Shown here: positions 1 through 64,000 of the stretch, one piece after another | Numbering within the stretch: position 1 is the stretch's first letter | How the letters are laid out: every line of letters starts with the position of its first letter | Source: Candidatus Latescibacterota bacterium | GTDB lineage: Bacteria > Latescibacterota > UBA2968 | Assembly: GCA_022823725.1 (NCBI GenBank) | Contig: JAJEHL010000050.1 | Span: 62,001 to 126,000, forward strand | Length of the DNA stretch: 64,000 nucleotides | Direction of reading: 5' to 3' | The notes under the pieces: model-generated | Databases searched by the model: none | What the model was told of the DNA's origin: nothing | Seen by the model: the letters and a program-made list of their open reading frames with translations, nothing else | Position numbers and translations under genes: made by a program

Positions 1-6
1 CTTTGT

Positions 7-615
7 TCAGGATGAAATGGGTTCTACTTCGACGGTGATTGTGTCGAGTGTTCGCAGTACGCGAACCGGCGTTTTGTTCTGGATGGGCTGCCCGTCTTTA
101 CTGCGCGCAGAGATGTAGTTGACAGCCCCGCTTTCCATCACGCGAATTTGACCGGCGCCATTCTCGGGGATGTCGATATAGACTTCGCCTTCATTGCCAA
201 TGCAGGACGATAGGTTTCGGTTATGCGATTCGGAGAGGTGTTGCACTTTGTAGAAGAAGTAGGCCACCAGGGCCATGCCTGCGCCGCCCCATATAACGCC
301 ACGTAAAACCGAGTCTTCGATGGAGAGACCCGCGTCGAGATAGAGGGCACCAGCCCATCCAAAGAGCATCCCAAAGGCGATCACAGAACGCACGGAGAGC
401 AATTTAAAGGCGACGATGCCGTGATCGTGGGGGCCACCATCCACATCTGGTCCCACATCGTCGGCGCTGAGGTCATCCTGAGCAATGCCATCTGCCGAAT
501 CACTCAGGCCGATGAGTGTTGTGATAAATTGCCAGAGGAATAGGACAGTAAAAAAGACGGCAACGCCATAGAATGCCTGATTGAGAGGTGCGAGTTCTGA
601 CCACCATGCCTGCAT
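7..615 (-). CDS. NfeD/YqiJ-like membrane protein with C-terminal OB-type domain
   Basis: The protein has about 202 residues. An N-terminal hydrophobic helix (FYGVAVFFTVLFLWQFI) is followed by an acidic Asp/His-rich linker and two more hydrophobic stretches near the middle. A soluble C-terminal beta-rich segment of about 60 residues (GNEGEVYIDIPENGAG onward) resembles the OB domain of NfeD/YqiJ proteins. NfeD-family proteins partner with flotillin-type proteins in membrane organisation, but no flotillin gene is in the window. The ATG at 615 is chosen because GGAGG lies 7 nt upstream; the frame stays open further upstream without a ribosome site. It is the last gene seen in the psp-type operon, which may continue past the window edge. 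The family assignment rests on topology and the C-terminal domain. Confidence 0.6.
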   Translation of the reverse strand: MQAWWSELAPLNQAFYGVAVFFTVLFLWQFITTLIGLSDSADGIAQDDLSADDVGPDVDGGPHDHGIVAFKLLSVRSVIAFGMLFGWAGALYLDAGLSIEDSVLRGVIWGGAGMALVAYFFYKVQHLSESHNRNLSSCIGNEGEVYIDIPENGAGQIRVMESGAVNYISARSKDGQPIQNKTPVRVLRTLDTITVEVEPISS

Positions 616-750
616 AATTAACCTCCAGAAATCGGACCGAGAGTTGCGCGTTCTATCAACCATTTTGGGTGGTATGGCAGGAATTTGCGACGCGCGAATT
701 TATTATTTCTAAATTTGCCCACGCAAAGGGCGAAAAGCAAGGGTTATTTC

Positions 751-1341
751 TCAGCCGGGCTGTAAGCCGAGTTTGCGAAATTCGCTTTCGAGTTGGCGGC
801 GGGCGCGGCACAGCCAGGTTTTTACGGTTCCCAACGGAACGCGAAGTGCCTGTGTGATTTCTTCGTAGGACCAGTCCATGACGTAGCGCAGCCACATGGC
901 TTTGCGATAGCGTTCGGGCAAGTTTTGAATGCTTTGGTGGACCAATTCTATGCGTTCGCGTTTTTCGACTATTTGGTCTGGTAGCGTGCCGGGGATGATG
1001 TCGCGGATGACGTTGCGAACGATTTCGGGGTCTTCGGTTTGATAGACCCAGTTTTGCCGAACTTGCTGCGAGCGCAGGTGTGAGCGATAGACGTTGAGGG
1101 CAATTTGCGTGAGCCAGGTCGAAAATGCCGCCTGGCCTTTGAATGTGTGGAGCGAGCGATAGGCGCGGAAAAATGTGTCTTGCATCAGGTCGTCAACAGT
1201 GTCGCGGTCCGAAATGCGCTGTGCGAGGGTGCCGTAGATCTGACTTTGATATTTGTGGTAGAGCGTTTCAAAGGCTCGGCGGTCGCCCGAGAGGGATGCG
1301 CGAATCAGCGTTTGATCCTGTGTTTTCACTTTTTTCTCCAT
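751..1341 (-). CDS. ECF-family RNA polymerase sigma factor
   Basis: A 196-residue sigma-70 family protein of ECF size. Region 2 is visible around residues 25-90 (FETLYHKYQSQIYGTL, then DTVDDLMQDTFFRAYRSL). Region 4 lies around residues 125-185 (LPERYRKAMWLRYVMDWSYEEI, then the recognition helix VPLGTVKTWLCRARRQL). ECF factors redirect RNA polymerase to envelope-stress promoters and are normally held by an anti-sigma factor. No typical anti-sigma gene is adjacent; the membrane proteins of this operon are the only candidate partners. The start has no clear Shine-Dalgarno site. A short GACGGA/TCCGTC hairpin lies between this gene and the upstream small gene. Its place in a pspA operon is the informative context. 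Confidence 0.93.
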   Translation of the reverse strand: MEKKVKTQDQTLIRASLSGDRRAFETLYHKYQSQIYGTLAQRISDRDTVDDLMQDTFFRAYRSLHTFKGQAAFSTWLTQIALNVYRSHLRSQQVRQNWVYQTEDPEIVRNVIRDIIPGTLPDQIVEKRERIELVHQSIQNLPERYRKAMWLRYVMDWSYEEITQALRVPLGTVKTWLCRARRQLESEFRKLGLQPG

Positions 1342-1398
1342 TCGTTAAGATTATTCGTTTATTACTATTCTTTTGTTTGTTACAAGACGGATTTTCCG

Positions 1399-1569
1399 TC
1401 AGTCTCTTCTGAGCAGGCGATAACCGATCGCAATACATACAACGGCGATGGCGAGTTTGAGCAAGAGAAAGAGTAGCCCAAATAGAGAGCCGATGAGCGG
1501 GAAGAGAACCTGGATGGCGAAAATGCCGCCGATGATGATGAGCACGATGCCGATGAGTTTTGCTAACAT
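1399..1569 (-). CDS. small hydrophobic membrane protein, 56 aa
   Basis: A 56-residue reading frame that is almost entirely hydrophobic: one long or two short transmembrane helices (MLAKLIGIVLIIIGG..., then LLFLLLKLAIAVVCIAIGY) and a basic C-terminus (RLLRRD). AAGGA lies 7 nt before the ATG. It fits between its operon neighbours with 58 and 31 nt spacing and no better overlapping frame. Small hydrophobic proteins are common members of phage-shock operons (PspD/PspG-like size and character), but I cannot assign a family. Function unknown. Confidence 0.65.
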   Translation of the reverse strand: MLAKLIGIVLIIIGGIFAIQVLFPLIGSLFGLLFLLLKLAIAVVCIAIGYRLLRRD

Positions 1570-1600
1570 GGGATGTCCTTTTTATTTGTGAGGTGGTCCG

Positions 1601-1960
1601 TCAATCCGAGATGGTTTGCGGAGGTGGAGATGGCGTAGCAAGTGATTTGCTTTCGAGACGCTCGAGTTTGTCGTCGTTGGTGATGACGATGTCCTGAAGG
1701 TCGATGAGGCGTTTTTCGAGTTCTTTCACGCGTTTTGTCAGTTTTTCAGACAGATTGTTGTTTTTTATTGATCTATTTCTTCGTTCGTCTTCTGACGCAA
1801 ATGTGAATGTGATGGCAAAAAAGGTAATAAAAGCCATAGCCCCCCAGGCTGCCAACAGGCCGAGACCACCTCCAAATGTTGGGTTTTCGATATAAACAAT
1901 TGTGCCGCTTGCAAGAATAATCAGACTGATACCAACTGTGAGCGTAAGAAAGATGCGCAT
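1601..1960 (-). CDS. small membrane protein with PspB-like coiled coil
   Basis: A 119-residue protein with two N-terminal transmembrane helices (about residues 3-25 and 33-55), a charged linker and a C-terminal heptad-rich helix ending in a Pro/Ser tail. The coiled-coil segment RLIDLQDIVITNDDKLERL matches the C-terminal motif of the next two upstream proteins (RLTDIQD.-IT-DEK), so the three are related by duplication, with this one having gained an extra helix. E. coli PspB has a similar helix-plus-coiled-coil plan. A role as a PspA membrane partner is inference. Ribosome site: GGAGG about 5 nt before the ATG. Confidence 0.65.
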   Translation of the reverse strand: MRIFLTLTVGISLIILASGTIVYIENPTFGGGLGLLAAWGAMAFITFFAITFTFASEDERRNRSIKNNNLSEKLTKRVKELEKRLIDLQDIVITNDDKLERLESKSLATPSPPPQTISD

Positions 1961-1981
1961 GGTGTCCTCCCTTTAGTTTTA

Positions 1982-2215
1982 TTAGCGCGCAATGGGCGAT
2001 CGGTCGAATTTTTCGTCCATGGTGATGAGGATATCCTGAATGTCTGTAAGCCTGCGGTCGAGTTCGTCCATTCGCTCATTCAAGCGTTTTTCCACATCGC
2101 TGGGGATGGACCCTTTGGTACGGCGATCAATGTACTTGTGTACCGCTGATGCAATGGCTCCTACAATGATGATCATCAATATGCCACCAACTGTGACACC
2201 AATAACATTAGTCAT
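1982..2215 (-). CDS. PspB-like small membrane protein (copy 2)
   Basis: A 77-residue protein: one transmembrane helix (about residues 5-26), a basic juxtamembrane patch (HKYIDRRTKG), then an amphipathic coiled coil (KRLNERMDELDRRLTDIQD). This is the layout of PspB, which in enterobacteria works with PspC to relay membrane stress to PspA. Sequence similarity to true PspB is too weak to claim orthology by eye. It is very similar to the gene 11 nt upstream, so the pair is a tandem duplication. AGGAGG or GGAGGG precedes the ATG at about 6 nt. Confidence 0.68.
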   Translation of the reverse strand: MTNVIGVTVGGILMIIIVGAIASAVHKYIDRRTKGSIPSDVEKRLNERMDELDRRLTDIQDILITMDEKFDRSPIAR

Positions 2216-2226
2216 TTTACCCCTCC

Positions 2227-2427
2227 TTATTTTCTACTGAGTTTTTCGTCAATGGTGATCATGACGTCCTGAATGTCCGTGAGCCTGCGGTCGAGTTCGT
2301 CCATTCTCGCGTTTATGCGTTCTTCTGCATCGCTGGGGATGGACCCTTTGGTGCGGCGATCAATGTATTTGTGTACTGCTGATGCGAGAATGATTATTGC
2401 TACCATGATTCCAATTTCAAACATCAT
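2227..2427 (-). CDS. PspB-like small membrane protein (copy 1)
   Basis: A 66-residue protein with one N-terminal transmembrane helix (EIGIMVAIIILASAV) followed by HKYIDRRTKGSIPSD and a coiled coil (ARMDELDRRLTDIQDVM). It shares long identical blocks with the next gene (HKYIDRRTKGSIPSD, MDELDRRLTDIQD), so the duplication looks recent or under strong constraint. The ATG at 2427 (or the adjacent one at 2424) follows GGAGGG by 5 nt; the open frame extends 5 codons further without a better site. It probably anchors or senses stress for PspA. Confidence 0.66.
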   Translation of the reverse strand: MMFEIGIMVAIIILASAVHKYIDRRTKGSIPSDAEERINARMDELDRRLTDIQDVMITIDEKLSRK

Positions 2428-2445
2428 TTTGCCCTCCCACACACA

Positions 2446-3111
2446 TTAGAGTTCATCGACGGGTCTCGCGCGGTTTTTTTCATCCCAGTGTTCGATTTCC
2501 AGAAAATGGTAAACGACCAGTCCCGAATCTGAGATTCGCATTTCCGCATGACCACTTATGGTTAGTTCTCGCAGAATTTCTTCGGTTTTTTCAACTGTTA
2601 TTCTGGTGTCCATGGCAGCTTCTGTCACGGTGAGACTGCCCCCTTTTTCCCGGGCGAGACGGAGTATGCGATGCTGGTTTTTGGCATGTGCTTTTTTGTC
2701 TCCCGATCTTTTGGCCCTGCGACCCGCCCACCATATAAGTTGAGAGAATACGATGAGCGCAAGACCGCCACTGAGTTTTTCAAATGAAGTTGTGCCAGAG
2801 GTCCAGGGGGGATGTTCTATCAATACCATGAGTACGAGCATGAGACCGCAAAATCCCATCAGTGCGGCCATTCCTATTAAGCCATAAGCGAAGAGGTAAC
2901 GCATGGCACAACTCCCATCGGTGGCGAGATCAGAGAGGCGGTCGGGCACGCGCTTGAATGAATTGGTTGCGGTTTGGAAATCGCTGCTCGCGCTGTGAAC
3001 GCGCGCCTCCCAGTTGCCGTTCCATTTCTTTTTTATTTTTCGCTCCGCATCGTTGACCACGCGGTCAATTTTGCTGGCGATTTCATCGGCGAGTTTTTCC
3101 AGGTCACGCAT
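2446..3111 (-). CDS. membrane protein with C-terminal winged-helix domain, psp operon
   Basis: A 221-residue protein. Residues 1-65 are charged and helical, and two transmembrane helices follow (about 70-95 and 112-130). Residues 145-205 look like a winged-helix domain (RILRLAREKGGSLTVTEAA, then VEKTEEILRELTISGHAEM and a wing-like hairpin GLVVYHF). A membrane-tethered DNA-binding module beside pspA could be a local regulator; that is inference from domain order. Its start overlaps the end of pspA by 8 nt, so the two are translationally coupled. No named family recognised. Confidence 0.6.
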   Translation of the reverse strand: MRDLEKLADEIASKIDRVVNDAERKIKKKWNGNWEARVHSASSDFQTATNSFKRVPDRLSDLATDGSCAMRYLFAYGLIGMAALMGFCGLMLVLMVLIEHPPWTSGTTSFEKLSGGLALIVFSQLIWWAGRRAKRSGDKKAHAKNQHRILRLAREKGGSLTVTEAAMDTRITVEKTEEILRELTISGHAEMRISDSGLVVYHFLEIEHWDEKNRARPVDEL

Positions 3112-3781
3112 CTTTTTGTCCCATTTTCTTTTTTAATGCACTGAGTTCGTCTTCTACTGTGCTTTTGCGCTCGAGTTTGGAAAATTCTTCTTCCAGAGAG
3201 GGGTCAGCACTCGCCATCTCTTGATGGGCTTCGGCCTCGGCTTCTTCTGTCTCGATGCGCTGGCGGAACCGTTCAAAGCTCGAAAAAGCGTCTTCACCCA
3301 CTCCCGAGAGGCCCCTGGCGATTTGCTTGCGGGCTTCGGCTGCACGGCGGCGGGCAATCAGGGTGCCCTGGCGTGTGCGGGCTTCGTCGAGTTTGGCTTT
3401 GAGTTGGGTGAGTTGTTGTTTGAGTTGGGACGAAGTTTTACGGCTTTCTTCAAGGGCTACTTCGAGGTCGTGCGTGGCTTCCTGATTTGCAGCTTTGCGC
3501 TCGAGGGCGCGGCGTGCAAGATCGTCTTCGCCGGCTTCAACGGCCATTTCGGCCTTTTTTTGCCATGCTTCGATCTGATCTTGTTTTTCGAGATATTGTC
3601 TTTCCAGACGTTTTTCATTCGCTACAGCTGTGCCGACCGAGGCGGTGGCTTTGTTGACGGCTTCTTCCATTTCCAGAATCATCTGGCGGATCATTTTTTC
3701 CGGGTCTTCTGCGCGGGTGATCAGGTCGTTGACGTTGGCTTTGACGATGTCGGCCATTCTGTAAAAAATTCCGCGTGCCAT
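3104..3781 (-). CDS. pspA: phage shock protein A (PspA/IM30 family)
   Basis: A 225-residue protein of the usual PspA length, starting with the amphipathic membrane-binding helix (MARGIFYRMADIVKANVNDL) and the family block EDPEKMIRQMILEMEEAV. The rest is a long coiled coil (about residues 25-220). PspA forms oligomeric scaffolds on the inner membrane that limit proton leakage. It is the promoter-proximal gene of the operon running down to position 7. AAAGGAG lies 6 nt before the ATG. A sigma-54 type promoter sits about 70-85 nt upstream, the same promoter class that drives the E. coli psp operon. No pspF-like activator is in the window. Confidence 0.93.
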   Translation of the reverse strand: MARGIFYRMADIVKANVNDLITRAEDPEKMIRQMILEMEEAVNKATASVGTAVANEKRLERQYLEKQDQIEAWQKKAEMAVEAGEDDLARRALERKAANQEATHDLEVALEESRKTSSQLKQQLTQLKAKLDEARTRQGTLIARRRAAEARKQIARGLSGVGEDAFSSFERFRQRIETEEAEAEAHQEMASADPSLEEEFSKLERKSTVEDELSALKKKMGQKDA

Positions 3782-3848
3782 GATCTTCTCCTTTCAAAAA
3801 GGTACTGCTTTTAGGGATCCTGATGTTTTTTGTTTTCGCACTCTTTCT

Positions 3849-3867
3849 ATGCAAAGTCTGTGCCAGG
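3849..3867 (-). promoter_or_regulatory. sigma-54 (-24/-12) promoter of the psp operon
   Basis: Reading the minus strand, TGGCACA is followed by four bases (GACT) and TTGCAT. This matches the RpoN consensus TGGCACR-N4-TTGCW, with exactly 10 nt between the invariant GG and GC. The predicted start is near 3838, leaving a leader of about 55 nt before pspA. An AT-only stretch (about 3895-3908) lies upstream, where enhancer or IHF sites are expected. The rest of the 315-nt gap between pspA and the amidase holds one sigma-70 candidate on the other strand and no gene. Confidence 0.82.
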
Positions 3868-4004
3868 AATGCAATATGATGTTAAATGTTGTTTTATATA
3901 TATATAGATGTTTTTGAGAAATGGGATAGGTCGATAAAGTTGGTGAAAATCCCCATGTGTTCTGGCGAAAGAGACCAAATTTACCATTTTTAGAGAGTCA
4001 TACC

Positions 4005-4033
4005 TTGTCTTTTTTTTCTAAAAGGTCTATTAT
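4005..4033 (+). promoter_or_regulatory. candidate sigma-70 promoter of the LysM amidase
   Basis: TTGTCT and TATTAT are separated by 17 nt, about 64 nt before the amidase start codon. It is the only reasonable -35/-10 pair seen on the plus strand of this gap. AT-rich surroundings make chance matches likely, so confidence is moderate. Confidence 0.45.
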
Positions 4034-4096
4034 CTATCGGTTTGTCGCAAGTCGATCTCAAATACCATCACTTTCACTCTATATACTGAATTTTTT

Positions 4097-5557
4097 ATGC
4101 TTCGATATATCCGAGTATTTTTATTGGCCAGCTTCCTTTTGTCGTGTGCTGCACATGCACCCGCTTTAACAGAGACTTATGTGGTGCAAAGAGGGGATTC
4201 TCTGTGGGATATTGCCGATCAGTTTTCTATGAGCGTGACCGAACTGAAGCGGATCAATGGGTTAAAGTCCCATCACATTTATCCCGGACAAAGATTGCTC
4301 ATTCGCCAGCAAGGGCCTCGCACGCGCTCCGTCAGTGGGACAGAATACGTGGTGCGAAGGGGAGATTCGCTTTCTAAAATCGCCGCACGGTTTTCTATGA
4401 GTGTGACCGAACTGAAGCGGATCAATGGGTTGAAGTCGAATAATATTTATCCCGGACAAAGGCTTCGCACGCGTTCTTATACTGTGCAATCGTCTCGCTC
4501 CCGTCCATCTCCCGGCTACGCAGAGATGGACTATGTAGTGAGAAGGGGGGATACGCTTTCTAAAATTGCCGCGCAATTTTCTACAAGTCTTACTGCACTC
4601 AAGCAGAGCAATGGCATTCGGTTGGATCGCATTTATGTGGGCCAAAGGTTAAAGATACGGACTCGGTTAAAAGAGATCACGATGGATAATGGACCGTATT
4701 ATTTTTCTCGTCCCAAAGCCGCTGTGCAACGCAGTCGGGGTTATCGGGAAGTGCCCCCCAAAAAGCCGATTGAAGATTATAGAAGTGCCCAAAATTTGAT
4801 GGGTGTGTTCAATGCAAGTATTAATTCTGATATGCGTCGAGATAGCAGACCACAGCTGTTGAAAGGCTGGCGCGTTGTGCTCGACCCGGGGCACGGTGGA
4901 CGCGACCCGGGTGCTATTGTTTCCAGTGTAGATGGCAATAATCGTTCGGTTTATGTGGTCGAAGACGAATTTGTTTACGATATCGCGTTGCGTTTGTACC
5001 AAAAACTGAGGCTTGCAGGTGCCGAAGTGGAGATGACGGTGATTAGTCCAAATCATCTCATTCGAGAAAATAATCCGCCTGCAAGGACGTTTGTACACGA
5101 ACAAAACGAAGTCTATAACGATGTAAGTGCCAACAGAAGAAATAGTTTTTCAGTGCGTCCTGGGCTTCACAATATTACACAACGGGTAAAAATAGCCAAC
5201 CGTTTCTTTGCAAGGCGCGGAAAGACTCTGTTTATATCCCTGCATGCAGACAACACGCCCAATCGTCCAAAGGGTCCGCTGGTTATTTATTGGAGCAGGC
5301 GCGGGAAGATCGATTCTCGGTCCCGATCATTTGCGCGGATTATGGAAAGGGCACTTGATCTGCCAGATGTGCCGGCACAAATTAGTGGGCGCAATCTGGC
5401 GGTGTTGCGGGGCAATCTGGCGCAGGCAGAAATTCTGGTGGAGATACGCAATGTACACCATAAAGGCGAAGCCTGGGCGTTGCGTTCTCACAAGATACGC
5501 GACTCCGATGCGGGTCGCATTTTTCGCGGGATATTAAATTACGCGAAGAGGTATTAG
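4097..5557 (+). CDS. N-acetylmuramoyl-L-alanine amidase with three LysM domains
   Basis: A 486-residue peptidoglycan hydrolase. It has an N-terminal signal with a possible lipobox (FLLSC near residue 17), then three LysM repeats (about 27-70, 83-127, 144-188), each starting YVV(Q/R)RGD. After a linker comes an Amidase_3 domain from about residue 258. Zinc-site residues are visible: DPGHGG, a Glu in VVEDEFVYDIALRL, and the His of LFISLHADN; the late Glu of EILVEIRNVHH is the catalytic acid position. Such enzymes cleave the stem peptide from MurNAc during cell separation or remodelling. It ends 4 nt from the convergent copA. The start has no strong ribosome site. Confidence 0.92.
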   Translation: MLRYIRVFLLASFLLSCAAHAPALTETYVVQRGDSLWDIADQFSMSVTELKRINGLKSHHIYPGQRLLIRQQGPRTRSVSGTEYVVRRGDSLSKIAARFSMSVTELKRINGLKSNNIYPGQRLRTRSYTVQSSRSRPSPGYAEMDYVVRRGDTLSKIAAQFSTSLTALKQSNGIRLDRIYVGQRLKIRTRLKEITMDNGPYYFSRPKAAVQRSRGYREVPPKKPIEDYRSAQNLMGVFNASINSDMRRDSRPQLLKGWRVVLDPGHGGRDPGAIVSSVDGNNRSVYVVEDEFVYDIALRLYQKLRLAGAEVEMTVISPNHLIRENNPPARTFVHEQNEVYNDVSANRRNSFSVRPGLHNITQRVKIANRFFARRGKTLFISLHADNTPNRPKGPLVIYWSRRGKIDSRSRSFARIMERALDLPDVPAQISGRNLAVLRGNLAQAEILVEIRNVHHKGEAWALRSHKIRDSDAGRIFRGILNYAKRY

Positions 5558-5561
5558 GATA

Positions 5562-7748
5562 TTACGGAGAAAATCGCTTTAACCGCAGGGCATTGGTGAC
5601 AACGGAGACAGAAGAGAGGGCCATAGCAGCTGCGGCGAGCATGGGACCACCCAGGGGATTGAGCAGGCCCAACGCAGCAACGGGAATGAGCAGGGTGTTG
5701 TAGGCAAATGCCCAGAAGAGATTTTGGCGAATGACGCGCATGGTTTGCCGCGATAGCCGGATAGATGTGGCTATGGCCGATAGGTTGCCCGACATGAGGA
5801 TCATGCCCGCGCTTTCTATGGCAATGTCTGTGCCCGAACTCAGGGCGATGCCGACATTGGCCTGGGCGAGTGCGGGGGCGTCGTTGATGCCATCGCCAAC
5901 CATGCCCACGTTTACATTTCTTTTTTGGAGTTGCGCGATTTTGTGCGCTTTGTCCTGGGGCATAACTTCGGCAAAGACCTGATCAATGTTGAGCTGTTGC
6001 CCAATGGCTTTGGCCGTGCGCGCATTGTCGCCTGTCACGAGGGAGACTTCAAGGTTCAGGTGCTGGAGGTCTTGAACGGTTTGCGCGGCGTCGGCTTTCA
6101 GGTTGTCTGAAATAGCGATAAGGCCTGCGGGCTGATCATTGACGGTGACGAATACGGCGGTTTTGCCCTCGGCTTCGAGTTTTTCGGCTGGATATTTTGC
6201 GCGGTCAGATACGGTGCGTGGGTTGCCGAGCACGACGCGCTGTCCGTCAATTGTAGCGGCGACGCCAACGCCGGGCAGGGCTTCAAAATCTGTGGTTGGA
6301 GGCAGAGAGAGGTTGGCTTCTTGTGCGGCGCGAACAATGGCTTCGCCAAGGGGATGTTCCGATCCTTTTTCTGCAGAGGCTGCGAGTGTGAGTATGTGAT
6401 CGCGGTGGTAATTTTCTGAGGGGATAATATCGGTGACAGTGGGTTTTCCCTCTGTTAGTGTGCCTGTTTTGTCCAGGACTATGGCATTGAGGCGGTGTGC
6501 ATTTTCGAGCACATCGCCTCCTTTTATGAGGATGCCGAGTTGCGCGCCTCGTCCTGTGCCGACTGCGATGGCAGTAGGCGTGGCCAATCCCATTGCACAA
6601 GGGCATGCGATGATGAGGACGACTACGGCATTGATGAGGGCAGTTTCGATCCCAGAGCCAGAAATCCACCACAGGGCGCAGGTCAGCAGGGCGATGGCAA
6701 AGATTATCGGGACAAAGATACTGGCGACGCGGTCGGCGAGATGTTGTATGGGTGCTTTGGATCCCTGTGCTTGTCGCACGAGATCAATGATTTGAGACAA
6801 GACTGTATCGGCACCGATCTGTGTTGCCTGGAAGATAAAACTACCGGTTGTGTTGCGCGTGCCGCCTGTGACTTTGTCGCCTGATTGTTTGTCAACGGGT
6901 AGGGATTCGCCCGTGAGCATGGATTCGTCAATTGCGGATTGTCCGTTTTGTATGAGGCCATCGACCGGGATATTTTCACCGGGCCGAACGCGAATGTGGT
7001 CGCCGACCTGGATGTGTTCAACGGGCGTTTCAACATCCCGACCGTTGCGGACGATGTGGGCGGTTTTGGGGCGCAGGTCGAGAAGTTTTCGAATGGCGGA
7101 TGATGTTTGGCCCCTGGCGCGCGTTTCGAGCAGACGACCGAGCAGGACGAGTGTAATGATCATGGCGGAGGTGTCGAAGTAGGTCTGGATATTCTGCGTG
7201 CCGAGTGGGATAAAGGTTACCGCGGCGCTGTAAAAGTAAGCGGCGAGGGTTCCCGCAGCGATCAGGCTGTTCATGTCGGCTGTGCGATGGCGCAGTGCAG
7301 CCCATGCCCCTTTGAGAAAACGCCAGCCACATAAGAATTGGACCGGTGTGGCCAATGCAAAGAGCAATATGTGAATGTGATGTGGGGAGATGTTCGCGCC
7401 CCACAGAGTGCGAGTCATGCCGGTTGCCATGATGAGTGCGGAGAGGATTGCGGCGATAGAGAATAGAGAACGCAACTTGCGATATTCGATTGTGCGTCCG
7501 ATTTGTTCGGCGTCTTCCGAAGTGTGAGGAGAGGCTTCGTAACCGGCACTGGAGACGGCATCCATGAGGGTGTTTATGAGGACGGCTTTGTGGTGAACCG
7601 TGGCCTGATGGGTGGCAAAGTTGACCTGGGCATCTGCGACGCCGGGAACGGTTTTGAGGGTATCTTCAACCCGCGCCACACACGCGGCACAACTCATGCC
7701 TTTGATGGAGAGGGTCAGGGTTTGCATGGGGTGTTCGGTTTTTGTCAT
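5562..7748 (-). CDS. copA: copper-exporting P1B-type ATPase
   Basis: A 728-residue heavy-metal ATPase. It has one N-terminal HMA domain with GMSCAAC (Cys20, Cys23), the membrane metal site CPCAMG near residue 381, the phosphorylation motif [11 protein letters not shown] near 424, an HP motif (GSEHPLG) and the hinge [10 protein letters not shown]. The CPC plus single GMxCxxC pattern is that of Cu+ exporters. The chosen ATG at 7748 lies 2 nt after the stop of the upstream aminopeptidase gene, so the two are co-transcribed; the longer open frame would overlap that gene by 70 nt and adds only a basic tail. No copper regulator or chaperone is adjacent. Confidence 0.95.
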
Positions 7749-7750
7749 GT

Positions 7751-8869
7751 TTATTTGAGGTTTTCGGGGTTTAGTTCTTTGAGGTCCTCTACGACAAAAC
7801 GCCCGTCTTTGCGAATGCACTCGTCGTCGAAGTAGATTTCTCCACCGCCGTATTCGGGGGTTTGGATGAAGACCATGTCCCAGTGTACGGCAGAGCGGTT
7901 GCCGTTGTCGGCGTCATCTTGATAGGCATTGCCAGGTGTAAAGTGGAATGATCCCGATATTTTTTCGTCGAAGAGAATATCGAGCATAGGCGATGTGATA
8001 TAGGGGTTGAATGCGATGGCAAATTCACCAATATAACGCGCACCTTCATCTGTGTTGAGAATATCGTTGAGTTTGGCGGTATCACTTGCGGTCGCGTCGA
8101 TGATTTTGCCCGCTTGGAAGGTCAGTTTAATATCTGAGAATGTCGTGCCGCGATAGATGGTGGGGACGTTGAAATGGATGTGACCATTTACGGAGTCTTT
8201 AACCGGTGCGGTGAAGCACTCGCCATCGGGGATGTTGCGAAGCCCCGTACACGGTCTGACCGGTATGTCTTTGATGCTAAAGGACAGATCGGTATCGACT
8301 CCTGTGATGCGCACGCGATCGGTTTGTTCCATGCGTTTTTTAAGGGGGACAACAGCTTCGGCCATTTTGCCATAATCGAGCGTGCAGACGTCAAAATAAA
8401 AATTTTCAAATGCTTCGGTACTTTGTTGCGCCTGTTGTGCCATCGAAGGCGTGGGCCATCGCAAAACCACCCATTTTGTGTGCGGTACGCGGATGGCAAA
8501 ATGCACGGGTTTGAGCCAGTGTTTTTCGTAGATATCCATCGCGGCACTGGATACATCTGATAATTCTGAGATGTTGCGGCTGCCGCGCAGGCCGATGTAG
8601 GCCTGTACGCGCTTCATTCGGTAGGCTTCATAATCGCCTGCTTGTTGCATGGTGGCGATATCGCCTGCGTGGATGAGTTCGCGTTGGATACGGTTGTTTT
8701 TAATGGATATTAGGGGAATACCACCGACTTCGCGCACTTTGCGAATGAGTGCAATGATCATGTCTTCGGGCATGTCGTAGCCCTGTATGAGGACGGTTTC
8801 GCCCGCTTGTAACTTTGTGGAATGGCGAATTAAGACGTCGGCGAGTTTTTCAAGTCGGGGATCTTGCAT
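7751..8869 (-). CDS. M29-family metalloaminopeptidase
   Basis: A 372-residue protein of the thermophilic aminopeptidase (AmpS/PepS, M29) family. The N-terminal half carries the ETVLIQG and VREVGGIPL blocks. The C-terminal half carries the metal ligands: [19 protein letters not shown] and AVHWDMV, supplying Glu, Glu, His, Tyr, His and Asp for the di-metal site. These enzymes remove N-terminal residues from peptides in the cytoplasm; no signal peptide is present. The ATG at 8869 has AGGAG 5 nt upstream, preferred over an upstream in-frame ATG. The following copA starts 2 nt after the stop. Confidence 0.9.
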
Positions 8870-8893
8870 GGATTCTCCTGGGGATGATTGCGG

Positions 8894-8922
8894 TTGATGT
8901 TGATACAAAAATAAAATAATAT
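8894..8922 (+). promoter_or_regulatory. candidate sigma-70 promoter of hisA
   Basis: TTGATG and TAATAT are separated by 17 nt in the 98-nt divergent gap between the aminopeptidase and hisA, about 46 nt before the hisA ATG. The region is very AT-rich, so the exact -10 could shift by a few bases. Confidence 0.5.
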
Positions 8923-8967
8923 AATATGTTAGCAACCTCCATGATTAAAATAAAATAGGTATATCAC

Positions 8968-9732
8968 ATGAAATTTAGACCGTGTATTGATTTGAAAGAT
9001 GGCCGGGTTGTACAAATCGTGGGGGGCACGTTGCGCGATGGGGATACCCAGCGTGCGGTGACGAATTTTGAGACCGAGCGTTCTCCTGCGGATTATGCCC
9101 GGCTGTATCGCGAGGACGAATTTTTTGGAGGCCATGTAATTGCGCTTGGGCCGGGCAATGATGCGGCGGCATTGGAGGCTTTGTCGGCATTTCCCGGGGG
9201 TCTGCACATGGGTGGGGGTATCACGCCGCACAATGCGGAAAAATTCTTGCGTGCGGGCGCGAGCCATGTGATTGTGACGTCTTATGTGTTTCGCGATGGG
9301 CAAATTGATATGACGCGGTTGGATGAGATGATACGGGCTGTGGGTAAGGCGCATTTGGTTCTGGATTTGAGTTGTCGAAAGTGCGGTGATGATTATGTTG
9401 TTGTAACGGATCGCTGGCAAAGATTTACGGATGTGACTGTCGGCGAGGAGATATTGAGCGCGTTGGCCGGTTATTGTGCTGAATTTTTGGTACACGGGGT
9501 TGATGTCGAGGGCAAACGCGCAGGTGTAGAAGAACCTCTGGTGGAAATATTGGGCAAATGGTCACCCGTGCCGGTGACTTATGCGGGCGGGGTGCGAGAG
9601 CTATCGGATTTGCACCGCGTCAATGCGCTGGGTCAGGGACGGGTAGATCTGACTATTGGCAGTGCGCTGGATATTTTTGGGGGCGATGTGGCGTATCGCG
9701 ATGTTGTGGCGTGGGCGAGGGGGGAAGTGTGA
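8968..9732 (+). CDS. hisA: HisA-type ProFAR isomerase, eukaryote-like subfamily
   Basis: A 254-residue TIM-barrel protein. The opening FRPCIDLKDGRVVQIVGG and the block ASHVIVTSYVF match the yeast/plant His6 type of phosphoribosylformimino-AICAR-phosphate isomerase more closely than E. coli HisA. The catalytic aspartate of strand 1 is in CIDLKDG; the second is expected in the LVLDLSC strand. The phosphate loops are LHMGGGIT and VTYAGGVRE. The enzyme catalyses the fourth step of histidine synthesis. No other his gene is in the window, so it stands apart from a his operon. Only a weak AGGT precedes the ATG. Confidence 0.85.
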   Translation: MKFRPCIDLKDGRVVQIVGGTLRDGDTQRAVTNFETERSPADYARLYREDEFFGGHVIALGPGNDAAALEALSAFPGGLHMGGGITPHNAEKFLRAGASHVIVTSYVFRDGQIDMTRLDEMIRAVGKAHLVLDLSCRKCGDDYVVVTDRWQRFTDVTVGEEILSALAGYCAEFLVHGVDVEGKRAGVEEPLVEILGKWSPVPVTYAGGVRELSDLHRVNALGQGRVDLTIGSALDIFGGDVAYRDVVAWARGEV

Positions 9733-9733
9733 T

Positions 9734-9781
9734 CCGCAGGCATGTCCCCCGTATAAAAACACTACGGGGCAGGCTCTGCGG
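9734..9781. repeat. imperfect intergenic hairpin
   Basis: Two nested perfect arms are separated by short bulges: CCGCAG (9734-9739) pairs with CTGCGG (9776-9781), and CCCCGT (9747-9752) with ACGGGG (9764-9769). It begins just inside the stop of hisA. No T-run follows, so it does not look like a simple terminator. Confidence 0.55.
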
Positions 9782-9792
9782 GTGTAAGCAGG

Positions 9793-9826
9793 GATAAACG
9801 CAGATGTACGCAGATAAACGCAGATG
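9793..9826. repeat. 14-bp direct repeat GATAAACGCAGATG, period 20
   Basis: Two exact copies of GATAAACGCAGATG at 9793-9806 and 9813-9826, with the related TACGCA between them. It is part of a 146-nt gap made almost wholly of repeats. Confidence 0.75.
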
Positions 9827-9850
9827 AGGAAGATAGGCTGGGGGTAGGGG

Positions 9851-9878
9851 ACTGACAACTGACAACTGGCAACTGACC
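9851..9878. repeat. heptamer array ACTGAC(A/C), four units
   Basis: Four back-to-back heptamers: ACTGACA, ACTGACA, ACTGGCA, ACTGACC. The last base of the array is followed directly by the ATG of thiL. The unit resembles the cyanobacterial STRR-type heptanucleotide repeats (TTGTCAG on the other strand). A second array in the same orientation follows thiL. Confidence 0.85.
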
Positions 9879-10874
9879 ATGGATCGTTTTACGGACATAG
9901 GCGAGTTCGGTTTTATCGATCGCATTGCCGCGCACGCACAGCGCAATCGGGTTCTGTGTGGAATTGGGGATGATTGCGCGGTTATGGCTGCAGGGCAGGA
10001 GCGCGTGCGATTGGTGACGGTTGATGCGATGGTTGAGGGCGTACACTTTGTGCCACAGGCACCGCCAGAAGGCGTGGGGTATAAATTACTGGCCGCGAGT
10101 TTGTCCGATGTGGCTGCTATGGGCGGGAAACCAACGGATGCTGTTGTGGCGGTTAGCGCGCCGGGTGATTGTGATGTGGGTTATGTAGAGCGGATTTATA
10201 ACGGGCTTTTTGCCTGTGCAGATCGGTTTGATGTGGCTGTTGTGGGCGGTGATACAACGCGCACATCTGGTGCGCTGGTTTTGAGTTTGACGCTTACGGG
10301 TGAGATGGCGCGAGATCAGGTGTGTTATCGGTCTGGGGCGCTGGTGGGGGATGCGGTCTATGTATCGGGGACGTTGGGCGATGCTGCAGGTGGTTTGGGA
10401 GTGGTATTGGGTGATGTCGATCTGCCGGGCAAGGTGCGGACAGCGTTGTTACAAAGGCATTATCGACCCGAGCCTCGGTTGGATTTGGGACAGGCGTTGG
10501 CGGAAACAGGGGCTGTGACGGCGATGATCGATGTGTCGGATGGGGTGTCTTCGGATTTGAGCCATATTTGTCGGCAAAGTGGTGTTTCGGCTGTGATTAG
10601 AGCCGCGGCAATTCCCTTGTCGCGGGCGTTTGTAAAATTTTGTGAAGTGAGTGGGAAAGAAAAATTGGATCTCGCACTCACTGGTGGGGAAGATTTCGAG
10701 TTGCTATTTTCTGTGTCACACACACAGGTCGATAAGGTCGAGGCATTGGCAGAGCAGTATCCGATTTGCCGCATTGGCGAGATTGTGGCTGGCGATGGCC
10801 GTGTGATGATAGAAGGTGAGGGTGGAAAGCGCGTGCTATTAGAACAACTGGGATATGATCATTTTGAGAATTAG
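9879..10874 (+). CDS. thiL: thiamine-monophosphate kinase
   Basis: A 331-residue AIR-synthase/PurM-fold kinase that phosphorylates thiamine monophosphate to the active diphosphate. Family landmarks: GIGDDCAV near residue 27, VTVDAMVEGVHF, LAASLSDVAAMGG, the glycine-rich VVGGDTTR, YVSGTLGDAAGGL, MIDVSDGVSSDL and LTGGEDFELLF. The length is normal. No thiamine-pathway genes are nearby. The ATG directly abuts a heptamer repeat array and has no Shine-Dalgarno site; another array lies 64 nt after the stop. Gene content looks native, but the bracketing repeats suggest past rearrangement. Confidence 0.94.
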   Translation: MDRFTDIGEFGFIDRIAAHAQRNRVLCGIGDDCAVMAAGQERVRLVTVDAMVEGVHFVPQAPPEGVGYKLLAASLSDVAAMGGKPTDAVVAVSAPGDCDVGYVERIYNGLFACADRFDVAVVGGDTTRTSGALVLSLTLTGEMARDQVCYRSGALVGDAVYVSGTLGDAAGGLGVVLGDVDLPGKVRTALLQRHYRPEPRLDLGQALAETGAVTAMIDVSDGVSSDLSHICRQSGVSAVIRAAAIPLSRAFVKFCEVSGKEKLDLALTGGEDFELLFSVSHTQVDKVEALAEQYPICRIGEIVAGDGRVMIEGEGGKRVLLEQLGYDHFEN

Positions 10875-10937
10875 GAATTGAGAATTGGAAGCTGAGGACT
10901 GGGGGCTGTAAAGTGTGAAGGGCGAAGGGGGGATGGG

Positions 10938-10965
10938 ACTGACCACTGACTACTGACTACTGACT
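10938..10965. repeat. heptamer array ACTGAC(C/T), four units
   Basis: ACTGACC followed by three ACTGACT units. It lies inside the 3' end of the minus-strand release-factor-like gene and supplies that gene's TAG stop codon and its last few codons. Same orientation as the array at 9851-9878. Confidence 0.85.
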
Positions 10966-11291
10966 CGTTGTCGCTGGCGTTTTTTTTCTGAGCGCTGGCG
11001 TTTTTTTTCGAGGCGTTTTTCGATTGAAGATCGGTTGGGGCGGGTTTTAATGCGCGGTTTGCGCTTTTTGTTGCGCTCGTTCAGGCGGTTTTGCAAACGC
11101 TCGAGGGCGAGTTGTTTGTTGCGGTATTGCGAGCGGTGTTCTGTGGCGATGACTACAATACCCGTGGGTATGTGGATTGCACGCACGGCGGTTTCAACTT
11201 TGTTGCGATGTTGGCCGCCGGGGCCAGACCCGCGCATGGTTTGAAATCGAACATCCTTCAGGAGCGCGTTGTTGTCGGTGTTTTTAGACAT
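10950..11291 (-). CDS. peptide chain release factor-like protein (GGQ domain only)
   Basis: A 113-residue protein with the class-I release-factor catalytic motif GSGPGGQHRNKVETAVR near residues 21-37, then HIPTGIVVIATEHRSQYRN, then a very basic helical tail (KRLEKKRQRSEKKRQRQR). The GGQ loop triggers peptidyl-tRNA hydrolysis on the ribosome. With no codon-recognition domain and a basic tail, it resembles ribosome-rescue factors such as ArfB/ICT1, although the wording GPGGQHxNKVETAVR is closer to RF1/RF2. The last residues (VSSQ) and the stop lie within the heptamer array, so the C-terminus has been re-set by the repeat. The start sits 9 nt after the rpsA terminator, with no ribosome site. Confidence 0.85.
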   Translation of the reverse strand: MSKNTDNNALLKDVRFQTMRGSGPGGQHRNKVETAVRAIHIPTGIVVIATEHRSQYRNKQLALERLQNRLNERNKKRKPRIKTRPNRSSIEKRLEKKRQRSEKKRQRQRVSSQ

Positions 11292-11299
11292 TTTGACAT

Positions 11300-11362
11300 A
11301 AAAAAATAGCGGTCAGTTTTTAATGATCACCCATGAGACGTGATGGCGCAAAACTGACCGCT
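11300..11362 (-). terminator. long intrinsic terminator of rpsA
   Basis: Perfect 13-bp arms AGCGGTCAGTTTT (11308-11320) and AAAACTGACCGCT (11350-11362). An inner ATCAC/GTGAT pair sits at 326-330/340-344 of the same kilobase. On the minus strand the stem is followed by A and seven T. It lies 13 nt past the rpsA stop and ends 9 nt before the next start codon. Confidence 0.9.
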
Positions 11363-11375
11363 GAATTTTAATAGC

Positions 11376-12653
11376 TCAGGCGAGTCCTGCACGTCTAAGG
11401 GCGTCTGCCATGGCATTGTCGCTTTGAGACTCTTGCGTTTGTTTGGATTTGAATGCGGCCATGTCCTCAATTTCGGCAGTTTGCCTATCTTGTTCTTCGA
11501 TGGCACGCATCGAAAGTGAGACGCGTTTTTTATTCGAATCGATTTCGCGGATCAAGGCTTTGACTTCACGACCAACTGAAACGACTTCGCTGGGGTTTGA
11601 GATGCGTTTTCCCGAAACAAACTGCGAGATGTGAATCAGCCCCTCAATACCGGGTTCAATCTCGACAAAGGCACCAAAATTTTGGATTGAAACGACTTTG
11701 CCGGTGATGATACTGCCCGATTGGTAGCGCTCTGCTATCGTATCCCAGGGATCTTTTTCCAGCGCTTTGATGGAGAGCGATATGCGCTCATTTTTTTTCC
11801 CCAGATTTTTGAGGCCGATTATTTTGACGCGCACTTCTTCGCCTTTTTTCAGGACACTGCGCGGATTTTCTACGCGGGTGTGGCTGATTTCCGAGACGTG
11901 TACCAGGCCTTCAACGCCTCCGAGGTCAACAAACGAGCCGAAGCGTTCTATGCGTGTAATGGTTCCCGTTCTTTCTTCACCTTCCGAGAGTTTCTGGCGC
12001 ATCTCGTCGGCTTTTTTGCGATTTTCTTCTTCCAGATAAGCGCGGCGTGAAACAACGACATTGTTGCGTCCCCGCAGTTCAACTATTTTGAAGTTGTGGG
12101 TCTGGCCCGCATACGAGGCCGGGTCGTCGCAATATCCCGTGTCGATTTGCGACATGGGGCAAAATGCGCGAAGACCGCCGATATTCACCACGAGGCCTCC
12201 GGTATTGAAGCCGGTGACTTTGCCTGCGATGGGCATGTCGTTTTGATGTGCTTGACGCAGGAGTTGACGGCTGGAAACGCGCAGTGAAAATGCCAGGCGT
12301 ATTTCGCCCTCGGTGCTGGCGACAAAGGCTTCGATGGTATCGCCAGTTTTGTATTTCAATTCGCCCGATTCGTCGCGCAGTTCCTGGATGTCTATTGATG
12401 CTTCACTGCGCCCACCAAAGTCGATAAATGCTGTGGAGTCACCGATTTCGCGGATGGTTCCGGTAATTTTATCGCCAGTAGAGACCTCGCGATAATTCTG
12501 CTTATCGCTTTCTTCGAGCAGTGTAGCAAATTCGGTATCAGGTGTGTCTTCAGCGTATTTTTTGTCGAGTTCTTCGACAGTGGGCGCGTCGTCTGAAGGG
12601 GCAGGAGATGGTTTATCGCCAGCCGTTTCGCCTTTTTTTTCGAGGGTGCTCAT
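11376..12653 (-). CDS. rpsA: 30S ribosomal protein S1-like protein, four S1 domains
   Basis: A 425-residue protein with an acidic N-terminal tail (about 1-55) and four consecutive S1 RNA-binding domains (about 58-130, 140-210, 225-295, 310-385). Repeated landmarks include GTITRIERFGSFVDLGG, GLVHVSEISH, ITGKVVSIQNFGAFVEI and GLIHISQF. S1 holds mRNA at the 30S subunit. E. coli S1 has six domains (557 residues), whereas four-domain forms occur in several other phyla. The weak Shine-Dalgarno sites of several genes here fit a reliance on S1, but that is inference. A strong terminator follows. Only a weak AGGT precedes its own start. Confidence 0.9.
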   Translation of the reverse strand: MSTLEKKGETAGDKPSPAPSDDAPTVEELDKKYAEDTPDTEFATLLEESDKQNYREVSTGDKITGTIREIGDSTAFIDFGGRSEASIDIQELRDESGELKYKTGDTIEAFVASTEGEIRLAFSLRVSSRQLLRQAHQNDMPIAGKVTGFNTGGLVVNIGGLRAFCPMSQIDTGYCDDPASYAGQTHNFKIVELRGRNNVVVSRRAYLEEENRKKADEMRQKLSEGEERTGTITRIERFGSFVDLGGVEGLVHVSEISHTRVENPRSVLKKGEEVRVKIIGLKNLGKKNERISLSIKALEKDPWDTIAERYQSGSIITGKVVSIQNFGAFVEIEPGIEGLIHISQFVSGKRISNPSEVVSVGREVKALIREIDSNKKRVSLSMRAIEEQDRQTAEIEDMAAFKSKQTQESQSDNAMADALRRAGLA

Positions 12654-12851
12654 AGTTTGTGACCTGTGGAATTGTTTTTGAGGGACGGGGGTTGTTAGAC
12701 AGACTAAATAATCTATAAAGGATACCGAAAATAAGCAACCAAATTTTCCTCCGCAGGCGGGCGTTTAAATTCATCCCGATCTTGTGCATGCCAAAAAAAA
12801 GTAACATTTTGATGTGTGTGATGTGTTAAAAAATAAAGCGATGGGTTGTTT

Positions 12852-13319
12852 ATGAATGTCGAATTGTTATATCAAAAATACGGTCCCATGGTGTTGCGTC
12901 GCTGTCGGCGGTTGTTGCGAGATGAAGATCGCGCGATGGATGCTATGCAGGATGTGTTTGTGCGGGTATTGCAACGCGGGGATCGTTTGAAAGTGACCTA
13001 TCCGTCGAGTTTGCTATATCGCATTGCGACCAATGTGTGTTTGAATCGCATTCGTGACCAGCGGCTCGATCTGCCGGGCGATGCAGTGTTGGTGCATATT
13101 GCAGGGATGGAAAATCCAGAACCTCGATTGGATGCCCGGGCGATGCTGGACCGGCTTTTTGCGCGACATAGAGATTCGACGCGAACAATTGCGGTTTTGC
13201 ATTTTGTGGATGGCTTCACATTGGAGGAAGTCGCTCAAGAGGTTGGGATGTCGGTTTCTGGGGTGCGAAAGCGGTTGCGGGGGTTGCGAGAATCGCTGGA
13301 GAAGTTGGAGGAACTATGA
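12852..13319 (+). CDS. ECF-family RNA polymerase sigma factor (caspase locus)
   Basis: A 155-residue ECF sigma factor. Region 2 covers about residues 5-70 (YGPMVLRRCRRLLRDEDRAM, DAMQDVFVRVLQ) and region 4 about residues 100-150 (VLHFVDGFTLEEVAQEVG, then MSVSGVRKRLRGLRESL). The ATG at 12852 is preferred over an upstream TTG. Its stop overlaps the start of the next gene (ATGA), the classic coupling of a sigma factor with its anti-sigma factor. The five genes to 19073 are closely packed on this strand and are probably its regulon or its operon. The 198-nt gap before it holds no obvious promoter; a GTAAC at about 12803 could be an ECF -35 element. Confidence 0.92.
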   Translation: MNVELLYQKYGPMVLRRCRRLLRDEDRAMDAMQDVFVRVLQRGDRLKVTYPSSLLYRIATNVCLNRIRDQRLDLPGDAVLVHIAGMENPEPRLDARAMLDRLFARHRDSTRTIAVLHFVDGFTLEEVAQEVGMSVSGVRKRLRGLRESLEKLEEL

Positions 13320-14074
13320 CGAAGCGACGCGGTGATTGGATACTGGAGCGTTTTCGGCTGAATGAATTGCCGGAAGAAGAAATGAGAGCTATTCAAGGGG
13401 CACTGGATGAGGACCCGGATTTGAGCGCGCGCCTGGAAGCATTGGAGGGGTCAGATCGAGAGATTCACGCGTCCTATCCGACTGAGTGGGTGGCGCGGCA
13501 GGTGGCGCGTCGATTGGAGAGACGAGAGGCGCCGAGTATATCGCGGTTCGGTCCGCGTTTGGCATTGGCCGCGGTGGTGTTGCTCGCCGTTGTTTTTTCG
13601 ATCTATTTGCCGGGGCCTGAGGTGCCACCGACCTGGGATCGGAGAGGTATGGATGGCATCCGATTAAAAGGCGTAAAGCCGGATTTGTTGTTGTATCGAA
13701 AAAGAGCGTCTGAGGTTGAACAATTGGCGGATAGCAGTGTGGCTTATGCGGGCGATTTGATTCAGATTTTTTATCGCGCAGCGGGCAAGCCTTTCGGAGC
13801 GATTGTGTCTGTGGATGGGCGCGGTACTGTGACGCGGCATTTGCCCGCATCGGGAACAAGCGCCGTGCGTTTGATACAGGGCGACCCCGTGTCGCTGGAT
13901 TATTCTTACGAGCTGGATGATGCCCCAAAGTGGGAGCGGTTTTATTTTTTGACAGCAGATACGTCTTTTGACGTGCGCGATGTGGCACAAGCGGCAAAGG
14001 AAGGGCTTGATTCATTGCGGGTGGGAAGAGAGTTTGAGCAGTTTGCCATTACGCTTTACAAGGGAGTGGAGTGA
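13316..14074 (+). CDS. probable membrane anti-sigma factor with DUF4384-like periplasmic domain
   Basis: A 252-residue protein. The cytoplasmic part (1-78) is helical, with EDPDLSARLEALEG typical of anti-sigma domains. One transmembrane helix follows (about 82-98, LALAAVVLLAVVFSIYL). The periplasmic part (about 105-252) has GDLIQIFYRAAGKPFGAIVS and VSLDYSYELDD, resembling the DUF4384-type domain that often accompanies caspase-like proteins in bacteria. The ATGA overlap with the sigma gene and the TGATG overlap with the caspase gene tie the three together. No zinc-binding HxxxCxxC motif is seen, so it is not a ZAS-type anti-sigma. Cleavage by the neighbouring proteases is an attractive but untested idea. 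Confidence 0.72.
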   Translation: MTKRRGDWILERFRLNELPEEEMRAIQGALDEDPDLSARLEALEGSDREIHASYPTEWVARQVARRLERREAPSISRFGPRLALAAVVLLAVVFSIYLPGPEVPPTWDRRGMDGIRLKGVKPDLLLYRKRASEVEQLADSSVAYAGDLIQIFYRAAGKPFGAIVSVDGRGTVTRHLPASGTSAVRLIQGDPVSLDYSYELDDAPKWERFYFLTADTSFDVRDVAQAAKEGLDSLRVGREFEQFAITLYKGVE

Positions 14075-15645
14075 TGTTGCGTCAATGGATAATGTTGTTG
14101 GGGATTGGGCTGCTGTTATGCGCTCAGGGAATTGAGGCGACGCAAGTTGTGCGGCGTTTTGTGCTGGCGGCTGGCGCAAATTTTGGTGGAGAAAAACGCA
14201 CGCCTCTGCGTTATGCCGTATCGGATGCAGTGCATTTTGCTCGTGTTTTAGAGATGATGGGCGGGGTTGACTCTGAGGATCAATTTTTATTGGCTGAGCC
14301 GAGCTTGAAAAATTTTAAACGGGTTTTGTCGGATTTGCAAACCCGGGTTATAAAAGCATCCCAATCGTCGAGTCGCATCGAAGTTGTTCTGTATTATTCC
14401 GGGCACGCCGATGAAAATGGATTGCTGTTGGGAGAAGACCGGTTGACCTATCGCGCTTTGCGCGATGCAATGAATAGCGTTCAGGCGGATGTGCATATTA
14501 CTGTGCTCGATGCGTGTGCTTCGGGCGCTATTACGCGCCTGAAAGGCGGGCAAAGGCAAAAAGCCTTTATGGTCGATACGTCGTCGGATATGCGGGGGTA
14601 TGCATTTTTGACTTCGAGTTCAGAAAATGAGGCGGCACAAGAATCGGATCGCATTCGCGGGTCGTTTTTCACGCATTATCTGGTGTCGGGGCTTCGAGGT
14701 GCAGCAGATGTGACTGGGGATGGCAAGGTGACACTCAGCGAAGCGTATGCGTTTGCATTTCGCAATACGTTGAAGCGAACGGAAAAAACGCAGGGAGGAG
14801 CACAGCATCCGGCTTATGATATTAAAATGACGGGCACAGGTGATGTGGTGATGACCGATGTGCGAGAGACATCGGCGAGTTTGATTCTATCAGATGAGTT
14901 GAATGGCCGATTTTTTGTGCGCAATTCGCAGGAGCTACTGGTGGCAGAGCTGGACAAGACCGCCGGGCAAACGCTCGAGTTGGGATTAGAACCCGAGGTT
15001 TATGACATTCATTTTGAACAGCGAACGCAATTGTTGCATTCAAAGGTCGCGTTGAAAAGGGGTGAGCGATTTTTGCTTGAGAATCGGCATTTTCGCTCTC
15101 AAGTGCGCGAAAAAACCACGAGCCGAGGACCTGCGTTGAAGAAACCAGCAACCGGGAAATCTGTCCGGCCTCGCTATCCACACAGGCTATCCGGCAGATG
15201 GCGTCTTGAACGCAGCAGGGGTGTCTGGCAACTGGGGGATGATAGCAAGGCCTGGATTTTTGGATTCTGGCCCACAGAACATGTTTCGATCAATTATTCT
15301 CGTTCGGGATTTTCGTTTTCCGACGACGATACAAAAACGGGCGTGTCATCTGAACTGGTCAGTCTGCGTATTTATATGCCTTTGAATATGTGGGGTTCAC
15401 CTTTGCGCCCTTATGCCGAAGGAGGCGTTGGTCGATACACGGGTAAAGTATTGGATGAGAATGTCGATGAGGTGAATGGATTGTATTGGGGAGGTGGACT
15501 GGATGTGCCGTTTTTGAAGTCTTTTGTTCTGGGTGGACGCATAGGCTATAATCGGTTTGTCGAGCCTTTTGCTGTGCCGGTGAATGGGCAAACGGATTAT
15601 AGTGGAATGGAGTACAGCGTGGGGTTGGGTTTGTTGTTATTCTGA
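14074..15645 (+). CDS. exported caspase-like (C14) protein with C-terminal outer-membrane barrel, copy A
   Basis: A 523-residue protein. The signal peptide is about 1-23, and a caspase/metacaspase-type p20 domain spans about 27-255. The catalytic dyad is visible as His111 (YYSGHADENG) and Cys148 (VLDACASGA). An EF-hand-like loop, DVTGDGKVTLSEA, follows, as in calcium-regulated metacaspases. Residues about 270-370 form a beta-rich linker. The last 150 residues alternate like a small outer-membrane barrel and end in Phe (SVGLGLLLF), with Pro/Tyr/Gly turns (RPYAEGGVGRY). The start follows GGAG closely and overlaps the anti-sigma stop by one base. The predicted place is the periplasmic face of the outer membrane. 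No known protein with this exact architecture comes to mind. Confidence 0.82.
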   Translation: MLRQWIMLLGIGLLLCAQGIEATQVVRRFVLAAGANFGGEKRTPLRYAVSDAVHFARVLEMMGGVDSEDQFLLAEPSLKNFKRVLSDLQTRVIKASQSSSRIEVVLYYSGHADENGLLLGEDRLTYRALRDAMNSVQADVHITVLDACASGAITRLKGGQRQKAFMVDTSSDMRGYAFLTSSSENEAAQESDRIRGSFFTHYLVSGLRGAADVTGDGKVTLSEAYAFAFRNTLKRTEKTQGGAQHPAYDIKMTGTGDVVMTDVRETSASLILSDELNGRFFVRNSQELLVAELDKTAGQTLELGLEPEVYDIHFEQRTQLLHSKVALKRGERFLLENRHFRSQVREKTTSRGPALKKPATGKSVRPRYPHRLSGRWRLERSRGVWQLGDDSKAWIFGFWPTEHVSINYSRSGFSFSDDDTKTGVSSELVSLRIYMPLNMWGSPLRPYAEGGVGRYTGKVLDENVDEVNGLYWGGGLDVPFLKSFVLGGRIGYNRFVEPFAVPVNGQTDYSGMEYSVGLGLLLF

Positions 15646-15657
15646 TCGGAGGGGAAT

Positions 15658-17334
15658 ATGTACCGAATGATTTTGTACGCGATTGTCATTTGTTTTTTTA
15701 TTCCTGAAATTGCGAATGCACAAGAGGATATTACCAGTCATTTGGGTTATGTGGAGGTCGAGGCATTGGATGTGTTCAAGGCCAAAGATGTCAATGTGGA
15801 TGTGTCTATTGGACAATTGATGATAAAAGAGGTCGCTGAAAGGGTCAGAAGGAAAAATAAAAAAGTTGGTGAAGTCTTATCAGATCTGGAGTTGGTGCGC
15901 GTATATGTTCTGTCGGTTGATGAGGTTGAAATGCGTATGGACAAAATTGCGCGGTATTTAGATGCGATGGGTTGGGAGATAACCGTTCAGTCACGGAAAA
16001 AACGCGAGCGCGTGTCGGTGTATTTGCAGAAGGAGGCGGATGATACTATTGGTCTGTTTGCTATGGTCCATGATCGCAAGGCTGGCACTTTAACGCTGGT
16101 CAATGTGGTAGGCGTTGTTCAAGTTGATAAGATGGGAACTGTTGGTCGAGAATTAGAGGTGGAGGCGTTTGATCGCGTTGTTCGTTTGTTACCTGGATAT
16201 AAGCTGTCTGTCTCTAACGTACATCACCGCCTGGGGTCCTGGAAGGCGCGTATCGCCCCATTTTCGAATATTTGGCGCGTTGATCACGAAGATTTTTTGG
16301 TGCGTTACAATCGAGTGGATGGCGTTTTTATTGGCTGGCGCTTGCCATTGAAATATCGCACTTCGCGCGGCGTGGCGCACTATGGCGAAGTGGGGTATGG
16401 ATTTGGGAGTAATCGATGGGATTATCAGGCTGGTGCTGAGTTCTTTACTTTTTCTGGTGCATCAAAGGACAACATAGCTGGGCTGGGTTTTGAACTTCAC
16501 GGGTTGACAAATACGCAAGATAATTGGCGAATTGATGAGATAGAAAATTCGATTTTTGCCTTTTTATTGCGCCGCGATTTTAGAGACTATTATCGTCGAG
16601 AGGGCGTCAGTACTTATGTTTTTCGAGATTTTGGCCGGATGGTAGAGGTTCGGGGACAGGTGGGTGTAGATGTTTTCGAGTCGATGCCCAATAGCGTTTC
16701 CTGGAATCTATTTGGTGATCGATGGGGCAGTCGAATGAATTTTCGACCCAATCCTGAGATTGAGGCCGGGCAAATGCGCAATGTGATGGGTACACTACAG
16801 TTAGATAGTCGTGCGAGCCGACGGTCTCGACAGGGATGGCGTTTAATGGCACAGGCTGAGAAAGCAGGAGGTATTTTGGGAGGCGATTTTGATTTTGAAC
16901 GGTATATCATAGATGTGCGCCGCTATCAGTATGCGGGGCGTGGAACTCAGTTGAATTTGCGCGTTCGTGCGGGCACTGGACAAGGACGTGTGCCCGTGCA
17001 ATTTCTCTATCGTCTCGGGGGTCCTTCTTCGCTTAGAGGGTATGGATTGAATGCTTATGTGGGAGATCGCATGGTGTTGTTTAATGCGATTTATTGGATT
17101 GATGGCGAAGCCCATTTTAGGGATGACTGGCCTTTAGATGATGTTGCCATCGGTGTGTTTTTTGATGCGGGTAAGGCGTGGTTTTCAGATTGGGAGCCTG
17201 TTGGTACACGGGTTGTAACGAGCGCGGGATTGGGATTAAAGACCGATAATTTGCGCGTGTTTTTTGCCCGGCCACTGGATGCGAATGATCCGGTTGATTG
17301 GCGGGTTTGGGTGCGGTTTCGTCGGGCATTTTAG
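15658..17334 (+). CDS. DUF4252-like domain fused to Omp85/BamA-type barrel
   Basis: A 558-residue protein with a signal peptide (about 1-21). The N-terminal domain (about 25-180) opens with EVEALDVFKAKDVNVDVSIG and resembles DUF4252, a small exported domain found beside ECF sigma genes. From about residue 195 to the end it is a large beta-barrel. LGGPSSLRGYGLN near residue 458 matches the Omp85 signature (GG..SLRGY), and the chain ends in Phe (RFRRAF). Ordinary BamA/TamA proteins have POTRA domains in place of this N-terminus; none is evident. GGAGGGG lies 5 nt before the ATG. It sits between two caspase-barrel genes, implying a shared surface task. Confidence 0.72.
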   Translation: MYRMILYAIVICFFIPEIANAQEDITSHLGYVEVEALDVFKAKDVNVDVSIGQLMIKEVAERVRRKNKKVGEVLSDLELVRVYVLSVDEVEMRMDKIARYLDAMGWEITVQSRKKRERVSVYLQKEADDTIGLFAMVHDRKAGTLTLVNVVGVVQVDKMGTVGRELEVEAFDRVVRLLPGYKLSVSNVHHRLGSWKARIAPFSNIWRVDHEDFLVRYNRVDGVFIGWRLPLKYRTSRGVAHYGEVGYGFGSNRWDYQAGAEFFTFSGASKDNIAGLGFELHGLTNTQDNWRIDEIENSIFAFLLRRDFRDYYRREGVSTYVFRDFGRMVEVRGQVGVDVFESMPNSVSWNLFGDRWGSRMNFRPNPEIEAGQMRNVMGTLQLDSRASRRSRQGWRLMAQAEKAGGILGGDFDFERYIIDVRRYQYAGRGTQLNLRVRAGTGQGRVPVQFLYRLGGPSSLRGYGLNAYVGDRMVLFNAIYWIDGEAHFRDDWPLDDVAIGVFFDAGKAWFSDWEPVGTRVVTSAGLGLKTDNLRVFFARPLDANDPVDWRVWVRFRRAF

Positions 17335-17363
17335 ATTATAGCGCAGAAGGAGGAAGAATCACA

Positions 17364-19073
17364 ATGCCTGGTCGCGTTTTGGCTCTTATGGTGGTACTCT
17401 GTGTTCTGATTGTTCAAGATCTATTTGCTGTAGATGGCGTGCAGCGTTGGGTTCTGGCGGTGGGTGCCAATGATGGTGGTGCAAAGCGCGAGACTTTGCA
17501 ATATGCTGTATCGGATGCTCAAAATTTTGTGCAGGTCATGGAAACAATGGGCGGTGTTGATGCTGGCGTTTTGTTATCCGATCCGCGCATTGAACATCTT
17601 GAGGAGGCTTTGCACGCGTTGCACAATCGGGTCGCATCTGCGGAAGCAGCGCGAAGAGAGGTTATTATCTATTATTCGGGCCACGCCGATGAAAATGGCC
17701 TTCGGTTGGGTGAATCGCTTTTTTCCTATGTACGTCTTCGCGATGCAATGGATCGGATGGAAGCCGAAGTGCATATTGCTATTTTGGATGCCTGTGCTTC
17801 TGGCGCAATTACGCGATTGAAGGGCGGACGACGTCAGAAAGCGTTTATGGTGGATGCGTCGTCGGATATGCGGGGGTATGCGTTTTTGACGTCGAGTTCC
17901 GAAAATGAAGCGGCGCAGGAGTCGGATGCGATTGGGGCGTCATTTTTTTCGCATTATCTGGTGTCGGGATTGCGCGGCGCAGCAGATGTGACTGGGGATG
18001 GGCGGGTTACGTTGAATGAAGCTTATCACTTCGCGTTTCAAAATACATTGGAGGGTACGGAGCGCACACAAGGAGGGGCGCAACATCCGGCTTATGATAT
18101 CAAGATGACGGGTACGGGCGATGTGGTGATGACGGATGTGCGGCAGACTTCGGCAGGATTGATTTTGTCGGAGGCACTTCAGGGGCGATTTTTTATTCGA
18201 AATGCCAATCGACAATTGATCGCAGAGTTGTTTAAGCCCGCCGGGCGGCGCGTTGAGTTGGGGCTGGAACCGGGGAAGTATCGCGTTCACATGGCTCGTC
18301 ATATCCAATCGGCTACTGCTTCGGTCGAATTGGAGATGGGACAACGCGAGGTGCTTGACGAAGCTCATTTTGAAATTATTGCGCGAGAAAGCACCACAAT
18401 GCGGGGTGGGATCAAGTATAGCGTAAAACGCTCTCGGGTTGAATTGCGCGGGGGGTATTGGAATCCAGGCGGAGAATCTACGACAATCACAGGCGGATTG
18501 GCGCGGCAAAGTGTAGAGAACTTGATGGGGTCCCTCGCTTATACCTATCAGCTAAACGAAAATTTGGCACTGATGGTTCGATGGGCGGGGTTGATTGCAG
18601 AGGTCAAAAATAATGTGGGTGCTCTGGGCACATCCCAGAGCGTTGTTATTGTTACGCCTCTGCTTTTTGGAGTAAGGTACTATTGGCCTTTGGCACCATC
18701 CCCTTTTCGTCCCTATGTTGTCGCAAGTGCGGGACCGTATTTTTTGCAAGATATTTTGCAAGATGCTCAAGGTAGTTGGCAATATGAACGAGATGAAGAA
18801 GACGAAGAAGACGAAGAAGACGACCGAGAATATAGAGGACAATTGGTGCAAGAGGTGAGGGGGCACGCCACTATCGGAACGTATGTGGGAGGCGGTGTTG
18901 ATTTTGCTATCGGAAGGTATTTAATGCTCGGCGCAAGTGCGGGCTATCACCTGATTGCGAATTTTGCAGAGCCAATAAGAGATCGCAAAAATTTCAGCGG
19001 TCCGGAATTGAGTATTAGTTTGAGTTTGTTGTGGGGGAAAGATGTGGGTGAGGCTAAGAGTATCCGCAGATGA
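17364..19073 (+). CDS. exported caspase-like (C14) protein with C-terminal outer-membrane barrel, copy B
   Basis: A 569-residue paralogue of the gene at 14074. The signal peptide is about 1-22. The dyad is His107 (YYSGHADENG) and Cys144 (ILDACASGA), and the EF-hand-like loop is DVTGDGRVTLNEA. A stretch of about 90 residues after the Cys (from SGAITRLKGG onward) is nearly identical to copy A, whereas the barrels differ strongly. The barrel (about 375-560) carries an acidic loop made of repeated Asp-Glu-Glu units around residue 478, absent from copy A, and a 10-residue tail after the last strand. The ATG at 17364 follows AGAAGGAGG by about 10 nt. Confidence 0.82.
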   Translation: MPGRVLALMVVLCVLIVQDLFAVDGVQRWVLAVGANDGGAKRETLQYAVSDAQNFVQVMETMGGVDAGVLLSDPRIEHLEEALHALHNRVASAEAARREVIIYYSGHADENGLRLGESLFSYVRLRDAMDRMEAEVHIAILDACASGAITRLKGGRRQKAFMVDASSDMRGYAFLTSSSENEAAQESDAIGASFFSHYLVSGLRGAADVTGDGRVTLNEAYHFAFQNTLEGTERTQGGAQHPAYDIKMTGTGDVVMTDVRQTSAGLILSEALQGRFFIRNANRQLIAELFKPAGRRVELGLEPGKYRVHMARHIQSATASVELEMGQREVLDEAHFEIIARESTTMRGGIKYSVKRSRVELRGGYWNPGGESTTITGGLARQSVENLMGSLAYTYQLNENLALMVRWAGLIAEVKNNVGALGTSQSVVIVTPLLFGVRYYWPLAPSPFRPYVVASAGPYFLQDILQDAQGSWQYERDEEDEEDEEDDREYRGQLVQEVRGHATIGTYVGGGVDFAIGRYLMLGASAGYHLIANFAEPIRDRKNFSGPELSISLSLLWGKDVGEAKSIRR

Positions 19074-19146
19074 ATATGTGGATACGGATGCAGTCCACCC
19101 TATCCGTAAGAGTAGTTTGTTCACTCACTGCTATAAGGAGGAAATC

Positions 19147-20271
19147 ATGTGGAAATGGATGCTGTTCACCTTATTCCTGATTTCACTGTTGATTTACCCG
19201 CTTTCTGCACAGAACAACTTTTCCCTGTCGCTGGATGTGGATGGTTCTGCAGGCGATCAAGCAGTCACATCTTTGGATGTGTCTGCAAATGAAGTGATTG
19301 CCATTCAAATTTTTGGTAGAGATGTTCAGAATACAAATGGCATTACCACGCGCTTTGAATACGATGCGAGTCAAGTTGTTTACGAAGGGTTTGATGCGGG
19401 AAGTATTTTGCCGAATGCCCATGTGCTTTCAGAGCAAGGCACCAATCCGACCTTTGTAGGGATTGGCCTGGCGTCTTTTGGAAGTCAAGTCACTGTCAAC
19501 AGCGGTTTGGTTGGCACCATTCGCTTTCGCACGACAGCCGCGTTTTCAGGCACTGAGATTCGTCTGGTGCGTGGTGACTTTGTCCGGGGTGGACAAATTG
19601 AGACTGTGGTCCTGAATATACGCATTGCGTTGCAAGTTTCTGACGCGCCTTCTTCGGACTTTAACGGCGATGGGATAGTCAATCTTGCCGATTTTTTGCT
19701 GTTTGTATCCAGGTTTGGGTCACGTCAAGGTGATGGGATGTACGAAACGCTGTACGATCTGGATAGAGATAGTGTGATTGGAATTTCCGATTTTCTGATC
19801 TTTGTAAGCGATTTTGGCAAACGAGTATCATCACCCGTATCTCCTCCAGTGCCTCCGCCGCCTACTGGTTCAGTGACGATGCCAGGAGTCCGTCTCCTGC
19901 AATTGGCACAGAATTATGGCGATGTGGAATACCTGACATATTCTCCCGATGGTTCTCAGATCGCGTTTGTGTCGGAGCGTGGAGATAATGATGCGATTTA
20001 TGTGATGAATGCCGATGGTAGCAACCCCATCCGATTGACGCAGAATTATGACGATGTGGAATACTTGGCGTATTCTCCTGATGGTTCTCAGATTGCGTTT
20101 GTGTCGGAACGTGGAGATAATGATGCGATTTATGTGATGAATGCCGATGGTAGCAATCCCATCCGATTGACGCAGAGCTATGACGACATTGAATATCTCG
20201 CCTGGTCTTCCGATGGCTCGGAGGTTATCATTTTTTTAGATCGCTACGATGATGACTACGATGATGATTAG
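19147..20271 (+). CDS. secreted protein: cohesin-like, dockerin-like and TolB/PD40 repeats
   Basis: A 374-residue protein with a signal peptide (1-21, ending PLSAQ). Residues 22-165 are a beta-sandwich resembling cohesin domains (IAIQIFGRDVQNTNGITTRF, GLVGTIRFRTTAAFSG). Residues about 168-225 carry paired calcium loops (DFNGDGIVNLADFLLF, DLDRDSVIGISDFLIF) like a dockerin. After a Pro-rich linker come PD40/TolB-type blades (YSPDGSQIAFVSERG) of 44 residues, two full and one broken. The final blade ends in an Asp-rich tail. Too few blades remain for a closed propeller. AAGGAGG lies 6 nt before the ATG. It is probably a surface or extracellular adhesion protein. Confidence 0.75.
   Translation: MWKWMLFTLFLISLLIYPLSAQNNFSLSLDVDGSAGDQAVTSLDVSANEVIAIQIFGRDVQNTNGITTRFEYDASQVVYEGFDAGSILPNAHVLSEQGTNPTFVGIGLASFGSQVTVNSGLVGTIRFRTTAAFSGTEIRLVRGDFVRGGQIETVVLNIRIALQVSDAPSSDFNGDGIVNLADFLLFVSRFGSRQGDGMYETLYDLDRDSVIGISDFLIFVSDFGKRVSSPVSPPVPPPPTGSVTMPGVRLLQLAQNYGDVEYLTYSPDGSQIAFVSERGDNDAIYVMNADGSNPIRLTQNYDDVEYLAYSPDGSQIAFVSERGDNDAIYVMNADGSNPIRLTQSYDDIEYLAWSSDGSEVIIFLDRYDDDYDDD
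19909..20223 (+). repeat. 132-bp in-frame tandem repeat (PD40 blades)
   Basis: The 132-bp unit (44 codons) beginning at 19909 recurs at 20041 with only a few base differences, and a third partial, more diverged copy starts near 20173. This points to recent unequal exchange within the gene. Confidence 0.85.
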
Positions 20272-20453
20272 ATCGCGACGAGTCCGAGGATCCTCCTTTG
20301 CGGAATCTCTCTATGTAAAATTGCTGTATCCAATTTACGGAGCCTCTTTTATTTTTAAAACCTGCAAAATATCTAATATAGTGCTGTAAAAATAATTATA
20401 TTACTTTACATAAAAAATGAATTGATCTCTGCCGGCCTGTAGAGGAGGGCTCC

Positions 20454-23400
20454 ATGGATAAACAAATCACTTTCTCTATTTCCTCACAAATAAGCCCCTT
20501 CCTTTTGAAAAGTGTTAAACAGGTCTTCAAAAAAGGGTTGTTATTTATAACCGCTCTGATATTGCTATTATTTGTAGGGCAAGCCTCTGCTGGGCCCAAT
20601 GCCAATGCAATTTTGTCGCTTGATTTGATTGCAGATGGGGGAACTGGCAATCAGAGAGATGATGGCGTCACCTCAGGTAAAGTGTCTGGACAGGACACAG
20701 ATAATACCGCACCGTCTCCCGATTTTGACGGGGATGGTGTGGTAGGTACCTCCGACTTTTTGTTATTTATAGATCGCTTCGGATCAATGCGTGGAGATGG
20801 GAGATATGAAGCGAAGTATGATCTGGATGGCAACGGTGTGATAGGGATTCCAGATTTTTCGATTTTGGTGGATAACTTCGGCAAGGAGATACCTAAATCT
20901 GGTGGCGATGTGGAGATGGTTTCTATTCCAGATTCGAATCTGCGTGCTGTGGTTGAGGACAGTCTGAGCAAGACGAGTGGTGCGCCGATTACCCGCGCAG
21001 AGATGGCGAGTTTGACGCGCCTTGAGGCACCGGATAAGACCATTAGCGATTTGACGGGTCTCGAGTTTGCAACCAATCTCACATGGCTGAGTCTTGCCCG
21101 CAACAGTGTCTCAGATGTATCCGCATTGTCTAACTTGACCAATCTGACACAGCTATATCTTCAGGGCAATGACCTATCAGACGTGTCTGCCTTGTCTGCC
21201 TTGACCAATCTGACCCGGCTGAGTCTTCAGGATAACAACATCTCTGATGTGTCTGCGCTATCTAACTTGACGAGCCTGACCCGGCTGTATCTTCATACTA
21301 ATCGCATCTCAGATGTATCTGCCCTTTCTAACTTGACCGATCTAACCACGTTGGATCTTCAGCGCAATCGCATCACAGATATATCTTCATTGTCTAACTT
21401 GACGAGCCTGACATGGCTGAGTCTTGCTCGCAATAGGATCTCAGATGTGTCTGTGTTGTCTAACTTCACAGCCTTGGCCCGGCTGTATCTTCAGGACAAT
21501 AGTATCTCGGACGTATCTGCACTATCCAATTTGACAGCGCTGACCCGGCTGAGTCTTCACACCAACAGCATCTCAAATATATCTGCGTTGTCTAATTTGA
21601 CCAATTTGACACAGCTATATCTTCAGAGCAATCGCATCTCGGACCTTGCTCCTCTGGTAGCAAATACAGGGCTGGATGCGGGAGATGTGGTCGATATAAG
21701 AAATAACCCCCTGAGTGAGACATCAATCAATACGCACATTCCAGCGCTTCAAAGCAGAGGGGTTACGGTAGAGTCTGATGCGACTGAAATAGTGTCTATT
21801 CCCGATGACAACCTGCGAGCTTTGATTGCGGATAGTCTTGGCAAGGCGAGCAATGCATCAATCATTCGTGCTGACATGGCGAGCTTGACGCGCCTTGAGG
21901 CTCCGGATAAGACCATTAGCGATTTGACTGGTCTCGAGTTTGCAACCAATCTAACATGGTTAAGCCTTGCCCGAAATAGTATCACAGATATATCCGCGCT
22001 GTCTAACTTGACCAATTTGACACAGCTATATCTTCAGAGCAACGGTCTATCAGATGTATCTTCGTTGTCTAACTTGACCAGTCTGACCCGGCTGAGTCTT
22101 CACACCAACAGCATCTCAAATATATCTGCCTTGTCTGCCTTGACGAGCCTGACCCGGTTGTATCTTCATACCAATAGCATCTCAGATATATCTGTACTAT
22201 CTAACTTGACCAATTTGACCACGTTGGATCTTCAGGGCAATAGTATCACAGATATATCTTCGCTGTCTAACTTGACCAGTCTGACATGGCTGAGTCTTGC
22301 TCGCAACAGTCTCTCAGATGTGTCATCACTGTCAGGCTTGACATCCCTGACCCGGCTGTATCTTCAGGGTAACAGTATCTCTTCTATATCTTCTTTATCT
22401 AACCTGACTGCTCTGACTCGACTGAGTCTTCAGACCAACAGCATCTCAAATATATCTGCGTTGTCTAACTTGACCAATTTGACACAGCTATATCTTCAGA
22501 GCAATCGCATCTCGGACCTTGCTCCTCTGGTCGCAAACACGGGGCTTGGCACAGGAGATAGAGTTAATGTAAATGGTAATCCCCTGAGCACGACTTCAAT
22601 CAACACACATATTCCAGCACTTCAGAACAGAGGGGTTACAGTAGAATTTGATGCTACTGCGGTATCCATACCCGATGTCAACCTGCGTGCTGTGATTGAG
22701 GACAGTCTTGGCAAGACGAGCGGTGTACCAATCACCCGGGCTGAGATGGCGAGCTTGACACGCCTTGCGGCACCGGATAAGACCATTAGCGATTTGACTG
22801 GCCTTGAGTTTGCAACCAATCTGACATGGCTGAGCCTTGCTCGTAACAGCATCTTGGATGTGTCATCACTATCAGGCTTGACAGCCCTGACTCGGCTGTA
22901 TCTTCAGGGTAACAGCATCTCGGATGTATCTGCGTTGTCTAACTTGACTGCTCTGACTCGACTGAGTCTTCAGACCAACAGCATCTCAAATATATCTGCG
23001 TTGTCTAACTTGACTAATTTGACGCAGCTATATCTTCGTACCAATAGGATCTCGGACCTTGCTCCACTGGTCGCAAACACCGGACTGGATACAGGAGATA
23101 TAGTTGATGTACGAAGTAATCCCCTGAGCGCGACATCAATCAACACACATATTCCTGCACTTCAAAGCAGGGGAGTTACGATAGAATTTGACAGAGGTAA
23201 TCAGGGCAATCAGGGCAATCAAGGTGATCAAGGTGGTCAGAACGATCAGGATAATTCAGATGATGACGATAGCGACGACGATAGCGACGATGATAAGGAT
23301 GACGACGATAAGGATGACGACAAAGACGACGATGATGACGACGATGATAAGGACGATGATAAGGATGATGACGATGATGACGACGATGATAAGGACGACG

Positions 23401-23531
23401 ATAAGGATGATGACGATGATGACGATAAGGACGATGATGATAAAAGAGAGGATACGGACCGTCGCCATCGCGCTGGGCGAACTTCTTCTGAGAAAATGGG
23501 TAAACAGCCTGCGCCAAAACCGACTAAGTAA
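20454..23531 (+). CDS. surface leucine-rich-repeat protein with dockerin-like module and Asp/Lys-rich tail
   Basis: A 1025-residue protein. An N-terminal hydrophobic signal (about 28-47, ITALILLLFVGQASAG) is followed by paired calcium loops (DFDGDGVVGTSDFLLF, DLDGNGVIGIPDFSIL, about 90-145). Three large LRR blocks then start near residues 155, 445 and 735, each opening with a SIPD.NLR cap-like helix segment and DLTGLEFATNLTWLSLARN. The repeats are 22 residues with the internalin pattern LTNLTQLYLQ.N.ISDVSAL. After the last block come GNQ repeats and about 75 residues of Asp with interspersed Lys, ending in a basic segment. Internalin-like proteins bind other surfaces. GGAGGG lies 5 nt before the ATG. 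Retention of the tail at the surface is unclear. Confidence 0.85.
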   Translation: MDKQITFSISSQISPFLLKSVKQVFKKGLLFITALILLLFVGQASAGPNANAILSLDLIADGGTGNQRDDGVTSGKVSGQDTDNTAPSPDFDGDGVVGTSDFLLFIDRFGSMRGDGRYEAKYDLDGNGVIGIPDFSILVDNFGKEIPKSGGDVEMVSIPDSNLRAVVEDSLSKTSGAPITRAEMASLTRLEAPDKTISDLTGLEFATNLTWLSLARNSVSDVSALSNLTNLTQLYLQGNDLSDVSALSALTNLTRLSLQDNNISDVSALSNLTSLTRLYLHTNRISDVSALSNLTDLTTLDLQRNRITDISSLSNLTSLTWLSLARNRISDVSVLSNFTALARLYLQDNSISDVSALSNLTALTRLSLHTNSISNISALSNLTNLTQLYLQSNRISDLAPLVANTGLDAGDVVDIRNNPLSETSINTHIPALQSRGVTVESDATEIVSIPDDNLRALIADSLGKASNASIIRADMASLTRLEAPDKTISDLTGLEFATNLTWLSLARNSITDISALSNLTNLTQLYLQSNGLSDVSSLSNLTSLTRLSLHTNSISNISALSALTSLTRLYLHTNSISDISVLSNLTNLTTLDLQGNSITDISSLSNLTSLTWLSLARNSLSDVSSLSGLTSLTRLYLQGNSISSISSLSNLTALTRLSLQTNSISNISALSNLTNLTQLYLQSNRISDLAPLVANTGLGTGDRVNVNGNPLSTTSINTHIPALQNRGVTVEFDATAVSIPDVNLRAVIEDSLGKTSGVPITRAEMASLTRLAAPDKTISDLTGLEFATNLTWLSLARNSILDVSSLSGLTALTRLYLQGNSISDVSALSNLTALTRLSLQTNSISNISALSNLTNLTQLYLRTNRISDLAPLVANTGLDTGDIVDVRSNPLSATSINTHIPALQSRGVTIEFDRGNQGNQGNQGDQGGQNDQDNSDDDDSDDDSDDDKDDDDKDDDKDDDDDDDDKDDDKDDDDDDDDDKDDDKDDDDDDDKDDDDKREDTDRRHRAGRTSSEKMGKQPAPKPTK

Positions 23532-23547
23532 GCCGCATAAATTCATC

Positions 23548-23582
23548 AAAAAAAGCCAAATAAAATGGCTGGCATTTTTTTT
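23548..23582 (+). terminator. probable terminator of the LRR gene
   Basis: A7 and AGCCA, a 7-nt loop, TGGCT, then GGCA and eight T. The core stem is only 5 bp, though flanking A/T runs can extend it imperfectly. It lies 16 nt after the stop codon. Confidence 0.55.
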
Positions 23583-23690
23583 AGATCATAGATGGTGTTA
23601 GCCACGCTCTGAAATTCTTTTTCATTCTCGTTGCATCCGCAGTTAAATGTTATTACAATTTGTTGAATTTTCAGATCGTCAAAATATTTT

Positions 23691-23715
23691 ACCGCACCGC
23701 ACCGCACCGCACCGC
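23691..23715 (+). repeat. ACCGC pentamer repeat, five copies
   Basis: Five exact tandem copies of ACCGC end 20 nt before the ATG of the ankyrin gene, just upstream of its ribosome site. Repeats of this kind change copy number by slippage and could alter promoter or leader spacing. Confidence 0.9.
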
Positions 23716-23735
23716 GACGAGAAAGGAAGGAAAGC

Positions 23736-24155
23736 ATGTCACAAAATAATTCTGCTATTGCACCAGAACTCGTCAACCAATTTGTCCAAGATGCCCACGG
23801 CGACTTCGACAGTGTGAAAAAGCTGCTTGAGAAAGAACCGGCGCTCGTCAATTCTTGCTGGGATTGGGGAGGCGGCGACTGGGAAACAGGACTGGGCGCA
23901 GCAGCACACAGGGGTCGCAAGGACATTGCCGAGTTTTTGCTAAACAAGGGCGCGCGTATCGATTTATTTGCCGCGGCCATGCTGGGTAAGCTCAAAATCG
24001 TACAGGCGGTGGTGAACGACAATCCAGCGGTTGTAAATGAAAAGGGACCACACGGGATTGCGCTGATGACCCATGCCAAAAAGGGGGGCAAGGAGTCGGC
24101 AGAAGTTGTGAAGTTTCTGCAGTCCGTTGGCAAGTCGGCCAAAAAGAAGGCGTAA
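23736..24155 (+). CDS. small ankyrin-repeat protein
   Basis: A 139-residue protein without signal peptide or membrane helix. Ankyrin-type helix pairs are visible: DFDSVKKLLEKEPALVN, GLGAAAHRGRKDIAEFLLNKGA, DLFAAAMLGKLKIVQAVV and ALMTHAKKGGKESAEVVKFL, with the typical N-A-hydrophobic turns, and a Lys-rich end. Ankyrin proteins bind other proteins, and no catalytic motif is present. AAAGGAAGG lies about 6 nt before the ATG. It is a single-gene unit between the LRR gene and the Fic gene. The 275-nt gap after it contains inverted repeats but no gene. Confidence 0.82.
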   Translation: MSQNNSAIAPELVNQFVQDAHGDFDSVKKLLEKEPALVNSCWDWGGGDWETGLGAAAHRGRKDIAEFLLNKGARIDLFAAAMLGKLKIVQAVVNDNPAVVNEKGPHGIALMTHAKKGGKESAEVVKFLQSVGKSAKKKA

Positions 24156-24232
24156 CAGAGACGCGGGACCACACGGATGGATGGACATCTGTCTAAAGAT
24201 GATGCTTTTCTTATTTACCTATTCTTGTTGTG

Positions 24233-24264
24233 TTATTAGCGAATATCGGCATTAACGCTAATAA
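24233..24264. repeat. inverted repeat TTATTAGCG / CGCTAATAA
   Basis: Perfect 9-bp arms at 24233-24241 and 24256-24264 around 14 nt. It is flanked by a second pair, ATGATGCTT (about 24200) and AAGCATCAT (from 24263), so the whole can fold as a larger stem. No T-run follows it. Confidence 0.6.
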
Positions 24265-24354
24265 GCATCATTCTTGTTTTCAAATGTGAAGATAAGAGGG
24301 GAGCAGGAGGGATACTCTACGGGTTTCTGGCACTCTTTCTTGCGTTTTTATATG

Positions 24355-24404
24355 GTCTAATTTAGACTTTATGCATAAATTTTAATAAGTGTGTGACTTA
24401 TTAA
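24355..24404 (+). promoter_or_regulatory. two operator-like palindromes before the Fic gene
   Basis: GTCTAA-T-TTAGAC (24355-24367) is a perfect 13-bp palindrome. TTAATAAGT-N5-ACTTATTAA (24382-24404) has perfect 9-bp arms. Both lie 27-76 nt before the Fic start codon, where a repressor would act. The Fic protein's own winged-helix C-terminus makes autoregulation possible, but that is inference. Confidence 0.55.
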
Positions 24405-24430
24405 GTTATGCTTAACAAGGAAGCTTCTCT

Positions 24431-25591
24431 ATGAAACGCGGCGAGACCGGACGATACGAAACTACGACCATTGTTGGTGAGACAGTACGAGCTTTTGTAC
24501 CCGCCCGCCTGCCGCCCAGGCCCTCGCTGGATTTGGCAGCCCTACAAAGCCCTCTGGAGAAGGCGTTGCTGGCACTGGGTCGTTTGGATAGCCTTGCCGT
24601 ATTGCTACCCGATACCCACCTTCTTCTTTATACCTATATCCGCAAGGAAGCAGTGCTGTCCTCTCAAATTGAGGGCACCCAATCTTCGCTATCAGATTTT
24701 TTATTGTCCGAGTTAAAAGAGTTGCCAGGAACACCACTTGACGATGTCATTGAGGTCTCGAATTATGTGGCAGCACTGGAACACGGATTACACCGCATGC
24801 GCGATGGATTCCCGCTTTGCAATCGCCTCATCCGCGAAATTCATGCCAAATTACTCTCACAGGGACGCGGTAGCGACAAAGCACCGGGTGAGTTTCGACG
24901 CTCGCAAAACTGGATAGGCGGCAGCCGTCCCGGAACCGCACGCTTCGTACCTCCGCCAGCACACGCCGTTCCCGATTGTATGTCCGATTTGGAGCGTTTT
25001 ATCCATACGCGGGATTTAGGGGTGTCTGCGCTCCTGCGGGCGGGACTCGCCCACGTACAATTCGAGACCATCCACCCTTTTCTCGACGGCAATGGACGGG
25101 TCGGTCGCCTGCTGATCACGTTCATGCTGTGTCACGACGGGATATTGCGCGAGCCGTTGCTGTATTTGAGCCTCTATTTCAAACAATATCGAGAGGATTA
25201 TTACGCGCTTCTGAATGATGTGCGGCAAAACGGCGACTGGGAAGCGTGGCTATTGTTCTTTCTCGAAGGCGTGACCCAGACCGCAGAGGGGGCTGTTCAG
25301 ACCGCGCAGCGATTGTTATCCCTGTTTCAGAAAGATCAGTTGAGATTACAACAGACGGGCCGTGTGGCAGGTTCGGCATTGCGCGTTCACCAGGTGTTGC
25401 AGGAACGCCCAATAGCATCACTCCAGGAGCTTGCCAATCGTGCGGAACTTTCGTTTCCTGCGGTTACCGCTGGGATGCAGATACTCGAAAAACTCGGCGT
25501 GGCACGCGAATTGACGGGCAAAAAGCGGAATCGACTTTTCGGCTATGATCAATACCTTGCCATTCTCGGCGAGGGGACCGAAGTGCTATGA
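24431..25591 (+). CDS. Fic-domain AMPylase-type protein with C-terminal winged helix
   Basis: A 386-residue protein. An N-terminal helical segment contains SSQIEGTQSS near residue 78, matching the inhibitory (S/T)xxxE(G/N) motif placed before the Fic core (class II). The Fic core carries HPFLDGNGRVGR near residue 217, with catalytic His, Asp and the two Arg residues intact. Residues about 310-385 look like a winged helix (SLQELANRAELSFPAVTAGM). Fic enzymes transfer AMP to target hydroxyls; the target here is unknown. AAGGAAG lies 7 nt before the ATG. It is transcribed alone and converges on the ybdK-like gene. Confidence 0.92.
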   Translation: MKRGETGRYETTTIVGETVRAFVPARLPPRPSLDLAALQSPLEKALLALGRLDSLAVLLPDTHLLLYTYIRKEAVLSSQIEGTQSSLSDFLLSELKELPGTPLDDVIEVSNYVAALEHGLHRMRDGFPLCNRLIREIHAKLLSQGRGSDKAPGEFRRSQNWIGGSRPGTARFVPPPAHAVPDCMSDLERFIHTRDLGVSALLRAGLAHVQFETIHPFLDGNGRVGRLLITFMLCHDGILREPLLYLSLYFKQYREDYYALLNDVRQNGDWEAWLLFFLEGVTQTAEGAVQTAQRLLSLFQKDQLRLQQTGRVAGSALRVHQVLQERPIASLQELANRAELSFPAVTAGMQILEKLGVARELTGKKRNRLFGYDQYLAILGEGTEVL

Positions 25592-25647
25592 ACATGAAGA
25601 CGCTATTGAGGTGATATGTTTGACCGCTGGGACCGGGGCGAGATGGA

Positions 25648-26775
25648 TTACGGAGGATTTTTGTGTGAGGAATCGTTAATCAGACGGCGAACGACTTCGG
25701 CGGGGTCGCCAGTGAGGGTGAGGAGGTCCATCTGTCGTTGCGCCCAGGTGGGCCGGTGTGCCATGTCGAGGACGTGTTTGAGATAGGGTACGCAATTGAG
25801 TTGTTTGGCCATGGGGAGCAGGCCTTCGACGAGTTCCTCGATTATTTGTGGGACAGATTTGAGGTCGTGAGAGGTGGAATCGACCAGTTGTGCATTGATG
25901 CCGTATCGCGAGGCGTGCCACTTGTTTTGACGGATGAGCATGGGGTGGCTGTCGTGTTGATAGATTCCCTGGTCGATTTCGTCGGACAGATTGCAAATTA
26001 AACACTGTATTAGTGCGACCAATCCCAATGTGTCTTCAAGAGTGCCGGGAATGTCGCAAATGCGGACTTCAACGGTGCCAAATGCGTGGTGCGGACGCAC
26101 ATCCCACCAGATTTCTCGGATGGATTCGATATAGCCGGTGTCGATGAGGTGGTTGATCAGCCAGACGTATTCGCTCCAGTTGCGCATTAAGGGGGGCAGC
26201 CCAGCGGTGGGGAGGCCCTCCATTACTTTTGATCGCCACGAGTGCAAGCCCGTGACTCGACCCTCCCAGAATGGGCTGTTGCAAGAAAGCGCCAGCAAGA
26301 CGGGCAAATAGCGCAGTATTCGGTCGCATATCATTATGGCTTTGTCGCCGCTGTTGACGCCTACGTGTACGTGGAGGCCAAATGTGACCAGTTGTCGAGC
26401 AGTATCTTGAAGCATATTGACGAGGCCCATGTATCGGTCATTGGGGGTGATTTTTTGTTCGCGCCAGGTGGAAAAAGGGTGCGTGCCCGACCAGTAGAGT
26501 TGGACATTCTCGGCGGCCGCTACGCTGGATAATACCTGGAGTTTGGGCTTGAGGTCGGCTTCTACATGGCTGACACTTTCACATATATCGGTGTTGATTT
26601 CGACATAACACTGCATAAGTTCGGGCTTGATTTTGTCGGCATATTCGTCGGGAATGCGATTGAGTATCGCGGCGTTTTTGCTGCACAAAGCCATGGTGTT
26701 GGCATCGACCAGAGCCAGTTCTATCTCCACGCCGAGGGTGGGTTGAATACTGGGATTAAATTCAAGCCGGGTCAT
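25648..26775 (-). CDS. ybdK: YbdK-type carboxylate-amine ligase (GCS2 family)
   Basis: A 375-residue protein of the glutamate-cysteine ligase type 2 family. The N-terminus FNPSIQPTLGVEIELALVD holds the metal-binding glutamates. FGLHVHVGVNSGDKA, LALSCNSPFWEG, the phosphate/amide block RPHHAFGTVEVRICD and RQNKWHASRYGINAQLV are family hallmarks. YbdK shows weak glutamate-cysteine ligase activity in E. coli; the physiological amide is unknown. The ATG at 26775 has GGAG 6 nt upstream and overlaps the end of the upstream M20 gene by 14 nt, so the two are coupled and might make and break the same amide bond. Confidence 0.88.
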   Translation of the reverse strand: MTRLEFNPSIQPTLGVEIELALVDANTMALCSKNAAILNRIPDEYADKIKPELMQCYVEINTDICESVSHVEADLKPKLQVLSSVAAAENVQLYWSGTHPFSTWREQKITPNDRYMGLVNMLQDTARQLVTFGLHVHVGVNSGDKAIMICDRILRYLPVLLALSCNSPFWEGRVTGLHSWRSKVMEGLPTAGLPPLMRNWSEYVWLINHLIDTGYIESIREIWWDVRPHHAFGTVEVRICDIPGTLEDTLGLVALIQCLICNLSDEIDQGIYQHDSHPMLIRQNKWHASRYGINAQLVDSTSHDLKSVPQIIEELVEGLLPMAKQLNCVPYLKHVLDMAHRPTWAQRQMDLLTLTGDPAEVVRRLINDSSHKNPP

Positions 26776-27982
26776 GGCTGTCTCCGTTCTTTTTTCGCGA
26801 TGGATCGAAATAGTTGACGACGCTGCGCGCGAGTATTTTGGCACCTATGACCAGGGCGCGTTCATCAATGTCAAAGTCGGGTGAATGCAAGGGCGGGGCA
26901 CTTCCCCGGGCGGGCATGCACCCCAGGCGAAACAGGCTGCCGGGCACATGGTCGAGATAATTGGCAAAGTCTTCGCCCCCCATGCTCGGTTTGGCAATGG
27001 TCTGAACATGTGTTTGGCCCAATAAATCGATGGCATTTTGGCGGATCAAGTCTGTGAGCACGGGATCGTTATTGACCGATGTGGGGCCGGTGATAAAACG
27101 AACATCAATTTGCGTGTCGGTGAGATTGGCTATGCCATTGGCTATTTTGAGAATGTGGTCCATGGCATGGCTCTGAGAACTGCCACTGAGGGTGCGAAGG
27201 GTGCCTCGAAGCAGGGCCTGGCCGGGTATGACGTTGGGATTTTCGCCTGCAGAGATATGCCCAATTGATATGACAATCGGGTCGTAGGTATCTACATTGC
27301 GAGGCAATGATTGATAGAGCGCAGTGATGACCTGAGCAGCAGCGACGATGGGGTCTCGCGTTTCCCGGGGGCGCGCGGCATGTCCGCCCCGGCCCTGGAT
27401 GCAAATTTCTATTTCGGCACAATTGGCTGTGAGTACGCCCCTGCGTGTGCCCACAGTACCTGTTGGACGCGAGGGGTCGAGGTGAAGACTGAGCAGGCCA
27501 CAGACGTTTTTGAGAGCACCAAAGGCGATCATGTCCTTGGCACCGCGATTGGTTTCTTCAGCAGGTTGAAAGATGGCGCGCCAGTGTACAGGCCACGGCA
27601 ATGCCTGGTCGCATTCCAGAAGGCCCAGGACAGCACCGAGCACGGTGGCTGTATGACCATCGTGTCCGCAGGCGTGCATCACGCCCGGTACGCGACTGCG
27701 GTAGGGCACATTTTTGGCATCTTGTATGAGAAGCGCGTCGATGTCGGCTCGCAGGCCTATACGCGTGTTTTCCGATGTATTGTCGGCTATAACGCCACAG
27801 CCTCTGGGTCCCGTCTGTACATGGCATTCGGTTTGTTGTAACAATTTGACGAGATATTGCGTGGTTTCCACTTCGCGACCGCTGGGTTCGGGATACATGT
27901 GCAGATCGCGGCGGACGCGTACCATTTTTTTGCGTTGTGCGTCAATGGCGCGGTCGAGTTTTTGTGTCCAGGTGTTGGGCAT
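26762..27982 (-). CDS. M20-family N-acyl-amino-acid amidohydrolase
   Basis: A 406-residue cytoplasmic di-metal hydrolase of the M20D type (hippurate hydrolase / IAA-amino acid hydrolase-like). Metal-site motifs: MHACGHDGHTATVLG near residue 107, FQPAEETNRGAKDMI, and LSLHLDPSRPTG. The Cys of HACGHDGH is the metal-bridging residue typical of this subgroup. The dimerisation domain runs through about 195-310, and the late SMGGEDFANYL gives the last metal ligand. It would release free amino acids from N-acyl conjugates. It is the first gene of a two-gene unit with ybdK; the start has a weak ribosome site. Confidence 0.92.
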   Translation of the reverse strand: MPNTWTQKLDRAIDAQRKKMVRVRRDLHMYPEPSGREVETTQYLVKLLQQTECHVQTGPRGCGVIADNTSENTRIGLRADIDALLIQDAKNVPYRSRVPGVMHACGHDGHTATVLGAVLGLLECDQALPWPVHWRAIFQPAEETNRGAKDMIAFGALKNVCGLLSLHLDPSRPTGTVGTRRGVLTANCAEIEICIQGRGGHAARPRETRDPIVAAAQVITALYQSLPRNVDTYDPIVISIGHISAGENPNVIPGQALLRGTLRTLSGSSQSHAMDHILKIANGIANLTDTQIDVRFITGPTSVNNDPVLTDLIRQNAIDLLGQTHVQTIAKPSMGGEDFANYLDHVPGSLFRLGCMPARGSAPPLHSPDFDIDERALVIGAKILARSVVNYFDPSRKKNGDSHDPA

Positions 27983-28149
27983 ATTTCTAAAAATACTGAT
28001 AAATTTTTTTTTGCGCTATAAATTGTTTTAAGTGGTTCGCATGCGCCTGCAATACCTGTTTTCTCTTGACTTCCTGTCGTGTATGGTTGAAATTAGGTCG
28101 TCATTTTTGTAGTAATAGATAACCGTAGATTATTTCTAAGGAGCGTGTT

Positions 28150-28383
28150 ATGTGGCGACGACAAGAAGCAAATCGCGATTTTTTTTGGATTGGAGTCGTA
28201 GTTGGCCTTGTTGCTATTGGCCTCGCCGTTGTGGGATTTTTGCTGGGAACGGAAATGGGACGAAATACGCGCACGAGATTGGGACAGACCGTTCAGCGCG
28301 TGCGCAGCCGCATCAATGGTTCGGCAGAATCCAATGGTTCAACAGAATCTCAGGAATCACCCGCTGAAGAATATATAGATTGA
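28150..28383 (+). CDS. small single-pass membrane protein, YtxH-like
   Basis: A 77-residue protein: a short charged N-terminus, one glycine-rich transmembrane helix (about 12-33, WIGVVVGLVAIGLAVVGFLL) followed by GTEMGRNTRTRLG, a basic amphipathic segment and a polar Ser/Glu tail. The helix-plus-GxxxGxxxR plan resembles YtxH/gas-vesicle-type stress proteins, but the match is weak. AAGGAG lies 7 nt before the ATG. A strong terminator follows 62 nt after the stop, so it is probably a single-gene unit. Confidence 0.7.
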   Translation: MWRRQEANRDFFWIGVVVGLVAIGLAVVGFLLGTEMGRNTRTRLGQTVQRVRSRINGSAESNGSTESQESPAEEYID

Positions 28384-28445
28384 AAAGAATCCCGGGTGTG
28401 TTTCTGGATTGAACTACCCGAGAGGTTAACCGAGTAAGAGGTGAG

Positions 28446-28489
28446 ACGCAAGAAGTAAAACGCGAGAACGTTTTACTTCTTGCGTTTTT
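28446..28489 (+). terminator. 17-bp perfect-stem terminator
   Basis: A perfect 17-bp stem (28446-28462 with 28469-28485), a 6-nt loop CGAGAA and a following T-run. Its end is 7 nt from the ATG of the SpoU methyltransferase gene. Confidence 0.9.
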
Positions 28490-28496
28490 ATATGTG

Positions 28497-28997
28497 ATGA
28501 ATTTGCTTTATAAACCCGATGGATATCCCATTTATGCCGTTGTGGAAAATGTTCGTTCACTGTTTAATGTGGGCGCGATTTTTCGCTCGGCTGATGGGGT
28601 TAATGCATCGGGGGTTTATTTGACGGGATTTACGGGATGTCCCCCGCGCAAGGAGATCAGTCGCGTGGCGTTGGGCGCAGAAGAGACGGTGCCCTGGTAT
28701 TATGAACGGGATACGGCAAAGCTGATCGGCGATTTGCGCTCGCAAGGTGTACAGGTGGTTGCATTAGAGCAAACGCCAGACAGTGTCGATTTTCGAACTT
28801 TTTGCTATCGCTGGCCGGTGGCTGTGATTTTGGGCCATGAAGTGACGGGCGTGCGTCCCGAGACCTTGTGTTTGTGCGATAGCGTTGTTCACATTCCGAT
28901 GTTGGGAACAAAAGTGTCTCTAAATGTGTCTGTAGCTACAGGGGTTATGCTTTATGAATTGTTGTCCGTTTTTGAGAGACAACGAGATAGGGTGTGA
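28497..28997 (+). CDS. SpoU/TrmH-family RNA 2'-O-methyltransferase
   Basis: A 166-residue SPOUT-class enzyme. Motif 1 is near the start (ENVRSLFNVGAIFRSADG), motif 2 is AVILGHEVTGV and motif 3 is VHIPMLGTKVSLNVSVATGVMLYE. The knotted C-terminus binds S-adenosylmethionine. Target (tRNA or rRNA) cannot be read from sequence; the small size without an extra RNA-binding domain is like TrmL/TrmH-type tRNA enzymes. Start: GTG at 28494 or ATG at 28497, only 7 nt beyond a strong terminator and with no Shine-Dalgarno site; a shorter start would delete motif 1. Its stop overlaps an upstream extension of the next frame. Confidence 0.92.
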   Translation: MNLLYKPDGYPIYAVVENVRSLFNVGAIFRSADGVNASGVYLTGFTGCPPRKEISRVALGAEETVPWYYERDTAKLIGDLRSQGVQVVALEQTPDSVDFRTFCYRWPVAVILGHEVTGVRPETLCLCDSVVHIPMLGTKVSLNVSVATGVMLYELLSVFERQRDRV

Positions 28998-29048
28998 TAT
29001 ACCTGGTTTGGAATCCGGGGCTGGGCGGCGGGCTGACAACATGGTATA

Positions 29049-29069
29049 ACTGGCTGCTGACTACTGAGA
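29049..29069. repeat. degenerate heptamer array
   Basis: ACTGGCT, GCTGACT, ACTGAGA: three diverged units of the same heptamer found around thiL, placed 15 nt before the start codon of the beta-propeller gene. Confidence 0.5.
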
Positions 29070-29083
29070 AAGGACGTATCCCA

Positions 29084-30286
29084 ATGAGTTTACGCTTTTG
29101 CGCTGTGCTTTGTATGCTTATGGTCTTGAACGGGGAGGATCTACGGGCTGAAACGAGCGTGTTTTGGGTGGCTAATGGTCCTATGGCATCGGATTTTGAT
29201 GGCGATGGCGAGGTGACGTTTTCCGATTTTTTGCATTTTATCAATAATTTTAATGTGAATTCAGAGGATGAGAGCTATGATCCTCGCACGGATTTGAATG
29301 AGGACGGGGTCACGAATTTTAACGATTTTTTGGCATTTAGTTCTTCTTATGGTCAAGCGCAGACGCCTGCCGAATTGAGCGGAGATCGGTATATTATTTA
29401 TGTGGCGGATTCAGATGATAGTTCGGTTATGGCACTGGATTCTGATTCACACCTGATACTTGATTATATGCCCTACCGCGGTCCGGGTGGGGTGATAGTA
29501 TCTGAGGATCAGCAGTCGATTTACGTGGCGGAGGTGTTTGGGTTTTTCAAGATGGATACGCGCCATGAGGTGGCGTTTAGCGTGCCTGTTGAATCGCGGG
29601 GTAAAGCGGTGTTGAGTCTGGATCAGACGCGGGCTTATGTGGCCGATCAGGTACAGGATCTGGTTCGGGTGGTGGATGTGGTGAATGGCGTTACCACAGA
29701 TTCTATCCTGGTGGGCAATCTACCATTTGATCTCGCGCTCGCGCCCGATGGCACAAAGTTGTATGTGGCAAATCGGACCGATCAAAATGTGGCCGTTGTC
29801 GATCTGGCAACGATGACGGTTACGGCGAGGATAATTATTGGCGATTTTACAGGGGAGATATCAATTACGCAGGATGGCGCGCGCGCTTATGTGACAAATT
29901 TGACGCGTGGTGTGATTTCTGTTTTGGATCTCAATACCAATCAGGTGGTGGGCGCGCTTCAGATTGATCAGAATGGTTCGTTTGGCGCAGAATTTTCGCC
30001 CGATAAAAAGTCATTGTATGTGAGTGCGCAGGGCGTGTTGTTGGAAATTGATGTAGAGCACAATTTGATTGTTCGCACATTGCGATTGGGAAATGATTCG
30101 ACGGTGCTCGGGGTTTCGCCCGATGGCTCTCGGGCTTATGTTGCTACGCTTGTGCAACAGGCTGGGGGACCGGGACTTACAGTGGTGGATTTGGATGAGT
30201 GGCGGATTCTCGGACGGCTACGGGGGTTCTTTTTCCCGAGGCAGATCGCGTTTCGGACTGTGCCGAGGATGATGGGATCTCAGTGA
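29084..30286 (+). CDS. secreted dockerin-like protein with YVTN-type beta-propeller
   Basis: A 400-residue protein. The signal peptide is about 1-22 (VLNGEDLRAE). Paired calcium loops follow (DFDGDGEVTFSDFLHF, DLNEDGVTNFNDFLAF, about 35-90). A beta-propeller then spans about 100-400 with repeats such as LAPDGTKLYVANRTDQNVAV, ITQDGARAYVTN and VSPDGSRAYVAT, the YVTN/lactonase-like pattern. It would fold as a six- or seven-bladed surface or periplasmic binding protein; no catalytic residues identified. AAAGGA lies about 10 nt before the ATG. A terminator follows the stop. Confidence 0.82.
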   Translation: MSLRFCAVLCMLMVLNGEDLRAETSVFWVANGPMASDFDGDGEVTFSDFLHFINNFNVNSEDESYDPRTDLNEDGVTNFNDFLAFSSSYGQAQTPAELSGDRYIIYVADSDDSSVMALDSDSHLILDYMPYRGPGGVIVSEDQQSIYVAEVFGFFKMDTRHEVAFSVPVESRGKAVLSLDQTRAYVADQVQDLVRVVDVVNGVTTDSILVGNLPFDLALAPDGTKLYVANRTDQNVAVVDLATMTVTARIIIGDFTGEISITQDGARAYVTNLTRGVISVLDLNTNQVVGALQIDQNGSFGAEFSPDKKSLYVSAQGVLLEIDVEHNLIVRTLRLGNDSTVLGVSPDGSRAYVATLVQQAGGPGLTVVDLDEWRILGRLRGFFFPRQIAFRTVPRMMGSQ

Positions 30287-30301
30287 GGCGAGTGAGCAGT
30301 T

Positions 30302-31024
30302 TTATCTATGGAGAAAGCGGCCTTTATGGTCGCTTTTTTTATTTGGGAGCAACAGGTCGAGACATTCTGCCATGAGGATATTGATGCGTTCAAACTCGTG
30401 TTGATCTGTCAGTATTTCGCGGGCGGGCTGAATATAGGGTGCATTGACGATTTCGTCCCCACAGTGATCGATCAATGCCTGGGCAGTGTCGGGTGTTGTT
30501 TCCAGGTGGAATTGCAATGCGAGGATCTGATTGCCTACCGAGAATGCCTGATTTTTGCAGGCATGGCTTTTGGCAAGGTGGGTTGCGCCAGTGGGGAGGT
30601 CATAAGTGTCGCCATGCCAGTGAAAAACTTCGCCAGCCCGTGCGAGCAATGACCCGATTTTTCCAGGTGCTTGCACACCTTCGATGGGAAACCAGCCGAT
30701 TTCTTTGTGGTTATTTGGATAGACTCTGGCTCCGAGCACGTCGGCAATGAGTTGGGCACCCAGGCAGACGCCCAGTATCTGTGTACCGGTATCTATTGCC
30801 TGTTTCAAAAATTTCTTTTCTCGTATGAGCCATGGGTGGTCGCGTTCGTCATAGACGCCCATGGGGCCGCCCATGACGACCAACAGGTCAATTTCATCGG
30901 CTGGTGGCAATGCCTCGTCGGCAAAGAGGCGTGTACGTGAGATTTGAGCGCGACGCGCTTTTGCCCAGGCTGCAATGCTGCCCAGCCCTTCAAAAGGTAC
31001 ATGCTGGAGATAGTGCAGGTTCAT
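30302..31024 (-). CDS. class-I glutamine amidotransferase
   Basis: A 240-residue stand-alone glutamine amidotransferase of the GuaA N-domain type. LLVVMGGPMGVYDE gives the oxyanion region; GVCLGAQLIADVLG gives the nucleophile Cys near residue 86; LQFHLETTPD gives the catalytic His, with the Glu two residues later. Such free-standing proteins hydrolyse glutamine or gamma-glutamyl compounds; the acceptor is not evident. It is the last gene of the guaB-led operon, 4 nt after the oxidoreductase, which makes the GMP-synthesis connection tempting but unproven. A terminator for the convergent gene lies inside its 3' end. Confidence 0.88.
   Translation of the reverse strand: MNLHYLQHVPFEGLGSIAAWAKARRAQISRTRLFADEALPPADEIDLLVVMGGPMGVYDERDHPWLIREKKFLKQAIDTGTQILGVCLGAQLIADVLGARVYPNNHKEIGWFPIEGVQAPGKIGSLLARAGEVFHWHGDTYDLPTGATHLAKSHACKNQAFSVGNQILALQFHLETTPDTAQALIDHCGDEIVNAPYIQPAREILTDQHEFERINILMAECLDLLLPNKKSDHKGRFLHR
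30314..30340 (+). terminator. terminator of the beta-propeller gene
   Basis: A 9-bp stem AAAGCGGCC/GGTCGCTTT with one G-T pair and a 5-nt loop, followed by T4. It lies 28 nt past the stop and within the coding end of the convergent amidotransferase gene. Confidence 0.75.
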
Positions 31025-31028
31025 GATT

Positions 31029-32027
31029 TCAAGAAATGTCAACGGGTTGTTGTGTTCTGATAGATTCGTAAATGGCGTCCATTGTTTTCATATTGCCAAT
31101 GCTGTTTTCAGGTGGGATGCGGTGCGCTTGCCCGGTGTCGAGGCAATCGCACAGATGATGAAGCTGGTTCAGAAATTGGAAGATGGGTTCAAATTTATGG
31201 GTTTCAATGCCTTCGCGGGTGTGAACTTCGAGGGTCGTGGGCTGGTTTTCGTTGTTCCAGGCGCGTTCTGTTCGCAACATGCCATCGGTGCCTGAGATTT
31301 CAAAATATTGTGAGGAGGACATTTTGAAGCTAAATGTGAGTTGGGCGGTGACATGATTGGGAAATTCGTAGATGGCGATAATTGTTTCATCCACTTCTCG
31401 ACCAAATTCTCCCGTGGCATAGACGCGGATGGGGTCGGCATTGGCTATGAAGCGGGCGTGATGGGTATTGTAACAACCCAGATCATAGACCGCACCGCCG
31501 CCTTTTTCTTTGTTAAAACGCCAGTTGAGCTCGGGTTTTCGGCGGTCGTCTGAAACGCCTGTGCAAAAGGTGCTGCGTATATTGCTCAGAGTGCCGATTT
31601 TTCCACTGTCGAGAATTTCTTTGGTTTTGAGATGAAGGGGATGATGGCGAAATTTGAAGGCTTCGGCGAGGAGGATATTGGTGGCGTTGGCGCATGAGAC
31701 CATTTCTCGGCATTCGGCAGCGGTTTGTGTGATGGGTTTTTCACAGAGGATGGCGCGAACTTTTTGCGATTTCGCGATTTGATTGCTCAGGTTGGCGTGA
31801 AAGCGGCCCCAGGTGCAGATGATGGCGATGTCGAGGTTTTCATTGTCGAGCATCAGGTCGAGATTCGTGTAACCTTTTCGGACGTCAAATTCGCCCCGGT
31901 ATCTCTCAACGGCTTCGGGTAAGATATCGCAGACTGCAACGATTTCTGCACGGTCAGATTGCGCAGCAGCCCGACCATGGGCACGGGAGATACCGCCAGC
32001 ACCGACAATTCCAATGCGATAAGACAT
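31029..32027 (-). CDS. Gfo/Idh/MocA-family oxidoreductase
   Basis: A 332-residue NAD(P)-dependent sugar oxidoreductase. The Rossmann fingerprint is RIGIVGAGGISRAHGRAA near the start. ILCEKPITQTAAEC carries the conserved EKP, and VYDLGCYNTHHARF carries the conserved DxGxxxxH-type catalytic block near residue 178. The C-terminal domain is the mixed beta-sheet of the family. Typical substrates are cyclitols or sugar acids. CAGGAG lies 7 nt before the ATG. It sits in the operon with a sulfatase and an SGNH hydrolase, so a role in processing desulfated or deacylated sugars is likely. Confidence 0.93.
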   Translation of the reverse strand: MSYRIGIVGAGGISRAHGRAAAQSDRAEIVAVCDILPEAVERYRGEFDVRKGYTNLDLMLDNENLDIAIICTWGRFHANLSNQIAKSQKVRAILCEKPITQTAAECREMVSCANATNILLAEAFKFRHHPLHLKTKEILDSGKIGTLSNIRSTFCTGVSDDRRKPELNWRFNKEKGGGAVYDLGCYNTHHARFIANADPIRVYATGEFGREVDETIIAIYEFPNHVTAQLTFSFKMSSSQYFEISGTDGMLRTERAWNNENQPTTLEVHTREGIETHKFEPIFQFLNQLHHLCDCLDTGQAHRIPPENSIGNMKTMDAIYESIRTQQPVDIS

Positions 32028-32048
32028 GTAAACTCCTGAAAAAGATTC

Positions 32049-32663
32049 TCAGCCCAATGTATCCAATATATGTCGCGCAACAGATTCAGCCAGTACAGCA
32101 GAGCCTTCTTTTGAAAAATGCACGTTGGCGGGGAGTTGTATATCGTCAAGGCGTTCCATAGCATATCCATAGAGGTCATGTGTGGGAATACCGTGTGCGT
32201 CCATGACTTTTTGTGCGATGGCGTTGTATTCAACTTCGTCGCCGGGTTTGCGGATGGATGTGCCTTCGGGAACAGGTGTGGTGGCACACCAGATCAGTTT
32301 GGCTCCAGTTTGTGCGAGGCGTTTGACGAGGGTGTCGAGGTTTTGTTCGTATTGGTCGGCGGGTACTTGATGTTGGCCCTGCGGGGGATCGACGCGCTCA
32401 CCCTGTTCTGTCATATAGACGATGTCGTGTAATCCCCAGTTGAAGTGGATGACATCCCAGGAACCTTCACCGAGCCAGTTTTCGATTTCTTCTATGCCGC
32501 GTTTTGTCGGGCCGCAGTTGGTGAGCGGGCGGTGGAGATTGGCTTTGCCTTTGAGCAGTTCGCGCACGGGCAGGGTATAGCCAATGGAGATGGAGTCTCC
32601 AATGATCAATACGCGAGGAAGGCTGGGGTCATCTTCAATGGGTTTAAATGCCGGGTTATTCAT
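32049..32663 (-). CDS. SGNH/GDSL-family hydrolase
   Basis: A 204-residue esterase-type protein. Block I is [12 protein letters not shown] with the nucleophile Ser near residue 23. Block III, the Asn oxyanion position, is seen in HFNWGLHDI, where GLHD replaces the more common GxND. Block [11 protein letters not shown] near residue 185, has the catalytic His, but Asn is found three residues before it, so the usual DxxH is altered. No signal peptide. Members remove acetyl or acyl groups from sugars. AAGGAG lies 6 nt before the ATG, and the upstream sulfatase ends 23 nt away. Confidence 0.87.
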
Positions 32664-32686
32664 GTGGTTCTCCTTTTTTATGGGGC

Positions 32687-34345
32687 TTATGCGTTGTGCC
32701 ATGAATCTTCCCAGGGTGTGCCTTCGAGCGATTCTGCAGCGATATCCCGGGGACTGCGTTTGAGCACTTGTTCTTTGTATTTTTCAATGCTCAATTTGTC
32801 GGGCGATAAGGAGGTTTCTTTGCTGATGGCGCGGGTAAATGCTTCGGCAAAGGTTTCGATGCTGTTTTTTTCCTCATCGGGTAAGCGTTTGGGCCAGGGA
32901 CCGTCGTTGAGATTGACCGTGCGACATTCTTCTTCTGTGGGAATGCGGTCTGGACCAGGAAAAGAGCGGAGCCTATTGTCGTCAAACGAATCGCTCAGGC
33001 CGTGTTGTCGTTCCCAGGCGATTATTTGGTTGCGAAATTTTGCCGCCAGTGCGGGGCGTTCGGCGATGAGATTGTGCTGTTCGTGTGGATCGTTTTCAAG
33101 GTCGTAGAGTTCTTCGATGCCGCCGTGGGCAAAAAAGGCGTATTTGTGTTTTTGGTTGCGCGCTGAAATCCAGCGTCCTTTGCCCTTGCCGTAGTCTATA
33201 ATTTCGAATTCTCGAGGCTGGGATAGGCCGCCACCTGTTGTGCCCAGGAGATTTGAGCCAGGCAATGAGCCGTGTTCTTCTGGGTAATGGAGACCGAGTT
33301 CCTCAATGAGAGTCGGAAAGAAGTCGAGCAGGCTGACGAGGTCATCGCATTGTTGACCTGCTCGCGTTTTACCGGGCCAGCGGAGGAGATATGGAATGCG
33401 GACGGAGGACTCATAAGGGCAGTTTTTTTGCGACAGGCCGTGTTCGCCCATCATTTCACCGTGGTCTGAGACAAAGAGGACGACCGTGTTATCGGATAGG
33501 CCAAGGGTTTCGAGTTCATTCATAATGCGACCGATGCCGTCGTCAACATGAGAGATGAGGCCATAGTAAAGGGCGCGCAGGCGGCGCAGGCGGTCGGGGT
33601 CGCGGTGGGCACCGTCCAGACGTCCGCGGCTGCCGTAAAAATTGGGTGGCAGGGTTTCGATAGGGCGGTCGGCAAAGGGGGGGAGTTCCATGTTGTCGGG
33701 GTCATACATGTCGTCATACGGTTCGCAGGGCGCAAAGGGCGGGTGCGGTGATATCCAGGAACTCCACAGAAAGAAGGGTTGATTGGCGCGGTAGCGCGTG
33801 TGTTCGCGGAGAAAGTCAATGGATCGGTCGGCGACCCAGGTATTTTTGTGGTGTTCAACGGGTATGCCACAGGTTTGGGGCTGGAAAAAGAGCAGGTCGC
33901 GAATGCCTTTGGGAAATCGGGTGCGGACGCCGTTTTCTCGCAGATATCGGAGGTAGTCATCATCGACCCGGTGATCGATGCATTCTTCCATGGTGAGGAG
34001 GTTTCGGAGGCCGTAGTGCCGACCGTGAAAGTGCATTTTTCCAATGCCCTGTGTCCAGTACCTGGCGCGCAGTAGAAGCGTCATGATGGTGGGGAGTTCG
34101 GGTAAGGGACCAGGTAGCGCACTGTTGTCTGTCCAGTGGTGCCGGGACATTCTGTGACCGGTAATAAAGCTCATGCGCGCGGCAACGCAGACGGGGGTGG
34201 GGGTGACTGCCTGCGTGAAGCGAACACCTGAATTGGCGAGTGCGTCGAGGTTGGGCGTGTGGATTGTTGTATTTCCAGCGCAGCCCAGGGCATCTGCGCG
34301 CTGCTGGTCGGTCATAAGGATGAGAATATTGGGGCGATCAGGCAT
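32687..34345 (-). CDS. sulfatase (alkaline-phosphatase superfamily), guaB operon
   Basis: A 552-residue type-I sulfatase. It opens with [18 protein letters not shown] (metal ligand Asp13). The formylglycine site is [10 protein letters not shown] with Cys53 (CxAxR, the permitted variant of CxPxR). [16 protein letters not shown] gives the second metal pair, and [12 protein letters not shown] contributes substrate-side residues. It hydrolyses a sulfate ester after Cys-to-formylglycine conversion. No signal peptide precedes the catalytic start, so a cytoplasmic place is predicted. The chosen ATG is 4 nt after the guaB stop; the longer open frame only overlaps guaB. At 552 residues it is somewhat longer than the other sulfatases here. 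Confidence 0.93.
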
Positions 34346-34349
34346 GGTG

Positions 34350-35846
<1,497 letters not shown>

Positions 35847-35900
35847 CTATAGCAAAGTCGAGAAAGTAGATGAGGATTATTTTTCCCCTTTAGATAGAAT

Positions 35901-35937
35901 ACAAAAATCCCCTTGACGCAGACACATCAAGGGGATT
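35901..35937 (-). terminator. intrinsic terminator before guaB
   Basis: Perfect 11-bp arms AATCCCCTTGA (35906-35916) and TCAAGGGGATT (35927-35937) with a 10-nt loop. On the minus strand the stem runs into five T. It lies between a strong promoter and the guaB start codon. Confidence 0.88.
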
Positions 35938-36061
35938 CAAGCGGCAGGCACAGTTACACACTCCGCTCCGAGGCTTGGCGGAGGTGTAAACCGCCGTTTT
36001 TTTCGGCAACAATAAGTGTAAAGCCTCTGGTACATGAGTTTCTCCAAATCGCGACTATATT
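35901..36061 (-). ncRNA. candidate structured leader or small RNA upstream of guaB
   Basis: A transcript from the promoter at 36067-36095 to the terminator at 35901 would be about 160 nt. It can form GCCG-A7-CGGC, then a longer stem in which TTACA-C-CTCCGC pairs with GCGGAG-TG-TGTAA. An earlier GAGGCTT can instead pair with AAGCCTC in that stem's loop, giving mutually competing folds. That, plus a terminator just before guaB, suggests either a riboswitch-like attenuator or an independent small RNA (6S-like size). No known class was recognised. The rest of the 661-nt gap to 36496 holds one promoter on the plus strand and no gene. Confidence 0.5.
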
Positions 36062-36066
36062 TGCCA

Positions 36067-36095
36067 AATATACCGCTTCTCTTTTATTCTGTCAA
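36067..36095 (-). promoter_or_regulatory. strong sigma-70 promoter of the guaB leader
   Basis: On the minus strand, TTGACA (36090-36095) and TATATT (36067-36072) are separated by exactly 17 nt. The start is predicted near 36060. Confidence 0.8.
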
Positions 36096-36333
36096 TATGT
36101 GTGAAATAGATTTTGTTTGCAATGGTCTCTGGAAAAGGGGTTGACACCGGTCTTTACGGCTTATATTTTTTATTTTTTATTCACTCGGATTTCTAATATT
36201 GCCATTATTCATTAGTTGTTTTAAATTTTTAAGACCGAGATAATTAACACCCCTCATAACGCATTGTTGCAGTGTTGGATATACCGGGAACTCTATTGAT
36301 TTATATTTCGTTTAATTTGAAGCAGATTTTGGC

Positions 36334-36362
36334 TTGACAGGGTTTTTTTCATTCATTAGATT
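36334..36362 (+). promoter_or_regulatory. sigma-70 promoter of the TPR-exbB-exbD-tonB operon
   Basis: TTGACA (36334-36339) and TAGATT (36357-36362) are separated by 17 nt. The leader to the TPR gene would be about 128 nt. Confidence 0.7.
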
Positions 36363-36496
36363 CTTCAGCCCTGCTACCTGTAATCGCATTATTTTTTGTT
36401 GTGAGTTATATTGTTATTAACAGGGAAGCGGCTTGTCTAAACTAAGTGTCGTTACTCTGCGAATTTTCATCCCATATAGTTATGGAGACTGGGACC

Positions 36497-37693
36497 ATGA
36501 TTTTGGATTTGAAATTCCGATCAGGTTTTTTGGCTTTGTTCTGCGGTTTTTTGGTTTTTGGTGCAGCGTCACTTTGTTTTGCCGAAGAAGGCGAGACCGA
36601 GATGACACAGGCGGATTCTATTAAGAGGGCCGGTCAACATTTGGGTTGGGGGGATCGGTATCTCAAGAGCAAGCAATATGAAGACGCCGAAACACAGTTG
36701 CTCAAATCATGGGGATTTAATCCCAGAAGAGCAGCAACGGCTCGACGCCTGGGAAAATTGTATAATGAAACAGAAAAATATGAGGATGCTATTCAGTGGT
36801 ATCAAAAAGCCATTGAACTTGAACCCAAGAGCAAGTACACCAGGGGGGCACATTTTGCCTTAGCTGGTATCTACATTATACTGGAACAGCCCGAGAAAGC
36901 CATTGGGCATTATGAAGCTTTGCTGGCATTTAACCTCGAGCCCGAGGAAAAAATTAAATACTATCATGCGCTGGTCAGTTTGAATGTTGAAACTGAAGAA
37001 TATGAAAAAGCATTGGAGTATGCCAAGAAGTGGGGTGAATTGGCTCCCGATGAGCCCGAAGTGCGGGATATGATTGGTAAATTACATCTGCGAACAGGCG
37101 GTGAGGACGAAGCTCTGGCCGAAATGGAGAAAGTGCTGGAGATAAATCCCGACGATTATGCTACGCTGGAAAAATTGGCGGGTATGTATGAGCGACGAGG
37201 CGATGATGATAAAGCCTTTGATGCCTTTGAAAAATTATATCAAAATGATAACTCGAGTGTTTTCTTTTTGGAAGAGACCATTAAATTGGGCAAGATGATA
37301 GGAAAATCCAAAAGCTGGATCGTCGGTCGGCTTGAAAAATTATACGACATGGATCCCGAGAATTTGGGGGTGATCGAAGAATTAGCCGAGTTGACCGGGA
37401 GCCTCAAATGGGTCAATAAAGGTCTGAAACAAGACCCAAACAACGGTCTGTACCCCTATATGAGGGGCAACCATTATTTTAACAGGTGGGAAAATTCAAG
37501 TGCAAAACAGGATTCGATCAATGCCTTGACCTGGTATAGAAGGGCGTTGAAAGATCCGATGTGGAAAGGCAATGCCAACGCAATGATCCAAACGCTTGAT
37601 CCACCCCTGACTGAAGAAGAGAAGAAGCGTCGAGAATTTTTTGAAGGTAGCAAACAGAAAAAGGAGGAGGTGGAAACAGAAGGTAAGAAGTAG
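36497..37693 (+). CDS. exported TPR-repeat protein of the TonB operon
   Basis: A 398-residue protein with an N-terminal signal (about 1-28, ending AASLCFAEEG), followed by tetratricopeptide repeats over about 40-250 (YLKSKQYEDAETQLLKSWGF, YNETEKYEDAIQWYQKAIEL, LKTGGEDEALAEMEKVL-type units). A helical, lysine/glutamate-rich C-terminus follows. TPR arrays bind partner proteins. It is the first gene of a unit with exbB, two exbD genes and tonB and may organise that complex in the periplasm. The ATG at 36497 gives the cleanest signal peptide; an upstream in-frame ATG at 36482 is possible. Confidence 0.85.
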   Translation: MILDLKFRSGFLALFCGFLVFGAASLCFAEEGETEMTQADSIKRAGQHLGWGDRYLKSKQYEDAETQLLKSWGFNPRRAATARRLGKLYNETEKYEDAIQWYQKAIELEPKSKYTRGAHFALAGIYIILEQPEKAIGHYEALLAFNLEPEEKIKYYHALVSLNVETEEYEKALEYAKKWGELAPDEPEVRDMIGKLHLRTGGEDEALAEMEKVLEINPDDYATLEKLAGMYERRGDDDKAFDAFEKLYQNDNSSVFFLEETIKLGKMIGKSKSWIVGRLEKLYDMDPENLGVIEELAELTGSLKWVNKGLKQDPNNGLYPYMRGNHYFNRWENSSAKQDSINALTWYRRALKDPMWKGNANAMIQTLDPPLTEEEKKRREFFEGSKQKKEEVETEGKK

Positions 37694-37753
37694 AAGGTTC
37701 TATGTTGTTAATCCATTTTTCGCAATTCATAACCTAACTTCGGGAGATGTGGC

Positions 37754-38374
37754 ATGGTTGATCTTTTTATTAAAGGCGGAAACTTTATGTATCCGTTGCT
37801 GGTGATGTTGTTTTTTGGTGTTGTGGTGATGATTGAGCGCTTTTACACGCTTTTTAAGGCACATATCAATGCCAAAGAGTTTATGGTAGAGCTTCAGGAT
37901 GCCCTCAAGCAAAATGGGCCAGAAGGTGCTGCCGAGTTGTGTTCCAATACGCGCGGCCCGGTCGCCACGGTGTTGCATGCAGGCCTGTTGCGTTTAGACC
38001 GCGGTATTGAGCATGTGGAAAAATCGATTGAGGAATCCGGCGCTATCGAAATGGCTTTTCTCGAGCGTGGTCTCGTGTGGCTTTCCACTGTCGCAAACCT
38101 GGCACCTCTTGTCGGTTTTCTGGGCACCGTGTCGGGGATGATCCGGGCGTTTAACGATATTGCCGCTGCTGGCGATGTTGATCCCAGTGTTGTGGCTGGC
38201 GGTATTTCTGAAGCTTTGATTACAACGGCTTCGGGCCTGGTGGTTGCTATCCCGGTGCAGGCTGCATACAACTTCTTCCTGTCAAAAATTGACAAGATCA
38301 TCATCGATCTCCAGGAAAGCTCCAATCAATTTGTCGATGACCTGATTCAGTTGGGCTACGGCAAGGAGGACTAA
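37754..38374 (+). CDS. exbB: ExbB/TolQ/MotA-family proton channel protein
   Basis: A 206-residue inner-membrane protein with three helices: MYPLLVMLFFGVVVMIERFY near the start, then LVWLSTVANLAPLVGFLGTV and GISEALITTASGLVVAIPVQ in the second half. The last two contain the conserved Pro-Leu-hydrophobic-Gly-Leu-hydrophobic-Gly-Thr-Val block and the Thr-rich pore helix of the family. It forms the proton channel with ExbD that powers TonB. It lacks the long N-terminal periplasmic domain seen in some paralogues. GGGAG lies about 9 nt before the ATG. Followed after 3 nt by exbD. Confidence 0.94.
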   Translation: MVDLFIKGGNFMYPLLVMLFFGVVVMIERFYTLFKAHINAKEFMVELQDALKQNGPEGAAELCSNTRGPVATVLHAGLLRLDRGIEHVEKSIEESGAIEMAFLERGLVWLSTVANLAPLVGFLGTVSGMIRAFNDIAAAGDVDPSVVAGGISEALITTASGLVVAIPVQAAYNFFLSKIDKIIIDLQESSNQFVDDLIQLGYGKED

Positions 38375-38377
38375 GAC

Positions 38378-38782
38378 ATGGCCCTTCAGCGACGCGAAAA
38401 ATCTTCACCCGAAATCCCCACCGGATCTATGGCAGATATCGTGTTTTTGTTGCTGGTATTTTTTCTGGTGACAACCACGATGAACCAGGATAAGGGTATT
38501 GGTATGCATTTGCCCCCGGCTGGCGAGTCCAAGAAAATCCAGAAGAAAAATATTTGCAATGTCTGGGTCAATATCGATGGGGAGATTCTCATCAATTTGG
38601 AACAAAGTGTACCGCTGAATCTGCTTCGAGCAGATATTGAGCAGCGATTGGCGCAAAATGAGAAGCTGATCGTTTCATTAAAGGCCGACGAAGAAACGCC
38701 CTATGAGAAATTTATCGATGTGCTCGACGAAATTAAATTATCAGGGGCAGATAAAATTTCGCTCGCCTCGCCCAGTGAGTGA
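38378..38782 (+). CDS. exbD: ExbD/TolR-family protein, first copy
   Basis: A 134-residue single-pass protein: a short cytoplasmic N-terminus, then GSMADIVFLLLVFFLVTTTM with the essential membrane Asp, and a periplasmic domain (about 45-134) with VWVNIDGEILINLE and VSLKADEETPYEKFIDVLDEIK, typical of ExbD. It couples proton flow through ExbB to TonB. The second copy follows 15 nt later and shares IPTGSMADI but differs in the periplasmic part, suggesting a heterodimer in the channel. Confidence 0.93.
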   Translation: MALQRREKSSPEIPTGSMADIVFLLLVFFLVTTTMNQDKGIGMHLPPAGESKKIQKKNICNVWVNIDGEILINLEQSVPLNLLRADIEQRLAQNEKLIVSLKADEETPYEKFIDVLDEIKLSGADKISLASPSE

Positions 38783-38797
38783 GTTCAGGAGGTTTTC

Positions 38798-39205
38798 ATG
38801 AATTTTAAGAAAAAGGGTGGTGTCTCACACAGCATCCCAACCGGATCTATGGCCGACATTACTTTTTTGCTGCTCATTTTCTTTATGGTCTCTACGGTTT
38901 TTGTCCGCTACCGCGTGACGGGCATTATTATGCCCAAGGCCGAAAAAATTGAAGAGCTTAAGAAACGTCGCCACATCAACTATTTATGGGTTTCTGCTGA
39001 TCGCAAAATCTATATTGACGACAAGTTGGCGAATCTCGATCAAGTAGCCGGGATTTTTTACGATCGCCGCGTCAAAGATCCCCGTATGGTTGTGTCACTC
39101 AAATGTGACTATCGCGCGCCTTATGGATTGATCAGCAGAGTGATGGAAGAATTGCGCGAGGCCGATGCGTTGCGCATCAACTTTGCGACTAACCGAGAGG
39201 GGTAA
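38798..39205 (+). CDS. exbD: ExbD/TolR-family protein, second copy
   Basis: A 135-residue paralogue of the preceding protein. GSMADITFLLLIFFMVSTVF holds the membrane Asp; the periplasmic domain includes INYLWVSADRKIYIDDKLAN and YGLISRVMEELREADALRI. Dual-exbD operons are known in several phyla and usually serve a dedicated TonB. CAGGAGG lies about 7 nt before the ATG; tonB starts 3 nt after the stop. Confidence 0.93.
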   Translation: MNFKKKGGVSHSIPTGSMADITFLLLIFFMVSTVFVRYRVTGIIMPKAEKIEELKKRRHINYLWVSADRKIYIDDKLANLDQVAGIFYDRRVKDPRMVVSLKCDYRAPYGLISRVMEELREADALRINFATNREG

Positions 39206-39208
39206 GCT

Positions 39209-39856
39209 ATGGCAATGATTCGGGGAAAAGCACCAGAAGCCGATTTGCGACGAACGTATAATAAGGTTTTTGGATATTGTACGTTGATCACGTTTGTCCT
39301 GCATACCGCCGTGGCTGTGATTTTTCCAACTTTTGAAGCCTCTGCGAGTGATCGCAAGAAGAAACAGATTATTATTGAAAATGTAGATATTCCAGAAACC
39401 CAACAGATCAAACGTCCGCCACCGCCGCCGCGGCCTGCTGTGCCAATTGAGACAGAGAGCGACGATGTGCCCGACGATGTGACTATTGAGAGCACAGATC
39501 TCGATTTTGACGATGCAATGGTCGATATGCCACCGCCACCGCCGCCGGGTTCACAAGAGGAAGAAGAAGAAATTTTCGAGTTTTTTATGGTTGAACAAAA
39601 ACCAAAAGTCATAAAGCAGGTCAACCCTAAATATCCGGAAATCGCTCGCAAAGCCGGGTTGACTGGAAAAGTGTTTTTGAAGTTTTTGGTTGATAAGAGT
39701 GGTCGGGTAAGCAATGTGACCGTTCTCAGAGGTCAAGAAATTTTCCGGCAAGCGGCGATTGATGCTGTTCTGCAATTCAGGTTTGAACCAGCCCAACAAA
39801 ATGACAAGCCGGTTTCTGTTTGGATGACACAGCCGATGTCTTTCCGTCTGAATTGA
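39209..39856 (+). CDS. tonB: TonB-family energy transducer
   Basis: A 215-residue protein: a transmembrane helix at about 23-41 (YCTLITFVLHTAVAVIFP), a Pro-rich periplasmic spacer with two Pro runs separated by an acidic stretch, and a TonB C-terminal domain from about 128 (KQVNPKYPEIARKAGLTGKV, VSNVTVLRGQEIFRQAAIDA, FRFEPAQQNDKPV). It transmits proton-motive energy from ExbB/ExbD to outer-membrane partners. No TonB-dependent receptor is in the window. The operon ends with a strong terminator 17 nt downstream. Confidence 0.92.
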   Translation: MAMIRGKAPEADLRRTYNKVFGYCTLITFVLHTAVAVIFPTFEASASDRKKKQIIIENVDIPETQQIKRPPPPPRPAVPIETESDDVPDDVTIESTDLDFDDAMVDMPPPPPPGSQEEEEEIFEFFMVEQKPKVIKQVNPKYPEIARKAGLTGKVFLKFLVDKSGRVSNVTVLRGQEIFRQAAIDAVLQFRFEPAQQNDKPVSVWMTQPMSFRLN

Positions 39857-39873
39857 GGTGGAGTTTTATGATT

Positions 39874-39910
39874 AAAAGGCCATTGTGCAGGGCGTACAAT
39901 GGCCTTTTTT
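39874..39910 (+). terminator. terminator of the tonB operon
   Basis: Perfect 13-bp arms AAAAGGCCATTGT (39874-39886) and ACAATGGCCTTTT (39896-39908), a 9-nt loop and further T. Confidence 0.93.
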
Positions 39911-40018
39911 GTGTAAATATGTAAACAATACTTGACATATACGCCGAAATTTTACAATATATATTGCCTAATCCGAATTTTAAGTCTTTGTAAAGGTTCA
40001 AAATAGAGGAGATTTTCC

Positions 40019-41212
40019 ATGATGCGTTTCTTCTTTGCGATGCTTTCATTGTCTGTGCTAATGGCCGGTTCTGCCCTCGCACAGGGAGTGAGCCCCGAAT
40101 CCGCTGAAAAGTATAATGCTGGACAGGAATTATTCAAGAAACGGCAATTTCAAAGAGCACTCGTATCCTTTGAAGAGGCTGTAAAGATCGATGGCAAAAA
40201 CGCGCAGGCATATCGCGCGATGGGCACGACGTACAAAAAGTTGCGCAATTACAAAAAGGCCATTGAAGCTTATCAAATGGCGACTTCAATTAAGTCGGAT
40301 TATGCAGCCGCTTATTTTGAAATGGGCGAATTGCAATTTCAGACCAAAGACTATAAAGGTGCCCAGGCCAGCATACAAAAGGTGCTGTCGATTGATCCCA
40401 GCTTTGAAGCAGATAAAACACGGGATATATTGAAGAAAGCCTATCTTCAAGAGGGCACTACATTGTTCAGGCGGCGCGATTACAAGGGTGCTGCGGCTCA
40501 GTATGAAAGTGCCACGCAAGTCGATCCTTCGGATGCGACCGTATTTTTCAATTTGGGACTGGCACATAGATATGCGCGCAGTGTAAATGCCGCGCGTGAA
40601 GCACTCGAAACAGCTATTGAGTTGAATCCGAACTATGGCAAAGCTCATCGCAGTTTGGGCGATCTCTTCAGGGCGACAGGAAAAAATAGCAGTGCAGCAA
40701 GGGCGTACTTAAAGGCGATTCAAGCCGATGCAAAAGATACGAGGTCTCGCCTGAATCTGGCAATAGTCTATCAGGCGATGAAGCAAAATAGCAAAGCGAT
40801 TTCCGTGCTTTCAAAAGCGGCACAGGTTGATCCTAAAAATGCGGATGTTCACACAGCACTTGGCAAGGCTTATGCAGATGGCAGGCAGTACACAAATTCT
40901 ATTGCTTCCTACAAAAGGGCACTGGGGATTAAGAATACTCCCGAGGCAAACTATCGGATAGCTGAACCTTATTTCGGACTCAAGCAATACCAAAATGCCA
41001 TCAGGCACGCCAATAGAGCACTGTCTGCGTCTAAATGGAGAGTGCCCGCCAATGTCATTCTGGGCGATTGTTATCGAGAGCTTGGTCAAAAAGAAAGAGC
41101 GATCGCGCACTACAAAAAAGGGGTCGCTAATCGCCAATACAAGAAATATTGTGAAGATCAGATAGATCGCATCCTCAATCCAATGGGCGGTGGAGAAGAA
41201 GAGGCACAGTAA
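40019..41212 (+). CDS. exported TPR-repeat protein downstream of tonB
   Basis: A 397-residue protein with a signal peptide (1-22, ending GSALAQ) and at least eight tetratricopeptide repeats over about 30-370, such as YNAGQELFKKRQFQRALVSF, YRAMGTTYKKLRNYKKAIEA, FNLGLAHRYARSVNAAREAL and HRSLGDLFRATGKNSSAARA. A Gly/Glu tail follows. It has its own unit: a terminator precedes it, and TTGACA at 39932 with a TACAAT-like -10 at sub-optimal spacing could be its promoter. A terminator follows. It is probably a periplasmic scaffold; co-location with the first TPR/TonB operon suggests a shared process. Confidence 0.86.
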   Translation: MMRFFFAMLSLSVLMAGSALAQGVSPESAEKYNAGQELFKKRQFQRALVSFEEAVKIDGKNAQAYRAMGTTYKKLRNYKKAIEAYQMATSIKSDYAAAYFEMGELQFQTKDYKGAQASIQKVLSIDPSFEADKTRDILKKAYLQEGTTLFRRRDYKGAAAQYESATQVDPSDATVFFNLGLAHRYARSVNAAREALETAIELNPNYGKAHRSLGDLFRATGKNSSAARAYLKAIQADAKDTRSRLNLAIVYQAMKQNSKAISVLSKAAQVDPKNADVHTALGKAYADGRQYTNSIASYKRALGIKNTPEANYRIAEPYFGLKQYQNAIRHANRALSASKWRVPANVILGDCYRELGQKERAIAHYKKGVANRQYKKYCEDQIDRILNPMGGGEEEAQ

Positions 41213-41239
41213 GCAGTGCAGTGATTTGTGTTAAAAATG

Positions 41240-41269
41240 AAAAGGGACTCTTTTTGAGTCCCTTTTTTT
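41240..41269 (+). terminator. terminator of the second TPR gene
   Basis: Perfect 11-bp arms AAAAGGGACTC (41240-41250) and GAGTCCCTTTT (41256-41266), a T5 loop and a further T-run. The MFS gene starts 19 nt later. Confidence 0.92.
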
Positions 41270-41288
41270 GTAGGAGAATCCTCTTTTA

Positions 41289-42440
41289 GTGAAAAAAGAT
41301 ACTTTTTTGTACATCAATGCCTTTTTAATGGATTGTTGTTTTTCCATTGTGGGCGTTTGCGTGCCATTGCACGCTCTGCATTTTGGTGCGACTTATGACG
41401 ATCTCGGCTGGATAAATACCTGCGGTGCATTGGCTTATACTCTGACCAGTCTCGTGTCGGGCCGTCTTGCAGATCGGATGGGTTATCGTCTGGTTATGAC
41501 TGTTGGGTGTGTTTTTCTCGCGCTGGCATTTGTGGGATATATCGGTGTCAATCGCATCTGGCACTTTATTTTACTATCTGTGCTTACGGCGGTTGCCATT
41601 GCACATTATTGGCCCCCTATGCAAGCCTATCTTGGGCGTGGGAAATCGCGAGATATGCTGTTACCCGCGTTGGGGCGATTCAATGTGGCGTGGACATTGG
41701 GCGTGTGTATTGGTCCGGCCGCAGGTGGTGAGTTGTTTGAGTTTCACCCTTTTAGCGGATTTATTCTGAGTGGTTTTTTGGCCGTTCTGTTATTTGCCGG
41801 TTTGCTTGTTGTTCCGATTGTGGAATCGGAGCCTGATGTTGTAAATAGACAGTCGGTTGCCGCAACGTCGGGACACTTTTTGCCGCTTGCATTGCTGGCC
41901 AATTTTGCAACGTTTTTTGCTATTGGTCTTGTGCGTGCGCTGTTTCCAAAGTTGGCGACAGACCTCGACATTTCACCGAGTTTGCTGGGGTATTTGCTCG
42001 CGCTGATCGCTTTGACCCAAGTTGCGGTTTTTTATTTTATGTCGCGGACGGATAGATGGCAATTTCGTCTGTCACCTATTATTTTTGCTCAGCTTTTGGC
42101 CGCTTTTGGCCTCGGTTTGATTGGGATAGGTACACAGCCGATTGTTTTTGGATGTGGTTTTTTGCTGTTGGGCGGGCTTATTGGGGTGACGTTTACAGCG
42201 AGTATTTTTTACAGTTTATACGCCGAAGGTCCAGGAGGGCGTCGCACGGGTATTCACGAAGCGATTGTGGGGAGTGGATTTTTATTTGGCCCCCTTCTCG
42301 GCGGTCTTGTTGCAGAGCATTTCAATGCGCGATTGCCCTATCTGATGGGTAGTATGGTTATTCTGATGACGATAGGTATTCAGTTGTTTATCCATAAAAT
42401 GAAAGCCCCCAGCGGCTTTGTGCCACAGGCGGGCGATTAG
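41289..42440 (+). CDS. major facilitator superfamily transporter
   Basis: A 383-residue membrane protein with about twelve helices. The loop 2-3 signature is present as GRLADRMGYRLVM near residue 58. The first half contains LGWINTCGALAYTLTSLVSG, and the second half restarts after a short cytoplasmic loop at about residue 190. No substrate can be assigned; it heads a unit with nth, an enolase-superfamily enzyme and a sulfatase, so uptake of a sugar acid or sulfated sugar is plausible. The GTG start lies 19 nt after a terminator; TAGGAG lies somewhat far upstream (about 14 nt). Confidence 0.9.
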   Translation: MKKDTFLYINAFLMDCCFSIVGVCVPLHALHFGATYDDLGWINTCGALAYTLTSLVSGRLADRMGYRLVMTVGCVFLALAFVGYIGVNRIWHFILLSVLTAVAIAHYWPPMQAYLGRGKSRDMLLPALGRFNVAWTLGVCIGPAAGGELFEFHPFSGFILSGFLAVLLFAGLLVVPIVESEPDVVNRQSVAATSGHFLPLALLANFATFFAIGLVRALFPKLATDLDISPSLLGYLLALIALTQVAVFYFMSRTDRWQFRLSPIIFAQLLAAFGLGLIGIGTQPIVFGCGFLLLGGLIGVTFTASIFYSLYAEGPGGRRTGIHEAIVGSGFLFGPLLGGLVAEHFNARLPYLMGSMVILMTIGIQLFIHKMKAPSGFVPQAGD

Positions 42441-42465
42441 TTTTCAATTTGTGTGGAGAATAAAT

Positions 42466-43110
42466 TTGAAAAAGCGTTTTAGTAAAGCTGAGAAAGCCGA
42501 AAGAATTGCCGAGATTTTGGACGAATTGTATCCCGATCCCGAAGCTTCGCTGAGACACGGGAGTGCTTATACCTTGCTGGTCGCTGTGTTGTTGTCGGCG
42601 CAGTGTACCGATGTGCGGGTCAATCAGGTGACGCCGGTTTTATTTGCCAGGGCAGATACGCCAGAGAAAATGATTGCACTGTCGGTTGAAGAAATCGAAA
42701 GTATTATCCGTCCGTGCGGATTGGCGCCTCGAAAAGCGCAGGCGATTTTTGATTTGTCCCGTATTTTACTGGATAAACACGATGGCGAGGTGCCCCAATC
42801 TTATGAAGATTTGGAAGCATTGCCCGGCGTGGGACACAAGACGGCGTCGGTGGTGATGGCTCAGGCTTTTGACGTGCCAGCATTTCCCGTGGATACGCAT
42901 ATTCATCGTCTCGCCTACCGATGGGGATTGTCCAATGGCAAAAATGTGGTGCAGACCGAGCGCGATTTAAAACGCATTTTCCCCGCGGAAATTTGGAATA
43001 AGTTGCATTTGCAGATTATCTTTTTTGGACGCGAGTATTGTCCGGCGAGGGGGCATGATCCCCATGAATGCTGCATTTGCGGGGTGTATGGACGCAGGAG
43101 TTTGCTTTGA
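42466..43110 (+). CDS. nth: endonuclease III-like DNA glycosylase, atypical C-terminus
   Basis: A 214-residue HhH-GPD base-excision enzyme. LLSAQCTDVRVNQVTP, the helix-hairpin-helix LPGVGHKTASVV with the catalytic Lys, and PVDTHIHRLAYRWG with the catalytic Asp are all present. It removes oxidised pyrimidines and nicks the strand. The C-terminal cysteines are spaced C-x9-C-C-x-C and not as the standard C-x6-C-x2-C-x5-C that holds the 4Fe-4S cluster, and the chain ends shortly after. The TTG at 42466 is preferred because GGAG lies 7 nt upstream and the earlier frame overlaps the MFS gene. The enolase-family gene follows after 16 nt. Confidence 0.9.
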   Translation: MKKRFSKAEKAERIAEILDELYPDPEASLRHGSAYTLLVAVLLSAQCTDVRVNQVTPVLFARADTPEKMIALSVEEIESIIRPCGLAPRKAQAIFDLSRILLDKHDGEVPQSYEDLEALPGVGHKTASVVMAQAFDVPAFPVDTHIHRLAYRWGLSNGKNVVQTERDLKRIFPAEIWNKLHLQIIFFGREYCPARGHDPHECCICGVYGRRSLL

Positions 43111-43126
43111 GAGACAGGAGGTGGAA

Positions 43127-44266
43127 GTGAAGATTCGAGCGATTTCGATTTCGGTTTTTGAGTTGCCTGCCAATACGGGGCGGTTTCGGATGGAACAAAC
43201 TGGTCAGGGTGCCCGCAGGCGATGGGCAAAGCGGGGTGCGGGTAAGTCGGCAGAGCAGGTGCATGTTTTGCATGTAAAGACAGACGAAGACATTGAAGGG
43301 GTGTGTACAGTGGGGGATGCGCGGTACACGACGATGCGCCCTGAAGATCTGGAGCAATTGCGCTTGCTGGCGATTGGTGAAGATCCATTTGATCGGGAGC
43401 GGCTTGCTGAAAAATTACACAAGGCAACGCGCGGCATGTTCACGCGACCCGGATGGTTTGGTGCTTTTGACAATTGTTTGTGGGATATTGCTGGCAAAGT
43501 TGCGGGGCTGCCCGTTCACAGTCTGATTGGTCGGGCGCGGTCTTCCTGTGCGGCTTATTACAATTTTAGAAGTGGCTCACAAGAGGAGGCTGTAGCCGAT
43601 GCTGTAAAGGCAGTGGAACGGGGATTTTTGGCTGTAAAAGATCACTTTGGGGGTACGGCAGATGAGAATATCGCGTGTTTTCAGGCTGTGCGCGATGCGG
43701 TTGGGAGTGATGTCGATATTTTGCACGATGCCGCAGGGTGTGATTATACGTTGCAAGATGCGATTCGGGTGGGTAAGACTCTGGAGGCGTTGCGGTTTGG
43801 GTGGTTTGAAGAGCCTCTGGCAGATCGAGATCAAAAGGGCTTGCAGCGTTTGTGCGCCGCGCTGGATATTCCCATTTTAGCTCCTGAGACTTTGATGCAC
43901 GATGTGGATTTGAGTGCGCAATGGATTATTTCCGGGGCTACCGATGCCTTGCGCGCCAATGCGCGGCTGGGTACAACTCCGACGTTGAAGCTGGCACATT
44001 TGGTGGAGATGCACGGCGCAAATATTGAATTCAATGGACCGGGTGGGTTGTTTGGACTGGTACATGCACATCTGGTTTGTGCCATATCAAATACGAGTTA
44101 TTACGAGTTTTTCCCCGGAGGCTCCCGGGATGTGCGCGGTCGTGAGATTGGATTGCTCAATCCACCTCTGCCCGAGAATGGCCATATTACACCGCCCAAT
44201 AGTCCCGGATGGGGTGCCGAATGGGATTGGGAGTTTTTTGAGAAGAAGCGGATTGGAGAGTTATAG
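43127..44266 (+). CDS. enolase-superfamily (mandelate racemase/dehydratase-like) enzyme
   Basis: A 379-residue protein with the capping domain at about 1-125 and a TIM barrel after. Catalytic positions visible: LAVKDHF (Lys of strand 2, a KxH-type variation of KxK), DILHDAAG (Asp), WFEEPLAD (Glu) and ILAPETL (Glu), the three acidic metal ligands of the superfamily. The late HGANIEFNGPGG and FGLVHAHL supply the C-terminal strands. Family members dehydrate sugar acids. GTG at 43127 with AGGAGG 5 nt upstream; the upstream frame overlaps nth. Position before a sulfatase fits a sugar-acid pathway. Confidence 0.9.
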   Translation: MKIRAISISVFELPANTGRFRMEQTGQGARRRWAKRGAGKSAEQVHVLHVKTDEDIEGVCTVGDARYTTMRPEDLEQLRLLAIGEDPFDRERLAEKLHKATRGMFTRPGWFGAFDNCLWDIAGKVAGLPVHSLIGRARSSCAAYYNFRSGSQEEAVADAVKAVERGFLAVKDHFGGTADENIACFQAVRDAVGSDVDILHDAAGCDYTLQDAIRVGKTLEALRFGWFEEPLADRDQKGLQRLCAALDIPILAPETLMHDVDLSAQWIISGATDALRANARLGTTPTLKLAHLVEMHGANIEFNGPGGLFGLVHAHLVCAISNTSYYEFFPGGSRDVRGREIGLLNPPLPENGHITPPNSPGWGAEWDWEFFEKKRIGEL

Positions 44267-44291
44267 AAAGCAACAATTGAAAGGAGATTTT

Positions 44292-45536
44292 ATGGCTTCT
44301 GATAAACCAAATATTATTCTGATTCTGTCCGATGATTTGGGATATGAATGCTTGGGGTGTTATGGGGGTGAGTCGTATCAAACGCCCGTGCTGGATGGTT
44401 TGAGCAAGGAGGGAATGCGTTTTGACCATGCGTATGTTCTGCCGTTGTGTACGCCGACGCGGTTACAGTTGATGACGGGTAAATACAATTTTCGCAATTG
44501 GAGAGCTTTTGGCGTGATGGACCCCCAGGAGCGCACTTTTGGACATTTGATGAAGGCGGCTGGGTACAAAACGTGTATTTCGGGCAAATGGCAAATGTAT
44601 AGCTATAATCCGCCAGATTTTGAACCCGAGTGGCGCGGTAAGGGGCAGTTGGCGGAAGATTCGGGTTTTGATGAGTATTGCTTGTGGCATACAGAACACA
44701 CGGAGGATAAGGGGTCGCGATATGCCGATCCGGTGATTCAGCAAAATGGGGAGTATTTGGAGGATACAGAGGGTAAGTACGGTCCGGATATTTATACGGC
44801 TTATATTTGCGATTATATCGAGCGGCATAAGGACGATCCGTTTTTTGTGTATTATCCCATGGCGCTGACACACGGTCCGTTTGAACCCACGCCCCATAGT
44901 GAAATATGGTCTGAGAATCGACACGATAGCGGTGTGACGTATTTTAAAGATATGGTTGAGTATATGGATGTGGTGATTGGGCGGATTGTGGATAAATTGG
45001 ATGAACTCGGTCTGAGAGAGAATACCTTGCTTTTGTTTATAGGCGATAATGGTTCGCCCCGCCAGGTGACTTCTATGATCAATGGCCGCGAGTTCCAGGG
45101 GGGAAAGGGGCTTTCGACGGATGCGGGTACGCGGGTGCCATTTGTTGCGAGTTGGCCGGGTACGATTCCACCGGGGTCTGTGTGTGATGATTTGATCGAT
45201 TGCAGCGATTTTGTGCCCACTATGATGGATATGGCTGGCGCGCCTTTGCCCGAGGACGATGTGTTCGATGGGGTGTCTTTTTTGTCGCAGTTAAAGGGCG
45301 AGACGGGAACGCCGCGCGAATGGATTTTTGCCCATCACGATCCTTTGCCCGGATGGGGTAAGGAGGGCTATTACTTAAAGCGATGGGCGCAGGATAAACG
45401 CTGGAAGCTCTACGATACGGGCGATTTGTACGATGTGGTAGCAGATGAGTTGGAAGAACACCCAATCGTCGATGGGGGCGCAGAAGCCGAGGCAGCGCGA
45501 CAAAAATTACAGCCCGTGATTGATCGGATGAAGTAG
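44292..45536 (+). CDS. sulfatase (CTPTR type), enolase operon
   Basis: A 414-residue type-I sulfatase. KPNIILILSDDLGYECLG gives the first metal ligands; PLCTPTRLQLMTGKYNFRN holds the formylglycine Cys53 in the canonical CxPxR; TLLLFIGDNGSP supplies the Asp-Asn pair of the metal site; GGKGLSTDAGTRVPF is a common arylsulfatase block. No signal peptide. AAAGGAG lies 6 nt before the ATG. The DDxG opening and DNG are more like arylsulfatase A than the DQQ/DEH sulfatases elsewhere in the window. It ends the MFS-nth-enolase unit. Confidence 0.94.
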   Translation: MASDKPNIILILSDDLGYECLGCYGGESYQTPVLDGLSKEGMRFDHAYVLPLCTPTRLQLMTGKYNFRNWRAFGVMDPQERTFGHLMKAAGYKTCISGKWQMYSYNPPDFEPEWRGKGQLAEDSGFDEYCLWHTEHTEDKGSRYADPVIQQNGEYLEDTEGKYGPDIYTAYICDYIERHKDDPFFVYYPMALTHGPFEPTPHSEIWSENRHDSGVTYFKDMVEYMDVVIGRIVDKLDELGLRENTLLLFIGDNGSPRQVTSMINGREFQGGKGLSTDAGTRVPFVASWPGTIPPGSVCDDLIDCSDFVPTMMDMAGAPLPEDDVFDGVSFLSQLKGETGTPREWIFAHHDPLPGWGKEGYYLKRWAQDKRWKLYDTGDLYDVVADELEEHPIVDGGAEAEAARQKLQPVIDRMK

Positions 45537-45625
45537 CAGTTGTATGGCACATTTTGTTCTGTGCGAGATGGCTTTTGTGAACAGATCGTACAATATCTGT
45601 TTGCTTTGATATGATGTAAAGTTTT

Positions 45626-45650
45626 TTAAAACAATAAGTTATTGTTTTAA
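45626..45650. promoter_or_regulatory. 25-bp palindrome, operator-like
   Basis: Perfect 12-bp arms around a single central base: TTAAAACAATAA at 45626-45637 and TTATTGTTTTAA at 45639-45650. It lies 71 nt before the comM start. AT-only arms and no T-run after it make an operator more likely than a terminator. Confidence 0.6.
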
Positions 45651-45666
45651 GTAGTTCTGGCACGTT

Positions 45667-45715
45667 CCTTGCCTGATTTTAACTTCTTTCAGTTGGTTCC
45701 TTTCAGGCAAGGAGG
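45667..45715 (+). promoter_or_regulatory. leader hairpin covering the comM ribosome site
   Basis: CCTTGCCTGA (45667-45676) is perfectly complementary to TCAGGCAAGG (45703-45712), and the second arm includes the first half of the Shine-Dalgarno AAGGAGG (45709-45715). The loop is 26 nt. Folding would mask the ribosome site of comM. Confidence 0.65.
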
Positions 45716-45720
45716 TTTTG

Positions 45721-47259
45721 ATGACTGCGCGTGTGTTGAGTTGTGCAACACTGGGTATTGATGCGTATATCGTGCATATTGAGGCGGATATTTCGCGTCG
45801 GCTTCCCGCATTTTCAGTGGTGGGACTGCCCGATAGTGCTGTGAAGGAGAGCCGGGATCGGGTGATGGCTGCGATTAAAAATGCCGGGCGAACATTTCCC
45901 AATAATCGGATTACGGTGAATTTGGCACCGGCAGATATCCGAAAGGAAGGCTCGGCATTTGATTTGCCGATTGCGATCGGCATTATTGCCGCGATGAACG
46001 ATTCAATTTCGCCCGAGAGGTTGTCGCAATATCTCATTTTGGGCGAGTTGGCTTTAGATGGCACGGTGCGGCCCGTACGCGGTGCGCTGCCAATGGCTGT
46101 GGAAGCCCAAAAGGCGGGTTTAAAGGGGTTGCTCGTCCCTGTGGAGAATGCGCGGGAGGCGGCGATTACAGGCGGGTTAGATGTTTTGCCGGTGCGCGAT
46201 TTGAGTGAGGCACTGGATTTTTTTGAGGGGTACTGCGATATCATGCCCTTTGAAATCAATAGCAAGGCGATTTTTCGGCAGGCGCGGATGCATCGGGTGG
46301 ATTTTAAGGATGTGCGCGGGCAAGAGCATGCCAAGCGCGCGCTGGAGGTGGCGGCGGCAGGCGCGCATAACGCGATTCTCATGGGGCCTCCCGGATCGGG
46401 TAAGACGATGCTTGCCAGAAGATTGCCGACTATTTTACCCGATCTGACGCTGGATGAGGCTCTGCAGACGACAAAAATTCACTCGGTGGCGGGGTTGTTG
46501 CCGCCGGATACAGCACTGGTGGCGATAAGGCCGTTTCGCTCGCCGCATCACACGATTTCAGATGCGGGGTTGATCGGTGGCGGTCCCTATCCCCGGCCCG
46601 GAGAGGTGTCGCTGGCACATCACGGGGTGCTGTTTTTGGATGAGCTTCCCGAGTTTAAGAAACAGGTTTTGGAATCTCTTCGCCAACCTGTTGAGGACAG
46701 TTTTGTGACGATTGCACGGGCGGCGATGTCGCTTTCGTATCCGGCTCAGTTTATGCTTGTTTGTGCTATGAATCCGTGTCCCTGCGGGTATTTGGGCGAT
46801 CCACACCACGAGTGTATTTGCTCGCCACCTGTGGTCCAGCGCTATGTCAATCGGATCTCGGGACCGCTGATGGATCGCATTGATATTCATGTGGAAGCTC
46901 CGGCTGTGCCGTATGAAGAACTGGCTGAGGAACCCGCTGGCGAGTCTTCAGCAGAGGTTCGCAAGCGGGTGCAGGGCGCGCGGCAAATACAGTTGGACCG
47001 GTTTGCGGAGTATAGAGATTTGTTTAGCAACGCGCATATGGGGTCGCGAGAGATTCGGATGTTTTGCAAAATAGATGATAGGAGCGAGGAGTTGTTGCGG
47101 ATGGCGATTACGCGATTGGGGCTTTCGGCGCGGGCTTATGATCGAATCCTGAAGGCGAGCCGCACGATAGCAGATCTGGAGGGGGAGGAGGATATCCAAT
47201 CGCGCCATGTTGCCGAGGCGATTCAATACCGCAGTCTGGATAGAAGGTTGTGGGAGTAA
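45721..47259 (+). CDS. comM: YifB/ComM-family Mg-chelatase-like AAA+ ATPase
   Basis: A 512-residue protein. An N-terminal Lon-type/ChlI domain (about 1-165; FSVVGLPDSAVKESRDRV, NLAPADIRKEGSAFDLPI) is followed by an AAA+ core with Walker A MGPPGSGKTML near residue 220, Walker B GVLFLDELPEF, and CAMNPCPCGYLGD with a Cys-rich loop (HECICSPP). A C-terminal Mg-chelatase subdomain follows. In naturally competent bacteria ComM is a hexameric helicase that helps branch migration of incoming DNA. The ATG has AAGGAGG 5 nt upstream, partly hidden by a leader hairpin. No other competence gene is nearby. Confidence 0.93.
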   Translation: MTARVLSCATLGIDAYIVHIEADISRRLPAFSVVGLPDSAVKESRDRVMAAIKNAGRTFPNNRITVNLAPADIRKEGSAFDLPIAIGIIAAMNDSISPERLSQYLILGELALDGTVRPVRGALPMAVEAQKAGLKGLLVPVENAREAAITGGLDVLPVRDLSEALDFFEGYCDIMPFEINSKAIFRQARMHRVDFKDVRGQEHAKRALEVAAAGAHNAILMGPPGSGKTMLARRLPTILPDLTLDEALQTTKIHSVAGLLPPDTALVAIRPFRSPHHTISDAGLIGGGPYPRPGEVSLAHHGVLFLDELPEFKKQVLESLRQPVEDSFVTIARAAMSLSYPAQFMLVCAMNPCPCGYLGDPHHECICSPPVVQRYVNRISGPLMDRIDIHVEAPAVPYEELAEEPAGESSAEVRKRVQGARQIQLDRFAEYRDLFSNAHMGSREIRMFCKIDDRSEELLRMAITRLGLSARAYDRILKASRTIADLEGEEDIQSRHVAEAIQYRSLDRRLWE

Positions 47260-47296
47260 CATCACAATTGTAAAATTATATCCAGGACGGTATATT

Positions 47297-47617
47297 ATGA
47301 CATTTCTCGAAACATCTGTATTTACGCGTTGCGTTCAAAATTTACTGACCGACGATAGTTATCACCGTCTGCAACTTATGTTGATACACCGCCCCGATAC
47401 GGGCGTTGTTATTCCCGGTAGTGGTGGTTTGAGAAAAATGCGGTGGTCTTCGCCAGGGCACGGCAAGCGCGGTGGCGTTCGCATCATTTACTATTGGGCA
47501 GTGAAGGAGCAGCAAATTTTGATGCTTTTGATGTATTCAAAAAATGAACGAGATGACTTAACGCCGACGCAACTCAGAGCTTTAAGACGCGTTGTTGAGC
47601 AGGAGTATCCAAAATGA
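47297..47617 (+). CDS. RelE/HigB-type toxin (type II toxin-antitoxin)
   Basis: A 106-residue basic protein with the RelE-superfamily pattern: an N-terminal helix, HRPDTGVVIPGSGGLRKMRW, then GKRGGVRIIYYWAVKEQQILMLLMYSKNE and a C-terminal helix. Members are ribosome-dependent mRNA interferases. The gene precedes and overlaps its antitoxin (ATGA), the reversed order of higBA loci. The ATG at 47297 is chosen; the frame stays open upstream but overlaps comM. Little space exists for a private promoter, so it may read from comM. Confidence 0.85.
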   Translation: MTFLETSVFTRCVQNLLTDDSYHRLQLMLIHRPDTGVVIPGSGGLRKMRWSSPGHGKRGGVRIIYYWAVKEQQILMLLMYSKNERDDLTPTQLRALRRVVEQEYPK

Positions 47618-47955
47618 AAAAAGAACTGTTTGATGATTTACTCCAAAGTGTGCAGGAGGCTGGTGCTATTATGCGCGGTGAGAAGGCACCGAGTCGCGTA
47701 TTTGATTTTATGCCTTTGGATGTCAAAGCCGTTCGCGAAAAGCTCAATAAGTCTCAACATGAATTTGCACTTATGATAGGTGTGAGTACTTCAACACTAC
47801 AAGATTGGGAAAAAGAATGTTGCATTCCCCAGGGGGATGCCCGTGCAGTATTAAAAATTGCAGAAAAGAATCCTCAAGAATTTGCCGAGGTATTAGAGGT
47901 GTGTAAAAAATCTCTGGTCGAGGATCGTCAGGTCTCGTCCAGTCAGCAGGATTAA
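47614..47955 (+). CDS. HigA/Xre-type antitoxin
   Basis: A 113-residue protein. A polar N-terminal segment is followed by an Xre-family helix-turn-helix (about 56-95): VREKLNKSQHEFALMIGVST with the recognition helix in VSTSTLQDWEKECCIPQG. Antitoxins of this type neutralise the toxin and repress the operon. The start overlaps the toxin stop by 4 nt. A terminator follows 30 nt after the stop. The domain order (DNA-binding part in the C-terminal half) is typical of HigA/NadS proteins that follow RelE-like toxins. Confidence 0.88.
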   Translation: MKKELFDDLLQSVQEAGAIMRGEKAPSRVFDFMPLDVKAVREKLNKSQHEFALMIGVSTSTLQDWEKECCIPQGDARAVLKIAEKNPQEFAEVLEVCKKSLVEDRQVSSSQQD

Positions 47956-47984
47956 ATTCATCCTGAATTGGTAGGTATGAAAAC

Positions 47985-48020
47985 AAAAAGCGGAGCATTG
48001 ACAAGTGCTTCGCTTTTTTT
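47985..48020 (+). terminator. terminator of the toxin-antitoxin pair
   Basis: A 13-bp stem AAAAAGCGGAGCA / TGCTTCGCTTTTT with one G-T pair and a short loop, ending in T7. The penicillin-acylase-type gene starts 11 nt later. Confidence 0.88.
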
Positions 48021-48031
48021 AGGCTTGCAAT

Positions 48032-50206
48032 ATGAAACGCGACGCGAAAAAAATAGTGATACCAGGTGTAAAGGACGAGGTGTGTATTTGGCGGATGGCG
48101 CATGGGTTTCCGCATATCTCGGCGCGGGATGAAGGGGATCGGTATTACGGTCTGGGTTATGCCCATGGCCGGGATCGGCAGATGCACATGTGGTTGCTCA
48201 AGCTCATCGGGCGCGGGAATGCGTCGGCATATCTGAAAGCGGATGAGAATTTAATTGAGGCAGATCGATTTATGCGCTGGCTCAATATAGCGGGTGATGC
48301 GGATCGGGAAGCGCGGTATTTGTCACCGGAATTGCAAGCGGTTCTGGATGCGTATTGCAAGGGTGTGAATGAGGCGGTTCGCGCAACGGGGACGCCTTTT
48401 GAATTTAAGCTGATGGGGTATCAACCGGATGAGTGGACGCCGGCAGATGCCCTGCTGATGGTCAAGCTGATCGGGTTTGTAGGGCTTTCACAAGTGCAAG
48501 GCGATATGGAGAAGTTGATTGTTCAGTTGATTCAAAAGGGCGTGGATATCGGGCGGTTGAAGGAACTTTTTCCGGCGATTCGAGATGATGTGTCAGAGGA
48601 GTACATTGATCTGATAAAGAAGGTGCGTCTGGTGCGTCCGATGATTCCATCTTATGTGGTGTGGCGCGATTTGTTGCCCGATTTTTCTGCGAGCAATAAC
48701 TGGGCTGTGCGTCCGTCAAAGACGGCGTCTGGATGGGCGATGTTGTGCGGGGATCCGCATCTGCAATTGCAATTGCCTTCGGTGTGGTATCCGGCGGTTC
48801 TGTCTGGGGATCAGGACTATTTGATGGGTGCGACTTTGCCGGGGTTGCCGGTTGTGGCTATGGGACGGTCACCCCATCTGTCGTGGGCAGCGACCTATGG
48901 CACCGCCGATGTGTGTGATTATTTTGTGGAGGAGGTGAGGGATGGGAGGTACAGATGTGGGGATAAATGGATGCCGTTGCGCGTGCGGGAAGAGGTTATT
49001 CAGCCCAAAAAGCGGGAGCCGATGGAGTTGCGCGTTTGTGAGACGGAACGCGGCTTGTTAGAAGGTGAGGTCGATGAGGATGGGTATTATTTGTGTTATG
49101 CATGGACGGGCAAGCAGCAAAAGGGGACGGGTGCGGATTCGCTGGATTGCGTTTTGCGGATTATGAGAGCAAAAGGTGTTGAAGAGGCGCGGGATTATTT
49201 TGCGGGGTTGACGTTTGGCCCGTTTAATTGGGTTTTTGCAGATCGGGCTGGGAATATTGGCTATCAACTCGGTGGGTTGGTGCCCAAACAACCCGAGGGG
49301 ACATCGGGGTTGCTTCCGTATTTGGGATGGGATGAAAAACAGAATTGGGATGGGATGATTGATCCAAAATTGTATCCGCGCGCGATGAATCCCGAATGTG
49401 ATTTTATTGTGACGGCAAATCAGGATCTCAATTTTATGGGGCAGGCTGAGCCGATGAAATTGTCGATTTCGTCTTATCGCGCGGATCGAATTTGCGAGAT
49501 GTTGCGGGAAAGGGATGATTTAACAATAGAAGATATGAAGCGGATTCACTACGATCTCTATGCGATTCAGGCCAGGGAGTTGATGACAGTTATACGTCCG
49601 TTATTACCCAAATCGGAGAACGGGGATATATTGCGGGATTGGGATTTATGCTATGATGCGGATTCCCTGGGGGCGACGCTTTTTGAGCGGGTTTATCGCG
49701 AACTCGTTTTGCTCGTTTTTGGGGATAGTGGTTTGGGGCGCGAGGTGACGGCGCATTTGCTGGATGGTACGACGCTGTTCAGTGTTCTGCACGGATATTT
49801 TGATCGCATTCTTTTGAGCGAGGCATCGGTCTGGTTTGGAGATCAGTCGCGGGAAGCGCTGTATCGAACGGCGATTGAGCGTGGGTTAAAAGAAAAAGCC
49901 GTGCCGCACGGCGAGGTGAGTAAGGTTTATATTGAGCATATTTTTTTCAGGGGGAAGTTGCCGAGGGTTTTGGGTTTTGATTATTCGCTTGCGAATATTG
50001 GGAGTCGTTCGACGGTTTCTCAGGCTGGATTGTTCAAAGGTGGCGCGCTTGCACCAACTTTTCGAATGATTTGCGATTTTGGAGAGGATGTGTTGCACGC
50101 AAATGTCGCGGGGGGGGCTTCTGATCGCCGTTTTTCCAGATATTATACGTCGGGGTTGGATGCGTGGGCGCAGGGTGAGTACGAGGTTTTAGATCCTGGG
50201 AACTGA
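48032..50206 (+). CDS. penicillin acylase (S45) family N-terminal nucleophile hydrolase
   Basis: A 724-residue S45-family hydrolase. The N-terminal part has PHISARDEGDRYYGLGYAHG and RDRQMHMWLLKLIGRG. The self-processing site is FSASNNWAV, making the Ser near residue 220 the N-terminal nucleophile of the beta chain; CGDPHLQLQLPSVWY and FGPFNWVFADRAGNIGYQ follow as in the family. Members cleave amide bonds of acyl amino acids, acyl-homoserine lactones or antibiotics. Unlike typical members, it has no signal peptide, which would leave it in the cytoplasm. The start lies 11 nt after a terminator, without a clear ribosome site. Confidence 0.92.
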   Translation: MKRDAKKIVIPGVKDEVCIWRMAHGFPHISARDEGDRYYGLGYAHGRDRQMHMWLLKLIGRGNASAYLKADENLIEADRFMRWLNIAGDADREARYLSPELQAVLDAYCKGVNEAVRATGTPFEFKLMGYQPDEWTPADALLMVKLIGFVGLSQVQGDMEKLIVQLIQKGVDIGRLKELFPAIRDDVSEEYIDLIKKVRLVRPMIPSYVVWRDLLPDFSASNNWAVRPSKTASGWAMLCGDPHLQLQLPSVWYPAVLSGDQDYLMGATLPGLPVVAMGRSPHLSWAATYGTADVCDYFVEEVRDGRYRCGDKWMPLRVREEVIQPKKREPMELRVCETERGLLEGEVDEDGYYLCYAWTGKQQKGTGADSLDCVLRIMRAKGVEEARDYFAGLTFGPFNWVFADRAGNIGYQLGGLVPKQPEGTSGLLPYLGWDEKQNWDGMIDPKLYPRAMNPECDFIVTANQDLNFMGQAEPMKLSISSYRADRICEMLRERDDLTIEDMKRIHYDLYAIQARELMTVIRPLLPKSENGDILRDWDLCYDADSLGATLFERVYRELVLLVFGDSGLGREVTAHLLDGTTLFSVLHGYFDRILLSEASVWFGDQSREALYRTAIERGLKEKAVPHGEVSKVYIEHIFFRGKLPRVLGFDYSLANIGSRSTVSQAGLFKGGALAPTFRMICDFGEDVLHANVAGGASDRRFSRYYTSGLDAWAQGEYEVLDPGN

Positions 50207-50208
50207 TT

Positions 50209-51585
50209 CTAACCCCTGGCCGCTCTGTTAATGCCTTTGATTTTTTGATTTGCTTTGGCGCGCTGGTCAATTTCTTCGGGGGTGACGATGTTGTGGAGGT
50301 CGGCGCGAAGGTCGGAGAGGATGTCGGCACAGGTGGGGTCGTTGGCGCGATTCTCGGTTTCATCGGGGTCGTTGGCGACGTTGAATAATTGATCGGGGAG
50401 ACCGACGTAGTGGATGTATTTCCAGTCGCCTTTTTTGATCATGAAGCCGCCGTTTAGCGCGCCCTGGGCGTGGTATTCGCTGAAGATGGGGCGGTCGGGA
50501 AAGGTTTGACCGTGGATGGCGGGCAGGAGGCTGCTGCCGGGCAATGGCGCGGTATCCTGTTCGGCGAGGTCGAGAAGGGTGGGGAGGATGTCGATAAGGT
50601 TGGCTCCTGCGGCGATGCGCTGGTTGCCTGCGGCGTTTGGATGGCGAATGATCATGGGGACGCGTACGGCGTGTTCGTAAAAGCATTGTTTTTGCCATAT
50701 ACCGTGGTGTCCACCCATTTCGCCGTGGTCGCTGACGTAGATGACGACGGTGTTGTCGCGCAAGGGGGAGTTATCGACTATGTCGAGCAGGCGACCGATG
50801 AGGTCGTCCGTGAAAGAGATGAGGCCGTAGTAAGCAGCGGTTGCAGTGGTGGAGATGTCGTCGGGCAGGGGTTCTTCGTTGCGCAGCCAGTGGCGGAGTT
50901 GCTGTATAGAGGGGTGCTGCGTGTCGCAGGGTTCTGTTCTCGTGTGTGGCAAGATGACGCGGTCGGGATAGTAGCGGTCGAAGTATTCCCGCGGGCATAG
51001 GAGTGGGAAGTGGGGGTTCATGAAGCCGGTGTAGAGGAAAAAGGGACGGTCGGGGTATTGCGCGCGGGATTTGAGAAAGCGTTCGGCGAGGTCAGTCGCT
51101 GTGCTGTCGTAGTCGATTTGCCAGTTTTCGCCGGGGCCGCATTCGGTGACGTGGCTGTTGCTGCCGCGCCGGTTGTCGGGTGTGCGCGAGGGGGCACCCA
51201 TACTCCAGTGTTTCCATTTTTCGGCGTCGTCCATGAGTCGCACGCCAAAGCCGTGCAGGCGTTCGGGACCTATGAAGTGGGTGCGGCCGCAGACTGCGGT
51301 TTCATAGCCCGCGGCTTCGAGATAGCTGCCCATTGTGGGGATTGTTCCCGCGAGAGGCGATCCGTTGTCATAGGTGCCGATCTGATGGACGTATTGTCCG
51401 GTCATAAAGGACATGCGCGCCGGTACGCATATCGGGCAGGCGGTATAGGCATTGTCAAAGGTGGTGCCTTCGGATGCGAGGCGATCCATGTGTGGCGTTT
51501 CGACATGGGGATGTCCGTAACAGCCAGTGACTGCGGGGTCGTGTTCGTCACTCATGATGAGCAAGATGTTGGGACGCTGGTTCAT
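50209..51585 (-). CDS. sulfatase (CVPAR type), operon gene 4
   Basis: A 458-residue sulfatase. RPNILLIMSDEHDPAVTGCYG gives the first metal ligands (Asp13); ACPICVPARMSFMTG contains the formylglycine Cys53; VVIYVSDHGEMGGHHG gives the second metal pair. No signal peptide. The DEH opening is the choline-sulfatase/heparan-sulfatase-like style. AGGAAG lies 8 nt before the ATG. The gene ends 2 nt from the convergent penicillin-acylase gene and starts 1 nt after the upstream sulfatase. Its real substrate cannot be read from sequence. Confidence 0.94.
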   Translation of the reverse strand: MNQRPNILLIMSDEHDPAVTGCYGHPHVETPHMDRLASEGTTFDNAYTACPICVPARMSFMTGQYVHQIGTYDNGSPLAGTIPTMGSYLEAAGYETAVCGRTHFIGPERLHGFGVRLMDDAEKWKHWSMGAPSRTPDNRRGSNSHVTECGPGENWQIDYDSTATDLAERFLKSRAQYPDRPFFLYTGFMNPHFPLLCPREYFDRYYPDRVILPHTRTEPCDTQHPSIQQLRHWLRNEEPLPDDISTTATAAYYGLISFTDDLIGRLLDIVDNSPLRDNTVVIYVSDHGEMGGHHGIWQKQCFYEHAVRVPMIIRHPNAAGNQRIAAGANLIDILPTLLDLAEQDTAPLPGSSLLPAIHGQTFPDRPIFSEYHAQGALNGGFMIKKGDWKYIHYVGLPDQLFNVANDPDETENRANDPTCADILSDLRADLHNIVTPEEIDQRAKANQKIKGINRAARG

Positions 51586-51586
51586 G

Positions 51587-53017
51587 CTAATATCTTCCTA
51601 TGCGTTCGGGACCGGGATCGGCGCATATAACGGTGTGGTCGAAATTTTGTTTTGTGAGTTGGTATTTCAGATCTGTGTGGGATGGGTCTTCCCAGAGATT
51701 GTGAAATTCATCGGGGTCTTCTCGCAGGTCGTAGAGTTCGCCGTAGTCTTCGTTGTGATAGACGACGAGTTTGTAGCGGTCGTTGCGCAACATGGTCGCC
51801 CAACAGGGCGTGTGTTTTTCCGAAGCGTGAGGGGCGAATTTATCGACGACATCGTAGTATTCACAGCGTACAAATTCGTGGTGCGCGTGCCCGGGGTGTT
51901 CGCCCGTGAGTATTGGGATGAGGGATTTGCCGTGTGTCCATTCGAGAGAGATGCCAGCGAGGTCGGCGAGGGTGGGCGCAATGTCTAAGAGCGCGACGAG
52001 GCCGTTTGCGCGGTGTCCCTGGCGAAAGGTGCCGGGCCACGAGATGATGAGGGGTACCCGCACAAGGGCTTCGTAGAAGCGGCAGCCTTTGCCGGTGAGG
52101 CCGTGATCGCCGAGCATTTCGCCGTGGTCACTCGTGAAGATGACGACGGTGTTTTCGCGTTGGCCCGTGCGCTCAAGAGCATCGAGCATGCGGCCGACGT
52201 TTTCGTCGATAAGGGCGATCATGCCGTAGTAAGACGCTTTGTTGTGTTGTTCGCGGTCACCGGGTGGGTTGCCTTCTTTGTCAGCAAAAAAGCGTTTGAG
52301 TCGCGTTTGTGTTTGCAAATCGTTTTCGCGAAATAGCGGCGGTGGCAAGTCGGCGGGATTGTATTTGTGCGTGTCGGGCGCGTCAAATGGTCCGTGCGGG
52401 TCAAAGGGGTTGACGCTCATGAGATAGGGGCCGTCGTGAGGGGATTCGATAAATTCAATGGCGCGATCCGCACACCAGGTGGTCTGGTGGTGTTGGGGAT
52501 TCATGTCGGGACGATAGGTGCCGTATGTGCCGTCTTTTTTTGTTTGAAAGACGTCGCCGAGGTCTATGCCCTGTTCGGTGAGCCAGTCGGTGTACTGGTT
52601 GCCATTTTCGATGCCCTGGTTGTGTGAGTGGCTATACCAGAATTTGCGATATCCATCGTCAACGCGTTGTTCTTCGCCGTTCCAGGCAGAGGCGAGGTGG
52701 AGTTTGCCCGATAAGCCGCAGTCGTATCCGACATCGGCGAGGCGTTTGGTGATGAGTTGTACGCGTTCATTTGTCGGGAAATAGGCATTGCCATTGCGAT
52801 TGCCGTGTACGGTGCTGGGATAAAGTCCGGTGAGAAAGCTGGAACGACTGGGCGTGCATATCGCGCTCTGGCAGTGGGCATGTGTGAATGCGACGCCCTC
52901 GGCGCAAAGGCGGTCGAGGTTGGGTGTCTGGATGTGCTCATTGCCGAGGACGTGGATGGTGTCGTAGCGTTGTTGATCTGTGCAGATCCAGAGGATGTTG
53001 GGACGTTTTGATGCCAA
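51587..53017 (-). CDS. sulfatase (CTPSR type), operon gene 3
   Basis: A 476-residue sulfatase. RPNILWICTDQQRYDTIHVLG, then SAICTPSRSSFLTGLYPS with formylglycine Cys54, and VVIFTSDHGEMLGDHGLTGK with the metal Asp-His. MSVNPFDPHGPFDAPDTHKY is a substrate-side block. No signal peptide. The start is TTG with GGAG about 9 nt upstream. Only 12 nt separate it from the preceding sulfatase, so it is part of the isomerase-sulfatase operon. Divergence from its neighbours (different metal-opening residues) indicates distinct substrates and not simple gene duplication. Confidence 0.94.
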   Translation of the reverse strand: MASKRPNILWICTDQQRYDTIHVLGNEHIQTPNLDRLCAEGVAFTHAHCQSAICTPSRSSFLTGLYPSTVHGNRNGNAYFPTNERVQLITKRLADVGYDCGLSGKLHLASAWNGEEQRVDDGYRKFWYSHSHNQGIENGNQYTDWLTEQGIDLGDVFQTKKDGTYGTYRPDMNPQHHQTTWCADRAIEFIESPHDGPYLMSVNPFDPHGPFDAPDTHKYNPADLPPPLFRENDLQTQTRLKRFFADKEGNPPGDREQHNKASYYGMIALIDENVGRMLDALERTGQRENTVVIFTSDHGEMLGDHGLTGKGCRFYEALVRVPLIISWPGTFRQGHRANGLVALLDIAPTLADLAGISLEWTHGKSLIPILTGEHPGHAHHEFVRCEYYDVVDKFAPHASEKHTPCWATMLRNDRYKLVVYHNEDYGELYDLREDPDEFHNLWEDPSHTDLKYQLTKQNFDHTVICADPGPERIGRY

Positions 53018-53029
53018 AGTATGATCTCC

Positions 53030-54445
53030 TCAATCGCGCGCGCCTCTGATAACGCGGCCATTTTCGATCCAGTGATCGCGATAAAAGGTAATGGGTTCAA
53101 AGGTGTCGTTTAATGCGTCCATGCGCGTCCGAATCTGGTCGCGGTAATGCTGGATTGTTCTGTCAGAGCTGCTGGCGAGATTGTGCAATTGCAGAGGATC
53201 TTCGCGGTGATTGTAGAGGGATTCTCGATGTTTTTCAATGGCATAGGTATATTGTTTGTCGCGCAAAGCGCGCCATTCAAAGCCATCGTCCCAATCGACA
53301 CTGGGACCCATGCCCTGTAAGAATGCAGCTTCGGGTTCATCTCCATGCTGACCAAATGCGCAATGCGAAAGGTCAAATCCATCAACACCATCGGGGATAT
53401 CGACGTCTATAAGTGAGAGCAGCGTGGGCATGATATCGGGCGTGTTGAGGCAGGCATCGCTTTCAGAGTTGGGTGCGATGCGATTGGGCCAGCGCATGAG
53501 AAAGGGGACGCGCGCGGCTTCTTCATAGTAGATATTTTTCTGAACGCGACCGTGTGCGCCAAACATTTCGCCGTGGTCTGACGTGAAGACGACGAGGGTG
53601 TCGTGCGCGAGGTTGAATCTGTCTATCGCGTCTAAAATTCGGCCCACGTTCCAGTCGAGGTTGGCAGTCATAGCGGCATAGATTCGCTGCCATTCAACGA
53701 GGTTGGGTTTGACGGATTTCATCCACCAATCGCGGTCGTACCATGCGTGCCAGTATTCTCCTGATCCGTCCCGGTAATTTGGCGGCAGATCAAAGGCCAT
53801 GTCTTTGAAGTGCATACCCCATTCTTCGGGGACGTTGTCCCAGTTCCAGGGCTGATGAGGTGTGCCATAAGAGACGAAGAGCGCGAAGGGTTCTGGATTT
53901 TCACGCGCGTTTTCGAGATAGGAGATGGCGAGGTCGGTCATGGCATCGGGTTCATAGGCCTGGATGTCGATGCGTTCAAATTTGTCTTCGTAATAAAATC
54001 CCTTGTAATAGCTGTGGTTGAAGTTGTAGGCTGCCCAATAGTGATCAAATCCCAGTCGGTGCGGGCCTGGGGGCACGAATTGATTGGCGGGATTCTTGTG
54101 AAAATCTCCGGCCTGTTTATAGACTTTGCCTTCGGTTGCGTAAATGTGCCATTTGCCGATGTAGGCACAATTTATGCCGTTCCGCGTCAATGTGCCAGCA
54201 AGCATTGGCAGATCGGTGCGGGCGCCCAATTCGTTCATGACATAGCCATTGGTGGTGGGATAACAACCCGTGAAGAGCGATGCGCGATGCGGGCTGCACA
54301 CGGGATAGACCGAGGTGGCATTGACAAAGCTGATGCCTTCAGATGATAGGCGGTCGATATTGGGGGTGCAGGCGCGGTTGTCGCCCATATAGCCACAGGA
54401 TTGCGGGCGGAGTTGATCGGCGAAGATGTAGAGCAGGTTGGGCAT
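53030..54445 (-). CDS. sulfatase (CSPHR type), operon gene 2
   Basis: A 471-residue sulfatase. It starts immediately with the catalytic fold (NLLYIFADQLRPQSCGYMGD, Asp10). VYPVCSPHRASLFTGCYP contains formylglycine Cys50. LVVFTSDHGEMFGAHGRVQK gives the metal Asp-His. No signal peptide. The isomerase gene ends 3 nt upstream, so translation is probably coupled; GAAGG precedes the ATG at about 10 nt. A likely role is cleavage of a sulfate ester from a sugar that the isomerase then handles. Confidence 0.94.
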   Translation of the reverse strand: MPNLLYIFADQLRPQSCGYMGDNRACTPNIDRLSSEGISFVNATSVYPVCSPHRASLFTGCYPTTNGYVMNELGARTDLPMLAGTLTRNGINCAYIGKWHIYATEGKVYKQAGDFHKNPANQFVPPGPHRLGFDHYWAAYNFNHSYYKGFYYEDKFERIDIQAYEPDAMTDLAISYLENARENPEPFALFVSYGTPHQPWNWDNVPEEWGMHFKDMAFDLPPNYRDGSGEYWHAWYDRDWWMKSVKPNLVEWQRIYAAMTANLDWNVGRILDAIDRFNLAHDTLVVFTSDHGEMFGAHGRVQKNIYYEEAARVPFLMRWPNRIAPNSESDACLNTPDIMPTLLSLIDVDIPDGVDGFDLSHCAFGQHGDEPEAAFLQGMGPSVDWDDGFEWRALRDKQYTYAIEKHRESLYNHREDPLQLHNLASSSDRTIQHYRDQIRTRMDALNDTFEPITFYRDHWIENGRVIRGARD

Positions 54446-54448
54446 AGA

Positions 54449-55285
54449 TTACGCACCTTCGTGTTCTGCTCGCATTGCGTTGAAGAAGCGTACATCGATC
54501 CGCGCCAGGTCAATTACGGTTTCTATTGGCTCGCCGCTGTATTCGCTGTGGAAACTTACCGGGCCTTCAAAGTTCAATCGGTCCAGTGTTTTTACGACTG
54601 CGGGCCAATCGCCAAATCCCTGTCCCAGTCGCATTGTTCCGCCCGTGGGCGTGCCCTGTACGGTTCGTCCCAGAGGTCGCTGGCGAATCAAGTCTTTAAA
54701 TGCCAGGACTGATAGGTACTCGCGCACGATATCCAGTGCCATTTCTATGGGTTCGCCACATATCGACAGGTGTCCCGGGTCGGAAAATACGCCGATGTGC
54801 TCGGGGTTGAATCCCTTGACCACGTTCATGACGGCACAAGAATTTAATCCCATTGATTTGCCCGAATGGTTGTGTACTACGGTTTTTACGCCGTGTTTTT
54901 CCGATAATTTCTCAAAGCCTTCCATCCATCCCCGGATTTCATCCAGCTGGTCCCAGTAGTGTTTCGCATCCGACCAATGCCAGTAGCCGAGTTTCACATG
55001 CGCTACGCCAGCTTCGCCCAGCGCGCCGTAATAACGCTCGGCGTAATCGATGTCCGGGCGATTAAAATCACCGGGGGCTGTTACGAGTGGAATGCACAGG
55101 CCCGCTGCTTCAAACTGTTTGGCGGCTTCGGGCAGTGCTTTGTCGATATTGTCTGGGTTTACCGGATATCCCTCTCGCACACATAGATCCGCGCCCTGTA
55201 CGCCTACAGATTGGAGAGATTCGATGATTTCGGAAACGCCCAGGCCTTCGAGGTGTTTTGTGAACATGATGTACGTGAGCTTCAT
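54449..55285 (-). CDS. sugar phosphate isomerase/epimerase (AP-endonuclease-2 fold), operon gene 1
   Basis: A 278-residue TIM-barrel protein. KLTYIMFTKHLEGLGVSEII is the first strand; LVTAPGDFN, VKLGYWHWSD, TVVHNHSGKSMGLN, IGVFSDPGHLSICGEP and PVSFHSEYSG provide the His, Asp and Glu metal ligands expected of the xylose-isomerase-like family. The substrate is unknown. AAAGGAAAG lies just before the ATG. It heads the operon with three sulfatases. Confidence 0.9.
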   Translation of the reverse strand: MKLTYIMFTKHLEGLGVSEIIESLQSVGVQGADLCVREGYPVNPDNIDKALPEAAKQFEAAGLCIPLVTAPGDFNRPDIDYAERYYGALGEAGVAHVKLGYWHWSDAKHYWDQLDEIRGWMEGFEKLSEKHGVKTVVHNHSGKSMGLNSCAVMNVVKGFNPEHIGVFSDPGHLSICGEPIEMALDIVREYLSVLAFKDLIRQRPLGRTVQGTPTGGTMRLGQGFGDWPAVVKTLDRLNFEGPVSFHSEYSGEPIETVIDLARIDVRFFNAMRAEHEGA

Positions 55286-55379
55286 TTTCTTTCCTTTCTC
55301 TGGTGTCGTTTGTCTTTATGAGCACTTCAGGATACGCAATTATGTATCTAAAATCAATGGTGAGTTGTAAGCTCAAATC

Positions 55380-55439
55380 TTGACATGCTGCGAAAAATGT
55401 ATACCTTGTCGTCAAATTGTTGTGAAAAATGACGACGAG
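55380..55439 (+). promoter_or_regulatory. promoter/operator candidate for the RND gene
   Basis: TTGACA at 55380-55385 and TACCTT 16 nt later form a plausible sigma-70 promoter. Overlapping the -10 and start is an inverted repeat with arms 55405-55414 and 55430-55439 (one mismatch, core TCGTCA/TGACGA). The remaining gap between the divergent genes shows nothing else. Confidence 0.4.
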
Positions 55440-55499
55440 GTAGTCAAAAAACACGGTTTCGCATATTTCAGCATCCCGCTGGAGAGGTCGTAAAAGGAC

Positions 55500-58400
55500 A
55501 TGAAGCTCAGTCGCTTTGCCATTTTTAAGCCTATCAGCACGATTATGATCGCACTTAGTCTTGTGGTGATGGGTTTTATTTCTCTGTTCAAGTTGCCGCT
55601 TGAATATTTGCCCCGCGTGACGTTTCCGGTTCTTTTTGTGTCTATCCGGTATCCCTCTTCGTCCCCTGAGGAAATTGAACGGTTTATCACGCGACCAGTT
55701 GAAGAGATATTGGGCACTATGCCCGGTATTGAAAATATGGGATCCACATCCAATGAGTCTTCTTCGACCATTCGCCTGGAATTTGCAATGGATGCGGATA
55801 TGGACCTCGTCGGTATTCATTTGCGCGACAGGCTCGATCAGGTTCGCGCAGATTTGCCCGATGACGTGGATTATATTTCGATTAAAAGTTTCGATACCGA
55901 AGATATTCCGGCTCTCGAATATACTGTTTCGTGGCTCGGTGAAGATCCCGAAGACCTCATCTCGGTCTATAACCAGCGCCTGTTGCCGCGATTGCAGCGG
56001 CTCGATGGCGTGGCGAGTGCTGAATTGAGGGGTTTACAGCAGAAAGATCTCCTCGTCGAGGTCGATCAGCGTGCTCTGATCGCGCACAAATTGGATTTTC
56101 GCACCATCAATCGCGCGCTTCGCAGAAATAATATCAATATCTCGGCGGGTTATGTCACAGATGGCGACAGGCGATTTGCTGTGCGCAGTGTGGGCGAGTT
56201 TGAGACCGTTGACCAGATTCGCAATCTGCCCATTCGCCCAAGTCTGACGCTGTCCGATGTCGCATCGGTTACTTACGATTATCCCCCCGCTCGTCGATTT
56301 GATCGCCTCGATGGCAGACCTTCTCTTTATCTTTCTGTGCATAAATCTTCAACGGCAAATATGGTCGATGTTTGCAAGCGCGCCCGCGAAGAGATCGTCC
56401 GTATCAATGAAGAGATTGGCAAAGATAACCTTCGCATGCTTCTGGTCCGCGACCAGTCAACTGCTGTTATTGCCAGTATAACCAGCCTCAGCCAATCGGC
56501 GATTATGGGCGGTGTCTTAGCCGTTATTGCCATCTTCATTTTTCTCCGCAACTTCCGCAGTACGCTCATCATCGGCTCTGCCATTCCCATTAGCGCGCTT
56601 ACGGTGTTTCTCATGATGTATTTTTTGCGGCAATCGGGTACGGATATCACTTTGAACTTGATTTCGATGATGGGGCTAATGGTCGCTATTGGGATGCTGG
56701 TGGATCCCGCTGTTGTGGCTCTGGAGAATATTTTTCGCAAACGGTTTGATGAAGGTCAGGGTGCGACACAGGCAGCGCTTGAGGGCAGTGAGGAGATTGG
56801 TCTCCCGGTTCTGGCTGCTACGCTTACCACTGTGTGTGTATTTGTGCCGGTCATTTTTGTGACTGATTCGGGCACTTCGCTCTTTATGCGGCAATTCTCT
56901 GTGACAGTTGTCGTGTCTGTTATTGCATCGTTTTGTGTCGCGCTTTCCCTTATTCCGTTGGCCGCATCCCGCGCTTTCGATAAAGGGGGTCAAACGCTTG
57001 ATCGCGTTCTCAAGAGCATTTTTGTGCTCGCAGCAAGTGCTGGGGTGGGCGCGTATATATATTATACGGATTTCAGTAAAATTGATTACGCTGGTCTGTG
57101 GGACGCAATTGAGAGTACTATCGCTGCTCTGCCTTTGTTTGCCAAAATTGGTTTTCCCGCAGCAATTGTATTGACGTTTTTTTTGTATTTCCGTTACCGC
57201 GCCATTGGTGCCAGAGCCTTCTACGCGAGGGTGGTCGCCAATACTTTGCATTATCGCTGGGCAACACTGTCTGTTGCCTGCGTTCTTCTCTTTTTGGGCA
57301 ATCACATCTATGGCAAAATAGAACAAGCCCCCTTCCGCTATCAACCCACACGCGCGATCAGGTTGACAGTGGAGATGCCCCGCACGTACGATTTGGAGCA
57401 GGCGAGTAATACGTTCAAAATAGCCGAAGATATGATCATCCCTATGAAAGAAGAACTCGACATAGAGGCGATTGCGACGAAGTTCAATACGGGTAACCGC
57501 CAGGGAAAGAGAAATGCACTTTTGACCATTTATCTCACGCCTGCCGAAGAGAGTAAGTTGACGACAGACGAAGTTCAGCACAGGATCATCGCGCTTCTTC
57601 CAAAGGATATTCCCGGTGTGCGTTTCAGGTCTCGCGGGGGCAAGTCAGGTGGGACTGCGGGGGTGGGTGTTGAACTCAAAGGGCGAAGGCAGGAAATTCT
57701 GGAGGTTCTGGCCGAGGATATTGAAATGAGTATGCAGGGGATGCCCGGCGTTCACGAGATCGAGACCAGCCTTGAGACGGGTATGGAAGAGATTCGCGTG
57801 GTTGTAAATCGCGAACGGGCGCAGCGGTATGGCATTTCTCCGCGCGATATTGCGACGAATATCGCTTCGGCACTCGGGTCGCGCGGGGCTTCTCATTTCA
57901 AGACACCTGATGGTGAAATCGATATTACCGTTCAACTCCGCGAGGAAGACCGCGCTACTCTCGAGCAGATCAAAACAACGGCGTTTGAAAGCGATAAGGG
58001 TGGGATGGTCACTTTCTCGAGTCTGGCGGATTTCAATCTCATACAGGGACCCAATGCCATCTCTCGCGAAGATCGCATGCCCACGCTAACTGTTTTTGCC
58101 AATACTGAGCAAAAAGCAGTGTTCAGTGTGGGGCAGATTATGAAAGCGCGCATGGAAGATGTGCCTCTGCCCAAGGGATATACCTATCAGATGGACCGCC
58201 GCTTCCAGTCTATGGATGCAGAACAGGATCGGGATTTTGAGACGATGATTTTTGCGCTGATTCTCATTTATATTATCATGGCTTCGCTCTTTGAATCCTA
58301 TGTCCATCCGCTCACCATTATGTTCTGCATTTTCTTCGCGTTTATCGGCGTAGCGCTCGGTCTCTATACTTTTAAGATCGCTATGGATAGCAATGCAAAA

Positions 58401-58766
58401 TACGGCCTTCTGGTGCTTTTTGGCATTGTGGTGAATAACGGCATTGTCCTGGTCGATCATATCAACAGATACCGAAAACAGGGGCTTGTTCGCCGCGATG
58501 CCATTATCCGCGGTGGGCAAGATCGCTTGCGTCCGATTATGATGACCGCCACGACTACTATTATTGGCCTGATGCCGCTGGTTATCCCGATGCTTTTTGG
58601 CCATGCCGAAGGCACAGCCCGCCGCTGGGGTCCCATCGGTCTGGTCGTGGTGTCGGGGTTGTCTATTTCGACCATTCTGACACTTGTTCTCCTGCCCACC
58701 ATGTATTCCCTGATGGATGACCTCTCCCAATTTGCCAGGCGCGTTGTCGCAGTGGCTCGTGGATGA
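55500..58766 (+). CDS. RND-superfamily efflux permease, atypical
   Basis: A 1088-residue inner-membrane RND exporter of the AcrB/HAE type. The N-terminus has FAIFKPISTIMIALSLVVMG and YPSSSPEEIERFITRPVEE. Helices 2-6 are near 335-480, with GMLVDPAVVALENIF near 400: one of the two proton-relay Asp residues is kept and the next is Pro. Helices 8-12 are near 915-1075, with GIVVNNGIVLVDHIN. The segment between the halves (about 501-567) has two additional hydrophobic stretches (IFVLAASAGVGAYIYY; GFPAAIVLTFFLYF), not seen in AcrB. No membrane-fusion protein or outer-membrane channel gene is adjacent. AAAGGA lies 1-2 nt from the ATG. Confidence 0.9.
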   Translation: MKLSRFAIFKPISTIMIALSLVVMGFISLFKLPLEYLPRVTFPVLFVSIRYPSSSPEEIERFITRPVEEILGTMPGIENMGSTSNESSSTIRLEFAMDADMDLVGIHLRDRLDQVRADLPDDVDYISIKSFDTEDIPALEYTVSWLGEDPEDLISVYNQRLLPRLQRLDGVASAELRGLQQKDLLVEVDQRALIAHKLDFRTINRALRRNNINISAGYVTDGDRRFAVRSVGEFETVDQIRNLPIRPSLTLSDVASVTYDYPPARRFDRLDGRPSLYLSVHKSSTANMVDVCKRAREEIVRINEEIGKDNLRMLLVRDQSTAVIASITSLSQSAIMGGVLAVIAIFIFLRNFRSTLIIGSAIPISALTVFLMMYFLRQSGTDITLNLISMMGLMVAIGMLVDPAVVALENIFRKRFDEGQGATQAALEGSEEIGLPVLAATLTTVCVFVPVIFVTDSGTSLFMRQFSVTVVVSVIASFCVALSLIPLAASRAFDKGGQTLDRVLKSIFVLAASAGVGAYIYYTDFSKIDYAGLWDAIESTIAALPLFAKIGFPAAIVLTFFLYFRYRAIGARAFYARVVANTLHYRWATLSVACVLLFLGNHIYGKIEQAPFRYQPTRAIRLTVEMPRTYDLEQASNTFKIAEDMIIPMKEELDIEAIATKFNTGNRQGKRNALLTIYLTPAEESKLTTDEVQHRIIALLPKDIPGVRFRSRGGKSGGTAGVGVELKGRRQEILEVLAEDIEMSMQGMPGVHEIETSLETGMEEIRVVVNRERAQRYGISPRDIATNIASALGSRGASHFKTPDGEIDITVQLREEDRATLEQIKTTAFESDKGGMVTFSSLADFNLIQGPNAISREDRMPTLTVFANTEQKAVFSVGQIMKARMEDVPLPKGYTYQMDRRFQSMDAEQDRDFETMIFALILIYIIMASLFESYVHPLTIMFCIFFAFIGVALGLYTFKIAMDSNAKYGLLVLFGIVVNNGIVLVDHINRYRKQGLVRRDAIIRGGQDRLRPIMMTATTTIIGLMPLVIPMLFGHAEGTARRWGPIGLVVVSGLSISTILTLVLLPTMYSLMDDLSQFARRVVAVARG

Positions 58767-58806
58767 AACGGATTGAGGGATGACGCGGATTAAAAAACTG
58801 TTTTGT

Positions 58807-59088
58807 CTAATAAATATCACCGCGATTATCAATTTGAACAATGCGGATTAGCCGGTTTTCTCTGTCAACTCGGTAAATGAAACGAATATCCCCTACCCGA
58901 TAGCGATAGAGTCCCCTTTTCTTTCCCTGCAGTTGTCTGATTGTTGTGGGATTTTCGTGCTGAAACGGAGATCCGGTGATGTACTCAAAAGCGGCATTAA
59001 TTCGTTCTTGTGTTACCCGATCTCGCCGCTTGATAAAATTTTCGACTTTTCTCGGAAGTGATTCAAGCGTGTATCGGTGATGATTCAC
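58807..59088 (-). CDS. RelE/ParE-type toxin
   Basis: A 93-residue basic protein with the RelE/ParE core: SLPRKVENFIKRRDRVTQER (helices), NPTTIRQLQGKKRGLYRYRVG, then IRFIYRVDRENRLIRIVQID ending near the C-terminus. The GTG at 59088 is chosen: AAGGAGG lies 8 nt upstream and the GTGA overlaps the stop of the partner gene, giving tight coupling. The longer open frame starting at 59118 lacks a ribosome site. It acts as mRNA interferase or gyrase poison in relatives. Confidence 0.87.
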   Translation of the reverse strand: MNHHRYTLESLPRKVENFIKRRDRVTQERINAAFEYITGSPFQHENPTTIRQLQGKKRGLYRYRVGDIRFIYRVDRENRLIRIVQIDNRGDIY

Positions 59089-59414
59089 AGCCCAATTTCC
59101 TCCTTGATCAGGGGCCACGCTTTTCCTCCGCCAGCGTCCAATTCCCGTTCTGCATCAGCAATGTCTTCTATGACTTCCGGCTCTAAATTGAGCAAAGCAG
59201 TTTCACGCCATTCGGCGAGAAAAGTCGAAAGCTCCGCGGCATCTTTTTCCTTTTTTGATATCTGTGTTATCAGGGTGAGCAATTTTGCGAAAAACTCGAC
59301 AAGCTCCTCGGTTTCCAACCGCTTGAGCCAATCAAAGGATTTGGAAGTCGCTATAGATTTGACGAGTAATTGGTCATCCAGAAGGTGTCCAACGACAAGT
59401 TTGGGATTTTTCAT
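59085..59414 (-). CDS. probable antitoxin partner of RelE/ParE-type toxin, family not recognised
   Basis: A 109-residue, largely helical acidic protein (KRLETEELVEFFAKLLTLIT, AAELSTFLAEWRETALLNLE, VIEDIADAERELDAGGGKAW). It contains no ribbon-helix-helix, Xre or AbrB motif that I can see. Its position directly before and overlapping the toxin is that of an antitoxin. A sigma-70 promoter (59479-59507) and a perfect 11-bp inverted repeat (59518-59542) lie upstream. If it represses its operon, the DNA-binding mode would be unusual. Similar WRETA.L-helix proteins of unknown function accompany RelE toxins in some genomes; this is a guess. Confidence 0.65.
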   Translation of the reverse strand: MKNPKLVVGHLLDDQLLVKSIATSKSFDWLKRLETEELVEFFAKLLTLITQISKKEKDAAELSTFLAEWRETALLNLEPEVIEDIADAERELDAGGGKAWPLIKEEIGL

Positions 59415-59478
59415 CTAAAACCTCCGTCATATCGCAGAATACGTTTCTTTTTTATATAACCCCATCCGGGGTCACATG

Positions 59479-59507
59479 CTTATAAGGTACACATCGAAAC
59501 GGGTCAA
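59479..59507 (-). promoter_or_regulatory. sigma-70 promoter of the toxin-antitoxin operon
   Basis: On the minus strand, TTGACC (59502-59507) and TATAAG (59479-59484) with a 17-nt spacer, 64 nt before the antitoxin ATG. Confidence 0.7.
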
Positions 59508-59517
59508 GTCCACTCCA

Positions 59518-59542
59518 ATTTCTTACACGCTGTGTAAGAAAT
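59518..59542. promoter_or_regulatory. perfect 11-bp inverted repeat upstream of the toxin-antitoxin promoter
   Basis: ATTTCTTACAC-GCT-GTGTAAGAAAT, starting 10 nt upstream of the -35 box. An operator for autoregulation is plausible. The remainder of this 300-nt gap up to the next gene contains no gene. Confidence 0.65.
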
Positions 59543-59714
59543 CTGATCTGCCTCTGAGTAGGTTAACAATACCACATCCCCTGCGCTATCTCCAAACCCT
59601 AATCCGCTTCATCCGCGGTCCAACATAATATACCCAGATTTTGAAAGAGTAGTCTTGCCTTTTTCAAATCCCGTCTTATTTTGTAAAATCTCAAGCACAG
59701 GATTTTAAGTCGTC

Positions 59715-61706
59715 TTGAAAGTCGAAAAAGGGTTGGGTTTGGCTAAAAGTACTGTTCTATCAAAAGTGACGCGCCGGTCCCTGATAATCGGTTTGGTCAT
59801 GGCGGCGTGGGTCAATTTTTGGCCTGTGTACGCGAGTCTGGTGTTGCATTCCACGCGGGCTGACCACGCGCATTTGTCTGTGGCTCTGCTCATTCCGTAT
59901 TTGTTTTTGCTGGTGGGCAATCTGTTTCTGGGACGGCGCGGTTTGTCGCCGTCTGAGTTGCTGGTCGTGTGTTGCATAGGCATCGTGGCTGCGTGTATGC
60001 AGGGGGAGTGGTTGTCGAATTATTTGCTCGAAGCGCTTACTATGCCGCACTATTTTGCGTCGGCAGAGAATCGGTGGAGGGAATTGCTGTTGCCGCATTT
60101 GCCGGGGTGGGCTGTGGTAAATGATCGCGCGGCTGTGACGCATTTTTACGAGGGATTGCCGCCTGGGGAGGGGTTTCCAGGGCGTTTGTGGATTGCCCCG
60201 CTGTTCTGGTGGGGCACTTTTTTGGGTGCTATACTGGGTGTCAATCTCTGTTTAAGTGTGATTTTGCGAAAGCAGTGGGTGGCGCATGAGCGACTATCTT
60301 TTCCCGTGGCACGCGCGCTTTTGGAACTGACGGGTGTGTCCGGCACGCGCGGCACGCTTTCATCTCTGGTGCGGTCGCGATTTTTTCTGGTGGGATTTGC
60401 GGTCACCTTTCTGCTTATTTGCTGGTTTATGCTCACCTGGTTTTACGTGGCTGTGCCGCCGCCACCCATTTTGAGTGGGAATTTTGCGTCTAAAGTGTTG
60501 CCACTTGCGCGGGGTTTTCCGCCTTTTCAGTTGCGGTTCAGTCTTTTGACACTGGTGTTTGGCTATTTTACAAATCTGGAAGTGCTGTTTTCTATCTGGT
60601 TTTTTCATGTGCTGGCTTTTGTGCAGGCGGGGGTGTTTAATCGCGTTGGTCTGGAAGTGGGCAGTGTGGATCCGTGGGGATCTTTTCACGCGGCGGTGGG
60701 ATGGCAGAGTTTTGGGGGGATGATCGTCTTTGTGGGCTGGGGTTTGTGGATTGCGCGGTCGCATTTGCGGGATGTGTTTCGCAAAGCGTTTTGGGGTGAT
60801 GATCGCGTGGATGATACGGGGGAATTGATGTCGTATCGGTCCTCTGTGTGGGTGATGCTGGGCTGTTCTGTATATCTTTTGTTGTGGTTGAAAAGTGCGG
60901 GTATGGCATGGGGACCCATTTTGGCATTTTATTTTGCCACGCTGGTCTTGTATTTGGGATTGGCGCGGATTATGGTGGAGAGCGGGCTTATTTTTTTGCG
61001 GGGACCGATCACGGCGCAGGCTTTTACCTGGCATTTGTTCGGCGTTTTGGGCATGGGCCCGGGCAGTGCGGTGATTTTGACGCTGACCAATGCGTTTGCA
61101 TGCGATGCCAAGACGTTTGCGATGACGCCTATGGCGCATGTGCCGAGGTTGGGTATGGCGATAAATAGCAGGTTGCGCAAAGTGCTCGCGCCGGGGGTGA
61201 TGTTGGGGGCGTTGATTGGGGCTGCGACGGCGGTGGGATTTATTTTGTATTACGGCTATTTCGTGATGGGAAGTTACAATTTTGGGACTGTGAGTTTTCG
61301 GGGTATTGGGGCGCTGAATCTGGCGGGGTTTAACCAACTCGCCGTGGGGCGCATTCAAGCCGGTACAATGGGCACGAGTTGGGATCGCATCGGTTTTTTA
61401 GGGATTGGTGCCGCATTTACGGGTTTGTTGTTTTTCTTGCGGTATCGGTTTCCGGGTTTTCCGCTTCATCCGATTGGGTTTACGATTTCAGCTTCTGCAC
61501 CGCTTCGCAATACAACGCTGACGATTTTCATGGTTTGGGCATTGAAGACGATTGTTTTGCGGCTTGGCGGGCTGGAGCGCTATCGCAAGTTGACACCGCT
61601 TTTTCTTGGGATGATGGTTGCTTATATGGCGGGTACGGCAATCGGTGTCGTTGTGGATTGGATCTGGTTCCGCGGGCAGGGGCACATGATCCATGTCGCG
61701 TGGTGA
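59715..61706 (+). CDS. large polytopic membrane protein, DUF6785-like
   Basis: A protein of up to 663 residues with about 12-14 hydrophobic helices, beginning RRSLIIGLVMAAWVNFWPVY. Blocks I associate with DUF6784/DUF6785 proteins are RRGLSPSELLVVCCIGIVAA, an extracytoplasmic loop with HYFASAENRWRELLLPHLPG, and GLARIMVESGLIFLRGPITA with FTWHLFGVLGMGPGSAVILT. Function unknown; oligopeptide-transporter-like topology has been suggested by its helix pattern, which I cannot verify. The start is uncertain: TTG at 59715 lacks a ribosome site and a slightly later start is possible. It converges on the deoxyhypusine-synthase-like gene with 6 nt between them. Confidence 0.72.
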   Translation: MKVEKGLGLAKSTVLSKVTRRSLIIGLVMAAWVNFWPVYASLVLHSTRADHAHLSVALLIPYLFLLVGNLFLGRRGLSPSELLVVCCIGIVAACMQGEWLSNYLLEALTMPHYFASAENRWRELLLPHLPGWAVVNDRAAVTHFYEGLPPGEGFPGRLWIAPLFWWGTFLGAILGVNLCLSVILRKQWVAHERLSFPVARALLELTGVSGTRGTLSSLVRSRFFLVGFAVTFLLICWFMLTWFYVAVPPPPILSGNFASKVLPLARGFPPFQLRFSLLTLVFGYFTNLEVLFSIWFFHVLAFVQAGVFNRVGLEVGSVDPWGSFHAAVGWQSFGGMIVFVGWGLWIARSHLRDVFRKAFWGDDRVDDTGELMSYRSSVWVMLGCSVYLLLWLKSAGMAWGPILAFYFATLVLYLGLARIMVESGLIFLRGPITAQAFTWHLFGVLGMGPGSAVILTLTNAFACDAKTFAMTPMAHVPRLGMAINSRLRKVLAPGVMLGALIGAATAVGFILYYGYFVMGSYNFGTVSFRGIGALNLAGFNQLAVGRIQAGTMGTSWDRIGFLGIGAAFTGLLFFLRYRFPGFPLHPIGFTISASAPLRNTTLTIFMVWALKTIVLRLGGLERYRKLTPLFLGMMVAYMAGTAIGVVVDWIWFRGQGHMIHVAW

Positions 61707-61712
61707 GTGGGC

Positions 61713-62672
61713 CTACTTTGCTCTTATCTGCTGGTATAAATTGGGGATTGTCTCCCGGTGGTCGCCCTGAATATAATAGCTTTCGCCGCCGTCTCGCACG
61801 GTGCGGACGAGGATGGTTTTGAAGGGGCGGTAGTAGTAGCGGGGGTCGGTTTTTGGGGCTTCGGTGTCGAGGTCGGCACCAAGGGGGATGAGGTCGAAGA
61901 CTGCTGTGGTAAATCTGGCGATGCTACGGCCTTCCTGGCGGGCGACATTGCGGGCCATGGCGAGGGCTTTGAGATAGACTTCAGGCCCCATGATGGCCGT
62001 GCCGATGTTGAGCAGGACGCCGCCTTCGAGTTGGGTAATGGATTCTGTAAAAATTAAGAAGTCGGTGTAGGTGCTTGCGCCAATCGCGGCGCCGTCGCAA
62101 TTGGGGTGTTCGTGGACGATGTCATAACCGATGCTGACGTGTGTGGTGATAGGGATATTGAGCCGGACAGCAGCGGCAAAAATGCTGATGTCTTTGTGCG
62201 GGTAATTGCCTTCGAGGATGTCGCGTCCGACCGCTTCGCCCAGTCCTATGCCCTTTTGCGCCGCTGTTTGGGCGATGAGGTTGAGGTCGCCTGTTTCTGT
62301 CCACAGCCCAAATTCTCCGGTGCGGATATATTTGCCCACGCTTTCGGTGGTCGCGCCGATGCGGGCAAATTCGTAGTCGTGGATGGCACAGGCGCCATTG
62401 CCCGCGATATGGGTGATGAGGCCGCGTTCCATCAGGTCGATGAGATAGCGCGCGGCGCCGGCGCGAATGACGTGTGCGCCGATTATAAAGATGACCGAGC
62501 GATTGTTTTGCCTGGCGCGTATTATTCGATCTGCGACGATGGGAAGGTTGGGGTTGTCAAAAGGTGGGATTGGCGCATTGAGGGCGGGGATTTGATCGAC
62601 AGAGAGGTCGTGTTCCCGCTGGTTGAGCGGCCGGAGTTTGAGTTTGGAGCGGTCGAAGGTTTTGTAGGGCAT
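61713..62672 (-). CDS. deoxyhypusine-synthase-superfamily protein
   Basis: A 319-residue cytoplasmic protein. SVIFIIGAHVIRAGAARYLI, LITHIAGNGACAIHDYEFA and the later GVLLNIGTAIMGPEVYLKAL with Ala/Gly-rich turns match the NAD-binding fold of the deoxyhypusine/homospermidine synthase superfamily as I know it from planctomycete-like genomes. True DHS modifies eIF-5A with a spermidine-derived group, and its catalytic Lys is not apparent here, so a different reaction is likely. It is the third gene of a minus-strand run with a sulfotransferase and a sugar isomerase. A weak ribosome site precedes the ATG. Confidence 0.65.
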   Translation of the reverse strand: MPYKTFDRSKLKLRPLNQREHDLSVDQIPALNAPIPPFDNPNLPIVADRIIRARQNNRSVIFIIGAHVIRAGAARYLIDLMERGLITHIAGNGACAIHDYEFARIGATTESVGKYIRTGEFGLWTETGDLNLIAQTAAQKGIGLGEAVGRDILEGNYPHKDISIFAAAVRLNIPITTHVSIGYDIVHEHPNCDGAAIGASTYTDFLIFTESITQLEGGVLLNIGTAIMGPEVYLKALAMARNVARQEGRSIARFTTAVFDLIPLGADLDTEAPKTDPRYYYRPFKTILVRTVRDGGESYYIQGDHRETIPNLYQQIRAK

Positions 62673-62682
62673 GTTCGCGGTT

Positions 62683-63405
62683 CTAAATGTATTGATATTC
62701 TTTCATCGCGGGATGTAAAAACTCAAAATCATGGACGCCATCATCGGTTTTCCACCTGTCCACGGAATCGGGACGCACGATTACTTTGCCCAATGGAAAT
62801 CCGAGAAATTCCTCTACCCGCGCAAATGTCTCATCCTGATTTAATATCGCATCCTCAAATCGCACGGTGATACAGTGTTTGGGCTCGGGTGTGGATTTCA
62901 TGATTTCATACTGGTACAGCCAGGAGATTGCCCGCCGCTCGCGTATGTCATCTGTTTGCGGATATGGAATATCGAAATCGTTCAAATCATCTGTTTTGTG
63001 TCCACTTAAGATGCAGTCGCGGGGATCGCGCACCCAGTGAATGTATTTTGCATCGGGAAACATGCGTACAATCCATGGATAGACCAGTGTGGTTTCGGGT
63101 AATTTCCATCCGTAGTTCTCGTAGCGTTTTCTGGGGGGAAGCACGTCTTGCAAATAGGTTTCGACCAGGTGGATGAACTCGGGATCGATGTCCATGGTGT
63201 GCAAGGCATCAAAATCCCACGATAGGTCGCCATTCCATTTTACGTATTTTGCCATTACGCGGCACGCATCATAAAGCGCCTGGGGGGGCATTTTATCGCC
63301 CGATGCATTGATCAAGCGTCCCATGTACATACCGCTGGCATAGAGTGTGTGCGAGATTAACCGCGTGCCCGAATGTCCGCGTCCGATAACTGTGATTAAC
63401 GACAA
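62683..63405 (-). CDS. sulfotransferase-family protein
   Basis: A 240-residue protein with both PAPS-binding elements: the 5'-phosphosulfate loop VIGRGHSGTRLISHTLYASG at the start and the 3'-phosphate motif YIHWVRDPRDCILSGHK near residue 125. FEDAILNQDETFARVEEFLG is the usual late sulfotransferase helix. It would transfer sulfate from PAPS to a hydroxyl or amine, the opposite of the window's sulfatases. The start codon is TTG with TAAGGAGG about 7 nt upstream. It lies 10 nt before the deoxyhypusine-synthase-like gene and 12 nt after the isomerase gene. Confidence 0.88.
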   Translation of the reverse strand: MSLITVIGRGHSGTRLISHTLYASGMYMGRLINASGDKMPPQALYDACRVMAKYVKWNGDLSWDFDALHTMDIDPEFIHLVETYLQDVLPPRKRYENYGWKLPETTLVYPWIVRMFPDAKYIHWVRDPRDCILSGHKTDDLNDFDIPYPQTDDIRERRAISWLYQYEIMKSTPEPKHCITVRFEDAILNQDETFARVEEFLGFPLGKVIVRPDSVDRWKTDDGVHDFEFLHPAMKEYQYI

Positions 63406-63417
63406 GGTTCTACCTCC

Positions 63418-64000
63418 TTATAGTTTTTTTTCAAATTCATTTTTGATACGAATTTTGTCGGCTGCATTTCCAAATCCCAGGCTGAACCATCCTTCGTAGC
63501 CCATGGCGTTTAAGCGTTTGAAGAGCGCGTCAAAATCTATGGATCCTTCCCCCGGCACCAGGTGTATTTCATAATCGCCATTGTTGTCATTTACGCGTAC
63601 CTGGCCGATGTTATTTACGCCAAATGCATCGAGAAATCCCGCCCAGCCCTCGGGCACGAGATGTCCGTGCGCGATGTTGAAAGCCCACTTGAAGTGATCG
63701 GATTGTATGGCTTCAAAAAACCATTGTGTCTCTTCGACATTGTGTGGCAAATAGTGTATCTCGGCGTGTTCGGGTTCCAGATTGTGATTTTCAAAATAGA
63801 TCGCTACATCGGTTTTTTCCGCGCGATTTACCAGTCGTTTCATGCGTTCTATGGCAGCTTCGCGGCGCGGACCTGTATCGCCGAAGTGATAGCCCCCATG
63901 GCCGACGACCCAGCCGCATCCCAACTGGACCGCCAGATCAAAGTTGGCGTTCACATAGTCATTGACGGCCTCGGATAATATCGGTACGTATTCGGCATTG
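63418..64000 (-). CDS. sugar phosphate isomerase/epimerase, 5' end outside window
   Basis: At least 193 codons are in the window; the frame stays open to the edge (in-frame codons continue past 63954, so the GTG there is probably internal). Blocks VVGHGGYHFGDTG, IYFENHNLEPEHAEIHYLPH, WAFNIAHGHLVPEGW, YEIHLVPGEGSIDFDALFKR and GWFSLGFGNA belong to the xylose-isomerase-like TIM-barrel family with Glu/His/Asp metal ligands. It is first in the run with the sulfotransferase. It differs from the isomerase at 54449, so the two probably act on different sugars. Confidence 0.88.
   Translation of the reverse strand, partial: NAEYVPILSEAVNDYVNANFDLAVQLGCGWVVGHGGYHFGDTGPRREAAIERMKRLVNRAEKTDVAIYFENHNLEPEHAEIHYLPHNVEETQWFFEAIQSDHFKWAFNIAHGHLVPEGWAGFLDAFGVNNIGQVRVNDNNGDYEIHLVPGEGSIDFDALFKRLNAMGYEGWFSLGFGNAADKIRIKNEFEKKL

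Follow-up and report, generated by a model that had tools for sequence, protein, structure and literature searches.

The window analysed here, 64,000 nucleotides in full length, carries on its forward strand five tightly packed genes encoding an ECF sigma factor, a single-pass anti-sigma factor, two caspase-fold proteins and an Omp85-superfamily barrel. All five open reading frames with their starts and stops were rechecked, and the coordinates, the gene spacing and the intact His/Cys dyads (His111/Cys148 in caspase 1 and His107/Cys144 in caspase 2) agree with the initial annotation. The genes and the features within and around them are the following:

12799..12825, + strand: conserved promoter-like block 5' of the sigma gene, AAGTAACATTTTGATGTGTGTGATGTG, largely kept in same-genus relatives
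12852..13319, + strand: ECF sigma factor gene, ATG start (Pfam Sigma70_r2, 1.5e-15; NCBIfam sigma70-ECF, 1.9e-18)
13316..14074, + strand: single-pass anti-sigma factor gene, 4-nt overlap with the sigma gene (structure model, pLDDT 88)
13661..13672, + strand: R116-L-K118-G119 in the stalk of the anti-sigma factor, where site-1 cleavage is proposed; near-invariant in relatives
14071..15645, + strand: caspase 1 gene, starting at GTG 14071 or ATG 14074 and thus overlapping the anti-sigma gene by 4 or 1 nt (Pfam C14, 2.9e-11)
14404..14406, + strand: catalytic His111 of caspase 1 (numbered from ATG 14074), invariant in 79/79
14515..14517, + strand: catalytic Cys148 of caspase 1, invariant in 79/79
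14536..14550, + strand: R155-L-K157-G158-G159 in the caspase 1 loop that follows Cys148, where autoprocessing is proposed (conservation; disordered segment 156-169)
15124..15129, + strand: R351-G352, proposed release site in the caspase 1 linker before the barrel (conservation; disordered segment 353-366 starts here)
15199..15639, + strand: aa 376-522 of caspase 1, forming its 8-strand barrel (structure model and Foldseek)
15658..17334, + strand: Omp85-superfamily barrel gene with N-terminal DUF4252 (aa 48-159), 12-nt gap after caspase 1 (Pfam Omp85, 1.4e-10; DUF4252, 2.8e-5)
17364..19073, + strand: caspase 2 gene, 29-nt gap after the Omp85 gene (Pfam C14, 9.7e-10)

Among the five locus proteins, Sigma70_r2, both Peptidase_C14 domains, Omp85 and DUF4252 scored above the Pfam cut-off. 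The sigma protein consists of regions 2 and 4 only, which assigns it to the ECF group (Pfam, NCBIfam). The promoter-like block upstream of its gene occurs a single time in the genome when up to three mismatches are allowed; a genome-wide regulon search with this block accordingly returned no copy beyond the operon's own. The block may act as an autoregulated promoter of the sigma operon.

The model of the anti-sigma protein shows a 4-helix domain (aa 7-70), a transmembrane (TM) helix (81-97), a disordered stalk (102-117) and a beta domain (123-249). An N-terminal helical domain, a TM helix and an outer domain, encoded beside an ECF gene, make up the architecture of a single-pass ECF anti-sigma factor, and the protein appears from these features to be the predicted holder of the cognate sigma factor. 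Its NCBIfam match to putative anti-sigmaE (1.8e-6) lies under the cut-off, a Foldseek search with the model matched no structure at E <= 0.001, and the HxxxCxxC anti-sigma zinc motif is retained in diverged paralogues. The outer domain had been described as DUF4384-like; the window protein matches this profile weakly and below threshold, and the description finds its better support in the family, where 15 of 52 members match (best 5.6e-5).

Both caspases belong to Peptidase C14 according to their Pfam domains and dyads, to which the model of caspase 1 adds matches to caspase, legumain and metacaspase structures in the PDB, and they account for all Peptidase_C14 matches in the 5.3 Mb host genome. 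The model of caspase 1, built from an alignment of relatives (mean pLDDT 85), begins with a signal helix, which is followed by the caspase fold, then by a small beta domain and finally by an 8-strand barrel; the C-terminal residue of the protein is Phe. Foldseek placed the OprF barrel and legumain at the top, followed by NspA, caspase-6, OmpA and metacaspase chains (PDB), so that the C-terminal barrel assigned from sequence in the initial annotation is borne out for caspase 1. The model predicts that the protein is tethered to the outer membrane through this barrel, and since 8-strand barrels of the outer membrane normally have their two ends on the periplasmic side, the caspase domain would be located in the periplasm.

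Caspase 2 shares 63% identity with caspase 1 over residues 9-354 and carries the corresponding R151-x-K-G-G and linker R347-G348, followed by a diverged C-terminus. It is a local duplicate that varies between species and in some relatives does not lie directly downstream. One genome (G002) encodes a single hybrid caspase instead of two, which suggests that caspase 1 and caspase 2 are recombining duplicates. The remaining gene encodes an exported member of the Omp85 superfamily. Its N-terminus, previously regarded as new, is DUF4252 (E 2.8e-5, above cut-off), and no POTRA domain was matched in this protein (Pfam).

Conservation of the three-gene module

A scan of GTDB contigs yielded 78 further loci with about ten phylum labels, covering Latescibacterota, Gemmatimonadota, Acidobacteriota, Aminicenantes, Fibrobacterota, Chitinispirillales, Eisenbacteria, FCPU426, Spirochaetes, Proteobacteria and Myxococcales. 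In 72 of the 78, the sigma, anti-sigma and caspase genes are all adjacent, and the other six are interrupted by contig ends, either before the sigma gene (L053, L074, L078, L127) or before the anti-sigma gene (L086, L128). The linkage of caspase and sigma factor noted in the window thus holds in its relatives. Across 60 relatives, the presence of anti-sigma factor and caspase matches genome by genome, the partner being cut by the contig end in G011 and G038, and wherever the gene order of relatives was inspected the sigma, anti-sigma and caspase genes were neighbours. Distances between the proteins of the three genes correlate strongly, with r = 0.85 for anti-sigma factor versus caspase and 0/500 permutations as high. 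The high conservation of the locus in same-genus genomes and across phyla excludes chance. The named relatives are mostly Latescibacterota.

These results define the ECF sigma factor, the single-pass anti-sigma factor and the exported caspase as a conserved three-gene module of many Gram-negatives in about ten phyla. The original reading as a five-gene system had to be given up: the Omp85-DUF4252 gene is confined to the window's genus, where most genomes have it, and to G013; it occurs neither in G002 nor in the f4 family and, like caspase 2, is missing in most other lineages, which makes both genes lineage-specific additions to the module. No conserved genes were seen downstream of the module across phyla. 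The C-terminus of the caspase also depends on lineage, with the short barrel found here and, in other lineages, longer extensions of unassigned identity, one of them a region of GWQ-rich repeats.

A shared R-x-K-G motif in anti-sigma factor and caspase

The stalk of the anti-sigma factor varies in length and sequence among relatives, with R-x-K-G as the exception. In the aligned relatives, R116 is present in 73/75, K118 in 75/75 and G119 in 74/75 sequences. In the model, the motif is located at the end of the lowest-confidence segment, immediately ahead of the outer domain's first strand. Basic residues are common at membrane flanks, and since the motif abuts this strand, it might serve as a membrane-proximal charge or cap the beta domain structurally, with the caspase-loop copy being coincidental. 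We consider this extremely improbable, as the motif mostly lies about 9-21 residues past the TM helix (positions from an automatic picker of the first K/R-G), is near-invariant including the Gly, is absent from five other stalks in the genome and co-varies with the caspase loop, as described below.

In the caspase, R-x-K-G-G recurs at a fixed spacing, with R-x-K-G at Cys+7 to Cys+10 (R 77/79, K 79/79, G 78/79 and G 79/79), in or beside segment 156-169, which is one of only three low-confidence segments in the model. The loop after the catalytic Cys is where caspases are processed, and caspase-fold enzymes typically self-process there. A third basic-Gly pair, R351-G352 (R 73/75, G 73/75), is found in the linker that leads to the barrel, next to the low-confidence segment 353-366. 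Furthermore, the Asp of the D-x-C motif is invariant in the main-family alignment of 79 caspases; in metacaspases this residue contributes to the basic P1 pocket. Together with the basic loop sites, it suggests that the caspase would cut after basic residues. Cleavage after basic residues has been described for orthocaspases (PMC6426788, PMC8283722).

For the analysis of co-variation between the two sites, we used 97 modules, including 23 usable diverged sigma-linked paralogues from genomes with several caspases. Sites were read by the fixed Cys+9 spacing and by alignment column, and a single site (L198) was corrected by hand; the automatic picker was dropped for this purpose because it misread several stalks. 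The P1 residues of anti-sigma factor and caspase were K/K in 94 modules, R/R in two and mixed K/R in one (Fisher 6e-4), the P3 Arg status agreed between partners in 85/97 modules (Fisher 1e-4), and in the 23 diverged paralogues the paired sites were more alike than those of shuffled partners (p 5e-5), all three values overstating independence because the modules are related by descent. Examples include TARG in both partners (L191), RWRG in the anti-sigma factor with TRRG in the caspase (L190), the sites TAKG and QAKG (L164, L173) and RGKG in both partners (L166); both K-to-R modules (L190, L191) stem from one genome. L189 is discordant, with K in the anti-sigma factor and R in the caspase. In two further paralogues (L186, L201) the caspase lacks the Asp before the Cys, and that of L201 also lacks K-G in the loop.

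Two controls bear on the specificity of the motif. K-G at Cys+9/+10 was found in 0/17 caspases without a sigma neighbour, one of which has R-G, and K-G was found in the stalk of 0/5 other single-TM proteins encoded after ECF genes in the same genome.

The two R-x-K-G sites would be accounted for equally well by a third, trypsin-like protease of the periplasm that cuts both, thereby activating a caspase zymogen and destroying the anti-sigma factor, while the caspase has its substrates elsewhere. This would not require the module-by-module co-variation seen within the multi-module genomes G083, G100 and G064, the caspase is the only enzyme that is always linked, and the loop concerned is one in which enzymes of its fold typically process themselves; we therefore regard an outside protease as unlikely. 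It is distinctly unlikely that the caspase is instead the output of the sigma factor, that is, an effector secreted or displayed at the surface for processing, defence, killing or cell death, under sigma/anti-sigma control. Such a role would fit an exported protein whose gene takes a downstream place in the operon at almost all loci (in L082 it comes first), and bacterial caspases elsewhere have often been proposed as death enzymes (PMC3501461). It leaves unexplained, however, the invariant caspase-like site in the stalk, its co-variation with the caspase loop and the absence of the motif from unlinked caspases. The killing device once suggested for this locus was overstated or wrong, since nothing in our analysis supports killing.

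A gene order of barrel protein, anti-sigma factor and ECF sigma factor also resembles cell-surface signalling, in which case the caspase could act by binding without cutting, like the FecA/FecR transducer, and the shared motif would be a docking site. We judge this to be very unlikely: the motif sits in a disordered stalk and recurs in the caspase after the Cys, and the invariance of His and Cys in all main-family caspases indicates that catalysis is under selection.

A proposed proteolytic pathway and its relation to known systems

Taken together, the gene linkage, the domains, the conserved sites with their positions within or next to segments predicted as disordered, and the site co-variation point, at the level of sequence, to the caspase as the probable site-1 protease of its own anti-sigma factor, which would process itself at the same motif and may leave the outer membrane. 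The earlier suggestion that the caspases cut the anti-sigma factor hence receives strong, if indirect, support from the linkage, the shared R-x-K-G, the co-variation and the absence of the motif in unlinked caspases; from these we infer the cleavage itself and, with it, the proteolytic activity.

In the proposed pathway, an envelope or surface event would activate the caspase in the periplasm, and the loop that follows the catalytic Cys would be self-processed at R-x-K|G. The caspase may also detach from its barrel at x-x-R|G in the linker (R351-G352), which is a more speculative step. Because the barrel is predicted in the outer and the anti-sigma factor in the inner membrane, contact between them needs either release or a long reach, and release at R351-G352 would bridge the distance between the two membranes. 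The caspase would subsequently cut the anti-sigma factor at the matching R-x-K|G, the presumed scissile bond of site 1, which is placed in the short stalk on the periplasmic side of the inner membrane, and the remaining stub would become a substrate of an RseP-type site-2 protease. A homologue of such an M50 protease is encoded in the genome (PF02163, E 1.2e-65), which supports the scheme weakly, M50 proteases being near-universal. The sigma factor would thereby be set free, probably turning on its own operon. We see about even chances for the full extension of this scheme, in which the outer-membrane caspase is a self-releasing messenger that cuts its own loop and tether, crosses the periplasm and cuts the matching anti-sigma site, so that the module would constitute an undescribed membrane-to-membrane relay and a widespread class of caspase site-1 proteases.

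The function of most bacterial caspases is usually answered with "cell death". For the class described here, found in about ten phyla, a specific substrate and its scissile bond can be predicted, and the co-varying sites serve as a built-in control, so that one point mutation would be enough as a test. If the proposal is true, a caspase class joins the known site-1 proteases, and the caspase fold is used for envelope-to-gene signalling in many Gram-negatives.

The linkage of sigma factors and caspases is itself not new, because a 2012 survey by Asplund-Samuelsson and co-workers already noted that sigma-70 and metacaspase genes share operons in Myxococcus, Anaeromyxobacter, Haliangium, Sorangium, Ralstonia and Fibrobacter (PMC3501461). 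These operons are very probably of the same broad kind as the module described here; the accessible text of the survey gives co-occurrence only, to which our analysis adds the anti-sigma factor, the outer-membrane anchor, the shared motif and a proposed mechanism. In the literature searched, with many subscription papers outside it, we found no caspase acting as site-1 protease of an exported anti-sigma system, nor any mention of the anti-sigma partner, of the tether to the outer membrane, of the shared site or of its co-variation.

A combination of caspase and DUF4384 is known from cyanobacterial orthocaspases, in which DUF4384 is fused to the protease (23 examples, PMC8283722); here, the DUF4384-like domain is part of the anti-sigma factor and the caspase is separate, while basic P1 specificity, suggested here from sequence, would be common to both. 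In the Craspase system (type III-E, Csx29-Csx30-CASP sigma), caspase-like Csx29 cuts a sigma inhibitor, providing a cytoplasmic precedent for a caspase-superfamily protease directed against the inhibitor of an ECF-like sigma factor, as proposed here (PMC10028731). Craspase is, however, cytoplasmic, RNA-guided, of the CHAT family and bound to Cas7-11, whereas the protease at this locus is exported, C14-like and barrel-tethered, and Pfam revealed no TPR-CHAT or Cas matches among the tested locus proteins. With FecA/FecR/FecI, the module shares an outer-membrane barrel protein, an inner-membrane anti-sigma factor and an ECF sigma factor, but its barrel carries a protease, and neither a FecR domain nor a TonB-receptor domain was found in the five locus proteins (Pfam).

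Close parallels are DegS-RseA-RseP and RsiP/RsiW, in which a single-pass anti-sigma factor with a large outer domain keeps an ECF sigma factor bound, as predicted here. A site-1 cut in a short stalk, here proposed, and a site-2 protease, here represented by a homologue in the genome, complete the resemblance. In contrast to the serine protease DegS, PrsW or signal peptidase, the proposed site-1 enzyme is a caspase-fold Cys protease that shares the operon with its predicted substrate and carries an outer-membrane barrel. We therefore propose that the module represents the known regulated proteolysis of anti-sigma factors with a new class of protease.

Parallel modules within single genomes

Four genomes (G083, G100, G064 and G067) each encode four to six different caspases, several of which sit in parallel modules of sigma factor, anti-sigma factor and caspase. 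The site sequences, that is, the motifs in the anti-sigma stalk and in the caspase loop after the catalytic Cys, differ between these modules, which suggests that they form insulated parallel pathways.

Gene order and anti-sigma variants

In one relative (G002), the locus (L040) lacks the Omp85 gene and carries a single hybrid caspase (6462-8174), caspase 1-like at its N-terminus and caspase 2-like in the remainder, the arrangement expected if recombination between the two duplicates had removed the DNA separating them. Gene order is altered in L082, where the caspase gene precedes sigma and anti-sigma. The HxxxCxxC zinc motif is retained in the anti-sigma factors of L164, L173, L189 and L190; it has been lost from that of the window.

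Neighbouring genes in the window

19147-20271, exported cohesin-like/dockerin/PD40 (TolB-like) protein, next gene 3' of caspase 2
20454-23531, large exported leucine-rich-repeat protein
1063-1263, minus strand, further ECF-type sigma factor, at the window start

Adjacency of the first gene, which has its own ribosome site, to caspase 2 is conserved in two relatives (G004 and G007). The leucine-rich-repeat protein includes a dockerin-like segment, and its Asp/Lys-rich C-terminal tail is very long. The further sigma gene adjoins a gene for a two-TM protein (L242).

Caspase variants

In two sigma-linked caspases (L186, L201) the loop is longer and D-x-C is replaced by TCHSG or ACHSG, while their anti-sigma stalks retain RFKG and GVKG; they may represent a more distant branch of differing specificity. 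In four others (L042, L046, L047 and L049), the C-terminal barrel is replaced by a GWQ-V-x-N repeat region, which received no name from a Pfam scan of one sequence (L070) and which may resemble bacterial surface repeats.

Follow-up and report, generated by a model that had tools for sequence, protein, structure and literature searches.

A candidate ribosome-coupled transcription attenuator in the guaB leader of an order of Latescibacterota

Nucleotide-sensing attenuators that rely on a pausing polymerase and a coupled ribosome are well established for UTP (pyrBI) and have been reported for ATP (mgtM). In the Escherichia coli pyrE attenuator the upstream reading frame ends only a few base pairs ahead of the terminator, which is blocked when a ribosome stands close to it. 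In amino-acid attenuators the leader peptide frame ends more than 20 bp short of the terminator, and in pyrBI the terminator is located within the frame (PMC4824070). When the stop codon was moved to 5 bp before the terminator, termination fell from about 90% to under 10%, an effect that required translation (PMC4824070), and work on EF-P found that a ribosome slowed before the pyrL terminator leads to more termination (PMC5021804). A U-rich stretch in pyrBI and adenines in mgtM make polymerase speed nucleotide-dependent (PMC3641672). An earlier description of such an attenuator for guaB was not found in the published literature, for which open-access papers were searched.

The window analysed here comprises 64,000 nucleotides of a 5.3-Mb metagenome-assembled genome, the nearest named records of which are Candidatus Latescibacterota. 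A preliminary description of this DNA had placed a TTGACA-N17-TATATT promoter, a leader of about 160 nt and a terminator 67 nt before guaB, and these elements were borne out; it gave no strand and overlooked a short reading frame in the leader. Promoter, leader and terminator precede guaB and, like guaB itself, are encoded on the minus strand:

36067..36095, minus strand: sigma-70 type promoter TTGACA-N17-TATATT (TTGACA 36095-36090, 17-nt spacer, TATATT 36072-36067)
36042..36045, minus strand: Shine-Dalgarno sequence GGAG, 6 nt before the leader ATG
35937..36035, minus strand: leader reading frame of 32 codons, ATG at 36035, stop codon TGA at 35939-35937, peptide MYQRLYTYCCRKKRRFTPPPSLGAECVTVPAA
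35956..35991, minus strand: hairpin inside the leader frame, UUACAC.CUCCGC with GCGGAG.UGUGUAA, conserved within the genus only
35944..35974, minus strand: G-enriched stretch of the transcript, own sequence GGAGCGGAGUGUG, putative GTP-dependent pause region
35898..35938, minus strand: intrinsic terminator (putative attenuator), stem core CCCCTTGA/TCAAGGGG followed by a T run
35846-35841, minus strand: Shine-Dalgarno sequence AAAGGA of guaB
34350..35834, minus strand: guaB, IMP dehydrogenase (PF00478, 3.1e-163; CBS domains), the presumed controlled gene

The distance of 67 nt is that from the terminator end to the annotated guaB frame (35837); the likelier start codon is the ATG at 35834. A sulfatase gene (32690-34345, minus strand) begins 4 nt past the stop codon of guaB and is possibly regulated together with it; a sulfatase-like gene occurs within about 70 nt after guaB in 6 of 7 congener loci. 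Two promoter-like sites on the plus strand, at 36141-36169 and 36334-36362 (TTGACA-N17-TATTTT and TTGACA-N17-TAGATT), both face a divergent TPR-ExbB-ExbD-ExbD-TonB-TPR gene cluster at 36446-41212.

Expression of guaB is probably controlled by ribosome-coupled transcription attenuation in its leader, as in pyrBI. Sequence comparison establishes the promoter, the frame and its stop position, the terminator, the G-enrichment and the link to guaB; translation of the leader frame, control by read-through and GTP as the signal are what we infer. Transcription would start at the strong promoter, and RNA polymerase would copy a leader coding for a peptide of about 30 residues with its own ribosome-binding site, the stop codon of which falls at or just inside the 5' arm of the intrinsic terminator. 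A ribosome close behind the polymerase would cover the 5' arm and keep the hairpin open, and guaB would be transcribed; with the polymerase running ahead, the terminator would form and guaB would be switched off. GTP is the likeliest signal: when it is scarce, the polymerase would slow while copying G-rich sequence located 10-40 nt ahead of the terminator, the ribosome would catch up and IMP dehydrogenase would be made; at high GTP transcription would stop at the terminator. The more specific proposal, a GTP-sensing ribosome-coupled attenuator as the guanine counterpart of the UTP-sensing pyrBI leader, is put forward tentatively, as a possibility that falls somewhat short of probable.

The arrangement resembles that of E. 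coli pyrBI (pyrL) in its promoter, leader of about 160 nt, peptide frame reaching the terminator and nucleotide-biased tract shortly before the terminator, as well as in the position of the terminator just before a gene of nucleotide synthesis. The two differ in the enzyme that is controlled (IMP dehydrogenase here, aspartate transcarbamylase in pyrBI), in the tract, which is G-rich in guaB and U-rich in pyrBI, and in the stop codon, located at the terminator start in the guaB leader and beyond the terminator in pyrBI; peptide and sequence are unrelated, and the response to GTP is a prediction from sequence. A frame stop near the terminator is a feature in common with E. coli pyrE, in which, however, the frame is the full upstream gene rph, whereas in guaB it is a dedicated leader peptide. 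The Salmonella mgtCBR leader (mgtM), which responds to ATP, similarly combines a short frame, a tract of the sensed nucleotide (for guaB, presumably GTP) and a poorly conserved peptide (PMC3641672), but mgtM uses alternative stem-loops and acts in the opposite sense, high ATP raising expression. A leader peptide that would be translated, followed by a terminator, is also typical of trp-type attenuators, from which the guaB leader differs by having neither conserved control codons nor a consistently predicted antiterminator and by its stop codon less than 20 nt from the terminator. In cyanobacteria the small RNA Yfr1 is encoded between guaB and trxA (PMC1242208) and thus likewise lies beside guaB, but it is downstream of that gene, about 55 nt long and non-coding.

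The leader promoter matches 11 of 12 consensus positions and is the best among 8 promoter-like sites found within 1.4 kb around it, where shuffled sequence would give 2.5; the leader transcript would start near 36060. TTGACA with a 17-nt spacer is present in all 21 genomes of the order that were sampled, and the arrangement as a whole is kept in ten congeners of the window's genome and in members of seven further genera. Within the genus the promoter diverges slowly, at 0.17 changes per site compared with 0.69-1.16 in non-coding flanks, and divergence of the terminator is about 0.2 changes per site, as in the promoter. No promoter scoring 9/12 or better occurs in the interval from terminator to guaB, so expression of guaB most likely depends on read-through of the terminator.

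The terminator stem has 15 bp (35938-35905), and over 11 divergent sequences 96.9% of its cells are paired, with a variable loop and a basal pair that is changed on both sides. The pattern CCCCTTGA-N3-14-TCAAGGGG was searched in the 21 genomes together with the reversed pattern as a control. An exact match was found in 18 of them, once per genome in 17 and twice in G020, the guaB of which is likewise found on two contigs; the other three (G011, G014 and G016) carry a slightly diverged copy at guaB. Every copy is located directly upstream of guaB and the reversed pattern gave 0 matches in the 21 genomes, so the arrangement is not due to chance. The complete layout of TTGACA-N17 promoter, leader, CCCCTTGA/TCAAGGGG terminator and guaB is kept in 8/8 sampled genera of this Latescibacterota order.

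In the class-level outgroup G021 the promoter is present, but the hairpin is not followed by a T run. Outside the order the arrangement is no longer seen: the guaB leaders of families f5, f7 and f8 of the phylum lack it, a tRNA-like sequence taking its place in f8 and different sequence in f5 and f7. When 79 upstream regions were scanned, only 4 loci showed every element, and all 4 belong to this order; because the scan required a strong ribosome-binding signal, it misses some members of the order. The arrangement was not found at about 70 guaB loci of other phyla. The sister family f4 (G022-G046) has no close guaB and was left out of the comparison; its distant IMPDH-like protein, 35-38% identical to the guaB product, is possibly a different type of IMP dehydrogenase or a GMP reductase. 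At guaA no comparable leader was seen, and in the window's genome this gene closely follows another gene. Upstream of pyrB of the same genomes (L150-L154) a promoter and then a strong terminator stand directly before the gene, about 120 nt upstream of locus position 1501, with an ATG within about 15-20 nt of the -10 hexamer in all five; this pyrB leader may be a second, shorter attenuator.

The short reading frame recurs throughout the order. Each of the 21 genomes has a counterpart of 27-40 codons whose start lies 95-133 nt upstream of the terminator and whose stop codon is placed no more than 16 nt ahead of the terminator's 5' arm and no more than 8 nt into it; in the window the TGA stands 2 nt ahead of the terminator's CCCC. 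Start, ribosome-binding signal and stop position are kept across the 8 genera, with at least 4 matching bases in the Shine-Dalgarno-like signal of 8 of the 11 representative genomes and only 3 in G011, G012 and G014, which makes the signal weak in three genera. Length differences relative to the window's frame are 3, 6, 9, 12, 15 and 24 nt, all multiples of 3, whereas the flanking segments vary by amounts that are not, including a 4-nt insertion right after the stop codon in G005. Since such a frame arises in shuffled leaders with a chance of 0.09-0.31 per genome, the case for it rests on recurrence among related genera, and agreement of eight genera by chance is unlikely, although these genera share ancestry. 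Within the genus the frame accumulates 0.45 changes per site compared with 0.69-1.16 in three non-coding stretches. The codon-position signal is weak (12, 10 and 20 changes at positions 1, 2 and 3; p 0.14), and a second genus has a pN/pS of 0.8, compared with about 0.5 in this one. The constraint therefore bears chiefly on the existence of a frame with a suitable length and stop position. The presence of the frame shifts the proposed mechanism from alternative RNA pairing to ribosome-coupled attenuation, and a stop codon less than 20 nt from the terminator in every genome makes an attenuator that would act by ribosome occlusion the best reading.

The peptide itself could have a role, as in an arrest-peptide attenuator, in which the nascent chain would sense a metabolite (e.g. 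a guanine nucleotide) or stall the ribosome as the end of the peptide is approached, and a ribosome halted in this way would block the terminator in the manner of TnaC- or Erm-type leaders. This is considered unlikely, but it is favoured by the pN/pS value in the genus and by the features that family f1 peptides have in common, namely RK(K)RR, then proline-rich residues and later Cys-Val-Thr. Such likeness of peptide parts in one family is not needed by pure coupling and counts against it. Conversely, the peptides cannot be aligned across the order (e.g. MATKLPNRDFASHAGGLSCCYQNPGEAGYGLTQTP in G020) and the final residues before the stop vary even inside family f1, which argues against an arrest peptide.

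The G content of the transcript between 40 and 10 nt before the terminator is 0.41, compared with 0.30 over the leader, a value that was reached in 0/5000 shuffles, and GUGUG occurs in this interval in 6 of 10 representatives. Matches to the elemental pause consensus (5-6 of 6) are no better than chance (p 0.09-0.84). This bias points towards GTP, in which the guaB pathway ends, with pausing of the polymerase when GTP is low as the suggested signal. The G-enrichment could instead reflect codons or hairpins; part of it may come from hairpins because the first half of the region is C-rich, although the hairpins in this region are not unusually stable outside the genus.

A different way to read the locus is that the leader frame constitutes a small-protein gene in its own right, complete with promoter and terminator, and that guaB is transcribed from another promoter. 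The element is indeed a complete transcription unit with a constraint pattern on the frame in the genus, and in three genomes the gap between terminator and guaB reaches 255-269 nt. Such a gene is nevertheless quite improbable, given that the peptides of different genera are no longer recognisably alike and have no counterpart in Pfam, that the element is always directly upstream of guaB and that no good promoter follows the terminator.

RNA structure was considered as well. Folded alone, the leader is more stable than all 200 shuffles (z -4.25). The preliminary description had opposed two pairings, GAGGCTT with AAGCCTC and a TTACA..CTCCGC stem, and proposed an attenuator or riboswitch responding to nucleotides, or an unlinked small RNA. 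The first helix can be formed by the sequence, yet it was rejected, as it displays no covariation and is broken in three congeners. The second corresponds to the hairpin inside the leader frame, in which 98.5% of the cells are paired in the genus and 8 of 12 pairs are invariant; in the other genera the equivalent region is not unusually structured (mean z -0.6), and a conserved pause hairpin is thus clear in the genus only. For pairing of the terminator 5' arm before the 3' arm is made, no consistent antiterminator was predicted across genomes, the mean pairing of this arm being 0.17-0.68 with a pattern that varies between genomes. Rfam covariance models, riboswitches and 6S included, gave chance matches only, both at the gathering score and at E-values up to 5. 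The 6S RNA model (RF00013) had no match in this genome or anywhere in the order (the genome and 59 relatives were searched), and a 6S identity does not fit the leader; the order may lack 6S RNA or have a form too diverged for the model to detect. Weak, below-threshold 6S matches occur in three genomes of other families of the phylum (L120, L121 and L122).

A non-coding element, either a new riboswitch or a trans-acting small RNA in which the frame is fortuitous, would explain the stable fold and the hairpin kept before the terminator in the genus. There is little chance that this is correct: the genera have in common a start, a ribosome-binding signal and a stop position but little leader structure or sequence besides the terminator, no Rfam family was matched and the alternative helix lacks covariation. 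From the initial proposals, then, the attenuator fits best and riboswitch-type alternative pairing does not, while the constant position of the element immediately upstream of guaB and its constrained frame speak against an unlinked small RNA. Conservation in related guaB leaders extends to the promoter throughout the order and to the terminator across genera, and that of the leader hairpin ends at the genus. Amino-acid attenuation of the trp type, in which starvation would stall the ribosome at control codons and switch alternative RNA structures, is very improbable: Arg, Pro and Cys are present in 10/10 representative peptides and PPP and RKKRR runs occur in the genus, but none of the amino acids forms a run that is shared by the different genera (G020 has a single Arg), the distance from stop to terminator is below 20 nt in every genome as against the criterion of more than 20 (PMC4824070), no consistent antiterminator is predicted and guaB has no amino-acid product.

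If the GTP-sensing attenuator proposed here is correct, it would represent a guanine version of the pyrBI-type mechanism on guaB, the committed step of GTP synthesis, and would add a GTP sensor that requires neither a regulatory protein nor an aptamer. Pausing at G residues would set the synthesis of IMP dehydrogenase, tying the supply of GTP to the transcription and translation rates of the cell, in a phylum that is uncultured and about whose regulation hardly anything is known. It would also mean that pyrBI-type attenuators can be recognised by comparison, through a short frame with a fixed stop at the terminator rather than through a conserved RNA structure.
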